Source: Alphaproteobacteria bacterium (GTDB lineage: Bacteria; Pseudomonadota; Alphaproteobacteria; Caulobacterales; Aquidulcibacteraceae). Taken from it: a DNA stretch of 46,421 nt. Position 1 is the first letter of the stretch, and each line of letters opens with the position of its first letter. The notes under the pieces are model-generated. The model was not told where the DNA came from. It ran no database searches and saw nothing but the letters and a program-made list of their open reading frames with translations. Below, in pieces: positions 1-46,421 of this stretch. Location of the stretch: assembly GCA_026400735.1 (NCBI GenBank), contig JAPLOL010000092.1, positions 1-46,421 on the forward strand, given 5' to 3'. The translations under genes were made by a program, and so were the position numbers.

Positions 1-66
1 GCGCGTTGGCCGGAAGGCGCGCAAGAAGACTCTAGCTTCGTCATTCCAACGATGCGGTGATCTTCG

Positions 67-261
67 CTAGCAGTCGCGCCCAACGTGCTCCATCAGCCAA
101 CCCTTGATGTGCTGGTATGGATCGCCGCTGCATCTAAAGCGGAATCGTTCCTTGGCGGCGATCGCGAAGAGAAACGCTTGGTGTTCCGTCGCGCGCGACG
201 CTCTTGGTAGCGCGAGCCACTCGCGCACTACGGCGTCGCGCGCGTCGTCCTTGAGCATCAT
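67..261 (-). CDS. small hypothetical protein
   Basis: This encodes 64 residues that I do not recognise. Two ATG codons lie in tandem at the start. The first overlaps the TGA of the upstream gene by four bases (ATGA), so it is probably translated by coupling to that gene. The protein has no signal peptide or membrane segment and is rich in Arg, Ala and aromatic residues, with two Cys (one near the middle, one at the C-terminus). The support is the coupling alone; function is unknown. Confidence 0.55.
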   Translation of the reverse strand: MMLKDDARDAVVREWLALPRASRATEHQAFLFAIAAKERFRFRCSGDPYQHIKGWLMEHVGRDC

Positions 262-758
262 CCTGCCACCATAAGGAATGGCTCCTGCGGGGGCGGAAAC
301 GCCTGGAACAGCGGCTGGGTTTGAGGGGCGGCACCGCGAATGCGAAGTTGCCAGCCAGTGAAGCGAAGAAGGTCAGCGCGCGGACGCACTGGCTCGCCGG
401 CCGCCACATCGATCCATTCCGGTCGATCAGCCTTGTGTTCATCGATCGTCGCCGCGATCAACCAATCGCCGTTGAGATAGGCAATCTCGCCGTGGCGTGG
501 CGGGGCGCTTGAGATGCTGAAGTTCTGCAGCTCTACTGCAAACTCGACCGCTGAAGTGACATCCCACATCGTCTGACGAATCCATGCGGATGATGGACAA
601 AACGCACGGCCGCTGATTGGTACAACCAGGCAGTGCGCGTTGCCTTCTATGCGAACGGGCGCTGAAAAGACGCGCTGCGTGATTCCGCCGATTTCGATTT
701 CGCCCAGCATGAGCGTACCTTTCTCAGCGGATTGGCCGTGGACTAAGTTACCGATCAT
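258..758 (-). CDS. hypothetical protein
   Basis: This encodes a 166-residue soluble protein of unknown function. The frame is open to 866, but that would overlap the divergent HIBCH start at 822. I therefore take the ATG at 758, which leaves about 63 bp between the divergent genes. The sequence looks like a beta-rich domain, with alternating hydrophobic stretches and Gly/Pro turns, and it has a Pro/Gln-rich C-terminus. It is coupled by ATGA to the 64-residue gene downstream. No family recognised. Confidence 0.6.
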   Translation of the reverse strand: MIGNLVHGQSAEKGTLMLGEIEIGGITQRVFSAPVRIEGNAHCLVVPISGRAFCPSSAWIRQTMWDVTSAVEFAVELQNFSISSAPPRHGEIAYLNGDWLIAATIDEHKADRPEWIDVAAGEPVRPRADLLRFTGWQLRIRGAAPQTQPLFQAFPPPQEPFLMVAG

Positions 759-821
759 TGTCAAAAATCCAGAATGAGAACGAACAGAGTCCAAGATCGC
801 CACGGAGTCCGTTAAGAAATC

Positions 822-1901
822 ATGACCGCTGACGTTTTGACCGCCGCCGCCAACGGCCTCGGCCACATCACGCTGAACCGTCCCGCCGCGCTACACGCGC
901 TCAACACCGGCATGTGCGCCGCGATGATCGACGCGCTCGTCACCTGGCGCGACGATCCGGATATTCACGCCATCCTTCTCGATCATGCGCAAGGCACGCG
1001 CGGCTTCTGCGCCGGCGGCGACATTCGCATGATCGCCGAAAGCGGCGCGAAGGACAGCAAAGAAGCGCGCGAGTTCTTCTTCACCGAATATCGCCTCAAT
1101 CATCTCTTGTTCACGTACCCCAAGCCCATCGTCGCGCTGATCGACGGCGTCACCATGGGCGGCGGCGTCGGCATCTCAATGCCCGCGCGTTTTCGCATCG
1201 CCACCGAGAATACGACCTACGCCATGCCCGAAACCGGCATCGGCCTTTTTCCCGACGTCGGCGGCGGCTGGTATCTGCCGCGCAAGCCTGGTCAGATTGG
1301 CATGTGGCTGGCGCTTACCGGCGCGCGATTGAAAGCCGCTGACTGTCTCATCGCCGGCATCGCCACGCATTTCATGCCGACCGAAATTCTCGCCGCCGCC
1401 CGCGCGCAAATCGCCGGCGCGGCGCAAACGCACGACGCTGGCCGCGCTTTGGAGAGTGGCCTCGACGCCCTAAGCGAATCCGCCGGTCGCCCGAAGGAGC
1501 TGACGTCCGAGAACGTCGAGCGCATCAACCGCGTCTTCGCTCTGGACTCCGTTGAAGCCATTTTCGCCGCGCTTGAGTCCGATAACAGCGACTGGGCGCG
1601 CGCGCAGCTCACGACGCTCAAAACCAAATCGCCGCAAGCGATGAAGGTCAGCTTCCGTCAAATGCGTGAAGGCGCGAAGATGGCGAGCTTCGCCGACGAA
1701 ATGCGCAGCGAATATCGCCTCGCGTTCCGCGTCGCCTCGCGCCACGATTTCCAAGAAGGCGTGCGCGCGCTGATCGTCGACAAAGACAACAAGCCAGTCT
1801 GGAATCCCGCCACACTGGATGGCGTCAGCGATGCATTGCTCGACGAACTCTTCGCGCCACTGCCATCCGCCGACGAATGGACACCGCTCGTCGCAGATTG
1901 A
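822..1901 (+). CDS. 3-hydroxyisobutyryl-CoA hydrolase (enoyl-CoA hydratase/isomerase family)
   Basis: Crotonase-fold enzyme of 359 residues. HIBCH enzymes hydrolyse 3-hydroxyisobutyryl-CoA to free 3-hydroxyisobutyrate in cytosolic valine degradation. Visible are the CoA/oxyanion motif CAGGDI (63-68), the Gly-rich MGGGVG (112-117) and the HIBCH signature MPETGIGLFPDVGG (135-148). The last contains Glu137 and Asp145, which match the family's catalytic acids. The length and the C-terminal helical extension fit HIBCH better than a 260-residue enoyl-CoA hydratase. The next enzyme of the pathway, 3-hydroxyisobutyrate dehydrogenase, lies 0.7 kb downstream on the same strand. No strong ribosome binding site is visible before the ATG. 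Confidence 0.9.
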   Translation: MTADVLTAAANGLGHITLNRPAALHALNTGMCAAMIDALVTWRDDPDIHAILLDHAQGTRGFCAGGDIRMIAESGAKDSKEAREFFFTEYRLNHLLFTYPKPIVALIDGVTMGGGVGISMPARFRIATENTTYAMPETGIGLFPDVGGGWYLPRKPGQIGMWLALTGARLKAADCLIAGIATHFMPTEILAAARAQIAGAAQTHDAGRALESGLDALSESAGRPKELTSENVERINRVFALDSVEAIFAALESDNSDWARAQLTTLKTKSPQAMKVSFRQMREGAKMASFADEMRSEYRLAFRVASRHDFQEGVRALIVDKDNKPVWNPATLDGVSDALLDELFAPLPSADEWTPLVAD

Positions 1902-1973
1902 TCGACCTCACCGCCACGTGATTGGCGCGCCGCGCCTACGCCCTCGACAAAGCCGCGTCAGATGAGGGGACAC

Positions 1974-2483
1974 ATGCAAAAACTGATCGCGATGCTTGCT
2001 GCTGCCGCGGCGCTTTTCGGCACGGCCCATGCCGCCGAGTTGCACTACACCGCGACGCTCGCTGGCAATCAGTACCCCACCGAAACCGGTTCAGCCGCCA
2101 CCGGCCAAGCCATGATCGTCGTCGACACCGCCACCCAAACCATCGACGCCAACGTCACGATCACCGGAATCCGAGTGGATCAACTCGCGCAACACTTAGC
2201 GCACAGCCGTATGGGCCCAATGCATCTCCATCGTTACCAGGGCGACGACGTCACGCTCATCATGCCGTTCCCATTCGGCGCGACCTACACTGAAACCGCC
2301 GACGGCTTCACCGTCGCCATCGTCGACTACCCTTACGCCGACGCCGCCCAAGCCGTGCGCTCGGATCTCTCGTTCGATCAATTCATCGCCGCACTCGGCA
2401 CAGACCCGATCTATCTCAACGTCCACACCGAGGCTTTCGGTGACGGCGAGATCGCCGGCCGCGTCAGCGCCGCCGCGCATTAA
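1974..2483 (+). CDS. CHRD domain-containing secreted protein
   Basis: A 169-residue exported protein. A signal peptide occupies residues 1-20 and ends AHA-A. The mature part resembles a CHRD (chordin-like) domain: an early LxYTATLxG, a Gly-x-Ala strand pattern, a central MHLH motif and a C-terminal YLNVHTEAFGDGEIAGRV segment typical of CHRD ends. The ATG at 1974 is preferred over that at 1962 because GAGGGG lies seven bases upstream. It sits between two valine-degradation genes on the same strand. Bacterial CHRD proteins have no assigned reaction, and I infer no role in valine metabolism. Confidence 0.8.
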   Translation: MQKLIAMLAAAAALFGTAHAAELHYTATLAGNQYPTETGSAATGQAMIVVDTATQTIDANVTITGIRVDQLAQHLAHSRMGPMHLHRYQGDDVTLIMPFPFGATYTETADGFTVAIVDYPYADAAQAVRSDLSFDQFIAALGTDPIYLNVHTEAFGDGEIAGRVSAAAH

Positions 2484-2608
2484 CGAATCTGCCCCACAAC
2501 TAACGGCGTGCATCAGGCTCAAACCCAGGCGCGCGCTGCATTCGCGCGTCCGCCGCTTGTCCCGACGCGCCCGCGCGCTAAGACAAACCAAACAAGGAGC
2601 GCACTCTC

Positions 2609-3511
2609 ATGACCCGCGTCGCATTCATCGGCCTCGGCAATATGGGCTCGGGCATGGCCGCCAATCAGGCCAAGGCCGGACGCGAAGTCGTCGCCTTCGA
2701 TCTCTCCGCCGATGCACTTGCACGCGCTAAAGAGCAGGGCATGACGCCCGCGTCGAGCGCTGGCGAAGCCTGCAAAGACGCTGACATCGTCATCACCATG
2801 CTGCCGGCCGGCCAGCACGTGCGCGACATCTACCTCGAAGCGATCCTGCCCAACGCGCCGCGAGACGCGCTGCTCATCGATTGCTCCACCATCGACGTCG
2901 ACGGCGCCCGGACCGTCGCGCGCGATGCTTCGATGCAAGGCTTCCGCACCGCTGACGCTCCAGTGTCTGGTGGAACTGCAGCCGCTACTGGCGGCACGCT
3001 CACCTTCATGGTCGGCTGCCGCGAGCAGGACTTCGCCGATGTCGAAGAAGCGCTGAAGCCGATGGCCAAGGCGATTATCCGCGCTGGCGATAGTGGCACC
3101 GGTCAGGCGGCGAAGATCTGCAACAACATGCTGCTCGGCATTTCGATGATCGCGACCAGCGAGGCCTTCGCACTGGCTGAATCGCTTGGACTCGATGCGC
3201 AAAAGTTCTTCGACATCTCGTCCAAGGCCTCCGGCCAAAATTGGTCGATGACTTCGTATTGCCCGTGGCCGGGCCCGGTGCCGGCCGCGCCGTCAAATCG
3301 CGACTACGAGGGCGGCTTTGCCGCGGCGATGATGCTGAAGGATCTGAAGCTCGCCTACGACGCGGCTGGCATCTCGGGCGCGCCAACGCCCCTCGGAACC
3401 AACGCCATGGTTATCTTCGATGACCTCGTCGCTGCGGGTTACGGCGGCAAGGACTTCTCCATCGTCCTGCAAATGCTGCGCGGAACGCTGCCGGTCCTAA
3501 ACCGCGAATAG
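2609..3511 (+). CDS. mmsB: 3-hydroxyisobutyrate dehydrogenase
   Basis: NAD-dependent beta-hydroxyacid dehydrogenase of 300 residues. It oxidises 3-hydroxyisobutyrate to methylmalonate semialdehyde, the step after HIBCH in valine breakdown. The Rossmann motif GLGNMG is at 8-13, the substrate-binding DAPVSGG at 116-122, and the catalytic Lys169 lies in GQAAKICNN. AAGGAG precedes the ATG. The 3' end overlaps the convergent receiver gene by 15 bp. Motifs and length match the HIBADH family fully, and the context excludes most tartronate semialdehyde reductase readings. Confidence 0.93.
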   Translation: MTRVAFIGLGNMGSGMAANQAKAGREVVAFDLSADALARAKEQGMTPASSAGEACKDADIVITMLPAGQHVRDIYLEAILPNAPRDALLIDCSTIDVDGARTVARDASMQGFRTADAPVSGGTAAATGGTLTFMVGCREQDFADVEEALKPMAKAIIRAGDSGTGQAAKICNNMLLGISMIATSEAFALAESLGLDAQKFFDISSKASGQNWSMTSYCPWPGPVPAAPSNRDYEGGFAAAMMLKDLKLAYDAAGISGAPTPLGTNAMVIFDDLVAAGYGGKDFSIVLQMLRGTLPVLNRE

Positions 3512-3877
3512 CTCGTTGATCGCCGCGAGCAGGGCGCTCGGCGGCACAGGCTTCACCAGCACCGCATCCGCGCCAGCCGCGCGCGCCGCGTCCGCGTGAG
3601 CACTGCTGGCGTCACCGCTGAGCATGATGATCTTCGGCGCGCCGAACGCGCTCTCGCCGCGCACCTCAGCGAGGAACGCGAGCCCATCCATGCCCGGCAT
3701 GTTCTTGTCGGCGAGTATCAAGCTCGCTGGCCGCGCTCTTAAAGCCGTCAAAGCCTCGTTGGCGCTCGCAGCAGCGCGCAGCTTCGCGACGCCAACCTTC
3801 GTGAACACGCGGGTTAGCAGCGCACGCATCGCCTCGTGATCGTCCACGATCAGCACGTCTAGATCCGCAAGCTCCAT
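3497..3877 (-). CDS. single-domain response regulator (CheY-like receiver)
   Basis: A 126-residue stand-alone receiver domain with no output domain. The acidic pocket is Asp12/Asp13, the phospho-acceptor is Asp57 (in LILADKNMPGMDG), the switch residue is Ser87 and the conserved Lys is Lys109 in VLVKP. It is therefore expected to be phosphorylatable and to act by protein-protein contact. No histidine kinase is nearby, so its partner is unknown. Its 3' end overlaps mmsB on the opposite strand. Confidence 0.9.
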   Translation of the reverse strand: MELADLDVLIVDDHEAMRALLTRVFTKVGVAKLRAAASANEALTALRARPASLILADKNMPGMDGLAFLAEVRGESAFGAPKIIMLSGDASSAHADAARAAGADAVLVKPVPPSALLAAINELFAV

Positions 3878-3912
3878 CCGTTCGCCTTAGCTTGCGTCGC
3901 GCCCAAAACAAA

Positions 3913-3938
3913 ACGGCCGGAGCTTTCGCTCCGGCCGT
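3913..3938 (-). terminator. Rho-independent terminator of the TonB receptor gene
   Basis: A perfect 11-bp stem (3913-3923 with 3928-3938) has a 4-nt loop. On the minus strand it is followed by a T-rich tract (TTTTGTTTT). It lies 23 bases past the receptor stop and just upstream of the receiver gene, so it separates the two units. Confidence 0.85.
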
Positions 3939-3961
3939 CAGCCTCAGTTCTAGTGAACTGA

Positions 3962-6613
3962 TTAGTACTGCAGGCGAACCGAGACGCCGTAGGTGCGTGG
4001 CTCGTTCGGGAACACGACGCGTGAGTTTTGCAGCGGCGGCGCGAAGGCGCCGACGAAGTAAAACTCGTCCGTCAGGTTCTGACCGAACAGCTCCACCGAC
4101 CAACGCTCGTTTTGCGGGCCGATGCCGACGCGGCCGTTGAACACTGCGAACGATCCTTGGTCGGTGTTCGCGGTGCGGTTCAACGTTTGCGTCCGGTATT
4201 CGCTGTTCCAGCGACCGTCGAGATAGAACAGCGCACCGAGGTTGGCGCTGATCGGCACGCGGTAAGCGATCGCGCCCGTCGCAACCCATTCCGGCGCGAA
4301 CGAGAGCGGGTCGCCAGCGTTGATCGTGTTCGGGATCGGGTCGAGTGCGTTGAACGTGACCGTGCTGTCGTAATAGGCGTCGGTGTAGGTGACGCCGGCA
4401 TTGATGTTCAGGCCTTCAAACGGGTTGGCGGCCATTTCCAGTTCGACACCTTGGCTGATCACTTCCGGCACGTTGCGCGTGATGAAGTTGAAGCCGTTGA
4501 AGTTGTTCGACTGGTAGTCGTGGATCTGCTGATAGAAGCCCGTGACGTTGAACGTCGTCGTGCCGCCGAACAGCGTCGTCTTGATGCCAGCTTCGTAGGA
4601 GTCCGTGAACTCAGGCTCGAAGGCCAGTTGGCCGACATTGAGCGCTGAGGCGCTTGTGGTCGACGGACGGATCGAGAAGCCCGAACGGTCGATGTTGAAA
4701 CCGCCCGCTTTGTAGCCGCGCGAGTAGCCGCCGTAGATCATCACGTCGTCGTTCAGGTGGTAGGCCAGCGAGGCCGTGCCGCTGAACTCGTTCTCTTGAC
4801 GGCTGCCAGTCCAGTGGCCGTTTGCGATCGGGTTGACGGCTGGGTTGCAAGCCAGCGCCATTGCCGTTGCGCCTGACGCCGTACCTTCGATGAAGCGCAC
4901 GATGCCGAGCGGGAAGCCAGGAGCGGCAGTGTTGGTGCCGAGCAGACCAGTCGTCGCCAATTCCATTTGTTGGAGCGAGGCGCAGGTTGGGTTCACGGCG
5001 TTCAGGTTGGCGTCGAGATCCTTGGTTTCGTCGCTGTAGCGAGCGCCCAGCGTGAGGATCAAGTTGTCCGTCAGGCTGATCTCGTTGTGCGTGAACACCG
5101 AGAGACTTTGCGTCTGAACGTTCCAAACGTCAGCTTGTTGGCCGTTGCCGGCGACTGTCTGAACGAGGCTGCCCGCGTTCGGGCCAGGGTTCACGCTGAG
5201 GATCGCGAGGTTCGCGGCCAACAGTTGAGCCGGGCTCATGCGGCCTGGCGCAACGCCAGCAAACGGGCCCGCCGGATTGTTCAGCACGCCTTGGAAGATC
5301 GACGGCACGCCGCCGCCGCAGATGTTGAACAGTTCAACCGTCGACGGCGACGCGGCGCAGAGGCCCGAGACCGCAGCGTTGCTGAACGCTGAAGCTTGAG
5401 CGCCAACGCGGATCGTGTCCGTCTGATCGATCGACTCGTCGGCGTAGAACGCGCCAACCAACCAGTTCACGCGGCCAACTTCGCCTTGCAAACGGATTTC
5501 TTGGGTGAAGTTCTCGATGCCGACTTCGAGGCCATCGCGATAGGCGATGTCAGCCCGGGTGAAGTCGATGTCTTGGTCACGCACGGCCTTCCAGTCGCGC
5601 ACCGCGGTGATCGACGTCAGGTTGATGCCGCCGAGGTCCCAATCGAGTTGGCCTGAGAAGCCGATTTCTTCCGTCGTTTCGCCGTAGCCGCGACCCGAGG
5701 TCACGCTCATGAGGCGCGCTTCCGGGTTGATCGGCGGCACGCCGCCGTTCGCACTTGGCGTGGCGCCACCGCCGCCGGTGAGGGCAGAGATGATCGCGGT
5801 GGTCGTGCCGTAGCTGACATAGACCGCGCCGCAGCAAACTGAATCGCTTTCAGCGGCGTCGAGGATCAGGCGGAGCGAAGCATCCGGGCTGATGTCCCAA
5901 AGCGCTTGGCCACGGGCTGACCAGCGGCTCGAGCTGTTGATGTCGTCGCCGGTTGTCGTGTCGGTGATGTAGCCGCCGCGATCACGAACAACGCCGTCAA
6001 AGCGAAGCGCGAGACTGTCGCTGACCGGCATGTTCACGCCGGCTTCGAGGCCGACTTCTTCGAGGTCGTCGAGGCCGTAATCGCCTTGGATGTACATGCC
6101 CGGCTCGAAGCGCGGACCCGCCGACACGACGCTGATGGCGCCGGCCGAGGTGTTGCGGCCGAACAGCGTGCCTTGTGGGCCGCGCAGGATTTCGACGCGC
6201 TCAAGTTCAGGAAGATCGGCGAGGGCTGCACCAGCGCGAGCGCGATACACACCGTCGATGAAGATGCCGACGGCGCCTTCGAAGCCTGGGTTGTCCGAAC
6301 CAGTGCCGATGCCGCGAATACGGGCGATCGTGCCGGAGGAATTCGATTGGCCCGTGCCCATTTGCAGCGACGGCGCGACTTGCGTCACGTCGCGCAGATC
6401 TTGCACGCCCGAGTTTTCGAGTTGTTCGCCGCTAACGGCCGTAACGGCCAACGGGACGTCTTGGATCGCAGCCGCGCGACCCGTCGCGGTAACGACGATT
6501 TCGTCGGTTACTTCATCTGAATCTTGGGCCAGAGCGGGCGACGCAAGCGCACCCATTGCCGCGAGCGACGCGCCCGAAAGCAGAATCCGACCCCAATTTG
6601 ACTTTTTGCTCAT
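3962..6613 (-). CDS. TonB-dependent outer-membrane receptor
   Basis: An 883-residue outer-membrane barrel that should import a ligand using TonB energy. The start is ATG 6613, with GGAGGAC just upstream. The signal peptide (1-30) ends ALA-Q. A TonB-box-like DEIVVTATGR follows, then a plug domain (SLQMGTGQSNSSG, RGIGTGSDNPGFEG, LRGPQGTLFGRNTSAGAI) and a beta-barrel with C-terminal GVSVRLQY ending in the usual aromatic residue. It belongs to the Caulobacter/sphingomonad-type receptors whose plug carries the LRGPQGTLFGRN signature. No transport or enzyme gene adjoins it, so its substrate cannot be assigned. Confidence 0.93.
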   Translation of the reverse strand: MSKKSNWGRILLSGASLAAMGALASPALAQDSDEVTDEIVVTATGRAAAIQDVPLAVTAVSGEQLENSGVQDLRDVTQVAPSLQMGTGQSNSSGTIARIRGIGTGSDNPGFEGAVGIFIDGVYRARAGAALADLPELERVEILRGPQGTLFGRNTSAGAISVVSAGPRFEPGMYIQGDYGLDDLEEVGLEAGVNMPVSDSLALRFDGVVRDRGGYITDTTTGDDINSSSRWSARGQALWDISPDASLRLILDAAESDSVCCGAVYVSYGTTTAIISALTGGGGATPSANGGVPPINPEARLMSVTSGRGYGETTEEIGFSGQLDWDLGGINLTSITAVRDWKAVRDQDIDFTRADIAYRDGLEVGIENFTQEIRLQGEVGRVNWLVGAFYADESIDQTDTIRVGAQASAFSNAAVSGLCAASPSTVELFNICGGGVPSIFQGVLNNPAGPFAGVAPGRMSPAQLLAANLAILSVNPGPNAGSLVQTVAGNGQQADVWNVQTQSLSVFTHNEISLTDNLILTLGARYSDETKDLDANLNAVNPTCASLQQMELATTGLLGTNTAAPGFPLGIVRFIEGTASGATAMALACNPAVNPIANGHWTGSRQENEFSGTASLAYHLNDDVMIYGGYSRGYKAGGFNIDRSGFSIRPSTTSASALNVGQLAFEPEFTDSYEAGIKTTLFGGTTTFNVTGFYQQIHDYQSNNFNGFNFITRNVPEVISQGVELEMAANPFEGLNINAGVTYTDAYYDSTVTFNALDPIPNTINAGDPLSFAPEWVATGAIAYRVPISANLGALFYLDGRWNSEYRTQTLNRTANTDQGSFAVFNGRVGIGPQNERWSVELFGQNLTDEFYFVGAFAPPLQNSRVVFPNEPRTYGVSVRLQY

Positions 6614-6987
6614 CGCCGTCCTCCCAGTGCCCGGAGCGCCTTCTTGTGGGCGTCCGCGGCAGACCAATGGCGTAGTCGGGCTGACGAGCGGGTACTCCCC
6701 CCGCGCCCTACCTGTCCGTGGGCGCTATAGCAGGGGCTAACCCTATGTGTGTCAACATATGGGCACGGTATAACTTGACGCCAGCGTCATGCCGACCTGC
6801 GCATGAGGCGGCGCGGTCACACTCACCTGAGGTCAGTGTCAGCTGCGCCTAGTTCGTTTGGCCTAGAGGCAAGATTTGCCTCACAGGGTCATGCGCTCAG
6901 AGGTGTCTGTTTACGTTAGGGAATGCTACCTTGGCGTGTCGGACGCCCGCCTATCCGCGCTGCCTCGCGCCGCTATAAGCGGAATCA
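6614..6987. other. 374-bp divergent intergenic region between the TonB receptor and queC
   Basis: No gene is seen here. It holds the receptor's leader and likely promoter. At 6866-6882 there is a perfect 7-bp inverted repeat with a 3-nt spacer (GAGGCAA-GAT-TTGCCTC), about 105 bp upstream of queC, which could be an operator or a short hairpin. I see no convincing preQ1 riboswitch pattern. The segment 6741-6790 is noticeably more AT-rich than its surroundings. Confidence 0.5.
6727..6755 (-). promoter_or_regulatory. putative sigma-70-type promoter of the TonB receptor gene
   Basis: On the minus strand a perfect TTGACA (complement of 6750-6755) is followed, 17 bases later, by TGCTAT (complement of 6727-6732). 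This would start transcription near 6720 and give a leader of about 105 nt. The -10 match is weak (3 of 6), so this is an inference from spacing and the perfect -35. Confidence 0.45.
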
Positions 6988-7689
6988 ATGTCGACCGCGC
7001 TTGTCCTATTTTCTGCCGGCCAAGATTCGGCGACCTGTTTGGCGTGGGCGCTCAACGCCTTCGACCGCGTAGAGACGATCGGGTTCGCCTACGGCCAGCG
7101 TCACGCCGTCGAGTTGGACCAGCGGCCAATCCTCCGGGACGCCATAGCAGCGCTGCGCCCTGAATGGGCGGCACGGCTCGGTGAGGACACCGTTGTCGAC
7201 CTCTCCGGTTACGGCGCGCTAGCCGAAAGCGCGCTCACGGCCGATCGAGCGATCGAGATGCTGGAGAGCGGCCTGCCCAGCACGTTCGTGCCTGGCCGCA
7301 ACCTCGTGTTTCTCTCGGTCGCCGCCGCGCACGCTTATCGCCGGAGCGCTTCAACCCTCGTCGGCGGCATGTGCGAGACAGACTATTCCGGCTACCCCGA
7401 CTGCCGGCGTGAGACCATCGACGCGATGGAGCAGACGCTTTCGTTGGGCCTTGCAGCACCGCTCAAAATCGCGACCCCGCTCATGCACCTAACAAAGGCG
7501 CAGACCTGGGCGCTCGCGCACGATCTCGGCGCCAACGCGCTCGTGGAAGCGATCCTGGAGCACAGCCACACCTGCTACGAAGGTGATCGCTCGAAACGCC
7601 ATGACTGGGGCTATGGATGTGGTGTTTGCCCAGCATGTGAGCTGCGCGCCAACGGCTGGCGCGAGTGGTCCGCCCTCAAGGCTTTTTGA
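6988..7689 (+). CDS. queC: 7-cyano-7-deazaguanine synthase QueC
   Basis: A 233-residue ATP-dependent enzyme that converts 7-carboxy-7-deazaguanine to preQ0 in queuosine synthesis. The PP-loop SAGQDS is at 9-14 (SGGxDS in most homologues, so one Gly is Ala here). The zinc site is Cys196, Cys211, Cys214 and Cys217 (GCGVCPAC). The motif [11 protein letters not shown] is also typical. queD and queE are not in the window, so the gene stands alone between divergent and convergent neighbours. Confidence 0.95.
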
Positions 7690-7704
7690 GAGGCGAGAAA
7701 CGCC

Positions 7705-7748
7705 AGGGCGGGCGAGCGAACGGGGAAAGGGGCCCTAAGACCCGCCCT
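7705..7748. terminator. possible hairpin between queC and the convergent gene
   Basis: Inverted repeat AGGGCGGG (7705-7712) and CCCGCCCT (7741-7748) enclose 28 nt in the convergent intergenic space. There is no clear T-tract, so it may act only as a weak terminator or a 3'-end stabiliser. Confidence 0.3.
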
Positions 7749-7761
7749 AGCGCGTGCCGAC

Positions 7762-8253
7762 TTATCGCGGGGTAGCGACGTATGCGTCGGCGACTTTCAC
7801 GGCGAATTGGCGAATGGCGCGGCGCGCCTCTGTCCAAGTCGTAGCTGGGCCCACAACATCCGAAAGCGAATGATTGTAGCCGCGATGCGTGACTTCCGTG
7901 GTCGCGCCATTGGCGCCGCGCACCGTTGCGCGAAGCTCTGCGCCACCAATCGAAATGCTGCTGAAATCGAGCGAAGGCCGATCAAGCAATTGCTGCATGG
8001 TCGGCCGGTTAGGCTCTGCATCAACGATTGTAACGTCGATGCTTGCAGATTCGGCCGACACGCCGCGACGTGTGAGTTCGCGGGAAATCGCGTCGGTGAC
8101 AGCCGCGCGCAGGACCTCGCCCTCGCGCACCCCGTAGGTCTCCTCGAGTGAGCTTTGAAATTCCGGTGAGAATGAAACGGGCGTCGATTGCGCCCAGGCC
8201 GGTGCTGCGAATGCAAGCACGGCGGCGCTAGCGAGAAAGTATCGGATACGCAT
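7762..8253 (-). CDS. hypothetical periplasmic protein
   Basis: A 163-residue protein with a clear signal peptide (1-21, cleavage AWA-Q). The mature part has mixed alpha/beta character. It mentions a TYGVREGEVLRAAVTDAI stretch, a central beta region and a C-terminal helix (ARRAIRQFAVKVADAYV). I do not recognise the family. It is followed (upstream on the chromosome) by an independent queC unit. No enzymatic motif seen. Confidence 0.75.
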   Translation of the reverse strand: MRIRYFLASAAVLAFAAPAWAQSTPVSFSPEFQSSLEETYGVREGEVLRAAVTDAISRELTRRGVSAESASIDVTIVDAEPNRPTMQQLLDRPSLDFSSISIGGAELRATVRGANGATTEVTHRGYNHSLSDVVGPATTWTEARRAIRQFAVKVADAYVATPR

Positions 8254-8343
8254 TGGCGGCTCCCACAGCGTTGGTCGCTACGACTATGCCAGCGTGTCGC
8301 GCCGTTTGACTACTCACGTTCGCGTCAAACGACGCGGCCAACA

Positions 8344-8568
8344 TCAATGATGATGGCGATCATCCTTGTGGTCGTCGTCATCATCATCATCGCCCGGTGT
8401 GGCCGCGTCGATGACCGCGCCTGTAACATCAACGGTTGCGCCAACCACCGCGCCCGTAACGCCGACTGCGGCGCCGACCACCGCACCGGTTGCGCCAACG
8501 GCCGCGCCAACAAGGCATGAGGCGAGCAAAGGCGCCGCCAACAGCAGAACTATTAGAGATCGGATCAT
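8344..8568 (-). CDS. small lipoprotein with Gly/Ala/Val repeats and an Asp/His tail
   Basis: A 74-residue predicted lipoprotein. The signal peptide has lipobox LASC with Cys17. About 40 residues then repeat a degenerate GAxVGxTGAVV unit, roughly every 11 residues. The C-terminus is seven consecutive Asp followed by a short His/Lys/Asp stretch ending in three His. The repeat part could lie in or on the membrane and the tail could bind divalent metal, but both are inferences. ATG 8568 is chosen because the frame above it has no signal-peptide character. Its family resembles other tiny Gly-Ala lipoproteins of Gram-negatives. Confidence 0.75.
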   Translation of the reverse strand: MIRSLIVLLLAAPLLASCLVGAAVGATGAVVGAAVGVTGAVVGATVDVTGAVIDAATPGDDDDDDDHKDDRHHH

Positions 8569-8640
8569 GATGAAGTCCCGCCGACAAAGCGCGGGAACCG
8601 TGCTCGTGTGTTCAATACTTAGCAAGCGCGCGGCGCAGCC

Positions 8641-9183
8641 TCACGCGCTCCAGCGTAGATCATCCACGTCGAGCGCGTCGTCGCCCGCGCTTTCGCCCTT
8701 ATCAGACTCGCGCCGCGGGGGCCCCGCGTAGTGCGGGTCTTGCCCAAACCGGCGATCGGGGCCGAAGAAACCGGCGGTGCTCACGAACATGCGCGTATCG
8801 GTCAGCACATTGGAGATGCGGTCGAACAACAACCGCGCACTGATCGGTTTGCGCACAAATCCGCTAACGCCCGCATCGCGCGCAGCCGTCACGCGAGACG
8901 CCTCTGTGTGCGCCGTCAGCATCAAGATCGGAATGTAAGGATTTGGGCTGTCGTGATTACGGCGAACCATCTGCGTGAACGCAAGTCCATCCACCGGCGC
9001 CATCTTCCAATCGACGATGATGAGATCGACGGGGCGTCCGCGCATAACTTCAAATGCTTCCGTGCCGGTCGCAGCCTCGGTGACCTTTGAGATGCCGCCA
9101 GCGCGCAACAGACAGCGCACGAGAAAGCGCATCTGTTTGTTGTCATCGACAACAAGCACGTGAATGTCGTTGAGGGTCGTCAA
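8641..9183 (-). CDS. response regulator receiver protein with a GPDRR-motif tail
   Basis: A 180-residue protein. The receiver domain (about 1-128) has Asp13/Asp14, phospho-acceptor Asp58, Thr90 and Lys112 (RKPIS), so it is complete. The 50-residue tail has no DNA-binding domain. It carries FFGPDRRF (139-146), then a charged acidic segment ending near DDLRWSA. From memory, the GPDRR motif recurs after receiver domains in alphaproteobacteria, but its role is unknown to me. No kinase lies nearby. Confidence 0.88.
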   Translation of the reverse strand: MTTLNDIHVLVVDDNKQMRFLVRCLLRAGGISKVTEAATGTEAFEVMRGRPVDLIIVDWKMAPVDGLAFTQMVRRNHDSPNPYIPILMLTAHTEASRVTAARDAGVSGFVRKPISARLLFDRISNVLTDTRMFVSTAGFFGPDRRFGQDPHYAGPPRRESDKGESAGDDALDVDDLRWSA

Positions 9184-9269
9184 TGACCGCCCCGCTTGAA
9201 CCGCCCTGCAGTTACAAGCGCGGAAAAGTGCAAACGGTTGGTAAATTTCGAAGGTCTCAGCAAACGAAA

Positions 9270-9298
9270 GCCGCCGCCGATCAGTAGTCAGCGGCGGC
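9270..9298 (-). terminator. probable terminator after the pirin gene
   Basis: An 8-bp GC stem (9270-9277 with 9291-9298) with a 13-nt loop is followed on the minus strand by CTTTCGTTTG. It lies about 50 bases past the pirin stop. The T-tract is broken, so strength is uncertain. Confidence 0.55.
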
Positions 9299-9347
9299 GA
9301 TCAAGATTTTACAAGCGGACCGACAAACGTGACGGGCGGTTCAACTT

Positions 9348-10052
9348 CTATGGCGCGTCGACCAACACGATCTCCGTGTCGTCACCCGCTTCAATGCGAA
9401 GCTCACCTTCATCACGTATCGCCGCGCCATCACGCGGACCAAGATCGACTCCGTTCACGCGCGCTTTGCCCTTAGCCAGCGCCAAGTACGCAAAGCGTCC
9501 TTCGCCCAGCTGGTAAGCAACGCTCTGACCGCTCTTCAGCGTTGCCGCCAGAAGCCTTGCATCCTGCCGTATCGGCAGCGCGCCTGCTTCTTGGTCGTCC
9601 GCAAAGCCCGAAGCCAGCGTCACCAGCGAACCAGCGCGCTCGTCCTTCGGAAACTTCGCTGCGCCCCAATACGGTTTGCCGCCGCGCTCCTTTGGAACGA
9701 TCCAGATCTGGTAGAGCGTCGTCGCTTCGTCTTCGAGATTGAACTCTGCGTGCGTCACGCCCGAGCCGGCGCTCATCACTTGCACATCGCCGGCTTCGGT
9801 GCGGCCTTTATTGCCCATGGAATCCTGGTGCGTGATCGCGCCGCTGCGAACATAAGTGATGATCTCCATGTCCGAGTGCGGGTGTGGCGGAAATCCGGTC
9901 TTGGCCTGGATCGTGTCGTCATTCCACACGCGCAGGGCGCCCCAGTGCACGCGCTCAGGGTCGTGGTAGCCGGAAAAACTGAAATGGTAGCGGGCCGCGA
10001 GCCAATCGGCGTCGTGACGGCCCAAACTGTCGAACGGACGTTTCTCAATCAT
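9348..10052 (-). CDS. pirin family protein
   Basis: A bicupin protein of 234 residues. Pirins of this group (YhaK/YhhW type) can bind a metal and some oxidise quercetin. The metal-site motif HPHSDMEI (57-64) is present with His57, His59 and a downstream Glu, followed by HQDSMGNKG and SAGSGVTHAEFN. The length matches the short bacterial form. The gene stands alone, and its physiological substrate cannot be inferred. Confidence 0.92.
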   Translation of the reverse strand: MIEKRPFDSLGRHDADWLAARYHFSFSGYHDPERVHWGALRVWNDDTIQAKTGFPPHPHSDMEIITYVRSGAITHQDSMGNKGRTEAGDVQVMSAGSGVTHAEFNLEDEATTLYQIWIVPKERGGKPYWGAAKFPKDERAGSLVTLASGFADDQEAGALPIRQDARLLAATLKSGQSVAYQLGEGRFAYLALAKGKARVNGVDLGPRDGAAIRDEGELRIEAGDDTEIVLVDAP

Positions 10053-10174
10053 GGAAAACCTCTTCGTCCCTCAAGGTGGCCCGTCGTATTTCGTTCTCAA
10101 GGCACAAACCTGACACCTTGAGCGGCTTGACGAAAGCGCCCTGGCGGAGTGCAACGGCGCCAGGGAGGACTTCC

Positions 10175-10648
10175 ATGATCCGCACTTATCTTGCCGCCGC
10201 CGCGGCCTTGTTGCTCGCCGCCTGCGGCCAGTCGACCGCTCCAACCACAGAAGAGGCGCCTGCCGCTCCGCAAGGTCTGCTTGAGCAAATTCAAGCCGAG
10301 GGCCCCGAGCAACAAACTGTGCTCGCGTATCAAGCGTTCACGGCCTACCAAACCGCCCATCCAGAAGCAGTCGTCCCGCCATGTACGGCTGTGCGCGGCA
10401 CGGATCGCATCACTGTGCCGGAAAATGTCGCCGCCGACAGCATCTACGCGCCGCTCCACGGCCAAGTGGTGTTCACGGTTCAATGCGGCGCGCTGATCAG
10501 CGCGACACGTATGGACTTCAACGAAAAGTGGCTCGTGTCGTTCGCGCCGGGCGCCTCGGAAGCGACGGTTCAGCACTGCCAGGGTGAGCGCGGACTGGAT
10601 CTGTGCCCACGCACGGTGCCGACTGCAGCTGCTGCGCCAACGCCGTAA
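10175..10648 (+). CDS. hypothetical lipoprotein
   Basis: A 157-residue predicted lipoprotein. The signal peptide has lipobox LAAC (Cys at residue 17), followed by a Thr/Pro/Ala-rich linker. The mature domain holds several Cys (PPCTAVRG, QCGAL, QHCQGE, LDLCPR) that could form disulfides in the periplasm. The start at 10175 is supported by GGGAGGAC six to twelve bases upstream. No family recognised. It is convergent with the META-domain pair. Confidence 0.75.
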   Translation: MIRTYLAAAAALLLAACGQSTAPTTEEAPAAPQGLLEQIQAEGPEQQTVLAYQAFTAYQTAHPEAVVPPCTAVRGTDRITVPENVAADSIYAPLHGQVVFTVQCGALISATRMDFNEKWLVSFAPGASEATVQHCQGERGLDLCPRTVPTAAAAPTP

Positions 10649-10657
10649 AGCGAGGCG

Positions 10658-11062
10658 CTAATTGGTACGGCGGAAGCGGGCGAGGTCCGCTCCGCCGATA
10701 TCATAAAGCACCAGCTCGCCATTTTCGATGCGATAGCCGCGCGTGTCGTTCAACGTCGTCACGAACGCACGCTCGGCTGCCATTGATGGCGGTGAGCACA
10801 TCATCCGCGTCGTGCCGACATCGCCGAAGTCAATCGCCTGATCTGTCACGCCAGCCGAGGCGAACCACCGATTACATCCAGCATAGCCAGACGCGCGATC
10901 CTGCGTGAACGCGATCGTTGGCGGCGCTGAGCTGCGCGTTTCGTTCAGCATCATCCACTCACTGCCCGCCAGTGCGCCCAGCCGTGCATTGCCGCCGCCG
11001 CCAGCAGGCGCCGTCGCGCATGCGCCAAGCAGAATGAAAGCGGCGAGGGCGGCGTGCTTCAT
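10658..11062 (-). CDS. META domain lipoprotein (HslJ-like), second of a tandem pair
   Basis: A 134-residue lipoprotein with lipobox LGAC, followed by a Gly-rich linker and a META domain. The domain contains GSEWMML at the first strand, the diagnostic GYAGCNRW, a MMCSPP segment with the second Cys of the usual pair, and an ERAFVTTL helix. META/HslJ proteins are envelope proteins linked to motility or novobiocin resistance in E. coli. ATG 11062 is preferred over GTG 11071 because GGAG lies at the proper distance. It follows its paralogue by 5 bp. Confidence 0.85.
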   Translation of the reverse strand: MKHAALAAFILLGACATAPAGGGGNARLGALAGSEWMMLNETRSSAPPTIAFTQDRASGYAGCNRWFASAGVTDQAIDFGDVGTTRMMCSPPSMAAERAFVTTLNDTRGYRIENGELVLYDIGGADLARFRRTN

Positions 11063-11067
11063 GCGGT

Positions 11068-11481
11068 TCACTCCGGCGTCGGCAAGTTGCTGTTGAACTG
11101 CGCGATCTGACGTTGCCGCGAGTCCATCAGCACCAGCGATTCCTGATCGAAGTGCGCGTAGCGCGTGCGCTCAAGTACGCGCAGGAAGTTGCGCTCGGTG
11201 TCGCGTTGCATTGGTGATGTGCACGCCATCTCCGTCGTCGCAACCATACCGAAACGCAGCTCCTCGCCTTGTTCGGTCACGTCGGCCGTCCAGCGATTGC
11301 AACCGGTGTAGCCCGCTGCGCGATTGCCGATGAAATCCATTGTCGCGCCATGCGGGTTCGCATCGAGATCATCCATGCGGAGCCACTTCGTGCCCGAAAG
11401 ATAGTGCGTCGGCTCTTGTTGCGTTTGCGATGTGCCGCAGGCGCCAAGCAGTAACAGGGCCGCCAAAAGAGCAGATCGCAT
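11068..11481 (-). CDS. META domain lipoprotein (HslJ-like), first of a tandem pair
   Basis: A 137-residue lipoprotein with lipobox LGAC and a META domain: GTKWLRM, GYTGCNRW, MACTSP and ERNFLRVL. It is clearly a paralogue of the gene immediately downstream, with the same motif order but diverged sequence. ATG 11481 has GGAGG six bases upstream. It lies 11 bp after the SDR stop, so it may be read from the MFS-SDR promoter as a four-gene unit. Confidence 0.85.
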   Translation of the reverse strand: MRSALLAALLLLGACGTSQTQQEPTHYLSGTKWLRMDDLDANPHGATMDFIGNRAAGYTGCNRWTADVTEQGEELRFGMVATTEMACTSPMQRDTERNFLRVLERTRYAHFDQESLVLMDSRQRQIAQFNSNLPTPE

Positions 11482-11492
11482 ATTCGCCTCCA

Positions 11493-12410
11493 TCAAACCG
11501 GATCGTACGGGAACACCGACGCGCTAGCGCCTACGTCGGTGTAGCTTGCCTTCATCGCCGGCAGAGCCTGGTCGATCAAAGTCTGAGGTGTCCAGCCTTC
11601 AAGCCGGCCGAGCGTACGTACCGGTCGTGGTTGGTTGAATAGGAACACCTCGTTCCCCCGCACCGCGAAAATCTGCCCCGTCGTATCCTTCGCGCCATCG
11701 GCGCAAAGCGCAACAGCCAGCTGCGCCACCTGATCGGCGCGCATGCCGTTTTTCATCCGCTCAACCCGCGCCGCGCTCGCTTCATCCTTCACCGGGATCG
11801 ACGCAATCATGCGCGTCCAAGCAAATGGCGCGATGATGTTTGAGCGCACATTTTTGGCCAAACCTTCCATCGCAACAATCCGAGACAAGCCCATGACGCC
11901 AAGCTTCGCCGCCGCGTAGTTCGCTTGCCCAATGTTGCCTATCAGACCTGAGGTGGAGGTGAACAGAACGTACGACCCATCCTGTTGCTCACGGAAATGC
12001 TCGATCGAAGCGCGCGTGACATTGAACGCGCCATGGAGGTGCACGTCGATGACAGCCTTCCAATCCTCGATCGGCATTTTGTGAAACATGCCGTCGCGCA
12101 AAATCCCTGCCGGATTGATCACCGCGTGTAACCCGCCAAATTCTTTCTTGGCCTGCTCGAACATCGCCGCGACCGCATCGTAATCCGAAACGCTATCGGA
12201 GTTCGAAACCGCTTTGCCGCCAGCGGCGCGGATTTCCTTCGCCACTTCTTCGGCAGGTCCAGCCGAGCCCGCGTCTGTGCCCTTCAGCCCGCCGCCAAGA
12301 TCGTTGACCACAACGCTCGCGCCTTCGCGGCCTGCAAGCAGCGCACACTCTTTGCCGATGCCGTTGCCCGCCCCGGTGACGACCACGACTTTGCCGCTCA
12401 GCACGCCCAT
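11493..12410 (-). CDS. SDR family oxidoreductase, HSD17B4/MFE-2-like 3-hydroxyacyl-CoA dehydrogenase type
   Basis: A 305-residue NAD(P)-dependent dehydrogenase. TGAGNGIG (12-19) is the cofactor motif. The sequence VVVNDLGG, just after strand 2, is typical of the multifunctional-enzyme type 2 group that acts on acyl-CoA or steroid substrates. The catalytic Ser152, Tyr165 and Lys169 (ANYAAAK) are present. The ATG overlaps the MFS gene's stop as TGATG, so the two are translationally coupled. The exact substrate is unknown. The long C-terminal extension beyond about 250 residues is usual for this subgroup. Confidence 0.85.
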   Translation of the reverse strand: MGVLSGKVVVVTGAGNGIGKECALLAGREGASVVVNDLGGGLKGTDAGSAGPAEEVAKEIRAAGGKAVSNSDSVSDYDAVAAMFEQAKKEFGGLHAVINPAGILRDGMFHKMPIEDWKAVIDVHLHGAFNVTRASIEHFREQQDGSYVLFTSTSGLIGNIGQANYAAAKLGVMGLSRIVAMEGLAKNVRSNIIAPFAWTRMIASIPVKDEASAARVERMKNGMRADQVAQLAVALCADGAKDTTGQIFAVRGNEVFLFNQPRPVRTLGRLEGWTPQTLIDQALPAMKASYTDVGASASVFPYDPV

Positions 12411-13792
12411 CACGACTTCTCCACTTCTTGATCCAAGTTTACTGCGCTTTGAGCCTCTGGCGAGAGGGACTTGGACTCAAATCCATCGGCCTGCGCCAGC
12501 ACGGGGAAAAGCTTCATCCATCCCAGCGATGCGGCCACCGCCGCGGTTCCACCGATCGTCACCGCCATGACAGGCCCAAATATCCGCGCCATCAAGCCAG
12601 CTTCAAAATCGCCGAGCTCGTTCGATGCGGAGATGAAGACGAAGCTCACCGCCGAAACGCGTCCGCGCATCGAATCCGGCGTCGCCAGCTGAATGAGGCT
12701 GGAGCGCACATAGACCGAGATCATGTCGACCCCGCCCGCAACTGCCATCGCCGCCGCCGCCAGCCAGATCGACGTCGCTTGTGCGAACACGATCGTCGCC
12801 AAGCCAAACACCACCGTCGCACCAAACATCCACAGGCCGACACGCCGCCGCAACGGCGACACCGCCAGCATCAGCGCGACGGTGGCCGCGCCAGCGCCCA
12901 TCGCGGAACGCAGCAGTCCGCTCTCACTCGCCGAGCCGTGTAAAATATCACGCGCGAACACCGGCAGCAGCGCTACCGCGCCCGCGAGCAACACCACAAC
13001 GAGATCCAACGAAATCGCGCCCAGCACGATCTTGTTCGACCACACATAGCGCAGGCCATCGACGATCATGCCAATCGTGCGCGCGTCTTTCACTTGCTCC
13101 TGCTTCGGTGGTTGCAGCGCAAACACCATCGCTGTGCTCACCAACAGCAAAACCAGAACGGTGCCGTACGCCAGCAGTGGGCTGATCCCGCACAGCAAGC
13201 CGCCAACTGACGGCCCGATAATCAGCGCCGACTGAAACGCCAGCGACGACATCGCGATGCCCTGCGGCAAGTCCTCACGCGGCAGCAGCATCGGCAGTAG
13301 CGCCGAGGCAGCCGGCGGCATGAACGCATTCGTCGCGCCAGCCAAAATCGCCGCCGCGAAAATCGAAGGCACAACCACCTCAGGCCCAAACTGCGTCGCA
13401 ACGCACAGCCCCAACGCGATCAGCGTCTTCATGCCGAAGCAGATCAGCAGGATGAGCTTGCGATTGTACCGATCCGCCGCCTGGCCGCCGAACAACGAGA
13501 GCGCCAGCAACGGCAAAAACTGTGCAAGTCCCACAAGCCCAAGCGTCAGCGCGCCTTCGCGGATGTCCTGCCCGTGAACGCGCGCCGTGTCGTAAACCTG
13601 CCAGAACATCGCCGCGAGCTGCATCTGTATCGCGAGCGTGCCGAACCAGCGTCCCGCCCAAAAGAGCGTGAACTGCCGGTGCCGGAAGATGTCGAGAGAG
13701 GGGATGCGGAGGGACGCCAAGCGGCGCGGACCATGCTCCGCTCGCCCGCGTGGCGCAATATGAACATGGCGCGATTGACGCGGCGGCCCCAC
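12410..13792 (-). CDS. MFS transporter
   Basis: An inner-membrane major facilitator of the MFS_3 (DUF894) kind with about 12 membrane segments. The loop 2-3 motif GGQAADRYNRK and the repeated RRRVGLWMFG half-signature are visible. The frame opens with GTG 13792, but the first 25 residues are Arg/His-rich and unlike a membrane protein. A TTG at 13717, before ASLRIPSLDIFRH, is a likelier start and leaves 95 bp to the divergent gene. Coupled to the SDR downstream, it may export or import that enzyme's substrate, which is an inference. Confidence 0.85.
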   Translation of the reverse strand: MGPPRQSRHVHIAPRGRAEHGPRRLASLRIPSLDIFRHRQFTLFWAGRWFGTLAIQMQLAAMFWQVYDTARVHGQDIREGALTLGLVGLAQFLPLLALSLFGGQAADRYNRKLILLICFGMKTLIALGLCVATQFGPEVVVPSIFAAAILAGATNAFMPPAASALLPMLLPREDLPQGIAMSSLAFQSALIIGPSVGGLLCGISPLLAYGTVLVLLLVSTAMVFALQPPKQEQVKDARTIGMIVDGLRYVWSNKIVLGAISLDLVVVLLAGAVALLPVFARDILHGSASESGLLRSAMGAGAATVALMLAVSPLRRRVGLWMFGATVVFGLATIVFAQATSIWLAAAAMAVAGGVDMISVYVRSSLIQLATPDSMRGRVSAVSFVFISASNELGDFEAGLMARIFGPVMAVTIGGTAAVAASLGWMKLFPVLAQADGFESKSLSPEAQSAVNLDQEVEKS

Positions 13793-13812
13793 AGCCCTAA
13801 TCGCGCGCTCCC

Positions 13813-14313
13813 ATGGCCACGAAGCTCACCGCCGAAAAGCCCGAGCACGCCGACGCGATCGAGCGCGTACTCGCGCGCGCCTTCGGCCCGGGCCGCTACG
13901 CCAAGACGAGCGAGCGTGTCCGCGAACGCGGGGCCGTGCTGGAGCCAATGCTGACGCGCGTCGCGATCAACGATGGCGGTGACGTCGTCGGTGTCTGCCG
14001 CATCTGGCGCGTCGAAGCCGGAGACGCTTCGCTCTTCTTTCTTGGCCCACTCGCGGTCGATCCGTCCGAGCAAGCCGCAGGTCTGGGTCTCGCTCTTGTG
14101 CGCGACGCTGTCGCTGCATGCCGCGCAAGCGGTGGCAATGGCATCGTTCTCGTCGGCGCCGAACGCTTTTTCCGCGCTGTCGGCTTTACGCGCGTGCCGC
14201 TGGGCAAGCTCAGCATGCCCGGCCCAGTGGATCCCGCGCGCTTCCTCTGGCTCGAACTCCGCCCTGGAGGGTTGGACAAAGCGCACGGCGCATTCCGCGC
14301 GCCAAAGCGCTAG
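13813..14313 (+). CDS. GNAT family N-acetyltransferase
   Basis: A 166-residue acetyltransferase of the YhbS-like group. Visible are strand FFLGPLAVDPSEQAAGLGLALV, where the Q-x-x-G-x-G/A loop binds acetyl-CoA, and RFFRAVGFTRVPLG, the usual strand 6-7 motif. The substrate is unknown. It is divergent from the MFS gene and its TAG stop shares the palindrome CTAG with the stop of the convergent VWA gene. Confidence 0.9.
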   Translation: MATKLTAEKPEHADAIERVLARAFGPGRYAKTSERVRERGAVLEPMLTRVAINDGGDVVGVCRIWRVEAGDASLFFLGPLAVDPSEQAAGLGLALVRDAVAACRASGGNGIVLVGAERFFRAVGFTRVPLGKLSMPGPVDPARFLWLELRPGGLDKAHGAFRAPKR

Positions 14314-16355
14314 CCGTTCTCGCGCCGCCAGCCCCACATCAGCAGCGCCAATCCAAGCAACGCCCAAGCCCAACCCGGACCAAACGGCGACGCAACAGCC
14401 GAGCGCACCGTGTACGCGCCGTTGCGCTCAATCCCGATCCAATCGCTGCCGCCAGCATTGGCGCCGCGATCCACGCGACGCACCTCAGGCAAGCGGCGGC
14501 CGTCCTCACCAGTCATGAACACGCTGCCGCCCGTCGCATTCGCAAACGGACGCAGGATTGCTGGATTGGCAGCGAGCGCGCCAGCTTCGCGCGGATTAAG
14601 CGGCCCCACAGCAGCAAACGCCCGTAGGTTTCCGCTACGCGCTTCATACAAACCTTGCTCCGTCGCCGGCGCCACGCCGCGATAAAGTCCCGGCGCACTT
14701 TCATCGAGTCCAGCTTCCGAACGCTGACCGCTCGGCGAGATGATCTCAACCGTTCCCGGCGCATTGCCGAGTGTCGAGCGTTCGATCTCCAAACCACGCG
14801 GGCCCGGATCAAGCGTCAGACTATCGTCCTCCAGCTCCGGCTCTTGCATCAGCCAATGCATCAGCCGCCGCAGCAACTCGCCATGCGGCCCGCCGCCATC
14901 ATAACCGCGCGCCCACAACCACGGCTGATCCGACCAAAGCTGCGCGACCCGACCGCGCCCCGCGCGATCAAGCACCAACAACGGACGTCCATCCGCGCCT
15001 GACAACACAGTTTGTCCACCCGTCGCCCGCGCATCGATCTGACGTGTCCAATGCCCCCAACGCGACGGATCAGGCAGTCCGCGCACAACTGGGTGACGTT
15101 GTCCCAACGCTGTTGGCGTCGGCCGATAAGGTCGCGAGATGATCTGTCCCGTTGGTTGCGACGGCAAAATGCCAGCAAGCGCCGTGCGATAAAGCCCATC
15201 AAGGCCAGCCTCTTGATCGCCTGCCGTAATCAGCAAGGCGCCGCCTTGCTCAATCCGCCGCGCGATCGACGAGAAATAGTATGCCTGCAAAATCCCGCGC
15301 TGCGGCGCGCGATCGAAGATGATGAGGTCGAACTCATCCAAGCGCCGCTCGAACAATTCTTCCGTCGGGAAGGGGATCAGCGCCAGTTCATTGAGCGGCG
15401 TGAAATCTTGCTTGTCCGGCGGCCGCAGAATCGAGAAGTGCACCAGATCCACCGCCGGATCGGACTTCAGCAAATTGCGCCACACGCGCGCACCCGCATG
15501 CGGCTCGCCCGTAATCAGCAACACGCGCAACCGATCACGCACACCATTCGCCGCAAACGCCGCGCGATTGTTTGAGAGCGTGATCTCCTGCGGCCCTTCA
15601 GCCGCTTCCACGATCACCATGTTCCGCCCGCGATGCGTCAGCCGGATATCGACGGAGAACTCGCGGTTCGCGCGCACCGTCGTATTCACAGCGCGCTGGC
15701 CATCAATCGAGACGCTCAACGCCACCGGCGCATCGCCGCCCTCATCGAGCACGCGGCCAGTGATCCGCATCGCTTCGCCGACAATCCCAAACGTCGGCGC
15801 CGAGATCAGCTCCAGCCGCCGATCCCCACGCTCCGGATCGCCGACGATCAACACATGCGCCGGCCCAAGCTCGCGCAACCGGTTCGGCTCGTCCGGCGGA
15901 TCAGCCGCTTGCCCATCCGTGATCACCACCACGCCGCCAATGCGATCGCGCGCCACCTCGCTCAGCGCATCTTCGATCACGCCGGTGATCATCGTCCCAT
16001 CCGGCCCGCCGCGTGCTTCACGCACGCGCACATCAAGCCCTGGCTGCTCGGCCAAACGTTGCGCCATAGCGTCCGCCGCCGCGCGCGCCGCATCGCGCCG
16101 CCCAGCCAATGCCAAGCTCTCGCTCTGATCGACAACGATCAACGCCACATCGTCCGCAGGCTCACGCGTCTCGCGTACCCATTGCGGCTGCATCAATCCC
16201 AGAAACAAAAACGCTAAGCCCGCGGCGCGCGTTACCGGCGCACCACCGCCGCGCAAGAGATAAACGCCAAGCGCAATCACAGCGATCACCGCAAGCGCGA
16301 TCATCACGCTCCACGGCAGCGCCGGATCAAAGCCGATGCGCGCGCCCGCAATCAT
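14310..16355 (-). CDS. VWA-like membrane protein of the MoxR operon
   Basis: A 681-residue inner-membrane protein. Two N-terminal membrane segments (about 15-35 and 42-60) precede a von Willebrand A region with an intact metal-site motif DQSES (about 76-80) and VVVITDG. A central part resembles a class I glutamine-amidotransferase fold (SSIARRIEQGGALLITAGDQ). One membrane segment lies at the extreme C-terminus. It is the last gene of the moxR unit, with an ATGA overlap to the DUF4159 gene. It is expected to be a client-binding partner of the MoxR ATPase at the periplasmic face. Its substrate is unknown. Confidence 0.8.
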   Translation of the reverse strand: MIAGARIGFDPALPWSVMIALAVIAVIALGVYLLRGGGAPVTRAAGLAFLFLGLMQPQWVRETREPADDVALIVVDQSESLALAGRRDAARAAADAMAQRLAEQPGLDVRVREARGGPDGTMITGVIEDALSEVARDRIGGVVVITDGQAADPPDEPNRLRELGPAHVLIVGDPERGDRRLELISAPTFGIVGEAMRITGRVLDEGGDAPVALSVSIDGQRAVNTTVRANREFSVDIRLTHRGRNMVIVEAAEGPQEITLSNNRAAFAANGVRDRLRVLLITGEPHAGARVWRNLLKSDPAVDLVHFSILRPPDKQDFTPLNELALIPFPTEELFERRLDEFDLIIFDRAPQRGILQAYYFSSIARRIEQGGALLITAGDQEAGLDGLYRTALAGILPSQPTGQIISRPYRPTPTALGQRHPVVRGLPDPSRWGHWTRQIDARATGGQTVLSGADGRPLLVLDRAGRGRVAQLWSDQPWLWARGYDGGGPHGELLRRLMHWLMQEPELEDDSLTLDPGPRGLEIERSTLGNAPGTVEIISPSGQRSEAGLDESAPGLYRGVAPATEQGLYEARSGNLRAFAAVGPLNPREAGALAANPAILRPFANATGGSVFMTGEDGRRLPEVRRVDRGANAGGSDWIGIERNGAYTVRSAVASPFGPGWAWALLGLALLMWGWRRENG

Positions 16356-19018
16356 CGCCGCTCGCCGCCCATACGTTCGAGCAGCGCCGGCACGTGCACC
16401 TGGTCGGCTTTGTAATTCCCGGTCAGCGCCACCATCACCATGTTGACGCCGAACCGCAGCGACAACTCACGCTGACGATCGCTAATGCCAGCCTGACCCG
16501 ACCAGGCGCTCGCCCAATCGCCATCACCGATAAAGATCGCCGCGACACCATCGCGCGACGAAGCCGCCGACGCGCTCTCCGCCCACAACTGAGCCGATTG
16601 CGCTCGCCCCGGAAAACTGCGCAGCAAATAGAACGACCGCGTCAGCACGTGCTCCGGCGTGACTTGCTCTAACGGCGGAATATCAATGCCCGACAACATC
16701 GCCTGCGCCGGCCGCCCTTGCTGCTGCAAGCCCGCATCACGCGTATCGACCAACAACAATCCGCCAATAGCCAAATACCGATCGACATTGCTCAGCGCCG
16801 CATCCGGCAAACGCCGGGGCGAGGGCGGCGCAGGCCAATAGATAAAGGAGTACGTCGAGAGATCGTCGCGTGCGAGATCGACGGCCATCGGCGGCCCAGG
16901 CTCGACCGACGTGCGCGTCGTCAACACGTCAGATAGCGCCCGCAAGCCTTGCTCGGACGCACGATCAATCCGCGAGTCCCCCGTCCGCACATACGCAAGC
17001 CGCAAAGTCTGCGTCGGATCATTGGCGTTCTGCGCATGCGCATCGCCGCCAAACACGAACAGTCCCGCGAGCACCATCACCGCCGCCGATGCGGCGCGCC
17101 GTCTTGGCAAACGCGGCAGTTTTCCAACCAGCAGCAACGCGATCAGCAAATCCGCCGCCAGCATCAAGCCCGCTAGCCCGAACAACCAACCAGCCAACGG
17201 CCGCTCAATCACCGTACCCAAGCCCGCGCGCGAAATCCCGTTCGGCAATTGCAGTGGCTGAAATGAATCATCCGCCCGCACCGCATCGATCGCGGCCGAA
17301 ACGCCCGCGCGCTCATACAAACCAGGCGGCGTCGCTGGCGAAGGTTGCGCAATCGCAAACGCCTCGGGCGCAACAGGTTGCATGTCCTGCGGAGCTGGCG
17401 CGAGCGAGCCGTATCCATCCAACAAACGCTGCGCCACAAACGGCCCGCCCGAAATTTCGCGCTCACCGGCACCGTCCGCACGCGCCGCAAACGCCAACGT
17501 CCGCCGCAACACTTCGACAAACAAACCGGACAGCGGCACATCAGACCAATCCGGCGTCGCGCTCACATGAAAGAGCACAACCAACCCGCGCCCACGCGCC
17601 TGCGCCGTCACCAACGGCGAATTGTCCGACAACGTCGCCCACACACGCGCTTCTTCCAGCGAAGCAGGCTCCGCCAAAACTTGCCGCCGCACTTGCACAT
17701 CCGCTGGCGGAGAAATCCCTGCATACGGAGAGTCCGCCGGAAACGCGCCAATGCTCAGCGGCGTCTCCCACGCCAGCGCGCTGCCGAGCGTCCGCGATCC
17801 AGGCCGCAACCGCACCGGCACAAATTCATCCGCATCGTTCGCCAAACGCGGCCCCGCGAACCGCACCAGCAACCCACCGTTCTCAAGCCAACGCTGCAGC
17901 GCCGCACTGTCCGTCGGCGCAATCCGTCCCGCGTCCGGCAAGATCAAAGCTTGCGCGCGCGCATCGATAAGTTGCGTGATGCTCCCACGCTGCAAGCTCG
18001 CATACGGCTGCAACGCGCGATCGACGTAAAACAATTCCGACAACAGCGGCTGTCCCGCGCCGCCCGGATCAACCAAGCCAACAAACGGCCGCCCCGCGCC
18101 CGCCGGCAACAACCGCACCGCGCCCGCGCTTTGCTCGCCAACAATCCGCACCCGCGCCGCGCGCGCCGCAATCTCCGGCGGCAACTCGATCCGCGCGCTC
18201 GCCGTCAGCGCATCGCCCTGAAACTGCAACTCCGCTGCGCCGAGCGAGCGGCCTTCGGCCGTCTCCGCCGTCACTGCGCCAACAGCAGACCCATTCGCCG
18301 CGCGCCGCGCCTCGACAACAACGCCCTGCGGCGTCACCGAACCCGACACAATCCCGCGCGCCGTCTGCGCTGGAATCCGCGCCGTCACCGTCCCGCGGCT
18401 TTGCAACTCCGCCGCAAGCGTTTCCGCGCCTGCATCGTTCAACCCATCTGTGATCCAAACGATGCGATCGAAATTGCCTTCGGTGCGCGCCAACCGCGCC
18501 GCCGCATCCGCACGATCCGGCCGCCAAGGCTGCGGCTCCAAACGTTGCACGCGCGACTTCGCATCCGCCGCCGTCAGCGCTTCGCCAGGATCGCGCGGTC
18601 GCGTGCTCGGCGCCGTCTGCAACATAAAGATCGGCGCGCGCGCGCGCTCAGCTTGCGCGATCGCTGCATTCGCTGCGTTCCGCACCTCGCTCCACGCCGG
18701 CGCTGAGGTCCAACCATCATCAATGACGATCAGCGTCCGCCCACCGAGCGGACTGTCGCTCGCTTGCGGCGCCAAGCTCGGCCGCGCGAACGCCAGGATC
18801 AGCAGCGCCGCCGCCAGCATCCGAAACAGCACCAGCCACCACGGCGCGCGCTCGCGGCTCTGATCGTCTGTGCGCAAGCCTTCGAGCAAACGCGCCGGCG
18901 GAAATTGTTCGCGCTGCGGCGGTGGCGGCGTCGCGCGCATAATGAAGAACAGCACCGGCAGCGCCAGCAAAGCCAGCAACGCACCTGGCGCCCCAAACAG
19001 GAACGGCCCGAAGCTCAA
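16352..19018 (-). CDS. BatA-like / DUF4159 domain-containing membrane protein
   Basis: An 888-residue protein. The N-terminus is a BatA-type (PF07584-like) double membrane anchor (about 10-30 and 58-78). A VWA-like region follows, in which the metal-site DxSxS is degenerate (IDDGWTSAP), then a long beta-rich section. A membrane segment near 620-645 and another near 655-675 lead to a C-terminal DUF4159 domain (LRLAYVRTGDSRID, FIYWPAPP, GGLLLVDTRD). The TTG start overlaps the DUF58 stop as TTGA. This domain order is the usual alphaproteobacterial companion of moxR and DUF58. Confidence 0.88.
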   Translation of the reverse strand: MSFGPFLFGAPGALLALLALPVLFFIMRATPPPPQREQFPPARLLEGLRTDDQSRERAPWWLVLFRMLAAALLILAFARPSLAPQASDSPLGGRTLIVIDDGWTSAPAWSEVRNAANAAIAQAERARAPIFMLQTAPSTRPRDPGEALTAADAKSRVQRLEPQPWRPDRADAAARLARTEGNFDRIVWITDGLNDAGAETLAAELQSRGTVTARIPAQTARGIVSGSVTPQGVVVEARRAANGSAVGAVTAETAEGRSLGAAELQFQGDALTASARIELPPEIAARAARVRIVGEQSAGAVRLLPAGAGRPFVGLVDPGGAGQPLLSELFYVDRALQPYASLQRGSITQLIDARAQALILPDAGRIAPTDSAALQRWLENGGLLVRFAGPRLANDADEFVPVRLRPGSRTLGSALAWETPLSIGAFPADSPYAGISPPADVQVRRQVLAEPASLEEARVWATLSDNSPLVTAQARGRGLVVLFHVSATPDWSDVPLSGLFVEVLRRTLAFAARADGAGEREISGGPFVAQRLLDGYGSLAPAPQDMQPVAPEAFAIAQPSPATPPGLYERAGVSAAIDAVRADDSFQPLQLPNGISRAGLGTVIERPLAGWLFGLAGLMLAADLLIALLLVGKLPRLPRRRAASAAVMVLAGLFVFGGDAHAQNANDPTQTLRLAYVRTGDSRIDRASEQGLRALSDVLTTRTSVEPGPPMAVDLARDDLSTYSFIYWPAPPSPRRLPDAALSNVDRYLAIGGLLLVDTRDAGLQQQGRPAQAMLSGIDIPPLEQVTPEHVLTRSFYLLRSFPGRAQSAQLWAESASAASSRDGVAAIFIGDGDWASAWSGQAGISDRQRELSLRFGVNMVMVALTGNYKADQVHVPALLERMGGERR

Positions 19019-19854
19019 GCGAACCGCTCCGAGACCAGCGCGATCAGCAACGCCAGCGCCGGCGCCGCGCCATGATCGGTGCGATGCAGAAGAGCAGGGA
19101 AGCCAAAGTTCGCGCCCGCTTGCCGGATCGCACGCCGATGCGTCTCCAGCCGCTCCGCATAAAGCTCGCGCACGTTCTCAGGCCGCCCGATCAGCGTCTC
19201 ACTACGACGCCCAGGCTCCAGAAACAGCGTCCGCCCACGAAACGGAAAATCTTCCTCCGCCGGATCAGCCACCATCACCAGCGCGCCACTCGCGCCCGCA
19301 TCCGCCGCCGCACTCAGCCGCGCGCGCCACGTCTCAACCGGCGCATAAAAGTCCGAGAAGAAAATCACGCAGCTCCGCGCCGGCGCGTCCGCATCTTTCT
19401 GCGGCGTCAGAAAATCATGCGCGATCCGATCCACCGCACGCGGTCCCGTCCGCGGCGCGCGCCCCAGCATGCCGACACGCTCACCGCCACGGTTCAACAA
19501 TGTCGCCAGCGCCAGCGCAATCGTTTGCGCACGCCGCAGCTTCGTTGTCCGCGCTACATCGCTCGTCCAATTGAACCCAACATCCGGATCCATCCAGATC
19601 CACGCTGTCTGCGCCGCCTCGCGCTCGCGCTCGCGCACAAAATACCGATCGCCGCGCGCCGAGCGCCGCCAATCCACCAGCCGCGCGCCGTCTTCCGCGC
19701 GGTGATCACGATACTGCCAGAACGCTTCGCCTTGCCCCGCGCGCCGGCGCCCGTGCAATCCCGGCGCACTCGCCGCAAGTCTGCGCGCATCGAGCAGCAC
19801 ACCCGGCAAATCGCCCGCCAGTGCGAGCGCGTCGAGGCGCGCCGGATCGTTCAA
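19015..19854 (-). CDS. DUF58 domain-containing protein
   Basis: A 279-residue cytosolic protein of the MoxR operon. The DUF58 core is visible as EAFWQYRDHRAEDGARLVDWRRSAR (in pieces) around 42-70: a YR--D--R-IDW--SAR type motif. A VWA-like part follows with WMDPD replacing DxSxS, and a later FFSDFY. DUF58 proteins pair with MoxR AAA+ ATPases. The TTG start overlaps the DUF1428 stop by four bases and the 3' end overlaps the DUF4159 start by four bases. Confidence 0.88.
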   Translation of the reverse strand: MNDPARLDALALAGDLPGVLLDARRLAASAPGLHGRRRAGQGEAFWQYRDHRAEDGARLVDWRRSARGDRYFVREREREAAQTAWIWMDPDVGFNWTSDVARTTKLRRAQTIALALATLLNRGGERVGMLGRAPRTGPRAVDRIAHDFLTPQKDADAPARSCVIFFSDFYAPVETWRARLSAAADAGASGALVMVADPAEEDFPFRGRTLFLEPGRRSETLIGRPENVRELYAERLETHRRAIRQAGANFGFPALLHRTDHGAAPALALLIALVSERFA

Positions 19855-20300
19855 CGCTTAGCTTTCTTCTTCGCGACGCTTTTCTTCTTCACCGCCGCGC
19901 TCTTCTTCTTCGGCGCAGCTTTCTTCGCAGGCGCCGGGTCCGCCAACATGTCAACGATCACATTGAACCCGGCATATATCATTCGCTTCGGATCAAAGAT
20001 CTCCGCCGCCGCATCCATCTTCAACCGCGGATCGGCCATCACTTCTTTCAGAATGCGGTTGCGCTCCGCCTTCGACGCGTAAGCGATCCAGGAGAACACG
20101 ACAGTTTCGCTACTCCGCGCCCGCGCCGCACGCGGGAACGTCCGCTTCATGCCTTCGGATGTCATGTCGTCGCCCGCGCACTCTTTGTAATCGAGCGCGC
20201 CGTACCCCATCCAAATGGCGCCGGCCTTCTGCGACATCTTTCGATACGCAGTCAGGTTCTTCGTCGGCACCGGAATGAGAAAGCCATCGACGTACGCCAT
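19851..20300 (-). CDS. DUF1428 family protein with a Lys/Ala-rich C-terminal tail
   Basis: A 149-residue protein. Residues 1-118 are a DUF1428 (YbaA-like, ferredoxin-fold dimeric barrel) domain: MAYVDGFLIPVP at the start, WMGYGALDYKEC, FSWIAYASKAERN and a FDPKRMIYAGF end. The last 30 residues are a histone-H1-like run of Lys, Ala, Pro and Ser, which is not part of the family core. It lies between moxR (15 bp downstream of its stop) and DUF58 (TTGA overlap), so it is embedded in the operon. Function unknown. Confidence 0.88.
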   Translation of the reverse strand: MAYVDGFLIPVPTKNLTAYRKMSQKAGAIWMGYGALDYKECAGDDMTSEGMKRTFPRAARARSSETVVFSWIAYASKAERNRILKEVMADPRLKMDAAAEIFDPKRMIYAGFNVIVDMLADPAPAKKAAPKKKSAAVKKKSVAKKKAKR

Positions 20301-20315
20301 ACGCGCTTCTCCTTG

Positions 20316-21311
20316 TTAGGCCGCGCGTTCCGCGAGCTCATCCACCAACGTATCGATATCCAAGCCCTCAGCGCGCGCGCCGAAGGAGAGCGACATACGG
20401 TGCACCAAAGCCGGCCGCGCCAGCGCCGCCACATCATCCACCGCCGGCGCCAAGCGCCCGCGCAACAATGCGCGTGCGCGAACGGCAAGCATCAACGCTT
20501 GACCCGCACGCGGACCAGGCCCCCACGCCACGTGCTGGTTCACGCGCGGATCATGGCTCGAGCCCGGCCGCGCCGAACGCACCAGCTCCAAAATGCTCGC
20601 CAGCACTTTCTCACCAACCGGCATCGCCCGCACCAAACGCTGCAAGCGAATAAGCGTCTCCGCATTCAACACCGCTTGCGGCTGCTGATCGCCCAAGCCT
20701 GTCGTCTCGATCAAAATCTTCCGTTCGATCTCCGCATCCGGGTAGGGCACATCGACCTGCAACAAGAAGCGATCCAGCTGCGCTTCCGGCAACGGATACG
20801 CGCCTTCATGCTCGATCGGGTTCTGCGTCGCCAAAACGTGGAACGGCATCGGCACATCGTATGCCGCGCCGCCAATCGTCACGTGATGCTCCTGCATCGC
20901 CTGCAGCAACGCCGACTGCGTACGCGGCGACGCACGGTTGATTTCATCCGCCATCAGGAGCTGCGTGAAGATCGGCCCCTTCACGAACCGGAAGTGGCGC
21001 CGCCCGCTCTCATCCTGATCCAGAACTTCCGAGCCAAGAATATCCGCCGGCATCAGATCCGGCGTGAACTGCACGCGGCCCCAATCCAGCCCCAACACCC
21101 GCGCCGTCGCTTCCACCAACCGCGTCTTCGCCAAACCCGGCGCGCCCACCAGCAGCACGTGGCCGCCCGCCAGCACCGCCGCCAGCGTCAGCTCGATCAC
21201 GCGTTCCTGGCCGAACACCGCTTTGCCAATTTCCGCGCGCACGCGCGTCAATGCTTCGCCGGCCGCCTCGGCCTCGGCCACCAAGGCTTGCGGATCGTTG
21301 GACTTGCTCAT
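20316..21311 (-). CDS. MoxR family AAA+ ATPase
   Basis: A 331-residue AAA+ chaperone-like ATPase. Walker A is GAPGLAKT (56-63), Walker B LLMADE (118-123), with INRASPRTQSALLQAMQE and sensor ATQNPIEHEG typical of MoxR. It leads the five-gene unit with DUF1428, DUF58, BatA/DUF4159 and VWA genes. The family remodels VWA-bearing complexes, and the related Bat operons affect envelope stress or aerotolerance. The start ATG at 21311 is divergent from DUF1285, with a palindromic repeat between them. Confidence 0.93.
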   Translation of the reverse strand: MSKSNDPQALVAEAEAAGEALTRVRAEIGKAVFGQERVIELTLAAVLAGGHVLLVGAPGLAKTRLVEATARVLGLDWGRVQFTPDLMPADILGSEVLDQDESGRRHFRFVKGPIFTQLLMADEINRASPRTQSALLQAMQEHHVTIGGAAYDVPMPFHVLATQNPIEHEGAYPLPEAQLDRFLLQVDVPYPDAEIERKILIETTGLGDQQPQAVLNAETLIRLQRLVRAMPVGEKVLASILELVRSARPGSSHDPRVNQHVAWGPGPRAGQALMLAVRARALLRGRLAPAVDDVAALARPALVHRMSLSFGARAEGLDIDTLVDELAERAA

Positions 21312-21369
21312 GCCTTAAAGCTCAATCGTTTTGCAGGGGCGGAAGTAAGGCGCATCGGCTGCTGAAGGT

Positions 21370-21423
21370 GGGAGCGCGCGGCCTCCGGCCGCGCATGCGC
21401 CGCTGGAAGCGTCGCGCTCCAAC
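21370..21423. repeat. 54-bp palindromic repeat, copy A (inverted relative to copy B)
   Basis: A GC-rich imperfect palindrome centred on GCATGC, between divergent moxR and DUF1285. Its reverse complement matches the repeat at 27285-27338 at 51 of 54 positions by hand alignment. The outer arms (GGAGCGCG/CGCGCTCC) and inner arms can form a long hairpin on either strand. This is the pattern of a dispersed intergenic (REP-like) element. Confidence 0.85.
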
Positions 21424-21485
21424 CTACAAACAGACGAAATGAAGGTCGCCGACGCGCCATCCTTGGAACTATGCTCTGAGGCGAC

Positions 21486-22046
21486 ATGCCTGAAAACACC
21501 TCGTCCCTGGAGCAATTGATCGCCGCGCTCAAGCGCGAAGCGGGTACGGGCGACAAAGGCCTGCCTCCGGTCGACAAATGGAACCCCGCCCATTGCGGCA
21601 AGATCGGCATGGAAATCCTGGCCGACGGAACATGGAAGCACGAGGGAACGCGCATCACGCGCGAACCCCTAGTCAAGCTTTTCGCCTCGATCCTGAGAAA
21701 AGACGAAGACGGCGTGACCTACCTCGTCACCCCAGTCGAGAAGATCATCGTTAAAGTCGAAGACGCCCCCTTCGTCGCCATCCGCGCCGACCGCGTCGGC
21801 GCAGGCGAAAACCAAACCATCGTCTTCACCACCAACACCGGCGACATCATCACCGCCGGCCCGGATCATCCGCTGCGTGTCGACCGAAGAGGCGACGAAC
21901 CACGCCCCTACGTACACGTACGCGGCCGTCTAGAAGCACGCATCCTCCGCGCACCGTTCTACGAACTGGTGGAATGGGCCGAGTCGAAAGAGGGAAGGCC
22001 TGGCGTTTGGAGCGGTGGCGTGTGGTGGGAATTGGGCGCGCTATGA
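21486..22046 (+). CDS. DUF1285 domain-containing protein
   Basis: A 186-residue protein of the DUF1285 family. The signature DGTWKHEGTRITREPLVKLFASIL (split: about 47-70) and YLVTPVEKIIVKVEDAPF are visible, as is the closing GVWSGGVWWELG. In many alphaproteobacteria it lies between moxR and a NUDIX/CCA pair, as here, but no biochemical role is established. Its TGA overlaps the next start as ATGA. Confidence 0.9.
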   Translation: MPENTSSLEQLIAALKREAGTGDKGLPPVDKWNPAHCGKIGMEILADGTWKHEGTRITREPLVKLFASILRKDEDGVTYLVTPVEKIIVKVEDAPFVAIRADRVGAGENQTIVFTTNTGDIITAGPDHPLRVDRRGDEPRPYVHVRGRLEARILRAPFYELVEWAESKEGRPGVWSGGVWWELGAL

Positions 22047-22798
22047 TTTTTTGGAAACGCAAAAGCCCAGCAAGTGAACCGCAGCGCACTGCGGCGGAAG
22101 AGTACGCAATTCTCGAGAATCTCTACCGCGGTAAGATTGATACAACTCTTCAAACAATCCCGAGCCTCTTAGACGCTGCCAACTACGAGTGGGCTGCGAA
22201 GAACTACGCGATGATGGCGGACGCGCACGTGGAACTTGGGGTGCTACGTTGGCGAGGAGGCCTCGATCCGCGTCCCGATTTCGAACGTGCGACGTCAGCG
22301 TTCGACGCGCTCGGCGAGCTGGTGTCGGATCATGGACTTCCAAAAGCAAATCATGAATTTCCGATCCTGTATGCGATGCTATCGCTCTCGGGGCGCAGGA
22401 CCTCGATTGAGTTCGAAGATTCAGCCTTCTTCAAGGAGAGCCGTTGGCCGTGCTATCTGTCCTGCATTGTGCACGCCTTGCATGATCAACCGTTGGACTC
22501 GTATCGCGATCAATTGCTCGATACGTATTTGGGCGAAGGCGACGAGTTGGCCGATCGCACGATGCGCACGTACCTCAATCTACTTGAAGCCCACTCAGTG
22601 GGCGTGCCGGTTGATGCACTTGTCGCGGAAGCGGAAGCCAATTGGCTCAAGCGCAAAACGAGCCGCTTCTTTGCGGACGAGGGCCTGCTTTGTGAGGGAC
22701 ACGGTCTCAAGAATGAACTCTTCGTGGACCTCTATCTTTCGGCAATTCTGCATAAGATTGGCTGGGACGGCGAGAGCATTCACCGGTGGAAGTGGTAG
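22043..22798 (+). CDS. hypothetical protein, possibly acquired
   Basis: A 251-residue, largely helical protein with no signal peptide. ATG 22043 overlaps the DUF1285 stop (ATGA). The sequence has many Glu/Asp, Trp and Tyr, alternating helix pairs (ENLYRGKIDTTLQTIPSLL, YEWAAKNYAMMADAHVELG) and ends in HRWKW. Its codon use is less GC/C-biased than both neighbours. It interrupts a conserved gene order. It has the look of an immunity-protein-like or TPR-like helical fold, but I recognise no family. Confidence 0.7.
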   Translation: MIFWKRKSPASEPQRTAAEEYAILENLYRGKIDTTLQTIPSLLDAANYEWAAKNYAMMADAHVELGVLRWRGGLDPRPDFERATSAFDALGELVSDHGLPKANHEFPILYAMLSLSGRRTSIEFEDSAFFKESRWPCYLSCIVHALHDQPLDSYRDQLLDTYLGEGDELADRTMRTYLNLLEAHSVGVPVDALVAEAEANWLKRKTSRFFADEGLLCEGHGLKNELFVDLYLSAILHKIGWDGESIHRWKW

Positions 22799-22830
22799 AC
22801 GCCACCTCCCGCACCCGCGATCATCCACCC

Positions 22831-23370
22831 ATGTCCAAATGGCTCCACCACATCGTCCTCGACGTAGAGTCCGACGGCCCATGCCCCGGCCTCTACAACT
22901 TGATCTCCTTCGGCCTCGTCAGCCTGGGTGATCCGGCGCAGAGCTTTCTCGGCGAAGTCGCGCCGATCATCGACGATCCCGGCATCGCCGCCGCGCGCGA
23001 GGTGAGCGGCGTCTCATTCGAAACGCAGAAAGCCTATCGCGCCGCCGAACTCGTCATGGCCGACGCCAAAGCCTGGCTCGACACCATCGCCGGCGCCGGT
23101 AAGCGGCCAATCTTCTGGTCCGACAATCCCGCCTTCGATTGGCAATTCTGGAATTGGTATTGCCACAAATATCTCGGCGCCAATCCCGCCGGCTTCAGCG
23201 CGCGCCGCATCGGCGATCTCGACGCCGGCCGTCGCGGCGAACCGCTCAACACCAGCGCCTTCAAGAAGCGCCGAGAAACCGCCCACACGCACAATCCCGT
23301 CGACGACGCCCGCGGCAACGCCGAAGCGCTGCGCTGGATCTTGGAGCAGATGGGCGAGAAGCTGGTTTAG
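22831..23370 (+). CDS. 3'-5' exonuclease, DEDDh type
   Basis: A 179-residue ribonuclease H-fold nuclease. Exo I is LDVESDGPCPG with Asp11 and Glu13, Exo II SDNPAFDW around Asp98/Asp103, and Exo III HTHNPVDDARGNAEAL with His154 and Asp158/159. It is therefore predicted to degrade DNA or RNA from the 3' end with two metal ions. ATG 22831 is chosen because homologous sequence begins there; the frame extends back into the preceding gene. It is 32 bp after the unknown gene and on the same strand. Confidence 0.85.
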   Translation: MSKWLHHIVLDVESDGPCPGLYNLISFGLVSLGDPAQSFLGEVAPIIDDPGIAAAREVSGVSFETQKAYRAAELVMADAKAWLDTIAGAGKRPIFWSDNPAFDWQFWNWYCHKYLGANPAGFSARRIGDLDAGRRGEPLNTSAFKKRRETAHTHNPVDDARGNAEALRWILEQMGEKLV

Positions 23371-23373
23371 GTC

Positions 23374-23736
23374 TCAGCGATATCCGATGAGCGGCCAGCC
23401 ATCGATGCCGCACGCTTCGTGGGACAATTGCCAATTGCGCTGCGGCGTTTCCGGCGCGGGATTGCACCGAAAGCAAATCGTCACCGAGTCCCGTCCGCTG
23501 AAATCGATGAGAGTTGGTTCAACGTCGCTGTAAGCCATCTCGACATATGAACCGCCTGCCGCACTACAATACGCTTGCGCTCTTTGGCGCGTGCGCAGCG
23601 CGAGGCCGTTTGCCTCGTCCTCAGGCACGCTCGCGACAATACGATAATATCCGTGGCCGCGATCCTCTACATCCGTGGCTGAAACCGTGGCGCAGCCAAC
23701 GACAATGCAAACCGCTAGGAGAAAGAGTGCTCGCAT
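23374..23736 (-). CDS. hypothetical lipoprotein
   Basis: A 120-residue predicted lipoprotein, with lipobox VGCA (Cys at 15). The mature part contains YYRIVASVPEDEANGLALR and several Cys (QAYCSA, ICFRCN, EACG) that could pair. It is convergent with the exonuclease gene (3 bp between stops) and points against the local operon direction. Function unknown. The exported Cys-rich small domain recalls other envelope-stress lipoproteins only loosely. Confidence 0.7.
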   Translation of the reverse strand: MRALFLLAVCIVVGCATVSATDVEDRGHGYYRIVASVPEDEANGLALRTRQRAQAYCSAAGGSYVEMAYSDVEPTLIDFSGRDSVTICFRCNPAPETPQRNWQLSHEACGIDGWPLIGYR

Positions 23737-23862
23737 AGCGCGAGTTTGTAATGGCGCTTCCAGCGTGTCTATCCCCCACATCTCCGCACTAAATCCCTGA
23801 ATTCTCAACGCCCGCGCGAAAATCTATCCCACACCTCCAAAGCGCCCGCACAATCGCGCGCC

Positions 23863-24567
23863 TTGAACAATTTCTCCGCCCCCACACCGATCTCTGACCT
23901 CTGGCGCATCGCGCGCGCATTTCTCACAGACGCGCTCAACGCTCTCGGCGGCCCGCAAACCATTCGCCAAACGCTCGACCTCATCGCCCGTCGCGCCATC
24001 AAGCGTCAGCTGCAAGCGCTCGAAACTTTGGTGATGAAGCTGCTGCTCATCGAAGCCGCTAACTTGCCCGCACAAACACCACGCACACGCACCGCGCCAA
24101 GCGGGAAGGAGCGCATCACACGCGCCGCCGACGATCCCGCGCATCCAGAGACATGGCGCGTCGCATTCCAACTCCAAATCCCACCCGAACCCAAAGGCGC
24201 TCCAGGACCACGCGTCCGCTATCTCGGCCCATCGGGCTTCATTCGCGCCAAAGTCGTCGGCGCCCAGATGCTGGAAAAGCTTGAGCGCCTGGTCGCAGCG
24301 CATTTCAACACAAGCGCCGAAGACAGCCTCCGCGCGAAAGCAACGAAACTAGCGCGCCGCTTCGAAGCGCTGCGCCGCGTGTTCGCTAACCCGTTGCCGC
24401 GCGCGCGCCGCCTCAAGCAAAAGCTGCAAGCGCTGAAACACCGCGCCTTCGCCGCCGCGCGTCGCATCGCACACGCGAAGCCGCCGCAACGTCAGCTTGA
24501 TCCGCTCCTCAACGAGCGCGCCGAATACGCTGCGCAGTTCGCGGTCCCCGCGTTCAATTCAAGCTAA
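23863..24567 (+). CDS. hypothetical protein, probably truncated by a premature stop
   Basis: A 234-residue protein starting at TTG 23863 (NNFSAPTPISDLW follows). It is helical, very Arg/Ala-rich and basic, with an N-terminal region ARAFLTDALNALGGPQTIR, a Pro-rich linker with TWRVAFQLQ and GPRVRYLG, and a basic C-terminal helix region. No family recognised. In the same frame, the reading continues after its TAA for another 30 codons to TAG 24658-24660, just 9 bp before the NUDIX start. See the separate entry. Confidence 0.7.
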   Translation: MNNFSAPTPISDLWRIARAFLTDALNALGGPQTIRQTLDLIARRAIKRQLQALETLVMKLLLIEAANLPAQTPRTRTAPSGKERITRAADDPAHPETWRVAFQLQIPPEPKGAPGPRVRYLGPSGFIRAKVVGAQMLEKLERLVAAHFNTSAEDSLRAKATKLARRFEALRRVFANPLPRARRLKQKLQALKHRAFAAARRIAHAKPPQRQLDPLLNERAEYAAQFAVPAFNSS

Positions 24568-24660
24568 GCGCACTCTGTCCCAAGTAAAATCGCCGCCGCG
24601 CCTGCCAAGGCGCGGGCGCCGCCGCATGCGCCGATTGAACCGGCGCCGATCCCCGCCTAG
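24568..24660 (+). pseudogene. in-frame continuation of the upstream gene past its TAA
   Basis: Thirty sense codons follow TAA 24565-24567 without a frame shift and end at TAG 24658-24660. The translation is an Ala/Pro/Lys-rich tail (AAAPAKARAPPHAPIEPAP) with codon third positions mostly G or C. The end lies 9 bp before the NUDIX GTG, the usual operon spacing. A nonsense mutation in the upstream gene is the simplest reading. A chance open stretch in GC-rich DNA is the alternative. Confidence 0.4.
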
Positions 24661-24669
24661 GTCATCGGC

Positions 24670-25278
24670 GTGTCCGCCGATTTTGAACAACGCCTCCGCA
24701 CCCGCCTCGATCCGCTCGACGCCATCGCTTCCGAGCGCACGCGCAGCGACAACGATCTCAATCCCGGCTTCGACAATCATCCCGAGCAACGCCCCGCTGC
24801 CGTGCTCGCGCCGATCATCAAGCGCGCCGGCGGTTGGACCATGCTCTTCACCGCGCGCTCGGTCGAAACACCCGCGCATCCAGGTCAAATCTCATTCCCC
24901 GGTGGACGCGTGCAAGCCAGCGACGCGAACGCCGTCGAGACTGCATTGCGCGAAACCTTCGAAGAGGTGGGGCTCGATCGAAGCTTCATCGAACCCATCG
25001 GCGCTTGGGATCGCTACGACACCATCACCGGCTTTCGCGTCACGCCGATCGTCGGGCTCGTCGAACCCGGCTTCGAATTGAAACTCGATCCACGCGAAGT
25101 CGCGAGCGCCTTTGAAGCGCCGCTCGATTTCCTGATGAACCCCGCCAACCACGAAGTCCGCGAAACTGAATTTCGCGGCCACTTGCGCCGCTATTACGTG
25201 ATGCCCTGGCAAGGCCACAACATCTGGGGCGCAACTGCGGGCATGGTGCGCGCGCTGTACGAGCGTCTCTACCTCTGA
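24670..25278 (+). CDS. CoA pyrophosphatase (NUDIX hydrolase, NudL-like)
   Basis: A 202-residue NUDIX enzyme starting at GTG. The CoA-specific element LFTARS--TPAHPGQISFPGGR (60-80) precedes the Nudix box with RETFEEVGL (94-102). The first acidic residue of the box is Asp85, as usual in this subgroup. These enzymes hydrolyse CoA and its esters to 3',5'-ADP and phosphopantetheine. It is one of the conserved genes between DUF1285 and CCA. The next gene starts 1 bp after its stop. Confidence 0.9.
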   Translation: MSADFEQRLRTRLDPLDAIASERTRSDNDLNPGFDNHPEQRPAAVLAPIIKRAGGWTMLFTARSVETPAHPGQISFPGGRVQASDANAVETALRETFEEVGLDRSFIEPIGAWDRYDTITGFRVTPIVGLVEPGFELKLDPREVASAFEAPLDFLMNPANHEVRETEFRGHLRRYYVMPWQGHNIWGATAGMVRALYERLYL

Positions 25279-25279
25279 G

Positions 25280-25657
25280 ATGTCGCGCCGCACCTACCTC
25301 ATCGCCGCGCTCATCCTCTTCGCAATCGAAGTCCTGATCGCGCTCTTCGTCCGCGATAACTTCATCCGCCCCTACATCGGCGACGTGCTCGCCGTCGCAT
25401 TCGTCTACACCGCACTCCGCGCCGCAACGCCGCTTCAACTCATCCCAGCGCTCACAGCCACACTCGCCATCGCCTTCACCATCGAGATCGCGCAAGCGCT
25501 CAACTTCCTCGACGCCATCGGCCTGCGCAACAACACCATCGCCCGTACAGTCCTAGGCGGCGTCTTCGACTGGTCCGACCTCATCGCCTACGGTGCGGGC
25601 GCCTTGGTCATCCTGCTCGTCGAGCGCATCTGGATGCGTTACAAGTTAGCCCCATGA
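25280..25657 (+). CDS. DUF2809 family membrane protein
   Basis: A 125-residue inner-membrane protein with four membrane segments (about 5-23, 32-50, 55-75 and 98-118). The motifs FVRDNFIRPYIGDVLAVAFVY, IEIAQALNFL and FDWSDLIAYGAGA match the DUF2809 family. It starts 1 bp after the NUDIX stop and overlaps the next gene by four bases (ATGA). Function unknown. Confidence 0.9.
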   Translation: MSRRTYLIAALILFAIEVLIALFVRDNFIRPYIGDVLAVAFVYTALRAATPLQLIPALTATLAIAFTIEIAQALNFLDAIGLRNNTIARTVLGGVFDWSDLIAYGAGALVILLVERIWMRYKLAP

Positions 25658-26040
25658 TCGTGCGCATTGATCGACGTATGTTCTTCGCGCTAGCCGCAGC
25701 GGTTACGATTTCGTCTTGCTCACGCCCGGCGGCGACCGTTTCGTTTACCGTCGAACCGCATGCGCTTGAGCGCGTGAGAGAGACGGTTCGATCATTCGCG
25801 GCGTCCCACAATTATATTCTCGTACCGGTCATGGGCGGCGATCCCAACGGACTCTATTACGCAAGCAGATTGTCTAGGTTCGAGTTCTACCGCGAACCAC
25901 AGATGGCGCCGGGATCGTTCACGGCAATATTTCTCGACAACAGAACTTTCCCGCAGGATGACATCTACGGGCGGCTTAAGGATTTCGTTGCTGCCATCAG
26001 GCAGTTAGAAGGCGTTTTCGTCCCCGAAGGATACGAATGA
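25654..26040 (+). CDS. hypothetical lipoprotein
   Basis: A 128-residue predicted lipoprotein. The signal region begins IVRIDRRMFFALAAAVTIS and ends in lipobox ISSC (Cys22). The mature domain is about 105 residues, with PHALERVRETVRSFAASHNY and YGRLKDFVAAIRQ helices around a beta core. It is linked to both neighbours by ATGA overlaps. The coding bases are less C-rich than the neighbours, which suggests later insertion. No family recognised. Confidence 0.75.
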   Translation: MIVRIDRRMFFALAAAVTISSCSRPAATVSFTVEPHALERVRETVRSFAASHNYILVPVMGGDPNGLYYASRLSRFEFYREPQMAPGSFTAIFLDNRTFPQDDIYGRLKDFVAAIRQLEGVFVPEGYE

Positions 26041-27275
26041 CCGCCGCCATCACCCACGCCGATTGGCTGAAAGCGCCAGAAACACAAAAGCTGCTCGCGG
26101 CGCTTGAAGCTGCGCGCGCCGGCGGTTCGCGTTTTGTCGGCGGCTGCGTGCGCAACACGCTTATCGGCGCGCCGGTCGATGATCTCGACATCGCCACCCA
26201 ACTCACGCCGCAAGAAACCATCGCCGTCGCCACCAAAGCCGGCTTCGCCGCGCACCCGACGGGCATCGAGCACGGCACCATCACCGTCGTCGTCAATCAC
26301 GAGCCGTTCGAAGTCACCACGCTTCGCCGCGACGTCACCACCGATGGCCGCCGCGCCACCGTCGCGTTCACCGAGAGCTGGGAGGAGGACGCCCAGCGCC
26401 GCGACTTCCGAATGAACGCGCTCTACGCCGACGCTTCCGGCCAGATCCACGATCCCACCGGCGGCGGCCTCGATGACGCGCGCGCCGGCCGCGTCATCTT
26501 CATCGGTGACGCTGCAACGCGTATCAAAGAAGACTACCTCCGCATCCTGCGCTTCTTCCGCTTCAACGCCTGGTACGCGCGCACGGTGCTCGACCCGCAA
26601 GGCCTGCAAGCCTGCGCCGATCACGTCGCCGGCCTCGACACGCTTTCTGTCGAACGCATCTGGAAAGAAGTGAAAAAGCTCCTCGGCGCCCGCGATCCAC
26701 GCGCCGCCTGGGAAGGCATGAGCGCCATCGAAGTCCGCGCCCGCGCACTGCCGGAACTCAACAACACGCCGCGCCTCCGCGCGTTGATGGATCTCGAAGC
26801 CGATCTGATGCTGCCGGTCGACGCAATGACCCGCATCGCTGCCGCGATAGAAGATCAAGAAAGCGCCAAAGCGCTCTCACGTCGCCTCAAGCTCTCAAAC
26901 GAAGAACGCGATCGCCTCGTCGCCGCGCTCGGCGATGACGTGAAGATCACGAGCTACATGTCGCTCCGCGAAATGCGCCGTGCGATCTACAAACTCGGCA
27001 ACGAAGCCTTCCGCGATCGCGTGATGCTGGCCTGGGCCGCTGCTGGCAACGACAAAGCCCAAGCCTGGCGCGCACTCGTCGCCCACGCGATGATGTGGAC
27101 CCCGCCAAAGCTCCCGCTCACCGGCGACGAGATCATGGCCGCCGGCATCCCCGCCGGCCCAAAAGTCGGCCTCATCATGCGCGAAGTCGAAGACTGGTGG
27201 ATCGACGCCGATTTTCCCGACGACAAACTGTCAGTGATCGAACGCTTGAAGGCTGTCGCCCAGGGAATGGCGTAG
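26037..27275 (+). CDS. CCA tRNA nucleotidyltransferase / poly(A) polymerase family
   Basis: A 412-residue class II nucleotidyltransferase that adds or repairs the CCA end of tRNA. The active-site motif GGCVRN (35-40) precedes the metal carboxylates D49-L-D51, and RRDVTTDGRRATV and RRDFRMNALY follow. The RILRFFRF motif of the neck is near 170-180. It can represent the bacterial CCA-adding enzyme or a poly(A) polymerase paralogue; the lack of any other copy in the window leaves this open. A palindromic repeat starts 9 bp after the stop. Confidence 0.92.
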   Translation: MTAAITHADWLKAPETQKLLAALEAARAGGSRFVGGCVRNTLIGAPVDDLDIATQLTPQETIAVATKAGFAAHPTGIEHGTITVVVNHEPFEVTTLRRDVTTDGRRATVAFTESWEEDAQRRDFRMNALYADASGQIHDPTGGGLDDARAGRVIFIGDAATRIKEDYLRILRFFRFNAWYARTVLDPQGLQACADHVAGLDTLSVERIWKEVKKLLGARDPRAAWEGMSAIEVRARALPELNNTPRLRALMDLEADLMLPVDAMTRIAAAIEDQESAKALSRRLKLSNEERDRLVAALGDDVKITSYMSLREMRRAIYKLGNEAFRDRVMLAWAAAGNDKAQAWRALVAHAMMWTPPKLPLTGDEIMAAGIPAGPKVGLIMREVEDWWIDADFPDDKLSVIERLKAVAQGMA

Positions 27276-27284
27276 CCTTTGAAA

Positions 27285-27338
27285 GTTGGAGCGCGTCGCC
27301 TCCGGCGGCGCATGCGCGGCCGGAGGCCGCGCGCTCCC
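27285..27338. repeat. 54-bp palindromic repeat, copy B
   Basis: Between the convergent CCA and acyltransferase genes. It has the arms GGAGCGCG/CGCGCTCC and GCCTCCGGC/GCCGGAGGC around a GCGCATGCGC centre. It is the reverse complement of copy A at 21370-21423 with three differences in 54. The long hairpin in a convergent gap may double as a transcription terminator or mRNA end. Confidence 0.85.
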
Positions 27339-27344
27339 TCTTCC

Positions 27345-28478
27345 TCAAGCCTCAGCCACGCGAGCTTTACGAAACCGCGGCAGCTCAAGCTTCCGCACCC
27401 ATTTCCGCGCCGGCTCTTCGATCACGAGATACGCCACCATCGAAGCGACGATACACACCACGAACACGCCAACCATCGCGCCAACACGCAGCGCCAGATC
27501 GCTGGTCTCCGTCACGCCAAACTTCTCCAGCGCATGAAACCACACGATGTCGATCGGCAGATGGATCATGTACATCGCGTAGCTCGCCGCGCCCAAGAAC
27601 ACGAACACGCGGCCAGACATCGGCGCATCGACGCCGTGGCGTGACGTCTCCGCCAAACCATAAAGCAAACCAGCAAGCCCAAACCACGTCAGGCCTTCCC
27701 ACCAGCCAAGCGTCGTCACCGCGACAACCCAACCAGCGCTCACCGCGACGATCGGCCAAGCCCAGCTCTTCGGCGCCGCGTGCTCACGCCCGAACGCGTA
27801 GAGCGCCACGCCCAGCAAGAAGCTCGGCAGAATCCGCAGCGCGCCGATCTGCGCCGTCATCTGCGAGAAATTCTGTCCTACACCCGGGAAGACGGCGCTA
27901 AGATTGTCGAGCGCCCAAAACGAAAACAAGCAAAGCGCCAAAGCACTAGCCGCAAACGCGCCGGACCAACGCTTCGCCTTCAGCACAAGGCCAGCCACCA
28001 ACGGGAAGAGGAGATATGCCAACCATTCAGCGCTGATCGACCAGCTCGGGAAATTCCAACCAACAGTCGGCGTCGTGCCCCAGGCGTGAACCATGAAGAG
28101 ATGCGCCGGCAGATCGGAGAGGCGGAAAGCGTCCGGATTGCTCTCGCCGACGCCGAGGATCGCCGCGCCCGCGAACAGCACCAACATCGCGCCGAGCGCC
28201 GCGAGGTGCATTGGGTAAACGCGCGCGATCCGGTTCTTCAGAAAGCCGCCATAGCCAAACCGGCCGTCCTCAAAGCTCGTCAGATAGACGTGCGCCAGGA
28301 TGAAGCCGGAGAGCGTGAAAAAGAGGTCGACCCCAAGGTAACCATCCGCGACCAGCCCAAACTGACCCATCCCAAGCCCCAGATGGTCCTTGAAATGGTA
28401 CAAAAGCACCCAGAACGCCGCAATAAATCGCAGCGAAGTCAGTGGTTTAAGCTCGTGAGGATAGGCGAGTGAGGTCAT
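27345..28478 (-). CDS. acyltransferase family membrane protein (Acyltransferase_3)
   Basis: A 377-residue inner-membrane O-acyltransferase with about ten membrane segments. LRFIAAFWVLLYHF near the N-terminus carries the family's R-x10-H site, followed by GVDLFFTLSGFILAHVY. The segment FPSWSISAEWLAYLLFP is typical. The family acetylates polysaccharides, peptidoglycan or lipids; the substrate here is unknown. ATG 28478 is chosen because the frame above it codes an Arg-rich non-homologous stretch. The gene is convergent with CCA. Confidence 0.9.
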   Translation of the reverse strand: MTSLAYPHELKPLTSLRFIAAFWVLLYHFKDHLGLGMGQFGLVADGYLGVDLFFTLSGFILAHVYLTSFEDGRFGYGGFLKNRIARVYPMHLAALGAMLVLFAGAAILGVGESNPDAFRLSDLPAHLFMVHAWGTTPTVGWNFPSWSISAEWLAYLLFPLVAGLVLKAKRWSGAFAASALALCLFSFWALDNLSAVFPGVGQNFSQMTAQIGALRILPSFLLGVALYAFGREHAAPKSWAWPIVAVSAGWVVAVTTLGWWEGLTWFGLAGLLYGLAETSRHGVDAPMSGRVFVFLGAASYAMYMIHLPIDIVWFHALEKFGVTETSDLALRVGAMVGVFVVCIVASMVAYLVIEEPARKWVRKLELPRFRKARVAEA

Positions 28479-28509
28479 AACCACTCGCCCCACGCAAGAA
28501 AAAGGCCGT

Positions 28510-29156
28510 CTACAGGTCGGCCGCCAGCGCAGCCTTAACCGCCGCGTCGTCCAGTCCAAGCGATTGCCCAACCGCCTGCAACGCTGCCTCCGCCTTCACG
28601 TTGGCCGTATCTTCAGACCGCACCACTTCGGCCGCAGCTTCGAGCACGATATTGATAAAGCTCGCGGCCATGCGCGTCCGCTCGGTACGCAACATCGTCA
28701 GGACACCGTCGCCCGCAATCTCGGATTCTTCGAACAAGGCTGCCTGGCGCTCGGCGGGAAATTGGGTGTCGGTAATCCGCCAAAGCACCTTGTTGATCGT
28801 CACGGCACGCGCCGCGTCCACGCCGCCAGCTTCGCGCGCCACGTAATACATCGCGCGCAGCGCCATTTCCTGGCCCAGCACGATGCGATCACGGTAGGGT
28901 AGCGCCTCGCCATCCTCGCCGGTCACGTTGGCGAACGAGCCAAAGAACTTCACTGCGCCAAACAGCATTGCGCCCCAAGTGACGACATATGTCCCACCCG
29001 GTCCCGCGGCTGCGTAGGTGAAGAGCGTAATCGCGGCGCCGCCCGCGAACCAAAGCAAGCCAATGGTGCGATCGTTGTTGTCGGTTGTCGCTTCGTCGTC
29101 AGCGTGAGGTGAGCGCCGTCTCCGTCCAGTGACGTTATGTCTTCGATTGAACCTCA
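28510..29156 (-). CDS. membrane-anchored hypothetical protein, TerB-like C-terminus
   Basis: About 215 residues from a TTG at 29156, which has GAGG seven bases upstream; the frame is open to 29250, overlapping the DUF4328 gene. An Arg-rich N-terminus is followed by two membrane segments (TIGLLWFAGGAAITLFTYAA and TYVVTWGAMLFGAVKFF) and a helical domain. Its end, KAEAALQAVGQSLGLDDAAV, resembles TerB/DnaJ-like folds. The call is tentative and the start uncertain. It is probably co-transcribed with the DUF4328 gene. Confidence 0.65.
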
Positions 29157-29242
29157 AAGTCGCGCCTCGTGTTGGCGCTTCACGATCGCCGCAAATAGGA
29201 GCGCCGACGGCGCGCGCAGCCGGGCGATTTCTGCTGAAGCGT

Positions 29243-29899
29243 TCAAGCAAAAACTTCCGCAGCGTCTTGGTCGTCCGGTTTGATCAACGCGCCAAAGATC
29301 GAGAGCAGCGTACCCGCGGCAAGCGCGCGACAAAAGAATGTAATCGCGCTGATCACCAGGAGCGGCTGCATTGCTTCGGCTGACTCATCAGCAGGCGCTC
29401 GCGAAATGATTACGCCCAGAACGTTGCTGATCATAAAGGTGGTCCACCACAAGGCGATGACGCCGTTGGGTTGGCGCCCAGTCCTCTGAAACCGCGCGCG
29501 CCAAAGCTTGCCCATAACGTTCGGCGGCATGAACAAACTGAGGATCGGAATGAAAAAGCTGGCGACCGCCATCCCCGAACCCGTCATGCCTTCCGGCGCG
29601 CCTAACGCGTGAACGTTTTCCACTAGACGATAGAGCAGAAGCAGCGTGGCGATGGCGCAGACCACATACACCGGCAGGATCGATGCGTTGAAGACGGCCG
29701 CGACCGTGTCGATCATTTGCGCCGGTTGCTGCTCGATGGAGATCAGGCCCGCGTAGATAAACCACACCAGGGTTTCGTTCAGCGCGATCGCCAGATATGT
29801 GATGATTGCCGCTACATAAGCCACGAGCATGAACCGCCACAGCAGCTTCGGATCGCGCCATCTGTGTTTGCTCGCACCTTCGGTGTACGTTTCAGCCAT
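29243..29899 (-). CDS. DUF4328 domain-containing membrane protein
   Basis: A 218-residue protein with six membrane segments, of the DUF4328 family. The segments start with LLWRFMLVAYVAAIITYLAI. The motif PPNVMGKLWRA after a SFFIPILSLFMP helix is the family signature, followed by WWTTFMISNVLG. Function unknown. It is the first gene of a two-gene minus-strand unit. Confidence 0.85.
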   Translation of the reverse strand: MAETYTEGASKHRWRDPKLLWRFMLVAYVAAIITYLAIALNETLVWFIYAGLISIEQQPAQMIDTVAAVFNASILPVYVVCAIATLLLLYRLVENVHALGAPEGMTGSGMAVASFFIPILSLFMPPNVMGKLWRARFQRTGRQPNGVIALWWTTFMISNVLGVIISRAPADESAEAMQPLLVISAITFFCRALAAGTLLSIFGALIKPDDQDAAEVFA

Positions 29900-29964
29900 G
29901 CTCGCTCCGCGGCCGATGTCGGCACCGGAGTAGGGCAGTCGTCAAGCCTTACTTGCGTCTGGCG

Positions 29965-30849
29965 CTAAGGCCACTTCGCCACCGGCGGCATCGAGCTCAG
30001 AATGCTCTCAACATTCCCGCCGGTCTTAAGGCCGAACGTAGTCCCGCGATCGTAGAGCAGATTGAACTCCACATAGCGTCCGCGTTGCACCAGTTGTTCT
30101 TCGCGATCCGCCTCGCTCCACGGCTGATGCATGCGCGCCTTCAGGATCGGCAGATAGCCTTCTAGGAACGCGCGACCGATATCTTGCGTAAACGCGAAAT
30201 CCTCGTCCCATGTGTCGCCGCTGGCGCCGCCGCTATTGTGGTGGTCGTAGAAAATGCCGCCGACGCCGCGCGCCTCGTTGCGATGCGGCAGCCAGAAATA
30301 CTCGTCTGCCCATTTCTTGTACGTCGGATAAAGATCGTCGCCATGCTTGTCGCACGCGGCGCGATACGCGCCATGAAACGCCACCGCATCGGGCGCGCTT
30401 TCGTCGCGATCGCGCTTCTGCGTTGGATTGAGATCACCGCCGCCGCCGAACCACCATTGCGTCGTCGTGATGTGACGCGTGTTCATGTGCGCAGCAGGGC
30501 AGTGCGGGTTGCGCATATGCGCGATCAACGAAATGCCGCTCGCCCAGAAGCGAGGGTCGTCAGCCGCGCCGCGGACGTTCTTCGCGAACTCCGGCGAGAA
30601 CTCGCCATGCACCGTGCTCACATGCACGCCGACCTTTTCGAAGAACCGCCCGCGCATCAACCCAGCAACGCCGCCGCCCTGATCGGCCGCGCCATCGCCA
30701 CGCCGCCACGGCGTTTTCACGAACCGGCCCGGCTCGCCCGGATAGAGCGCCGCCGGCGCCTCGTTCTCCAGCGCCTCGAACGCCGTGCAGATCTGATCGC
30801 GCAAGGCCTCGAACCACGCCTTTGCCCGCGCTTTGCGCTCTTCGCTCAC
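29965..30849 (-). CDS. hemF: oxygen-dependent coproporphyrinogen III oxidase
   Basis: A 294-residue cytosolic enzyme that decarboxylates coproporphyrinogen III to protoporphyrinogen IX with oxygen. The signature [14 protein letters not shown] (74-87 region), [18 protein letters not shown] and [14 protein letters not shown] are all present. GTG 30849 overlaps the trmL stop as GTGA with GGGAGA in front, so I prefer it to TTG 30864. Its place beside the bc1 genes fits a haem supply, although the transcription units are divergent. Confidence 0.95.
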
Positions 30850-31310
30850 GTCAACTTCTCCCAAGTCCCGGTCTGCCGCATGGCCTCAGTCAACACCACA
30901 GTTGCGGCAGTGATCACATTGAGCGAGCGCAACCCCAGCACCATCGGCACCCGCACGCTGGCCTGCGCCGCGGCGTAAAGTTCCCCGGAGGACCCGGCGC
31001 TCTCGCGCCCGAGTACTAAAGTGTCGCCTGTGGAAAACGCGAAGCTCTGGAAATTCACCGCGCCGTCCGTCTCCACCAATACCAAACGCCCATCGTTGCG
31101 CTCTGGCATCAATTGAAAGGCGCTTAGGCTCGCGTGCCGCGTCACCCGCGCCTTATCCCCATAGTCGAGCGCCGCTCGTTTCATAGAGGTATCGGTAAGC
31201 GGAAACCCACACGGCTCGATCACGTCCAGCGCCACCCCGAGGCAGGCAGAGAGGCGAAGTGCCGCGCCGAGATTTTGCGGGATGTCAGGTTGATAGAGAG
31301 CGAGCCGCAC
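30846..31310 (-). CDS. trmL: tRNA (cytidine(34)-2'-O)-methyltransferase
   Basis: A 154-residue SPOUT-fold methyltransferase that 2'-O-methylates the wobble base of leucine tRNAs. The sequence begins [18 protein letters not shown]. The knot motifs LVLGRESAG and [12 protein letters not shown] match the family. It starts with GTG and has a 4-bp overlap with hemF, so the two are coupled. It is divergent from petA, an arrangement I recall as common in alphaproteobacteria. Confidence 0.93.
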
Positions 31311-31445
31311 GTTATGGCCTCCAACGCCGGGGAATCGAGGATGAATCGGGGAGTTCGAACGAGCGGCTGCGGCGTCCCGCCGCGCGCTGTCGACCCCGGA
31401 CTAGCCTAGCTTCACCGGCGAACCAAGGCCGGGAGATCATCAGCA

Positions 31446-31997
31446 GTGGCTGAAGCAGCTCATAGCGCGCACGACGGTGACACCACCCGGCGCGACTTCA
31501 TCTACATCGCGGGCGCGTCTGTCGCCGCCGTCGGCGTCGCAGCGACTGTGTGGCCTTTCATCGATCAGATGAATCCCGCCGCTGACACCCGCGCGCTATC
31601 GACGACGGAAGTCGATCTCAGCGCCATCGTCGAAGGCCAGCAAATCAAGGCGATGTGGCAGGGAAAGCCAGTGTTCGTGCGTCACCGCACCGCCGAGGAA
31701 ATTTCGTCCGCGCAGCGCGACGATTACGCCAACCTCAAAGACCCCCAGCACGACGCCGATCGCCTCGTTCAAGAAGACGGCGCGCCGGGCAAAGCTCAAT
31801 GGCTGATCCTGCAAGCGAGCTGCACGCACTTGGGTTGCATCCCGACATTTGCTGAAGGCGCGTACCACGGCTGGTTCTGCCCGTGCCACGGCTCGGTCTA
31901 CGACACGTCAGGACGCATTCGCAGCGGCCCCGCGCCGAAGAACTTGTTGGTGGCGCCGTACGTCTTCACCAACGATACCACCATTCGCATCGGCTAA
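31446..31997 (+). CDS. petA: ubiquinol-cytochrome c reductase, Rieske iron-sulfur subunit
   Basis: The 2Fe-2S subunit of the cytochrome bc1 complex, 183 residues. A twin-arginine-type TRRDF (14-18) precedes the single membrane anchor (about 18-38). The cluster ligands are Cys126 and His128 in CTHLGC, and Cys145 and His148 in CPCHGS; Cys131 and Cys147 form the stabilising disulfide. The start is GTG with GGGAGA upstream. It is the first gene of petABC, 14 bp before petB. Confidence 0.97.
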   Translation: MAEAAHSAHDGDTTRRDFIYIAGASVAAVGVAATVWPFIDQMNPAADTRALSTTEVDLSAIVEGQQIKAMWQGKPVFVRHRTAEEISSAQRDDYANLKDPQHDADRLVQEDGAPGKAQWLILQASCTHLGCIPTFAEGAYHGWFCPCHGSVYDTSGRIRSGPAPKNLLVAPYVFTNDTTIRIG

Positions 31998-32011
31998 GTT
32001 TGGAGCGCTAA

Positions 32012-33598
32012 GTGAGCGGACCTTCCACCTACGAGCCGAAATCCGGCATCACACGCTGGCTCGACCGGCGTCTTCCGATCCTTCGGCTCGCGCACGACAG
32101 CTTTGTCGCGTATCCGACGCCGCGTAACCTCAACTATTGGTGGACGTTCGGCGCGATGCTGAGCCTCTGCCTCATCGTGCAGATCGTCACCGGCATTGTG
32201 CTCGCCATGCACTACGTGCCGCACATCGATCACGCGTTTGCTTCAGTGCAGCGCCTCGAGCGCGACGTGCCGTTCGGCTGGCTCATTCAGAACATTCACG
32301 CCGTCGGCGCCTCGATGTTCTTCCTCGCCGTTTACATCCATATGTTCCGCGGCCTGTACTACGGCTCATACAAAGCCCCGCGCGAACTGCTCTGGATCTT
32401 GGGCTGCGTGATTTACCTGCTCATGGTGGCCACGGGTTTCCTTGGCTATACGCTGCCATGGGGTCAGATGTCCTTCTGGGGCGCGACGGTCATCACCAAC
32501 CTGCTTGGCGCGCTGCCGCTTATCGGCGAGAGCATCAAGAATTGGCTGTCGGGTGGCTTCTCGATCGATCAACCGACGATCAACCGCTTCTTCTCGCTGC
32601 ATTACTTGCTGCCGTTCGTCATCGCCGGCGTTGTCGGCCTTCACGTTTGGGCGCTGCATGAAGCAGGACAGAACAACCCGGTTGGCGTGGAAGTGAAGTC
32701 CAAGGCCGATACGGTGCCGTTCACGCCGCACGCGACGATCAAAGACCTCTTCGCGACGACTTTGTTCGTGATCCTGTTCGCCGTGTTCGTGTTCTACATG
32801 CCGGACTCGCTCGGTCACGCCGACAACTTCATTCCGGCCAACCCGCTGCAGACGCCGCCAGAGATCGTCCCTGAATGGTACTTGTTGCCGTTCTACGCGA
32901 TCTTGCGCGCATTCGACTTCAATATTGGCCCGATCGACTCCAAGCTCGCTGGCGTGCTCGCCATGTTCGCTTCAATCGGCGTGATGTTCATCCTGCCGTG
33001 GCTCGATACGTCCCGCGTGCGCTCGATGCGCTATCGCCCGATCGCGCGTCAGTTCTTCGTCATCTTTGCGGTCGTGTGCTTTGCGCTCGGCTGGTGCGGT
33101 GGCCAGAACCCCGGCAAAATTCTGCTGAAGGCGGGCCAGTTCACGGCGAACTTGAACTGGGTCCAAGGCGGCCAAGTCACAGAACAACCGATCACCGCGG
33201 CAAGCGAGTCCGAGTGGCAGCAGGCTGCGGACGCGGCAATCGCTGCGGCCCGCTCTGGCGGCGCCTCGATGACCGCCGTCACCCGCACAGGTGCGATGAC
33301 CGGCACGATCACCAGCGTGAGCGGCGGCAGCGAAGAGTCACGTCCGCTCAGTGCTGAGTCATCAGAACTGCTCGAAGAGCACATCACCGAAGTGAAGGAA
33401 GAGGTTGGTCAAGCCACGCCGTTCTTCACGATCGAACGCACCTCGCCGGCGCGCTTCACGGTGACGAACTTCTCGTTGCTACTGACGATTTACTACTTCC
33501 TCTTCTTCCTTGTGATCCTGCCGGTGCTGGGCCTGCGCGAGCGGCCTGACCGCGTGCCCGACACGATCGCAAAGCCCGTCACGCAGGGGGCATCGTAA
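32012..33598 (+). CDS. petB: ubiquinol-cytochrome c reductase, cytochrome b subunit, with a long periplasmic insertion
   Basis: The eight-helix quinol-oxidising subunit, 528 residues, about 90-100 longer than usual bacterial cytochrome b. The two haems are ligated by His96/His197 and His110/His211, each pair spaced 14 residues along its helix. The Qo motif PEWY is at 287-290. Between helix G (about 346-362) and helix H (about 485-507) lies a stretch of about 115 residues, rich in Ala, Ser, Thr and Glu, that ends in a coiled-coil-like acidic helix. In the known topology this loop is periplasmic. The GTG start has GGAG upstream, and the stop overlaps petC as TAATG. Confidence 0.96.
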
Positions 33599-34443
33599 TG
33601 TTGCGCGCACTTTCCGCCGCTGCGGCGCTTATCGTCGCCGGCTTCGGCGTCGCTTGGGCTTCGGCCGAAGCTCGGCATCCAGAGAAGTACGCCTTCTCGT
33701 TCGATAGCCCGCTTGGGTCATACGACATGGCTGCCGTTCAACGCGGCTTCCAGGTCTACAATCAGGTCTGCTCGAACTGTCACTCGATGAACCACCTCGC
33801 GTATCGCCATCTTGGCGAAGAAGGTGGTCCGTTCGCGCTCTACATGGTCCGCAACCATGAAACGGGCGCGATGGAGCCGCATGTCGGCAAGCCTGAGCAC
33901 GGTGGCACATTCGTCGAAGTCACGGACAATCCGTACGTCCGCGCGATCGCGTCGAGCCACATGATCAGCGACATTGATCCGACGTCAGGCCAACCGACCG
34001 ATCGTCCGGGCCGCATCTCGGATCACTTCCGTCGTCCGTTCCCGAACGAGATCGCTGCGCGCGCCTCGAACGGTGGCGCGGCGCCGCCTGATCTCTCAGT
34101 GATTACGTCGGCTCGCCATGGCGGGGCGCAATATGTGCGCTCGCTGTTGATGGGGTTCACGGGCGAAAGCGAAGGTACGCTGCACGACAATCCGTATTTC
34201 CCAGGCGGACGCCTCGCCATGGCGCCGCCGCTCGCCGATGGCGCTGTGCCGTACGCCGATCCGGAAACGCCGCAAACTGTCGAGCAATACGCGACTGACG
34301 TCGCGACGTTCCTGCAATGGTCGGCCGATCCGCACATGGAGCAACGCAAGCGCCTCGGCTTTGTTGTGCTCGCATTCTTGTTCGTTCTCGCGGTCCTGCT
34401 CTACCTCTCGTACAAGCAGGTCTGGCGCGGCGAGAGCCACTAA
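33598..34443 (+). CDS. petC: ubiquinol-cytochrome c reductase, cytochrome c1 subunit
   Basis: A 281-residue membrane-anchored c-type cytochrome. A signal peptide (1-23) is followed by the haem motif CSNCH (Cys58, Cys61, His62). The axial Met is probably Met208 in GGRLAMAPPL. A C-terminal anchor lies at 253-272. It passes electrons from the Rieske protein to soluble or membrane cytochrome c. It is separate from petB (not fused, unlike Bradyrhizobium fbcH), and a strong terminator follows. Confidence 0.97.
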   Translation: MLRALSAAAALIVAGFGVAWASAEARHPEKYAFSFDSPLGSYDMAAVQRGFQVYNQVCSNCHSMNHLAYRHLGEEGGPFALYMVRNHETGAMEPHVGKPEHGGTFVEVTDNPYVRAIASSHMISDIDPTSGQPTDRPGRISDHFRRPFPNEIAARASNGGAAPPDLSVITSARHGGAQYVRSLLMGFTGESEGTLHDNPYFPGGRLAMAPPLADGAVPYADPETPQTVEQYATDVATFLQWSADPHMEQRKRLGFVVLAFLFVLAVLLYLSYKQVWRGESH

Positions 34444-34463
34444 GGCTCAGCAACACTAAACGG

Positions 34464-34490
34464 AAACGCCGGCCTTGAGCCGGCGTTTTT
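34464..34490 (+). terminator. Rho-independent terminator of petABC
   Basis: A 10-bp perfect stem (34464-34473 with 34479-34488), 5-nt loop and a T-rich run (TTTTTGTTTTTT) follow the petC stop by 20 bases. This is a textbook terminator on the plus strand. Confidence 0.93.
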
Positions 34491-34578
34491 GTTTTTTACG
34501 CCGCGCCACGTCTCTGCATCATGCATCCGCACACACCATCACCGGCATCTCCTGCCCAACGACAGGAGAATTCGGGTC

Positions 34579-35499
34579 ATGTCTGCGGCAACTAAGGGGA
34601 AGGGCGCAGCGATTGCTGCTGCGCTCGCATACGTACTGCTTTGGGGTGGCGCGACCGCTTATCTCTATGCAACCGGCGGCGACTGGAGCACCGGCGTTGC
34701 TGTCATCGCGATCTTCGGATTGGGCCTGGGCGGCGTCGCTTGGCTGTTGACGCGCGGCGCCGATGCGCCACGCATTGAGGTCAAACGCCCTGCGGTCGAG
34801 AGCGGCGCGATCATCGTTTACCTCGCGCTCTACGCCGTGCTGTTCCTCGGCTTTGGCATGACATGGGCGCGCCAAGTGCTGCCCGCAGGTCAGCAGCAAG
34901 AGTTGCTGGTGATGGGCTTGAAGCTCGGCGTGCACATCGTATTGCCCGCGCTTCTGCTCATGCTGCTCGGCGCCAAACTTGGACCTATCACGCAGCTTGG
35001 GCTGAGCGGCCGCAAGTTCTGGCGCACGTTCATCGTGCTCGGCCTCGTCATCTTGGCGCTTGTCTGCGTGATCACGCCGAGCCTGAAGCAAATCTCAGGC
35101 ATTCCGCCGACATTCGACACCATGATCTGGGCCGTACCGCTCGGCTTCATCTGGATCACGCTTGAAGCAGGCGCGTGCGAAGAATTTCTCTTTCGTGGAA
35201 TTCTGCAAACGCGGCTCACGTCATGGTGCAACTCTGCTTGGGCGGGCGTCATCGTGACGTCGCTGATCTTTGGACTAGCTCACGCACCAGGTCTCTTCAT
35301 GCGCGGCGGCCCTGACGTCGACGGTTGGAGCACTGATCCGCTTCAGGTGATCGCACACACCATTGCGGTGCTCTCGCCGATCGGGCTCACCTTCGGTCTG
35401 ATCTACGCGCGCACCAAATCGCTGCTATTGGTCATTCTGCTGCACGGCTTGGTCGACGTGCTGCCGAGCCTCGCTGAATTTGTTCAAACCTGGAGATAA
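34579..35499 (+). CDS. CPBP family intramembrane metalloprotease
   Basis: A 306-residue membrane protein of the CPBP/Abi (PF02517) family. The catalytic motif EEFLFRG is preceded by EAGAC. It is followed by SLIFGLAHAPG (His) and LLVILLHGLVDV (second His), in the last of about eight membrane segments. The family includes Rce1-like proteases and bacteriocin-immunity proteins. No bacteriocin gene is visible here, so the role is open. ATG 34579 has AGGAGAA about ten bases upstream. Confidence 0.9.
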   Translation: MSAATKGKGAAIAAALAYVLLWGGATAYLYATGGDWSTGVAVIAIFGLGLGGVAWLLTRGADAPRIEVKRPAVESGAIIVYLALYAVLFLGFGMTWARQVLPAGQQQELLVMGLKLGVHIVLPALLLMLLGAKLGPITQLGLSGRKFWRTFIVLGLVILALVCVITPSLKQISGIPPTFDTMIWAVPLGFIWITLEAGACEEFLFRGILQTRLTSWCNSAWAGVIVTSLIFGLAHAPGLFMRGGPDVDGWSTDPLQVIAHTIAVLSPIGLTFGLIYARTKSLLLVILLHGLVDVLPSLAEFVQTWR

Positions 35500-35510
35500 G
35501 CGCGCAACGA

Positions 35511-35540
35511 AAAGAGGCGCGACTTGCGTCGCGCCTCTTT
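35511..35540. terminator. bidirectional terminator between CPBP and SleB-like genes
   Basis: A 13-bp perfect stem (35511-35523 with 35528-35540) with a TTGC loop, bounded by A-rich and T-rich ends. It lies 11 bases past the CPBP stop and 22 bases beyond the convergent gene's stop, so it can serve both. Confidence 0.85.
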
Positions 35541-35562
35541 CGAGTTCGTCCGTAGATGCTGG

Positions 35563-36522
35563 CTACGGTGCGCTCGCGCTCACACCGGTCGGCGTCACCG
35601 TATCCACCGGCAATGGCCGTGCGACCGGGCCGCCGTTGATCGTTGGCGTGGCGGCTGCGTTTACATCGACAGTGCTCGCCGTTTCGCTCGGGAGCTCCTG
35701 ACGGGCGGCGCTTGCCGGCGCGTATTGGATCACGCCATTCACGCGCCCAGCGCGGGGGCCGCGCCGTTGCGAAGCGGTTTGGCGGCGCTCATTTCCCGGC
35801 AATGCTTGCGCCAGGAATTGCGTCACGTTGATCAACGCCGGCGTGTCGCGAACGCCCGGATCCGGCACATCGGCGTAAAAGATGTGCTGGCCCAACGTTT
35901 GGCGGCCTTGGCCGATGCGCGCCCAGCGCGGTCGCACGCCGCGCGTGTGATAAAAGAGGGCGCCGCCTGTGGGATCAATGGATTGGCCGCTTAGAACTTC
36001 GCGCGAGACACGCTCTGCAACGATCCATTCTGGATCGGTGGCGATGCTCGAAGGGTCGCGCGCCAGATTTTGCACAATGCGGCGGTTCGGGTCATTGCGA
36101 TTCCATACGGAGAACTGCTTCGGCGAGAGGATCACTGTCGAGAGATCTTCGCCAAACCGCGGACCGATGCGGTTGACCATGACGTGCGCAACGGCGCGCA
36201 TGCCGCCTTCACCTTCGCTGCGTGCTTCGCCCCAAACGGTGGCGGCTAGCAAGCGCACTTCATCTTCGTTGAGCACGCGAGGCTCTTCCGTGGACAGTGT
36301 AGTTCCTGAGGGTTCCGCAGGAACGAAACCGATGATCGGCCGTTCACCGCTCACAACAGCCGCGAGCGCGTCCGGATAAAGGGCGAAGTTCATGGCGGCA
36401 GCGAGGACGAGAACGCCGCCCGCACCGAGTGCGTGCAGCGAATGTTTCATCGAGTGCGCCTTCGCGCGGGCTCGAGCATTTTTCTTGTTCGAACGGGTAA
36501 GTCCGATCCAGCGAGCAGCCAT
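35563..36522 (-). CDS. cell wall hydrolase, SleB family
   Basis: A 319-residue protein. A membrane segment near 29-52 is followed by a hydrolase domain at about 85-205. This contains RLLAATVWGEARSEGEGGMRAVAHVMVNR (in part at 88-116), with the predicted catalytic Glu in WGEAR, as well as FSVWN and GALFYHTRGVRPRW. SleB/CwlJ-type enzymes cleave peptidoglycan, and in proteobacteria serve in wall remodelling. A low-complexity Pro/Thr/Ala tail follows. ATG 36522 is preferred; ATG 36450 is an alternative that begins nearer the anchor. It is convergent with CPBP. Confidence 0.85.
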   Translation of the reverse strand: MAARWIGLTRSNKKNARARAKAHSMKHSLHALGAGGVLVLAAAMNFALYPDALAAVVSGERPIIGFVPAEPSGTTLSTEEPRVLNEDEVRLLAATVWGEARSEGEGGMRAVAHVMVNRIGPRFGEDLSTVILSPKQFSVWNRNDPNRRIVQNLARDPSSIATDPEWIVAERVSREVLSGQSIDPTGGALFYHTRGVRPRWARIGQGRQTLGQHIFYADVPDPGVRDTPALINVTQFLAQALPGNERRQTASQRRGPRAGRVNGVIQYAPASAARQELPSETASTVDVNAAATPTINGGPVARPLPVDTVTPTGVSASAP

Positions 36523-36886
36523 CGTGGTCTCTCTACAGCGCGCGGCGCGCCAAACGCGCCGTGGTTGAAAAAAATCAAGTTGGTGTGGACCCGCTCGCAG
36601 CACGTGCGGACACAAGGCGTGTTCTACGTGCTCACAAGGCGAGAATTGGGCGCAGCGCTGACGAATACAGTCAAAACGCCCCGACTTTCCTTGCTTTTCT
36701 GTCAGAACTATCCGTTCGACATAGGCTGACAAGCATTGTTCCTTACGAGACGTATAGGAAAGCGCGTCTTTGCTTGCGGTCAGAGTCTCGTTTCTAGCAC
36801 GCCAAATGCGCGCCTAGCGCGCGTTGAACGCGCCGCGATCGCGCAGCTAATTGCGTGTGGTTCGCAACAAGCGTATGGCCGGTTCC
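36523..36886. other. 364-bp divergent intergenic region
   Basis: No convincing gene is seen. The region is more AT-rich between 36665 and 36790 than its surroundings. On the minus strand TTGTCA (complement of 36727-36732) and TAGTTC (complement of 36705-36710) at 16-bp spacing could be a weak promoter for the SleB-like gene. A short inverted repeat, GGCGCG-CCAAA-CGCGCC (36544-36560), is nearby. It probably holds promoters for both flanking genes. Confidence 0.4.
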
Positions 36887-37624
36887 ATGAAAATCCTTCT
36901 GCCTCTGGCGCTTGCGCTCACGCTTACGGCCGCTGCCTGCGGACAGCGTGAGCCCGAACACAACATGACGCCCGTCGCGACACCGAATGCCGCGAGCGAG
37001 GATGCTGACTTCGCGATGCGCCTTGTGCTGATCGAAGGCCATTTGCAGGTCGGCCGAGAGTTGATCGAGGCCGGGCAGACGCAAAATTCGCTCCCGCACT
37101 TCGGGCACCCGGTGCGGGAACTCTATAGCGACATGATCCCCGTCATCGTTCACCGCGGCGGCGCACAATTCGACCGTGACCTGATCGAACTTGAGGGCCT
37201 CGCTGCGCGCGAGAATAATTCAGAGACCTTCCGCACCGCGTTCGATGCGGCGCTCGCAAAGGTGCATGCGGCGCGCGATCTGATACCGGCGGAGAAATGG
37301 GCCGATGATCAATTCGTTCTTGGTCTAGTGGCCGACACTGCAAACGTCGCCAGCCAAGAATATCGCCACGCGCTCGTTGGCGGGCGCATTGATAGCTTGA
37401 TCGAATATCACGACGCACGCGGCTTCATCTTCCGCCTGAACGACATTCTCAATGCACATCAGAGCACCGACCCGCGCCTTACGCAGGCTGCTGCGATTGT
37501 CGCTGAACTCCGCGCCTTCGTTGAGCCTCTGAACCCGCCGAACCCGCCGCGCGCAACCGACGTACAGTTTGAAGAAAAGGCCGCAGCGCTCCGCGCGCTT
37601 GTTGGAGCCGCGCCGGCGCAATGA
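36887..37624 (+). CDS. hypothetical lipoprotein
   Basis: A 245-residue predicted lipoprotein with lipobox TAAAC (Cys18). The mature part is almost wholly helical (AMRLVLIEGHLQVGRELIEAG, DFDAALAKVHAARDLI-type helices). It has a Pro-rich NPPNPPRA linker close to the C-terminus. No family recognised. It is coupled by ATGA to the membrane protein downstream, so the two probably act together at the inner membrane and periplasm. Confidence 0.75.
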   Translation: MKILLPLALALTLTAAACGQREPEHNMTPVATPNAASEDADFAMRLVLIEGHLQVGRELIEAGQTQNSLPHFGHPVRELYSDMIPVIVHRGGAQFDRDLIELEGLAARENNSETFRTAFDAALAKVHAARDLIPAEKWADDQFVLGLVADTANVASQEYRHALVGGRIDSLIEYHDARGFIFRLNDILNAHQSTDPRLTQAAAIVAELRAFVEPLNPPNPPRATDVQFEEKAAALRALVGAAPAQ

Positions 37625-38154
37625 ACCCGTACAGCGATTTTAGCGTCCCGTGGTTCGATGCGTTCTTACTGTGGCTGAGCGCAACCGACTTGCGGGAGTT
37701 TTTCTATCGCTTCGAGGATTTCGACTGGCTCTTCGTTTTCGCTCACGTCGCTTCGGCTGCCGTATTACTGGGCTCAATCCTGATCGTTGATCTGCGGATC
37801 ATTGGTGTGATGCGGGAGATCAGTCTTCGCAAGCTCGCTAGACTCGCTTTGCCGTGGTCCATTGGTGGCGCGATCATCGCGCTGCTCAGCGGCTCGGTGC
37901 TCTTGCTGTTCGATCCGATCGCCGTTGGCGTTCACACGTACTTCCTGCCGAAGATGGGGCTGATCCTGCTCGGCCTGCTCAACGCAATCGCATTTCACCG
38001 CCTCTACAATCTGGATGTCGCCGAAACGCCGTCAGCGCGCACGCGCTTGGCCGGCGTGCTCTCGATCGCCTTGTGGGCCGGCGTATTCCTCTGCGCCTCG
38101 CTCAACGGCACGGAGCGCATTTCCAGCACCAGCCACGCTGAACTGACGCATTAA
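37621..38154 (+). CDS. DUF6644-like membrane protein
   Basis: A 177-residue inner-membrane protein with four membrane segments (about 37-57, 78-98, 103-122 and 147-163). FAHVASAAVLLGSILIVDLRIIG, with a His in the first helix and a LRxxG turn, resembles the DUF6644/DUF2214 type, and the buried His residues could bind haem. That is inference only. ATGA overlap with the lipoprotein upstream shows translational coupling; a terminator follows at once. Confidence 0.75.
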   Translation: MNPYSDFSVPWFDAFLLWLSATDLREFFYRFEDFDWLFVFAHVASAAVLLGSILIVDLRIIGVMREISLRKLARLALPWSIGGAIIALLSGSVLLLFDPIAVGVHTYFLPKMGLILLGLLNAIAFHRLYNLDVAETPSARTRLAGVLSIALWAGVFLCASLNGTERISSTSHAELTH

Positions 38155-38155
38155 A

Positions 38156-38181
38156 AAAGCCCCGGCCGGAGCCGGGGCTTT
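38156..38181. terminator. bidirectional terminator between convergent units
   Basis: An 11-bp perfect stem (38156-38166 with 38171-38181) with a CGGA loop, flanked by an A-run on the left and TTT on the right. It is placed directly after the membrane-protein stop and 23 bases beyond the ClpP-like stop. Confidence 0.88.
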
Positions 38182-38203
38182 CAATTCGATCAAATCGAAG
38201 GTC

Positions 38204-38818
38204 TCAACGAATTTCGTTTTGGCTCTTCACGATTTTGCCGACGAGACCGTAGGCTTTCGCTTCTTCGGCCAACATCCAATAATCGCGATCGACGTCGCGC
38301 TTGATTTTGTCGGCGGGCTGGCCCGTCGCGTTGGCGAAGATCTGGTTCAGACGCTCGCGCATACGCAGGATTTCGCGCGCCTGGATTTCAACGTCTGACG
38401 CCATGCCGCCGACGCCGCCGCGCGGTTCATGAAGCAGGAAGCGCGTGTTCGGCAGGCAATAGCGGTTCTCGCGTTCAGCGGCGCAATAGATGAGCGCGCC
38501 GGCGCTCGCGACCCAGCCGGTGCCAAGCATGCGGACAGGCGCGTTGATGAACTTGATCACGTCGTGGATCATGTCACCGCTCTCGACGTGACCGCCGGGC
38601 GAAGAGATCACGAATGTGATCGGCTCTGCATTCTGCGCAGAGAGAGCGAACAAGCGCTCGGTCACGCGGCGCGCTTGGATATCGTTCACTTCGCCGGTCA
38701 GCATCACGACCCGTGCTTCGAACAGCGCCTTCTCAATGACGTCAGGGGCATTGCGGCCGTCCGCCGGGTTTTTGTCTTTGTCGTCTTCGTCGTCGAGGCG
38801 GGTGATCGAACCGATCAT
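38204..38818 (-). CDS. ClpP-like ATP-dependent protease subunit
   Basis: A 204-residue ClpP-fold serine protease. The catalytic triad is intact: Ser106 (VASAGALI), His130 (FLLHEP) and Asp179 (VDRDYW). ISSPGGHVESGDMIHDVIKFI fits the substrate-binding strand. The N-terminus (1-30) is acidic and differs from the hydrophobic axial loop of canonical ClpP, and the usual Met in ASMGA is Ala. No clpX, clpA or tig is adjacent, so this is probably a second ClpP paralogue. ATG 38818 has AGGAG eight bases upstream; the longer frame lies in the divergent promoter region. Confidence 0.88.
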   Translation of the reverse strand: MIGSITRLDDEDDKDKNPADGRNAPDVIEKALFEARVVMLTGEVNDIQARRVTERLFALSAQNAEPITFVISSPGGHVESGDMIHDVIKFINAPVRMLGTGWVASAGALIYCAAERENRYCLPNTRFLLHEPRGGVGGMASDVEIQAREILRMRERLNQIFANATGQPADKIKRDVDRDYWMLAEEAKAYGLVGKIVKSQNEIR

Positions 38819-39029
38819 TTCGTGGCTCCTGTTGTGGACGAACAGGTAGGCGGGTTCGCGGGGTTTTCCAACCGCTTCCCTGGCGGCGCTGCGCAGTGGG
38901 CGCACATCGTTGCGGCAAGCGAAGGAAAGCAGGTGGTTTTCCACAGCATGGGGTACGGGAGCGGTCTGTCGCAAACACTCCCGCGCTGTGAAACCAGCGC
39001 TATAACGCGTCCAAGGGGGACACGACCCA

Positions 39030-40991
39030 ATGCTGGACAAAGAGCTCACCTTTCGCGGCCTCATCCTTGGCGCGATCATCGCCGCCGTCTTCACGGCGGC
39101 GAATGTTTATCTGGGACTGAAGGTTGGCTTGACGATCGCGTCGTCGATCCCGGCGGCCGTCATCTCGATGGGCATTCTGCGCGCGTTCAAGACCGGCAAC
39201 ATCCGTGAGAACAATATCGTGCAAACCGTCGCCTCCGCCGGCGGCACGTTGTCTTCGATCGTGTTCGTGCTGCCGGGCTTGGTGATGCTTGGCTATTGGA
39301 ACGGGTTTCCGTTCTGGGCGACGTTCCTGGTTTGCACACTTGGCGGCTTTTTGGGCGTGATGTTCTCGATCCCGCTGCGCCGCGCGCTGGTGGTGAACAC
39401 GCCGCTGCCGTTTCCGGAAGGCGTCGCTGCGGCGGAAGTGCTGAAGGTTGGCGCGCATGGCGATGAAGCTTCGCCCAATGCGCTGGAGCGCGAGAAGGGG
39501 CCGCTGATTGTGCTGTGGGCCGCGCTCGTTGCGGCGTTCATGCAGATCGTGACGTTTACGGGCGCTGCTGCGGCGACGCTGACGAAAACATTTCGCACTG
39601 GGGTTTATGCAGCGACTGGCGTCGATTTTGGCTTCTCGCTGGCGTTGCTCGGCGCGGGGCATTTGGTTGGTTTGTCGGTTGGCATTGCACAGCTCATCGG
39701 CGTGCTGATTTGCTGGGCGGTGTTTGTGCCGATGTGGACGCACGTCGACCCCGGCGGCGATGTTGCGGCGGTGGTCACCGAGACATGGCGGCGTGTGCGC
39801 TTTGTGGGCGCGGGCGCGATTGGCGTTGCGGCGATCTGGAGTTTGATCAAGCTGGTGAAGCCGGTGATCGACGGCATGATCGCGACCGCGCAAGCGAACA
39901 AAGCGCGCGGCAGCGCCAGTGGCGCTTACGAAGATCGCGATATTCCGAGCCTTATGATTGTGGGGATCAGTGCGCTGTCGCTCGCAGGCGTCGGGTGGTT
40001 GCTGTGGGATTTCATGCAAGGCACGCCGCTGGCTGCGATGTCGCCGGTGCTGATCGGCGGCGGCTTGATCTACGTGGTGGTTGTCGGATTTTTTGTGGCG
40101 ACGGTGGCGGGCTATATGGCGGCGCTGATTGGCGCTTCGAACAGTCCGGTCTCAGGCATTGGTATTCTTGCCACCGTGATCGGGGCGTATTTGCTCTCGC
40201 TCTTTGTTGCGCCAAGCCTTGGTGTTGGGGCGACGCAGGCGCTGGTGGCGTTCGCGCTGTTTTCGGTGTCGATCGTGTTCACGGTGGCGACGATCTCGAA
40301 TGACAACTTGCAGGATTTGAAGACCGGGCAATTGGTCGGCGCTTCGCCGTGGAAGCAGCAGGTGGCTTTGCTGGTTGGCGTGGTGGCGGGCTCGATCGTC
40401 ATTCCGCTCATTCTGAATGTGCTGAACCATTCATACGGATTTCCGGGCGACCCTAATCGCGATGCGGTGATGGCTGAGCCGCTGAACGCGCCGCAAGCGA
40501 CGCTGATTTCGACGATTGCTTTGGGCGTCCTCAACGCCAACCTGGATTGGTTCACCATTGGCATCGGCGCTGGCCTTGGCGTTGCGCTTTGTGTTCTGGA
40601 TGAAATTCTCGGTGCGTTGAAGCTGATGCGTCTGCCGCCTTTGGCGGTTGGCATTGGTATTTATCTGCCGATGTCGTCGACCATTGCCGTGACGTTCGGC
40701 GCGATCACGGGCTGGTTCTATGAACGCGCGGCGAATAAGAGCCCCAACGCGGAGATGCTGAAGCGCTTTGGTGTGCTGATGGCGTCGGGGCTTATCGTCG
40801 GCGAGAGTATGCTGGGCGTGTTGAACGCGGCAGTGGTGGCGGCCACCGAGAACGACGCGCCGTTCCGGCTGCCGTTCTTCGGCGAAGGCTTTGCGCCGAT
40901 TGCCGAGATCATCGCGGTGGTGATGTTCGTGGTGCTTACGTTCGGGCTTTATCGCTGGGTGTGGGCGCAAACGAAGTCGCGCGCCAAGTAA
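39030..40991 (+). CDS. OPT family oligopeptide transporter
   Basis: A 653-residue inner-membrane transporter with about 15-16 membrane segments. The N-terminal ELTFRGLILGAIIAAVFTAANVYLGLKVG and the segment NTPLPFPEGVAAAEVL are signatures of the OPT superfamily's bacterial branch. It carries a characteristic second-half SNDNLQDLKTGQLVGASPWKQQ. Family members import peptides or metal-chelate complexes driven by protons. The substrate here is unknown. The TIR gene starts 3 bp after its stop. Confidence 0.93.
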   Translation: MLDKELTFRGLILGAIIAAVFTAANVYLGLKVGLTIASSIPAAVISMGILRAFKTGNIRENNIVQTVASAGGTLSSIVFVLPGLVMLGYWNGFPFWATFLVCTLGGFLGVMFSIPLRRALVVNTPLPFPEGVAAAEVLKVGAHGDEASPNALEREKGPLIVLWAALVAAFMQIVTFTGAAAATLTKTFRTGVYAATGVDFGFSLALLGAGHLVGLSVGIAQLIGVLICWAVFVPMWTHVDPGGDVAAVVTETWRRVRFVGAGAIGVAAIWSLIKLVKPVIDGMIATAQANKARGSASGAYEDRDIPSLMIVGISALSLAGVGWLLWDFMQGTPLAAMSPVLIGGGLIYVVVVGFFVATVAGYMAALIGASNSPVSGIGILATVIGAYLLSLFVAPSLGVGATQALVAFALFSVSIVFTVATISNDNLQDLKTGQLVGASPWKQQVALLVGVVAGSIVIPLILNVLNHSYGFPGDPNRDAVMAEPLNAPQATLISTIALGVLNANLDWFTIGIGAGLGVALCVLDEILGALKLMRLPPLAVGIGIYLPMSSTIAVTFGAITGWFYERAANKSPNAEMLKRFGVLMASGLIVGESMLGVLNAAVVAATENDAPFRLPFFGEGFAPIAEIIAVVMFVVLTFGLYRWVWAQTKSRAK

Positions 40992-40994
40992 CGC

Positions 40995-41792
40995 ATGAGC
41001 GACGTCTTCATCTCGTATAAGCGCGAGGACAAAGCTCGCGTTGAGGCGCTCTACACGCTGCTGCTCGACCTCGACGTGCCGGTGTGGTTCGACGCCGGTA
41101 TCGAAGTGGGCGTGGAGTGGGAGAGCCGTATTCTCGAACAGATCGAGACGGCCAAGGCTGTGATCGTGTGTTGGAGCTTTGCTGCGGTGTCCTCGCATTG
41201 GGTGGCGCGCGAGGCGAAGATTGGATTGGATCGTGGGATACTGGTGCCGGTGACGATCCATCCCTGCGCGCTGGTATCGCCGTTCGATGCGCTGCAATCG
41301 GCCGATCTCACGCGCTGGGATGGTACGCCGGACGACGCAGAGATTCAGAAGGTGTTGCTACGCCTTGGCCTTTTGCTCGGCAAAAAGAACATCGCCCGCA
41401 ACGCACGCTTGCGCGGCGGTGGTCAGAAGGAAGCGATGGTCGATTTGATGCGCTCGTTGCTCGTCGACCGAGCGCTTACCGGCGGGACGCCCCTTACTTA
41501 TAAAGAAGCCGAAGAGGCCCTTCGTTCCGCCGCGCGCGAGGAAGACTTGCACATTGGTGAGTTCGACCAACACTCACTCTGGGGCGCACTCGATGCGATC
41601 GCGGAGCAATGCCGCCGTCGCCGCGAACCGCCTCTCGATGTGCTCGTCGTCAGCAAGGACACTGGCCGCCCAGGTCGCGGGTATTGGCAAAAGCACGCTT
41701 TCCTGCCGGGCGATGGCGATGAGTTGGAGAAGCAGGTCTTCGAGCGTCACCTTGCAGCGGTGCGCGCTTCGGATTGGAGCAGGGACGTTTAG
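40995..41792 (+). CDS. TIR domain-containing protein
   Basis: A 265-residue cytosolic protein. Residues 1-115 are a TIR domain: DVFISYKRED (3-12), DVPVWFDAGIEVG, ILEQIETAKAVIVCWS and SSHWVAREAKIGLDRG. Glu73 occupies the position of the catalytic Glu of TIR NADases. A linker around 125-165 leads to a C-terminal domain (about 165-260) with GEFDQHSLWGALDAIAEQC, then EPPLDVLVVSKDTGRPG and GYWQKH. I recall the latter pattern from uncharacterised bacterial proteins but know no name. It is placed 3 bp after OPT, without a good ribosome site, and overlaps the P450 stop. Confidence 0.9.
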   Translation: MSDVFISYKREDKARVEALYTLLLDLDVPVWFDAGIEVGVEWESRILEQIETAKAVIVCWSFAAVSSHWVAREAKIGLDRGILVPVTIHPCALVSPFDALQSADLTRWDGTPDDAEIQKVLLRLGLLLGKKNIARNARLRGGGQKEAMVDLMRSLLVDRALTGGTPLTYKEAEEALRSAAREEDLHIGEFDQHSLWGALDAIAEQCRRRREPPLDVLVVSKDTGRPGRGYWQKHAFLPGDGDELEKQVFERHLAAVRASDWSRDV

Positions 41793-43027
41793 ATCAGGAC
41801 ATCCAAACGCTGCAGACCGTTGAAGAACGGCAGCGTTCGCTTCTCCGGTCTCTCGTCCGGCCGCGCCAAGCGCAGGTGCGGGAAGCGCTGGAACAGCTTC
41901 ACCAACGCGGCCTGCGCTTCGATCCGCGCCAAAGGCGCACCGATGCAGATGTGCGATCCCCCGCCGAAGGCCACGTGTGGGCCTGGTTTGCGGGAGACGT
42001 CAAAGGCGTCGGGGTTTTCGAAGATGTCCGGATCGTGATTGGCGGAGCGAAGCAGCGAGATCACCGATTGTTTTCCCTTCACGGGGCAACCGCCAATTTC
42101 CATGTCGTGCGGCGTGACGCGCGCAGTAATGTCGACCGGCCCATCGAAACGCAAAATCTCCTCGACGACTGGAGCGACGATGCCGGGATCGGCCTTCAGC
42201 TTCGCCAACTCAGCAGGGTGCGTTAGCAGCGCGTAGACGCCGTTGCCGATGAGATCGCTGGTGGTGAGGTTGCCGCCGACGAGAAGCCCGATCAGATTTG
42301 AAATGATCTCACGGTCCTTCAGTTGCGCGCCTTCCGCCTGCAGCTTCACGACGTCGCTGATGAGATCGTCTTTCGGATTGGCGCGGCGGTCGGCGATTTG
42401 AGCTTCGAAATAGGCGCTGATCGCTTCGCCGGAACGCGAGAGGTACGCTTCCTGATCCGGTGTGCGGAAGGGGTTCAACACCTGGATGACGCCTTCGGAC
42501 CAGTCACGAAACTCGCTGCGGCGTTCGATGTCGACGCCAAGGATAGCGCCGATGACGTCGATCGGGAGCGGGATGGAAAAATCGCCGAGCACGTCAAAGC
42601 CGCCGCGCGGTTCGACGGCGTCGAGCTTTTCATCGATGATTTCATCGACGAGCGGTTTGCATTTGGCGGCGCGCGCATAAAGCGCCTTAGCGATGGGCGG
42701 GCGGACGCGTGAATGATGTGGCTCGTCCATGAGCAGGATCGAGTTGGAGCGCTTCTCGCCGGTCTCGGGATCAGCTTCAAAGCTTTCCATGAGGCGCTGA
42801 TTGAACGGACCTGGCGGATCGACCTTGTCCGGCCCGCGAAGCATAGTGCGATCGTTCAGTAACTCGCGCGCGAGCTTGTAGCGCGTGATGACGTGCGATC
42901 CGGCCATGTCGTCGCGATACACTGAGTGGCTTTGGCGCAGCTTGCGGTAGAGCGCATGCGGATCGTCGCGGAACGCCGGATTAAGCGGCGTGAGCTGCAG
43001 GATCGGGGGCGGTGGATCATCGGCCAT
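41789..43027 (-). CDS. cytochrome P450
   Basis: A 412-residue soluble bacterial P450. The haem-binding loop FGGGSHICIG carries Cys361; EEILRF is the ExxR motif of helix K. In helix I the oxygen-activating AGxD/ETT is GGNLTT, so the acidic residue is replaced by Leu while the Thr pair is retained. The class resembles P450s of sphingomonads and Caulobacterales. No ferredoxin or reductase is adjacent, so electron partners lie elsewhere. It is convergent with the TIR gene (4-bp overlap). Confidence 0.93.
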   Translation of the reverse strand: MADDPPPPILQLTPLNPAFRDDPHALYRKLRQSHSVYRDDMAGSHVITRYKLARELLNDRTMLRGPDKVDPPGPFNQRLMESFEADPETGEKRSNSILLMDEPHHSRVRPPIAKALYARAAKCKPLVDEIIDEKLDAVEPRGGFDVLGDFSIPLPIDVIGAILGVDIERRSEFRDWSEGVIQVLNPFRTPDQEAYLSRSGEAISAYFEAQIADRRANPKDDLISDVVKLQAEGAQLKDREIISNLIGLLVGGNLTTSDLIGNGVYALLTHPAELAKLKADPGIVAPVVEEILRFDGPVDITARVTPHDMEIGGCPVKGKQSVISLLRSANHDPDIFENPDAFDVSRKPGPHVAFGGGSHICIGAPLARIEAQAALVKLFQRFPHLRLARPDERPEKRTLPFFNGLQRLDVLI

Positions 43028-43075
43028 TCAAGAACCCTGCGCCTCGCATGCTCGGCTCGCAAGCTGACGCGAACG

Positions 43076-43546
43076 TCAGGCGCGCTTTTCCTCAAGCATC
43101 TTTGTAAGCCGATCCACTGCCGCGGTCAGCTGTGCGATTTCCTGCTCGCGTAACAGATCGATCTTCTCGTGCAGCGTCTCGATTTCTAGCTCGGCTTTAC
43201 AGTTGATGTCGTAGTCCTCGATGCTGCGCCGGCGGTCGATCTCAGCCTGCCGGTTTTGGCTCATCATGATCACAGGTGCGGTATAGGCCGCCTGAAACGA
43301 AAGCAGCAGATTGAGTAAGATGAACGGGTAGGGATCTACGCGAGCCGAACTCACTGCATTGAACGCGATCCATGAAAACAGTAGCGCGCTCTGGATGAGG
43401 ATAAATCGCCAGGACCCCACGACATTGGCCACGGTGTCCGCCGCGCGTTCGGCGAAGCCCTTGGGCGCCAAGATGTCCGGCGGCGTTGGGCGCTCCCGTG
43501 CGCGCTCGCGCAATTGATCAAGCAGGTCCTGTGCGGTGTCGGTCAT
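43076..43546 (-). CDS. DUF1003 domain-containing membrane protein
   Basis: A 156-residue protein. Two membrane segments (about 45-63 and 75-92) contain the DUF1003 signature: GSWRFILIQSALLFSWIAFN, then DPYPFILLNLLLSFQAAYTAPVIMMSQNRQ. A coiled-coil-like charged helix (113-154) follows. Function unknown. It stands 48 bp upstream of P450 and may share its transcript. Confidence 0.92.
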   Translation of the reverse strand: MTDTAQDLLDQLRERARERPTPPDILAPKGFAERAADTVANVVGSWRFILIQSALLFSWIAFNAVSSARVDPYPFILLNLLLSFQAAYTAPVIMMSQNRQAEIDRRRSIEDYDINCKAELEIETLHEKIDLLREQEIAQLTAAVDRLTKMLEEKRA

Positions 43547-43575
43547 GGATGCGCTCCGGCAAACAAGCAGTGAGC

Positions 43576-44211
43576 TTAATCCGCAATACGGTCAAACAGT
43601 GCATTGAAACTGGCTACCGCTGCAGCTGGGCCATCTGGATGTGTCCAAACGCCTGCTGACGCCGCGATGAAATCCGCTCCAGCGCGCACCAAAGGCTCGG
43701 CGTTCTCGGTGGTGATGCCGCCAATCGCGACGCATGGCGTTTCCATCGTTTCTTGCCAGATGGCGAGAAGCTCTGGATCGGCCCAGTGCGATGGATCTTT
43801 AGTGCTGGTTGGGTGGAATGCGCCGAAAGCTACGTAGTCAGCGCCGGCTTCCGCAGCTGCGTAGGCGAGGTCGCGAGAGTCGTGACAGGTGACGCCGACG
43901 ATGCGGTCCTTGCCCATGAGACGGCGCGCTTCGGCGTAGCTTGCATCACTCTGACCGACATGGACGCCGTCAGCGTCCAGTCGTGACGCAAGGTCAGGAC
44001 GATCGTTCAAGATGAAGGCCGCTTCGGCGGCGTGCACGACAGGCTTGAGTGCAGCGCCAATGCGCAAAATCTCAGCGTCCGGCTTATCCTTCAAACGCAA
44101 CTGCACACACGCGACGTCGCCGCCGCTCAGCGCATCTTCAAGCGCGCGCGAAAAGGCGTCCAGCGCGAACGTTGGCGGCGTGATCAGATAGAGGCGGGCT
44201 CGACGGCTCAT
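43576..44211 (-). CDS. thiE: thiamine phosphate synthase
   Basis: A 211-residue TIM-barrel enzyme that joins HMP-diphosphate and thiazole phosphate to thiamine phosphate. The motifs [42 protein letters not shown] and CVAIGGIT are all present. ATG 44211 is chosen because homology begins at [10 protein letters not shown]. No other thi gene and no TPP riboswitch are visible next to it. It could also be a ThiE-like paralogue (TenI), but the motifs favour ThiE. Confidence 0.9.
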
Positions 44212-44260
44212 GTGTAGCCGTCCATACTGTTCAGCGCGGGACTGATCCAGGGGGAGACGG

Positions 44261-44899
44261 ATGAAACTGCAAGCTTTGGCGCTGGTAGGCGCCGTTTTCG
44301 CGTTGGCCGCGCTGGCGAGTTGCGAGACGATGAGCGCCGAAGAGTGCGCCACCGCTGACTGGCGCTCGCTTGGCTATGCTGATGCGGATCGCACCGGTGC
44401 TGGCAATCTGGCGAACCGCGCCGAGAGCTGCGCGGAAAAAGGCATCAGCGCAGACGCCCAAGCCTATCACCTCGGCTTTGAAGACGGCCTACGCGCTTTC
44501 TGTCAGCCGCCGCGTGGCTTTGATTTCGCGCGCCGCGGCGGGTCGTTCAACGGCTATTGCCCCGCCGACCTCGATCAGGATTTCCGCTACGCGTACGGCG
44601 ACGGCCGCCGCGTCTATGATTTGCAACAGAGCATCAGTGCGGCGCAGAGCGCTGTCGACACTGCCATCCGGCGTCGCAACGAGATCGATGACAACATTCG
44701 CGGGCAAGAAGGCTTGCTGCAAGCCGCCACGACCGATCCCGAGCGCAACCGCATTCGCGATGTGATCGAAGGCATGCGTCGCGAGCGGCGTGACGTGAAC
44801 GACGATCTCCGCGTCGCGCAAGAGCAAGTGCCGCGTCTGAACTATCAGATGAACGTGTTGCGCAGCGAACTGGGCGGCCGCTGGGGAGCGTCCTGGTAG
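44261..44899 (+). CDS. DUF2799 domain-containing lipoprotein
   Basis: A 212-residue predicted lipoprotein with lipobox LASC (Cys21). The DUF2799 domain (about 28-125) shows [30 protein letters not shown] and [13 protein letters not shown] long C-terminal coiled-coil (about 125-205), rich in Gln, Arg and Glu, follows. The family is widespread in the proteobacterial envelope, without a known function. It is divergent from thiE by 49 bp. Confidence 0.9.
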
Positions 44900-44903
44900 T
44901 TCG

Positions 44904-45623
44904 CTAGTTCGAGGCTTTGCGGCCGAAGGAGCCGGCAATTGCGGGGCGCATAGGAGCCGCTTGCGATGCCGACATTGTGCGGACCGGCGTTTGTTGTGTT
45001 GGCGCCTGCGTTTGCTTCTCGCGCGCGGCGATGGCGCGCTCGATAGCGCTTTCGGCACTGGTCATGCCCATGCCCGGAATTGGCTTTGCGGTTTTGCTCG
45101 GTGTGCCAGGAATCGGACTGCCTGAGGGAGAGCCGCTGCCACCTCCCGGTGGCGGGCCATACTTGTTCGCGCCCTCTTTGCCCGGCATGCAGCCGAGATC
45201 GACGAGCATGAAAATGTTGACCGCCTGCGTGACCAGCATCCACACGCCGACAGACGCTACAGCTTGCTCTGGCGTTTGACCGCCCGCGAGCGACGTAACG
45301 ATCGTGGTCGTGATCATCATCGCCGGCAGCATCGGCAGCATGGTCCACAATCCGCTGCGTCCGCGGTCGTGAAAGCGCTTTGTCTGCAGGGCCAAGCCAA
45401 CCCAGCACATTAGGAAGAGTGGAGGGCCAATGACGAGGCCCATCACCGATACGAGGTGCAAGAACCCTGCGGGCGTCTTTGCAATATCTTCTGTCGGTAT
45501 GAACATCACACCGAGCACGAACATGAGCAGGATGCCGGCAAAGCCCGCACCAAGATTGCCGTACCAAAATTGAGCGCGGTTGATGCGCCCTTTGAATCCG
45601 AAAAGCAGAGAAACCAAATTCAC
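44904..45623 (-). CDS. DUF805 domain-containing membrane protein with Pro/Gly-rich tail
   Basis: A 239-residue protein. The DUF805 domain (about 1-150) begins LFGFKGRINRAQFWYG and has four to five membrane segments, with LQTKRFHDRGRSGLW between them. GCMPGKEGANKYGPPP is the typical domain end. A 75-residue tail follows that is Pro, Gly, Ser and Gln-rich, with an Ala/Glu helix near SAESAIERAIAAREKQ. GTG 45623 is chosen because family members start at this point; a TTG at 45641 is possible. Confidence 0.9.
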   Translation of the reverse strand: MNLVSLLFGFKGRINRAQFWYGNLGAGFAGILLMFVLGVMFIPTEDIAKTPAGFLHLVSVMGLVIGPPLFLMCWVGLALQTKRFHDRGRSGLWTMLPMLPAMMITTTIVTSLAGGQTPEQAVASVGVWMLVTQAVNIFMLVDLGCMPGKEGANKYGPPPGGGSGSPSGSPIPGTPSKTAKPIPGMGMTSAESAIERAIAAREKQTQAPTQQTPVRTMSASQAAPMRPAIAGSFGRKASN

Positions 45624-45744
45624 GAGCCGCCGCTCCCGCAATTTCGAGAGACGGTAGCCCGAGAGGGATTAATATCGCGGATAGATTTGGATTATTCGTA
45701 GTTAAGCGCAGGCAGTCTTCTGTTTACGCTGTTGTACAAAGTGA

Positions 45745-45774
45745 AACGGCCCCGCTTCGAGGAGCGAGGCCGTT
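45745..45774 (-). terminator. probable terminator of the class I aldolase gene
   Basis: AACGGCC (45745-45751) pairs with GGCCGTT (45768-45774), and after one mismatch CGCT pairs with AGCG around a 6-nt loop. On the minus strand the stem is followed by a T-containing TTTCACTTT. It lies 22 bases past the stop of the aldolase gene. Confidence 0.65.
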
Positions 45775-45796
45775 CAACGTTTGTCGAGAAACGCGG

Positions 45797-46421
45797 TTAC
45801 GCCGCTTGTTGGCGCTCCAGCTTCTCGGTCCACTGGCCTTGCGACGCGAGGCCGTTCATTCGGGCGCGGTGCAGGAAGGCGCGTTGCGCGGCGGCGGTGT
45901 TTTCGCTCTTGCCGCTCCAGGCCTTTTGCGGCGCGGCTTGTAGTGCGCGGCCGTAAGAGAACGTCATCTTCCATGGGAAGCCGCCGATCTCGTTCATGCG
46001 CGAAAGGTGCGCGGTGGCGAGTTCGTCCGATTGGCCGCCCGAAAGATAGGCGATGCCCGGTACCGAGCTCGGCACCGTGGCTTTCAGCGCGGCGATGGTG
46101 CGCTCAGCGACTTCATCGACGCTGGCTTGGCGGACGCTGCCCTTGCCGGCGACGATCATGTTCGGCTTCAGCACGATGCCTTCGAGCGCGACGCGCTGTT
46201 CGGCGAGTTCGTTGAACGTCGTCTGCAGCATCCAGCGCGTGACTTCATCGCAGCGGGCCGCGTCGTGATTGCCATCCATGAGCACTTCCGGCTCGACGAT
46301 CGGCACGATCTGCTCTTGCTGGCAGATGCGCGCGTAGCGGGCGAGGGCGTGCGCGTTTGACTTGATGCAGGTCCAGGTCGGGATGCCGTCGGCGATATCG
46401 ATCACAGCGCGCCACTTCGCG
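45797..46421 (-). CDS. class I fructose-bisphosphate aldolase (partial, 5' end outside the window)
   Basis: The C-terminal 207 or so residues of a Schiff-base aldolase, which interconverts fructose 1,6-bisphosphate and triose phosphates in glycolysis and gluconeogenesis. The frame is open to the window edge (AKWRAVIDI at the border). The motifs PIVEPEVLMDG, GIVLKPNMIVAGK, with the Schiff-base Lys, and IAYLSGGQSDELA are diagnostic. The ending, RARMNGLASQGQW, is typical of the vertebrate-like bacterial class I enzymes. The N-terminus is missing because of the window boundary, not by mutation as far as can be seen. Confidence 0.93.
   Translation of the reverse strand, partial: AKWRAVIDIADGIPTWTCIKSNAHALARYARICQQEQIVPIVEPEVLMDGNHDAARCDEVTRWMLQTTFNELAEQRVALEGIVLKPNMIVAGKGSVRQASVDEVAERTIAALKATVPSSVPGIAYLSGGQSDELATAHLSRMNEIGGFPWKMTFSYGRALQAAPQKAWSGKSENTAAAQRAFLHRARMNGLASQGQWTEKLERQQAA

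Follow-up and report, generated by a model that had tools for sequence, protein, structure and literature searches.

For only a few bacterial TIR proteins is it known how they sense infection. In SPARTA, nucleic-acid sensing gates the TIR domain. Restriction enzymes of the wHTH(SBD)-SRA-HNH type, which depend on phosphorothioate DNA, join a reader of the winged-helix type to an effector (PMC10853773). For AGT and ATL, PMC10779285 describes a common helix-turn-helix with an arginine finger and a tyrosine, used for base flipping, and also fusions of both to EndoV endonuclease in archaea. The combination of a TIR domain with an AGT/ATL-like C-terminal domain was not found described in the open-licence literature searched.

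We analysed a window of 46,421 nucleotides, a single contig of a 3.58-Mb draft genome from the Aquidulcibacteraceae (Alphaproteobacteria), which encodes a protein composed of a TIR domain and a second, C-terminal domain (Table 1). Our preferred reading, to which we assign a probability of roughly 0.45, is that of a self-contained sensor-effector in which a TIR NADase is gated by an AGT/ATL-like, DNA-reading C-terminal domain, probably in anti-phage defence.

Table 1. Features of the TIR protein gene and its upstream neighbour, in window coordinates
Feature	Position	Strand	Basis
TIR protein gene	40995..41792	+	ORF, 265 aa plus stop; homologues; purifying selection
TIR domain, residues 1-125	40995..41369	+	Pfam TIR_2, structure alignment
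Glu73 codon	41211..41213	+	Invariant in 17/17; aligned to Glu of AbTIR and Brucella TcpB/BtpA TIRs
Linker helix, residues 133-143	41391..41423	+	Secondary structure of AlphaFold2 model
C-terminal domain (putative DNA reader with AGT/ATL-like winged helix), residues 145-265	41427..41789	+	Model, family recurrence, hhalign and fold comparison with AGT
Tyr169 codon	41499..41501	+	Conserved in 40/41 family members; aligns with invariant AGT helix-turn-helix Tyr
GEFDQHSLWGAL, residues 188-199, running into helix 192-208	41556..41591	+	Sequence and AlphaFold2 model
PPLDVLVVSKDTGRPG motif, residues 212-227	41628..41675	+	Family signature P.L...VV......P..G
OPT transporter, variable neighbour, judged outside the system	39030..40991	+	Pfam OPT 1.9e-100

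Inspection of the open reading frame agrees with the sequence-only reading in coordinates, start, length and motifs; the OPT ORF ends at 40991, and a gap of 3 bp separates it from the ATG (40995). The gene is real and more than a chance ORF, since it has 16 further full-length homologues in genomes of the same genus (41–93% identity), invariant motifs and a dN far below dS. Full-length homologues occur in 17 of the 30 genus genomes searched, the window's own genome counted, and the remaining 13, some of which are incomplete, have no full-length match. Glu73, RREPPL and PGxGYxQK are invariant in all 17 aligned full-length sequences. For each half of the protein, five pairwise comparisons gave dN of 0.05–0.19 against dS of 1.1–1.8; the resulting dN/dS of about 0.04–0.15 over both halves (Nei-Gojobori, five homologues) is a rough value because dS is near saturation. 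A contig search returned eight named relatives with 61–93% identity (five from Hyphomonadaceae, one from Caulobacterales and two from Alphaproteobacteria MAGs) and a ninth match, in a Ruminococcus MAG, that covers residues 4–73 only.

The N-terminal half matches Pfam TIR_2 over residues 4–119 (E 8.5e-21; 75.1 bits against a cut-off of 28). The AlphaFold2 model of the whole protein, computed from 17 input sequences, has a mean pLDDT of 90.1 and a pTM of 0.82, and its comparison with TIR structures in VIA-align 2 yields Z scores of 13.5–18.2 among the 50 matches listed, the best alignment covering 122 residues with an rmsd of 2.4 (Z 18.2). AbTIR (Z 14.2), SARM1 (Z 13.6–15.2 among the matches listed) and other NADase TIRs share this fold over residues 1–130, whereas their second domain differs from that of the window protein. 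In HMMER alignments to solved TIRs, Glu73 coincides with the glutamate of AbTIR and of the Brucella TcpB/BtpA TIR domains. The TIR assignment with a catalytic-type glutamate therefore stands, and none of the 17 aligned full-length sequences lacks this residue. Because the TIR fold is combined with an invariant Glu73 that aligns with the AbTIR glutamate, NADase activity of the domain is likely.

The TIR-APAZ TIRs of SPARTA are the best prokaryotic structures among the matches listed (Z 14.1–16.8), and SPARTA has a TIR gated by a nucleic-acid-sensing part, as is proposed here; however, the structural match ends by residue 140, searches with the C-terminal domain alone returned no TIR-APAZ structure among the matches listed, and the five scanned neighbours include no Argonaute. 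As to Thoeris, the ThsB_TIR model (PF08937) reaches 17.0 bits against a cut-off of 21.2, the PADLOC ThsB model matches with E 0.019, and ThsA is absent among the five neighbours; Pfam TIR also remains below its cut-off. PADLOC and NCBIfam matches of the window protein cover the TIR half only (SAVED_TIR, PDC-S66 and ThsB; retron TIR and ThcB4). Besides this gene, the genome contains seven matches to the TIR half (contigs of L002–L008), and other genus members contain several each; TIR proteins seem to be abundant in the genus.

The C-terminal domain is compact, conserved and confidently modelled (pLDDT 89–90; 88.7 when modelled alone). It had been called unrecognised, and this is true insofar as Pfam, NCBIfam, PHROGs and PADLOC contain no convincing family match; in the sequences seen it corresponds to no known effector-binding domain with a described role. 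It is not unique, though: standalone copies exist, and so does a fusion to an HNH nuclease. Single Pfam matches among 11 C-terminal domains to zf-HC2 (E 0.0089) and DUF5770 (E 0.068), one member each, were taken as chance. With a profile of 11 homologues (A2), we found the domain in at least 6 of 398 Pseudomonadota genomes (own included), where it either forms a protein of its own, about 150 aa long, or precedes an HNH_2 nuclease. Profile A6, built from more diverse members, matches at least 42 of the 398 genomes at E 1e-3 (own included), a count containing many weaker matches that were not individually checked; at least 29 of 385 Alphaproteobacteria genomes match at E 1e-4 (own included), and within the taxonomic family profile A4 matches at least 24 of 60 genomes. 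The rows of A6, A7 and a 41-member set were hand-picked for diversity; rows nearly identical to others and members interrupted by in-frame stops (L123, L184) were among those left out. In the 41-member set, Tyr169 is the top conserved position (40/41), equal with Pro226.

The order of TIR and C-terminal domain is the same in three genomes of a second genus (L224–L226) and one of a third (L227), and in L228 and L229 a different TIR precedes a version of the domain with a canonical TYxE motif; PADLOC models also recognise the TIRs of L224, L227 and L228. The HNH fusion is encoded by L069:976-1785 on the minus strand, with the family member N-terminal to HNH_2. Its HNH half resembles PADLOC HNH models and the phosphorothioate-DNA restriction enzymes (68.9 bits, E 3.9e-19, below the whole-protein model cut-off of 180), and the C-terminal domain stands where those enzymes have their usual reader. 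The likeness to the wHTH(SBD)-SRA-HNH enzymes is confined to this half, whereas their N-terminal region is unlike the C-terminal domain by profile; we accordingly rejected the sulphur-binding region as a relative (hhalign score 14.4, based on two sequences only). In three further proteins (L191:1477-2484, L136:1456-2361 and L230:1460-2392) the domain is followed by what appears by eye to be a PD-(D/E)XK-like region, and in L128 by an EVE-like region. Pfam recognised neither PD-(D/E)XK nor EVE in L128 and L136, PADLOC scans of L191 and L230 yielded no PD-(D/E)XK match, and PDB searches no confirmation; the EVE-type PDB entry matches L128 with E 1.7 only. The nuclease regions of L136, L191 and L230 look alike by eye, and L230 comes from the window's genus.

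To place the fold, a Foldseek search of the C-terminal part had been proposed, which returned no significant PDB match (best E 3.1); by sequence, the PDB yielded no match for the single protein and only chance-level matches for profiles of the domain. When the 42 Foldseek candidates were compared in VIA-align, human AGT cross-linked to DNA (1t39) came first over 85 residues with an rmsd of 3.9 and a Z of 5.2, practically the same as ScpB (Z 5.1) and lower than models that match nothing clearly will commonly reach. SRA, EVE and APAZ were not among the matches listed for the domain. Profile comparison points in the same direction. Against the AGT DNA-binding domain of relatives, hhalign gave 4% with A4 (12 columns), about 66% (65.9%) with A6, 73% with A7 and 82% with the 41-member profile (score 32.7, 47 columns). 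For the latter, the best of 100 column-shuffled AGT profiles scored 19.2, AsnC 18.9 and MarR 23.2; with A6 and A7, AsnC reached 3–11% and MarR 16–28% (for A6, MarR 27.6% versus AGT 65.9%). The profile alignment superimposes Tyr169 on the invariant tyrosine of the AGT helix-turn-helix.

The profile similarity to AGT/ATL (PF01035) extends over the helix-turn-helix including this tyrosine, but the domain is longer, lacks the PCHR/PWHR motif and has no Pfam match above cut-off. Pfam gives no PF01035 match to the window protein; one plasmid member matches PF01035 (E 0.012, 15.8 bits against a cut-off of 27) and TIGR00589 (E 0.024), both below cut-off. None of the 25 A7 rows contains PCHR or PWHR; the 12 AGT sequences in A5 do have PCHR. 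Since PCHR is missing, we did not file the domain as a member of AGT/ATL. Taken together, the concordant profile and fold comparisons suggest that it weakly resembles the AGT/ATL DNA-binding winged helix.

By analogy with SPARTA and with modification-dependent nucleases, in which a reader is joined to an effector, the preferred sensor-effector reading would work as follows. The C-terminal domain would hold the N-terminal TIR NADase in check until it meets its ligand, for which DNA of a phage or plasmid with an unusual or damaged base is the likeliest candidate. The ligand-bound domain would then let the TIR domains assemble, upon which NAD+ would be cleaved and growth of the infected cell stopped. 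The DNA-reading step is suggested by fusion logic and weak remote homology. A DNA sensor is more likely than a ring-nucleotide sensor, because the module exists both as a standalone protein and in a fusion with an HNH nuclease, and shows weak AGT/ATL-like similarity. If the TIR protein reads DNA directly, a single gene would link recognition of modified DNA to NAD+ depletion. A small protein family, unnamed in the libraries searched and carried by plasmids and phages, would then also have a role that can be tested.

A rather unlikely alternative is that the C-terminal domain senses a ligand other than DNA, for instance a protein of the phage or some small molecule, with its winged-helix-like fold binding protein. 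The weak fold match, in which ScpB scores as well as AGT, is compatible with this, but the fusion to an HNH endonuclease argues for DNA as the ligand, and AGT scores above the other DNA-binding controls. A lead towards such a sensor came from VMAP-M0 (PF19916), a region proposed to sense invaders (PMC7159879), which L145 (E 0.0021) and L133 (E 0.068) touch below cut-off. This lead failed: the best member scanned reaches 19 bits against a cut-off of 25.9, none of 299 genomes exceeds the cut-off, and we dropped it because two of the three model matches in these genomes, including the best, lie in frames judged non-coding by eye. The third match is itself a member of the C-terminal domain family.

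We then turn to the locus, for which an operon with the OPT transporter had been suggested. As a local description, given the 3-bp gap, this is adequate, but it does not hold up in the comparison across intervals. In 16 of the 17 full-length carriers the TIR gene lies between a ClpP-like and a ThiE-like gene, the copy of G019 being elsewhere. OPT is directly upstream in 8 of these 16 TIR-bearing intervals (window included), downstream in 1 and absent from 7. Eight intervals without the TIR gene were seen whole (those of seven non-carriers and G019), and two of them contain OPT. This count leaves out G017, whose TIR protein is TIR-only, L152 (G013), which ends at a contig edge, three genomes in which no ClpP match reached the cut-off (G003, G015 and G024), and one, G028, whose single ClpP match has 40% identity. 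OPT is therefore present in 9/16 TIR-bearing and 2/8 TIR-free intervals (Fisher p = 0.21). Because its presence is not significantly tied to the TIR gene, the neighbourhood survey that had been proposed leaves the operon idea unsupported, and we rejected a partnership, as each gene is found without the other; the arrangement looks incidental, although a weak link is compatible with these numbers.

Pfam identifies OPT, DUF6644 (below cut-off), P450 and DUF1003 among the five neighbours scanned, one of which has no match, and finds nothing that supports defence, no ThsA and no Argonaute. The earlier statement that no classical partner is nearby is thus upheld for these five, and a single-gene system is possible. 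The window's OPT (39030–40991) is 89% identical to that of L055 and only 65% to those of L047 and L056, whose TIR proteins are 86–87% identical to the window's; it looks as if OPT had been replaced, or lost and regained. The ClpP–ThiE interval (window 39095–43575; loci L047–L063 and L147–L155) is flexible in the genus: OPT, TIR, P450 and DUF1003 are present in some loci and absent from others, as are genes that by eye resemble PfpI/DJ-1 and phosphoribosyltransferase. ClpP, ThiE, SleB, DUF805, FBA, PfpI/DJ-1, phosphoribosyltransferase, PD-(D/E)XK and EVE-like are names given by eye from translations.

Defence genes are mostly mobile. Counting against the preferred reading, the chromosomal interval of the TIR gene is stable, and at the same ClpP–ThiE place G017 carries a 165-aa TIR-only version from which the C-terminal domain is absent. 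The conserved position leaves room for a housekeeping or stress role, in which a DNA-damage-responsive TIR would lower NAD+ or make a signal after alkylation and take no part in phage defence. Purifying selection fits such a role, as does the C-terminal similarity, which, if real, is to alkylation-repair proteins. We nevertheless regard it as unlikely: the gene is dispensable, as the 8 whole intervals and 13 of 30 genomes without it (full-length matches; some genomes incomplete) indicate, and related domains are found on plasmids and phages. A catalytically silent TIR scaffold working with an unlinked partner would suit the seven additional TIR matches in the genome and an NADase activity that is a prediction, but is very unlikely given the invariance of Glu73 and of many TIR residues around it.

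For the preferred sensor-effector, the anti-phage purpose is probable by analogy. With an HNH-type member as query, we found 16 plasmid records, and none with the window's domain as query. Three of seven plasmid members inspected have restriction- or modification-type genes within about 3 kb: a cytosine methyltransferase with DUF4928, an EVE gene with a DUF262 gene, and a DNA-phosphorothioation-associated gene. The other four neighbourhoods have no such gene set, and one of them has a PD-(D/E)XK nuclease family gene. A standalone member (L074:1179-1592) lies on a 4.8-kb Klebsiella plasmid that also carries a radical SAM gene.

A wider proposal, which we find possible but doubtful, is that of an undescribed immune architecture: a one-protein TIR NADase triggered directly by altered or modified DNA through an acceptor-less, alkyltransferase-like winged helix, the reader being common to HNH and probably other nucleases and the phage copies perhaps acting as decoys or anti-sensors. 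If so, the same reader would lead to restriction or to NAD+ depletion, depending on the setting. Phages do carry free copies of the domain, in Gordonia phage Gray by sequence and in others by fold match, and these are possible decoys or readers of phage DNA. The whole TIR protein gave 14 pattern matches and no relatives in viral contigs. In tblastn searches of phages, two queries returned nothing, three were weak (E 0.02–0.03), and a TIR-linked member matched a Gordonia phage protein with E 8e-5. Among viral models, Foldseek matched five with a probability of 1.00 and E 0.002–0.045, none reaching E 0.001; three of the five are from phages PaBG (258 kb), Noxifer and JA13. The Gordonia phage protein, the product of gene 78 of phage Gray (L233:3884-4297), is matched by the 41-member profile with 2.3e-16 among the frames of an 8.3-kb stretch.
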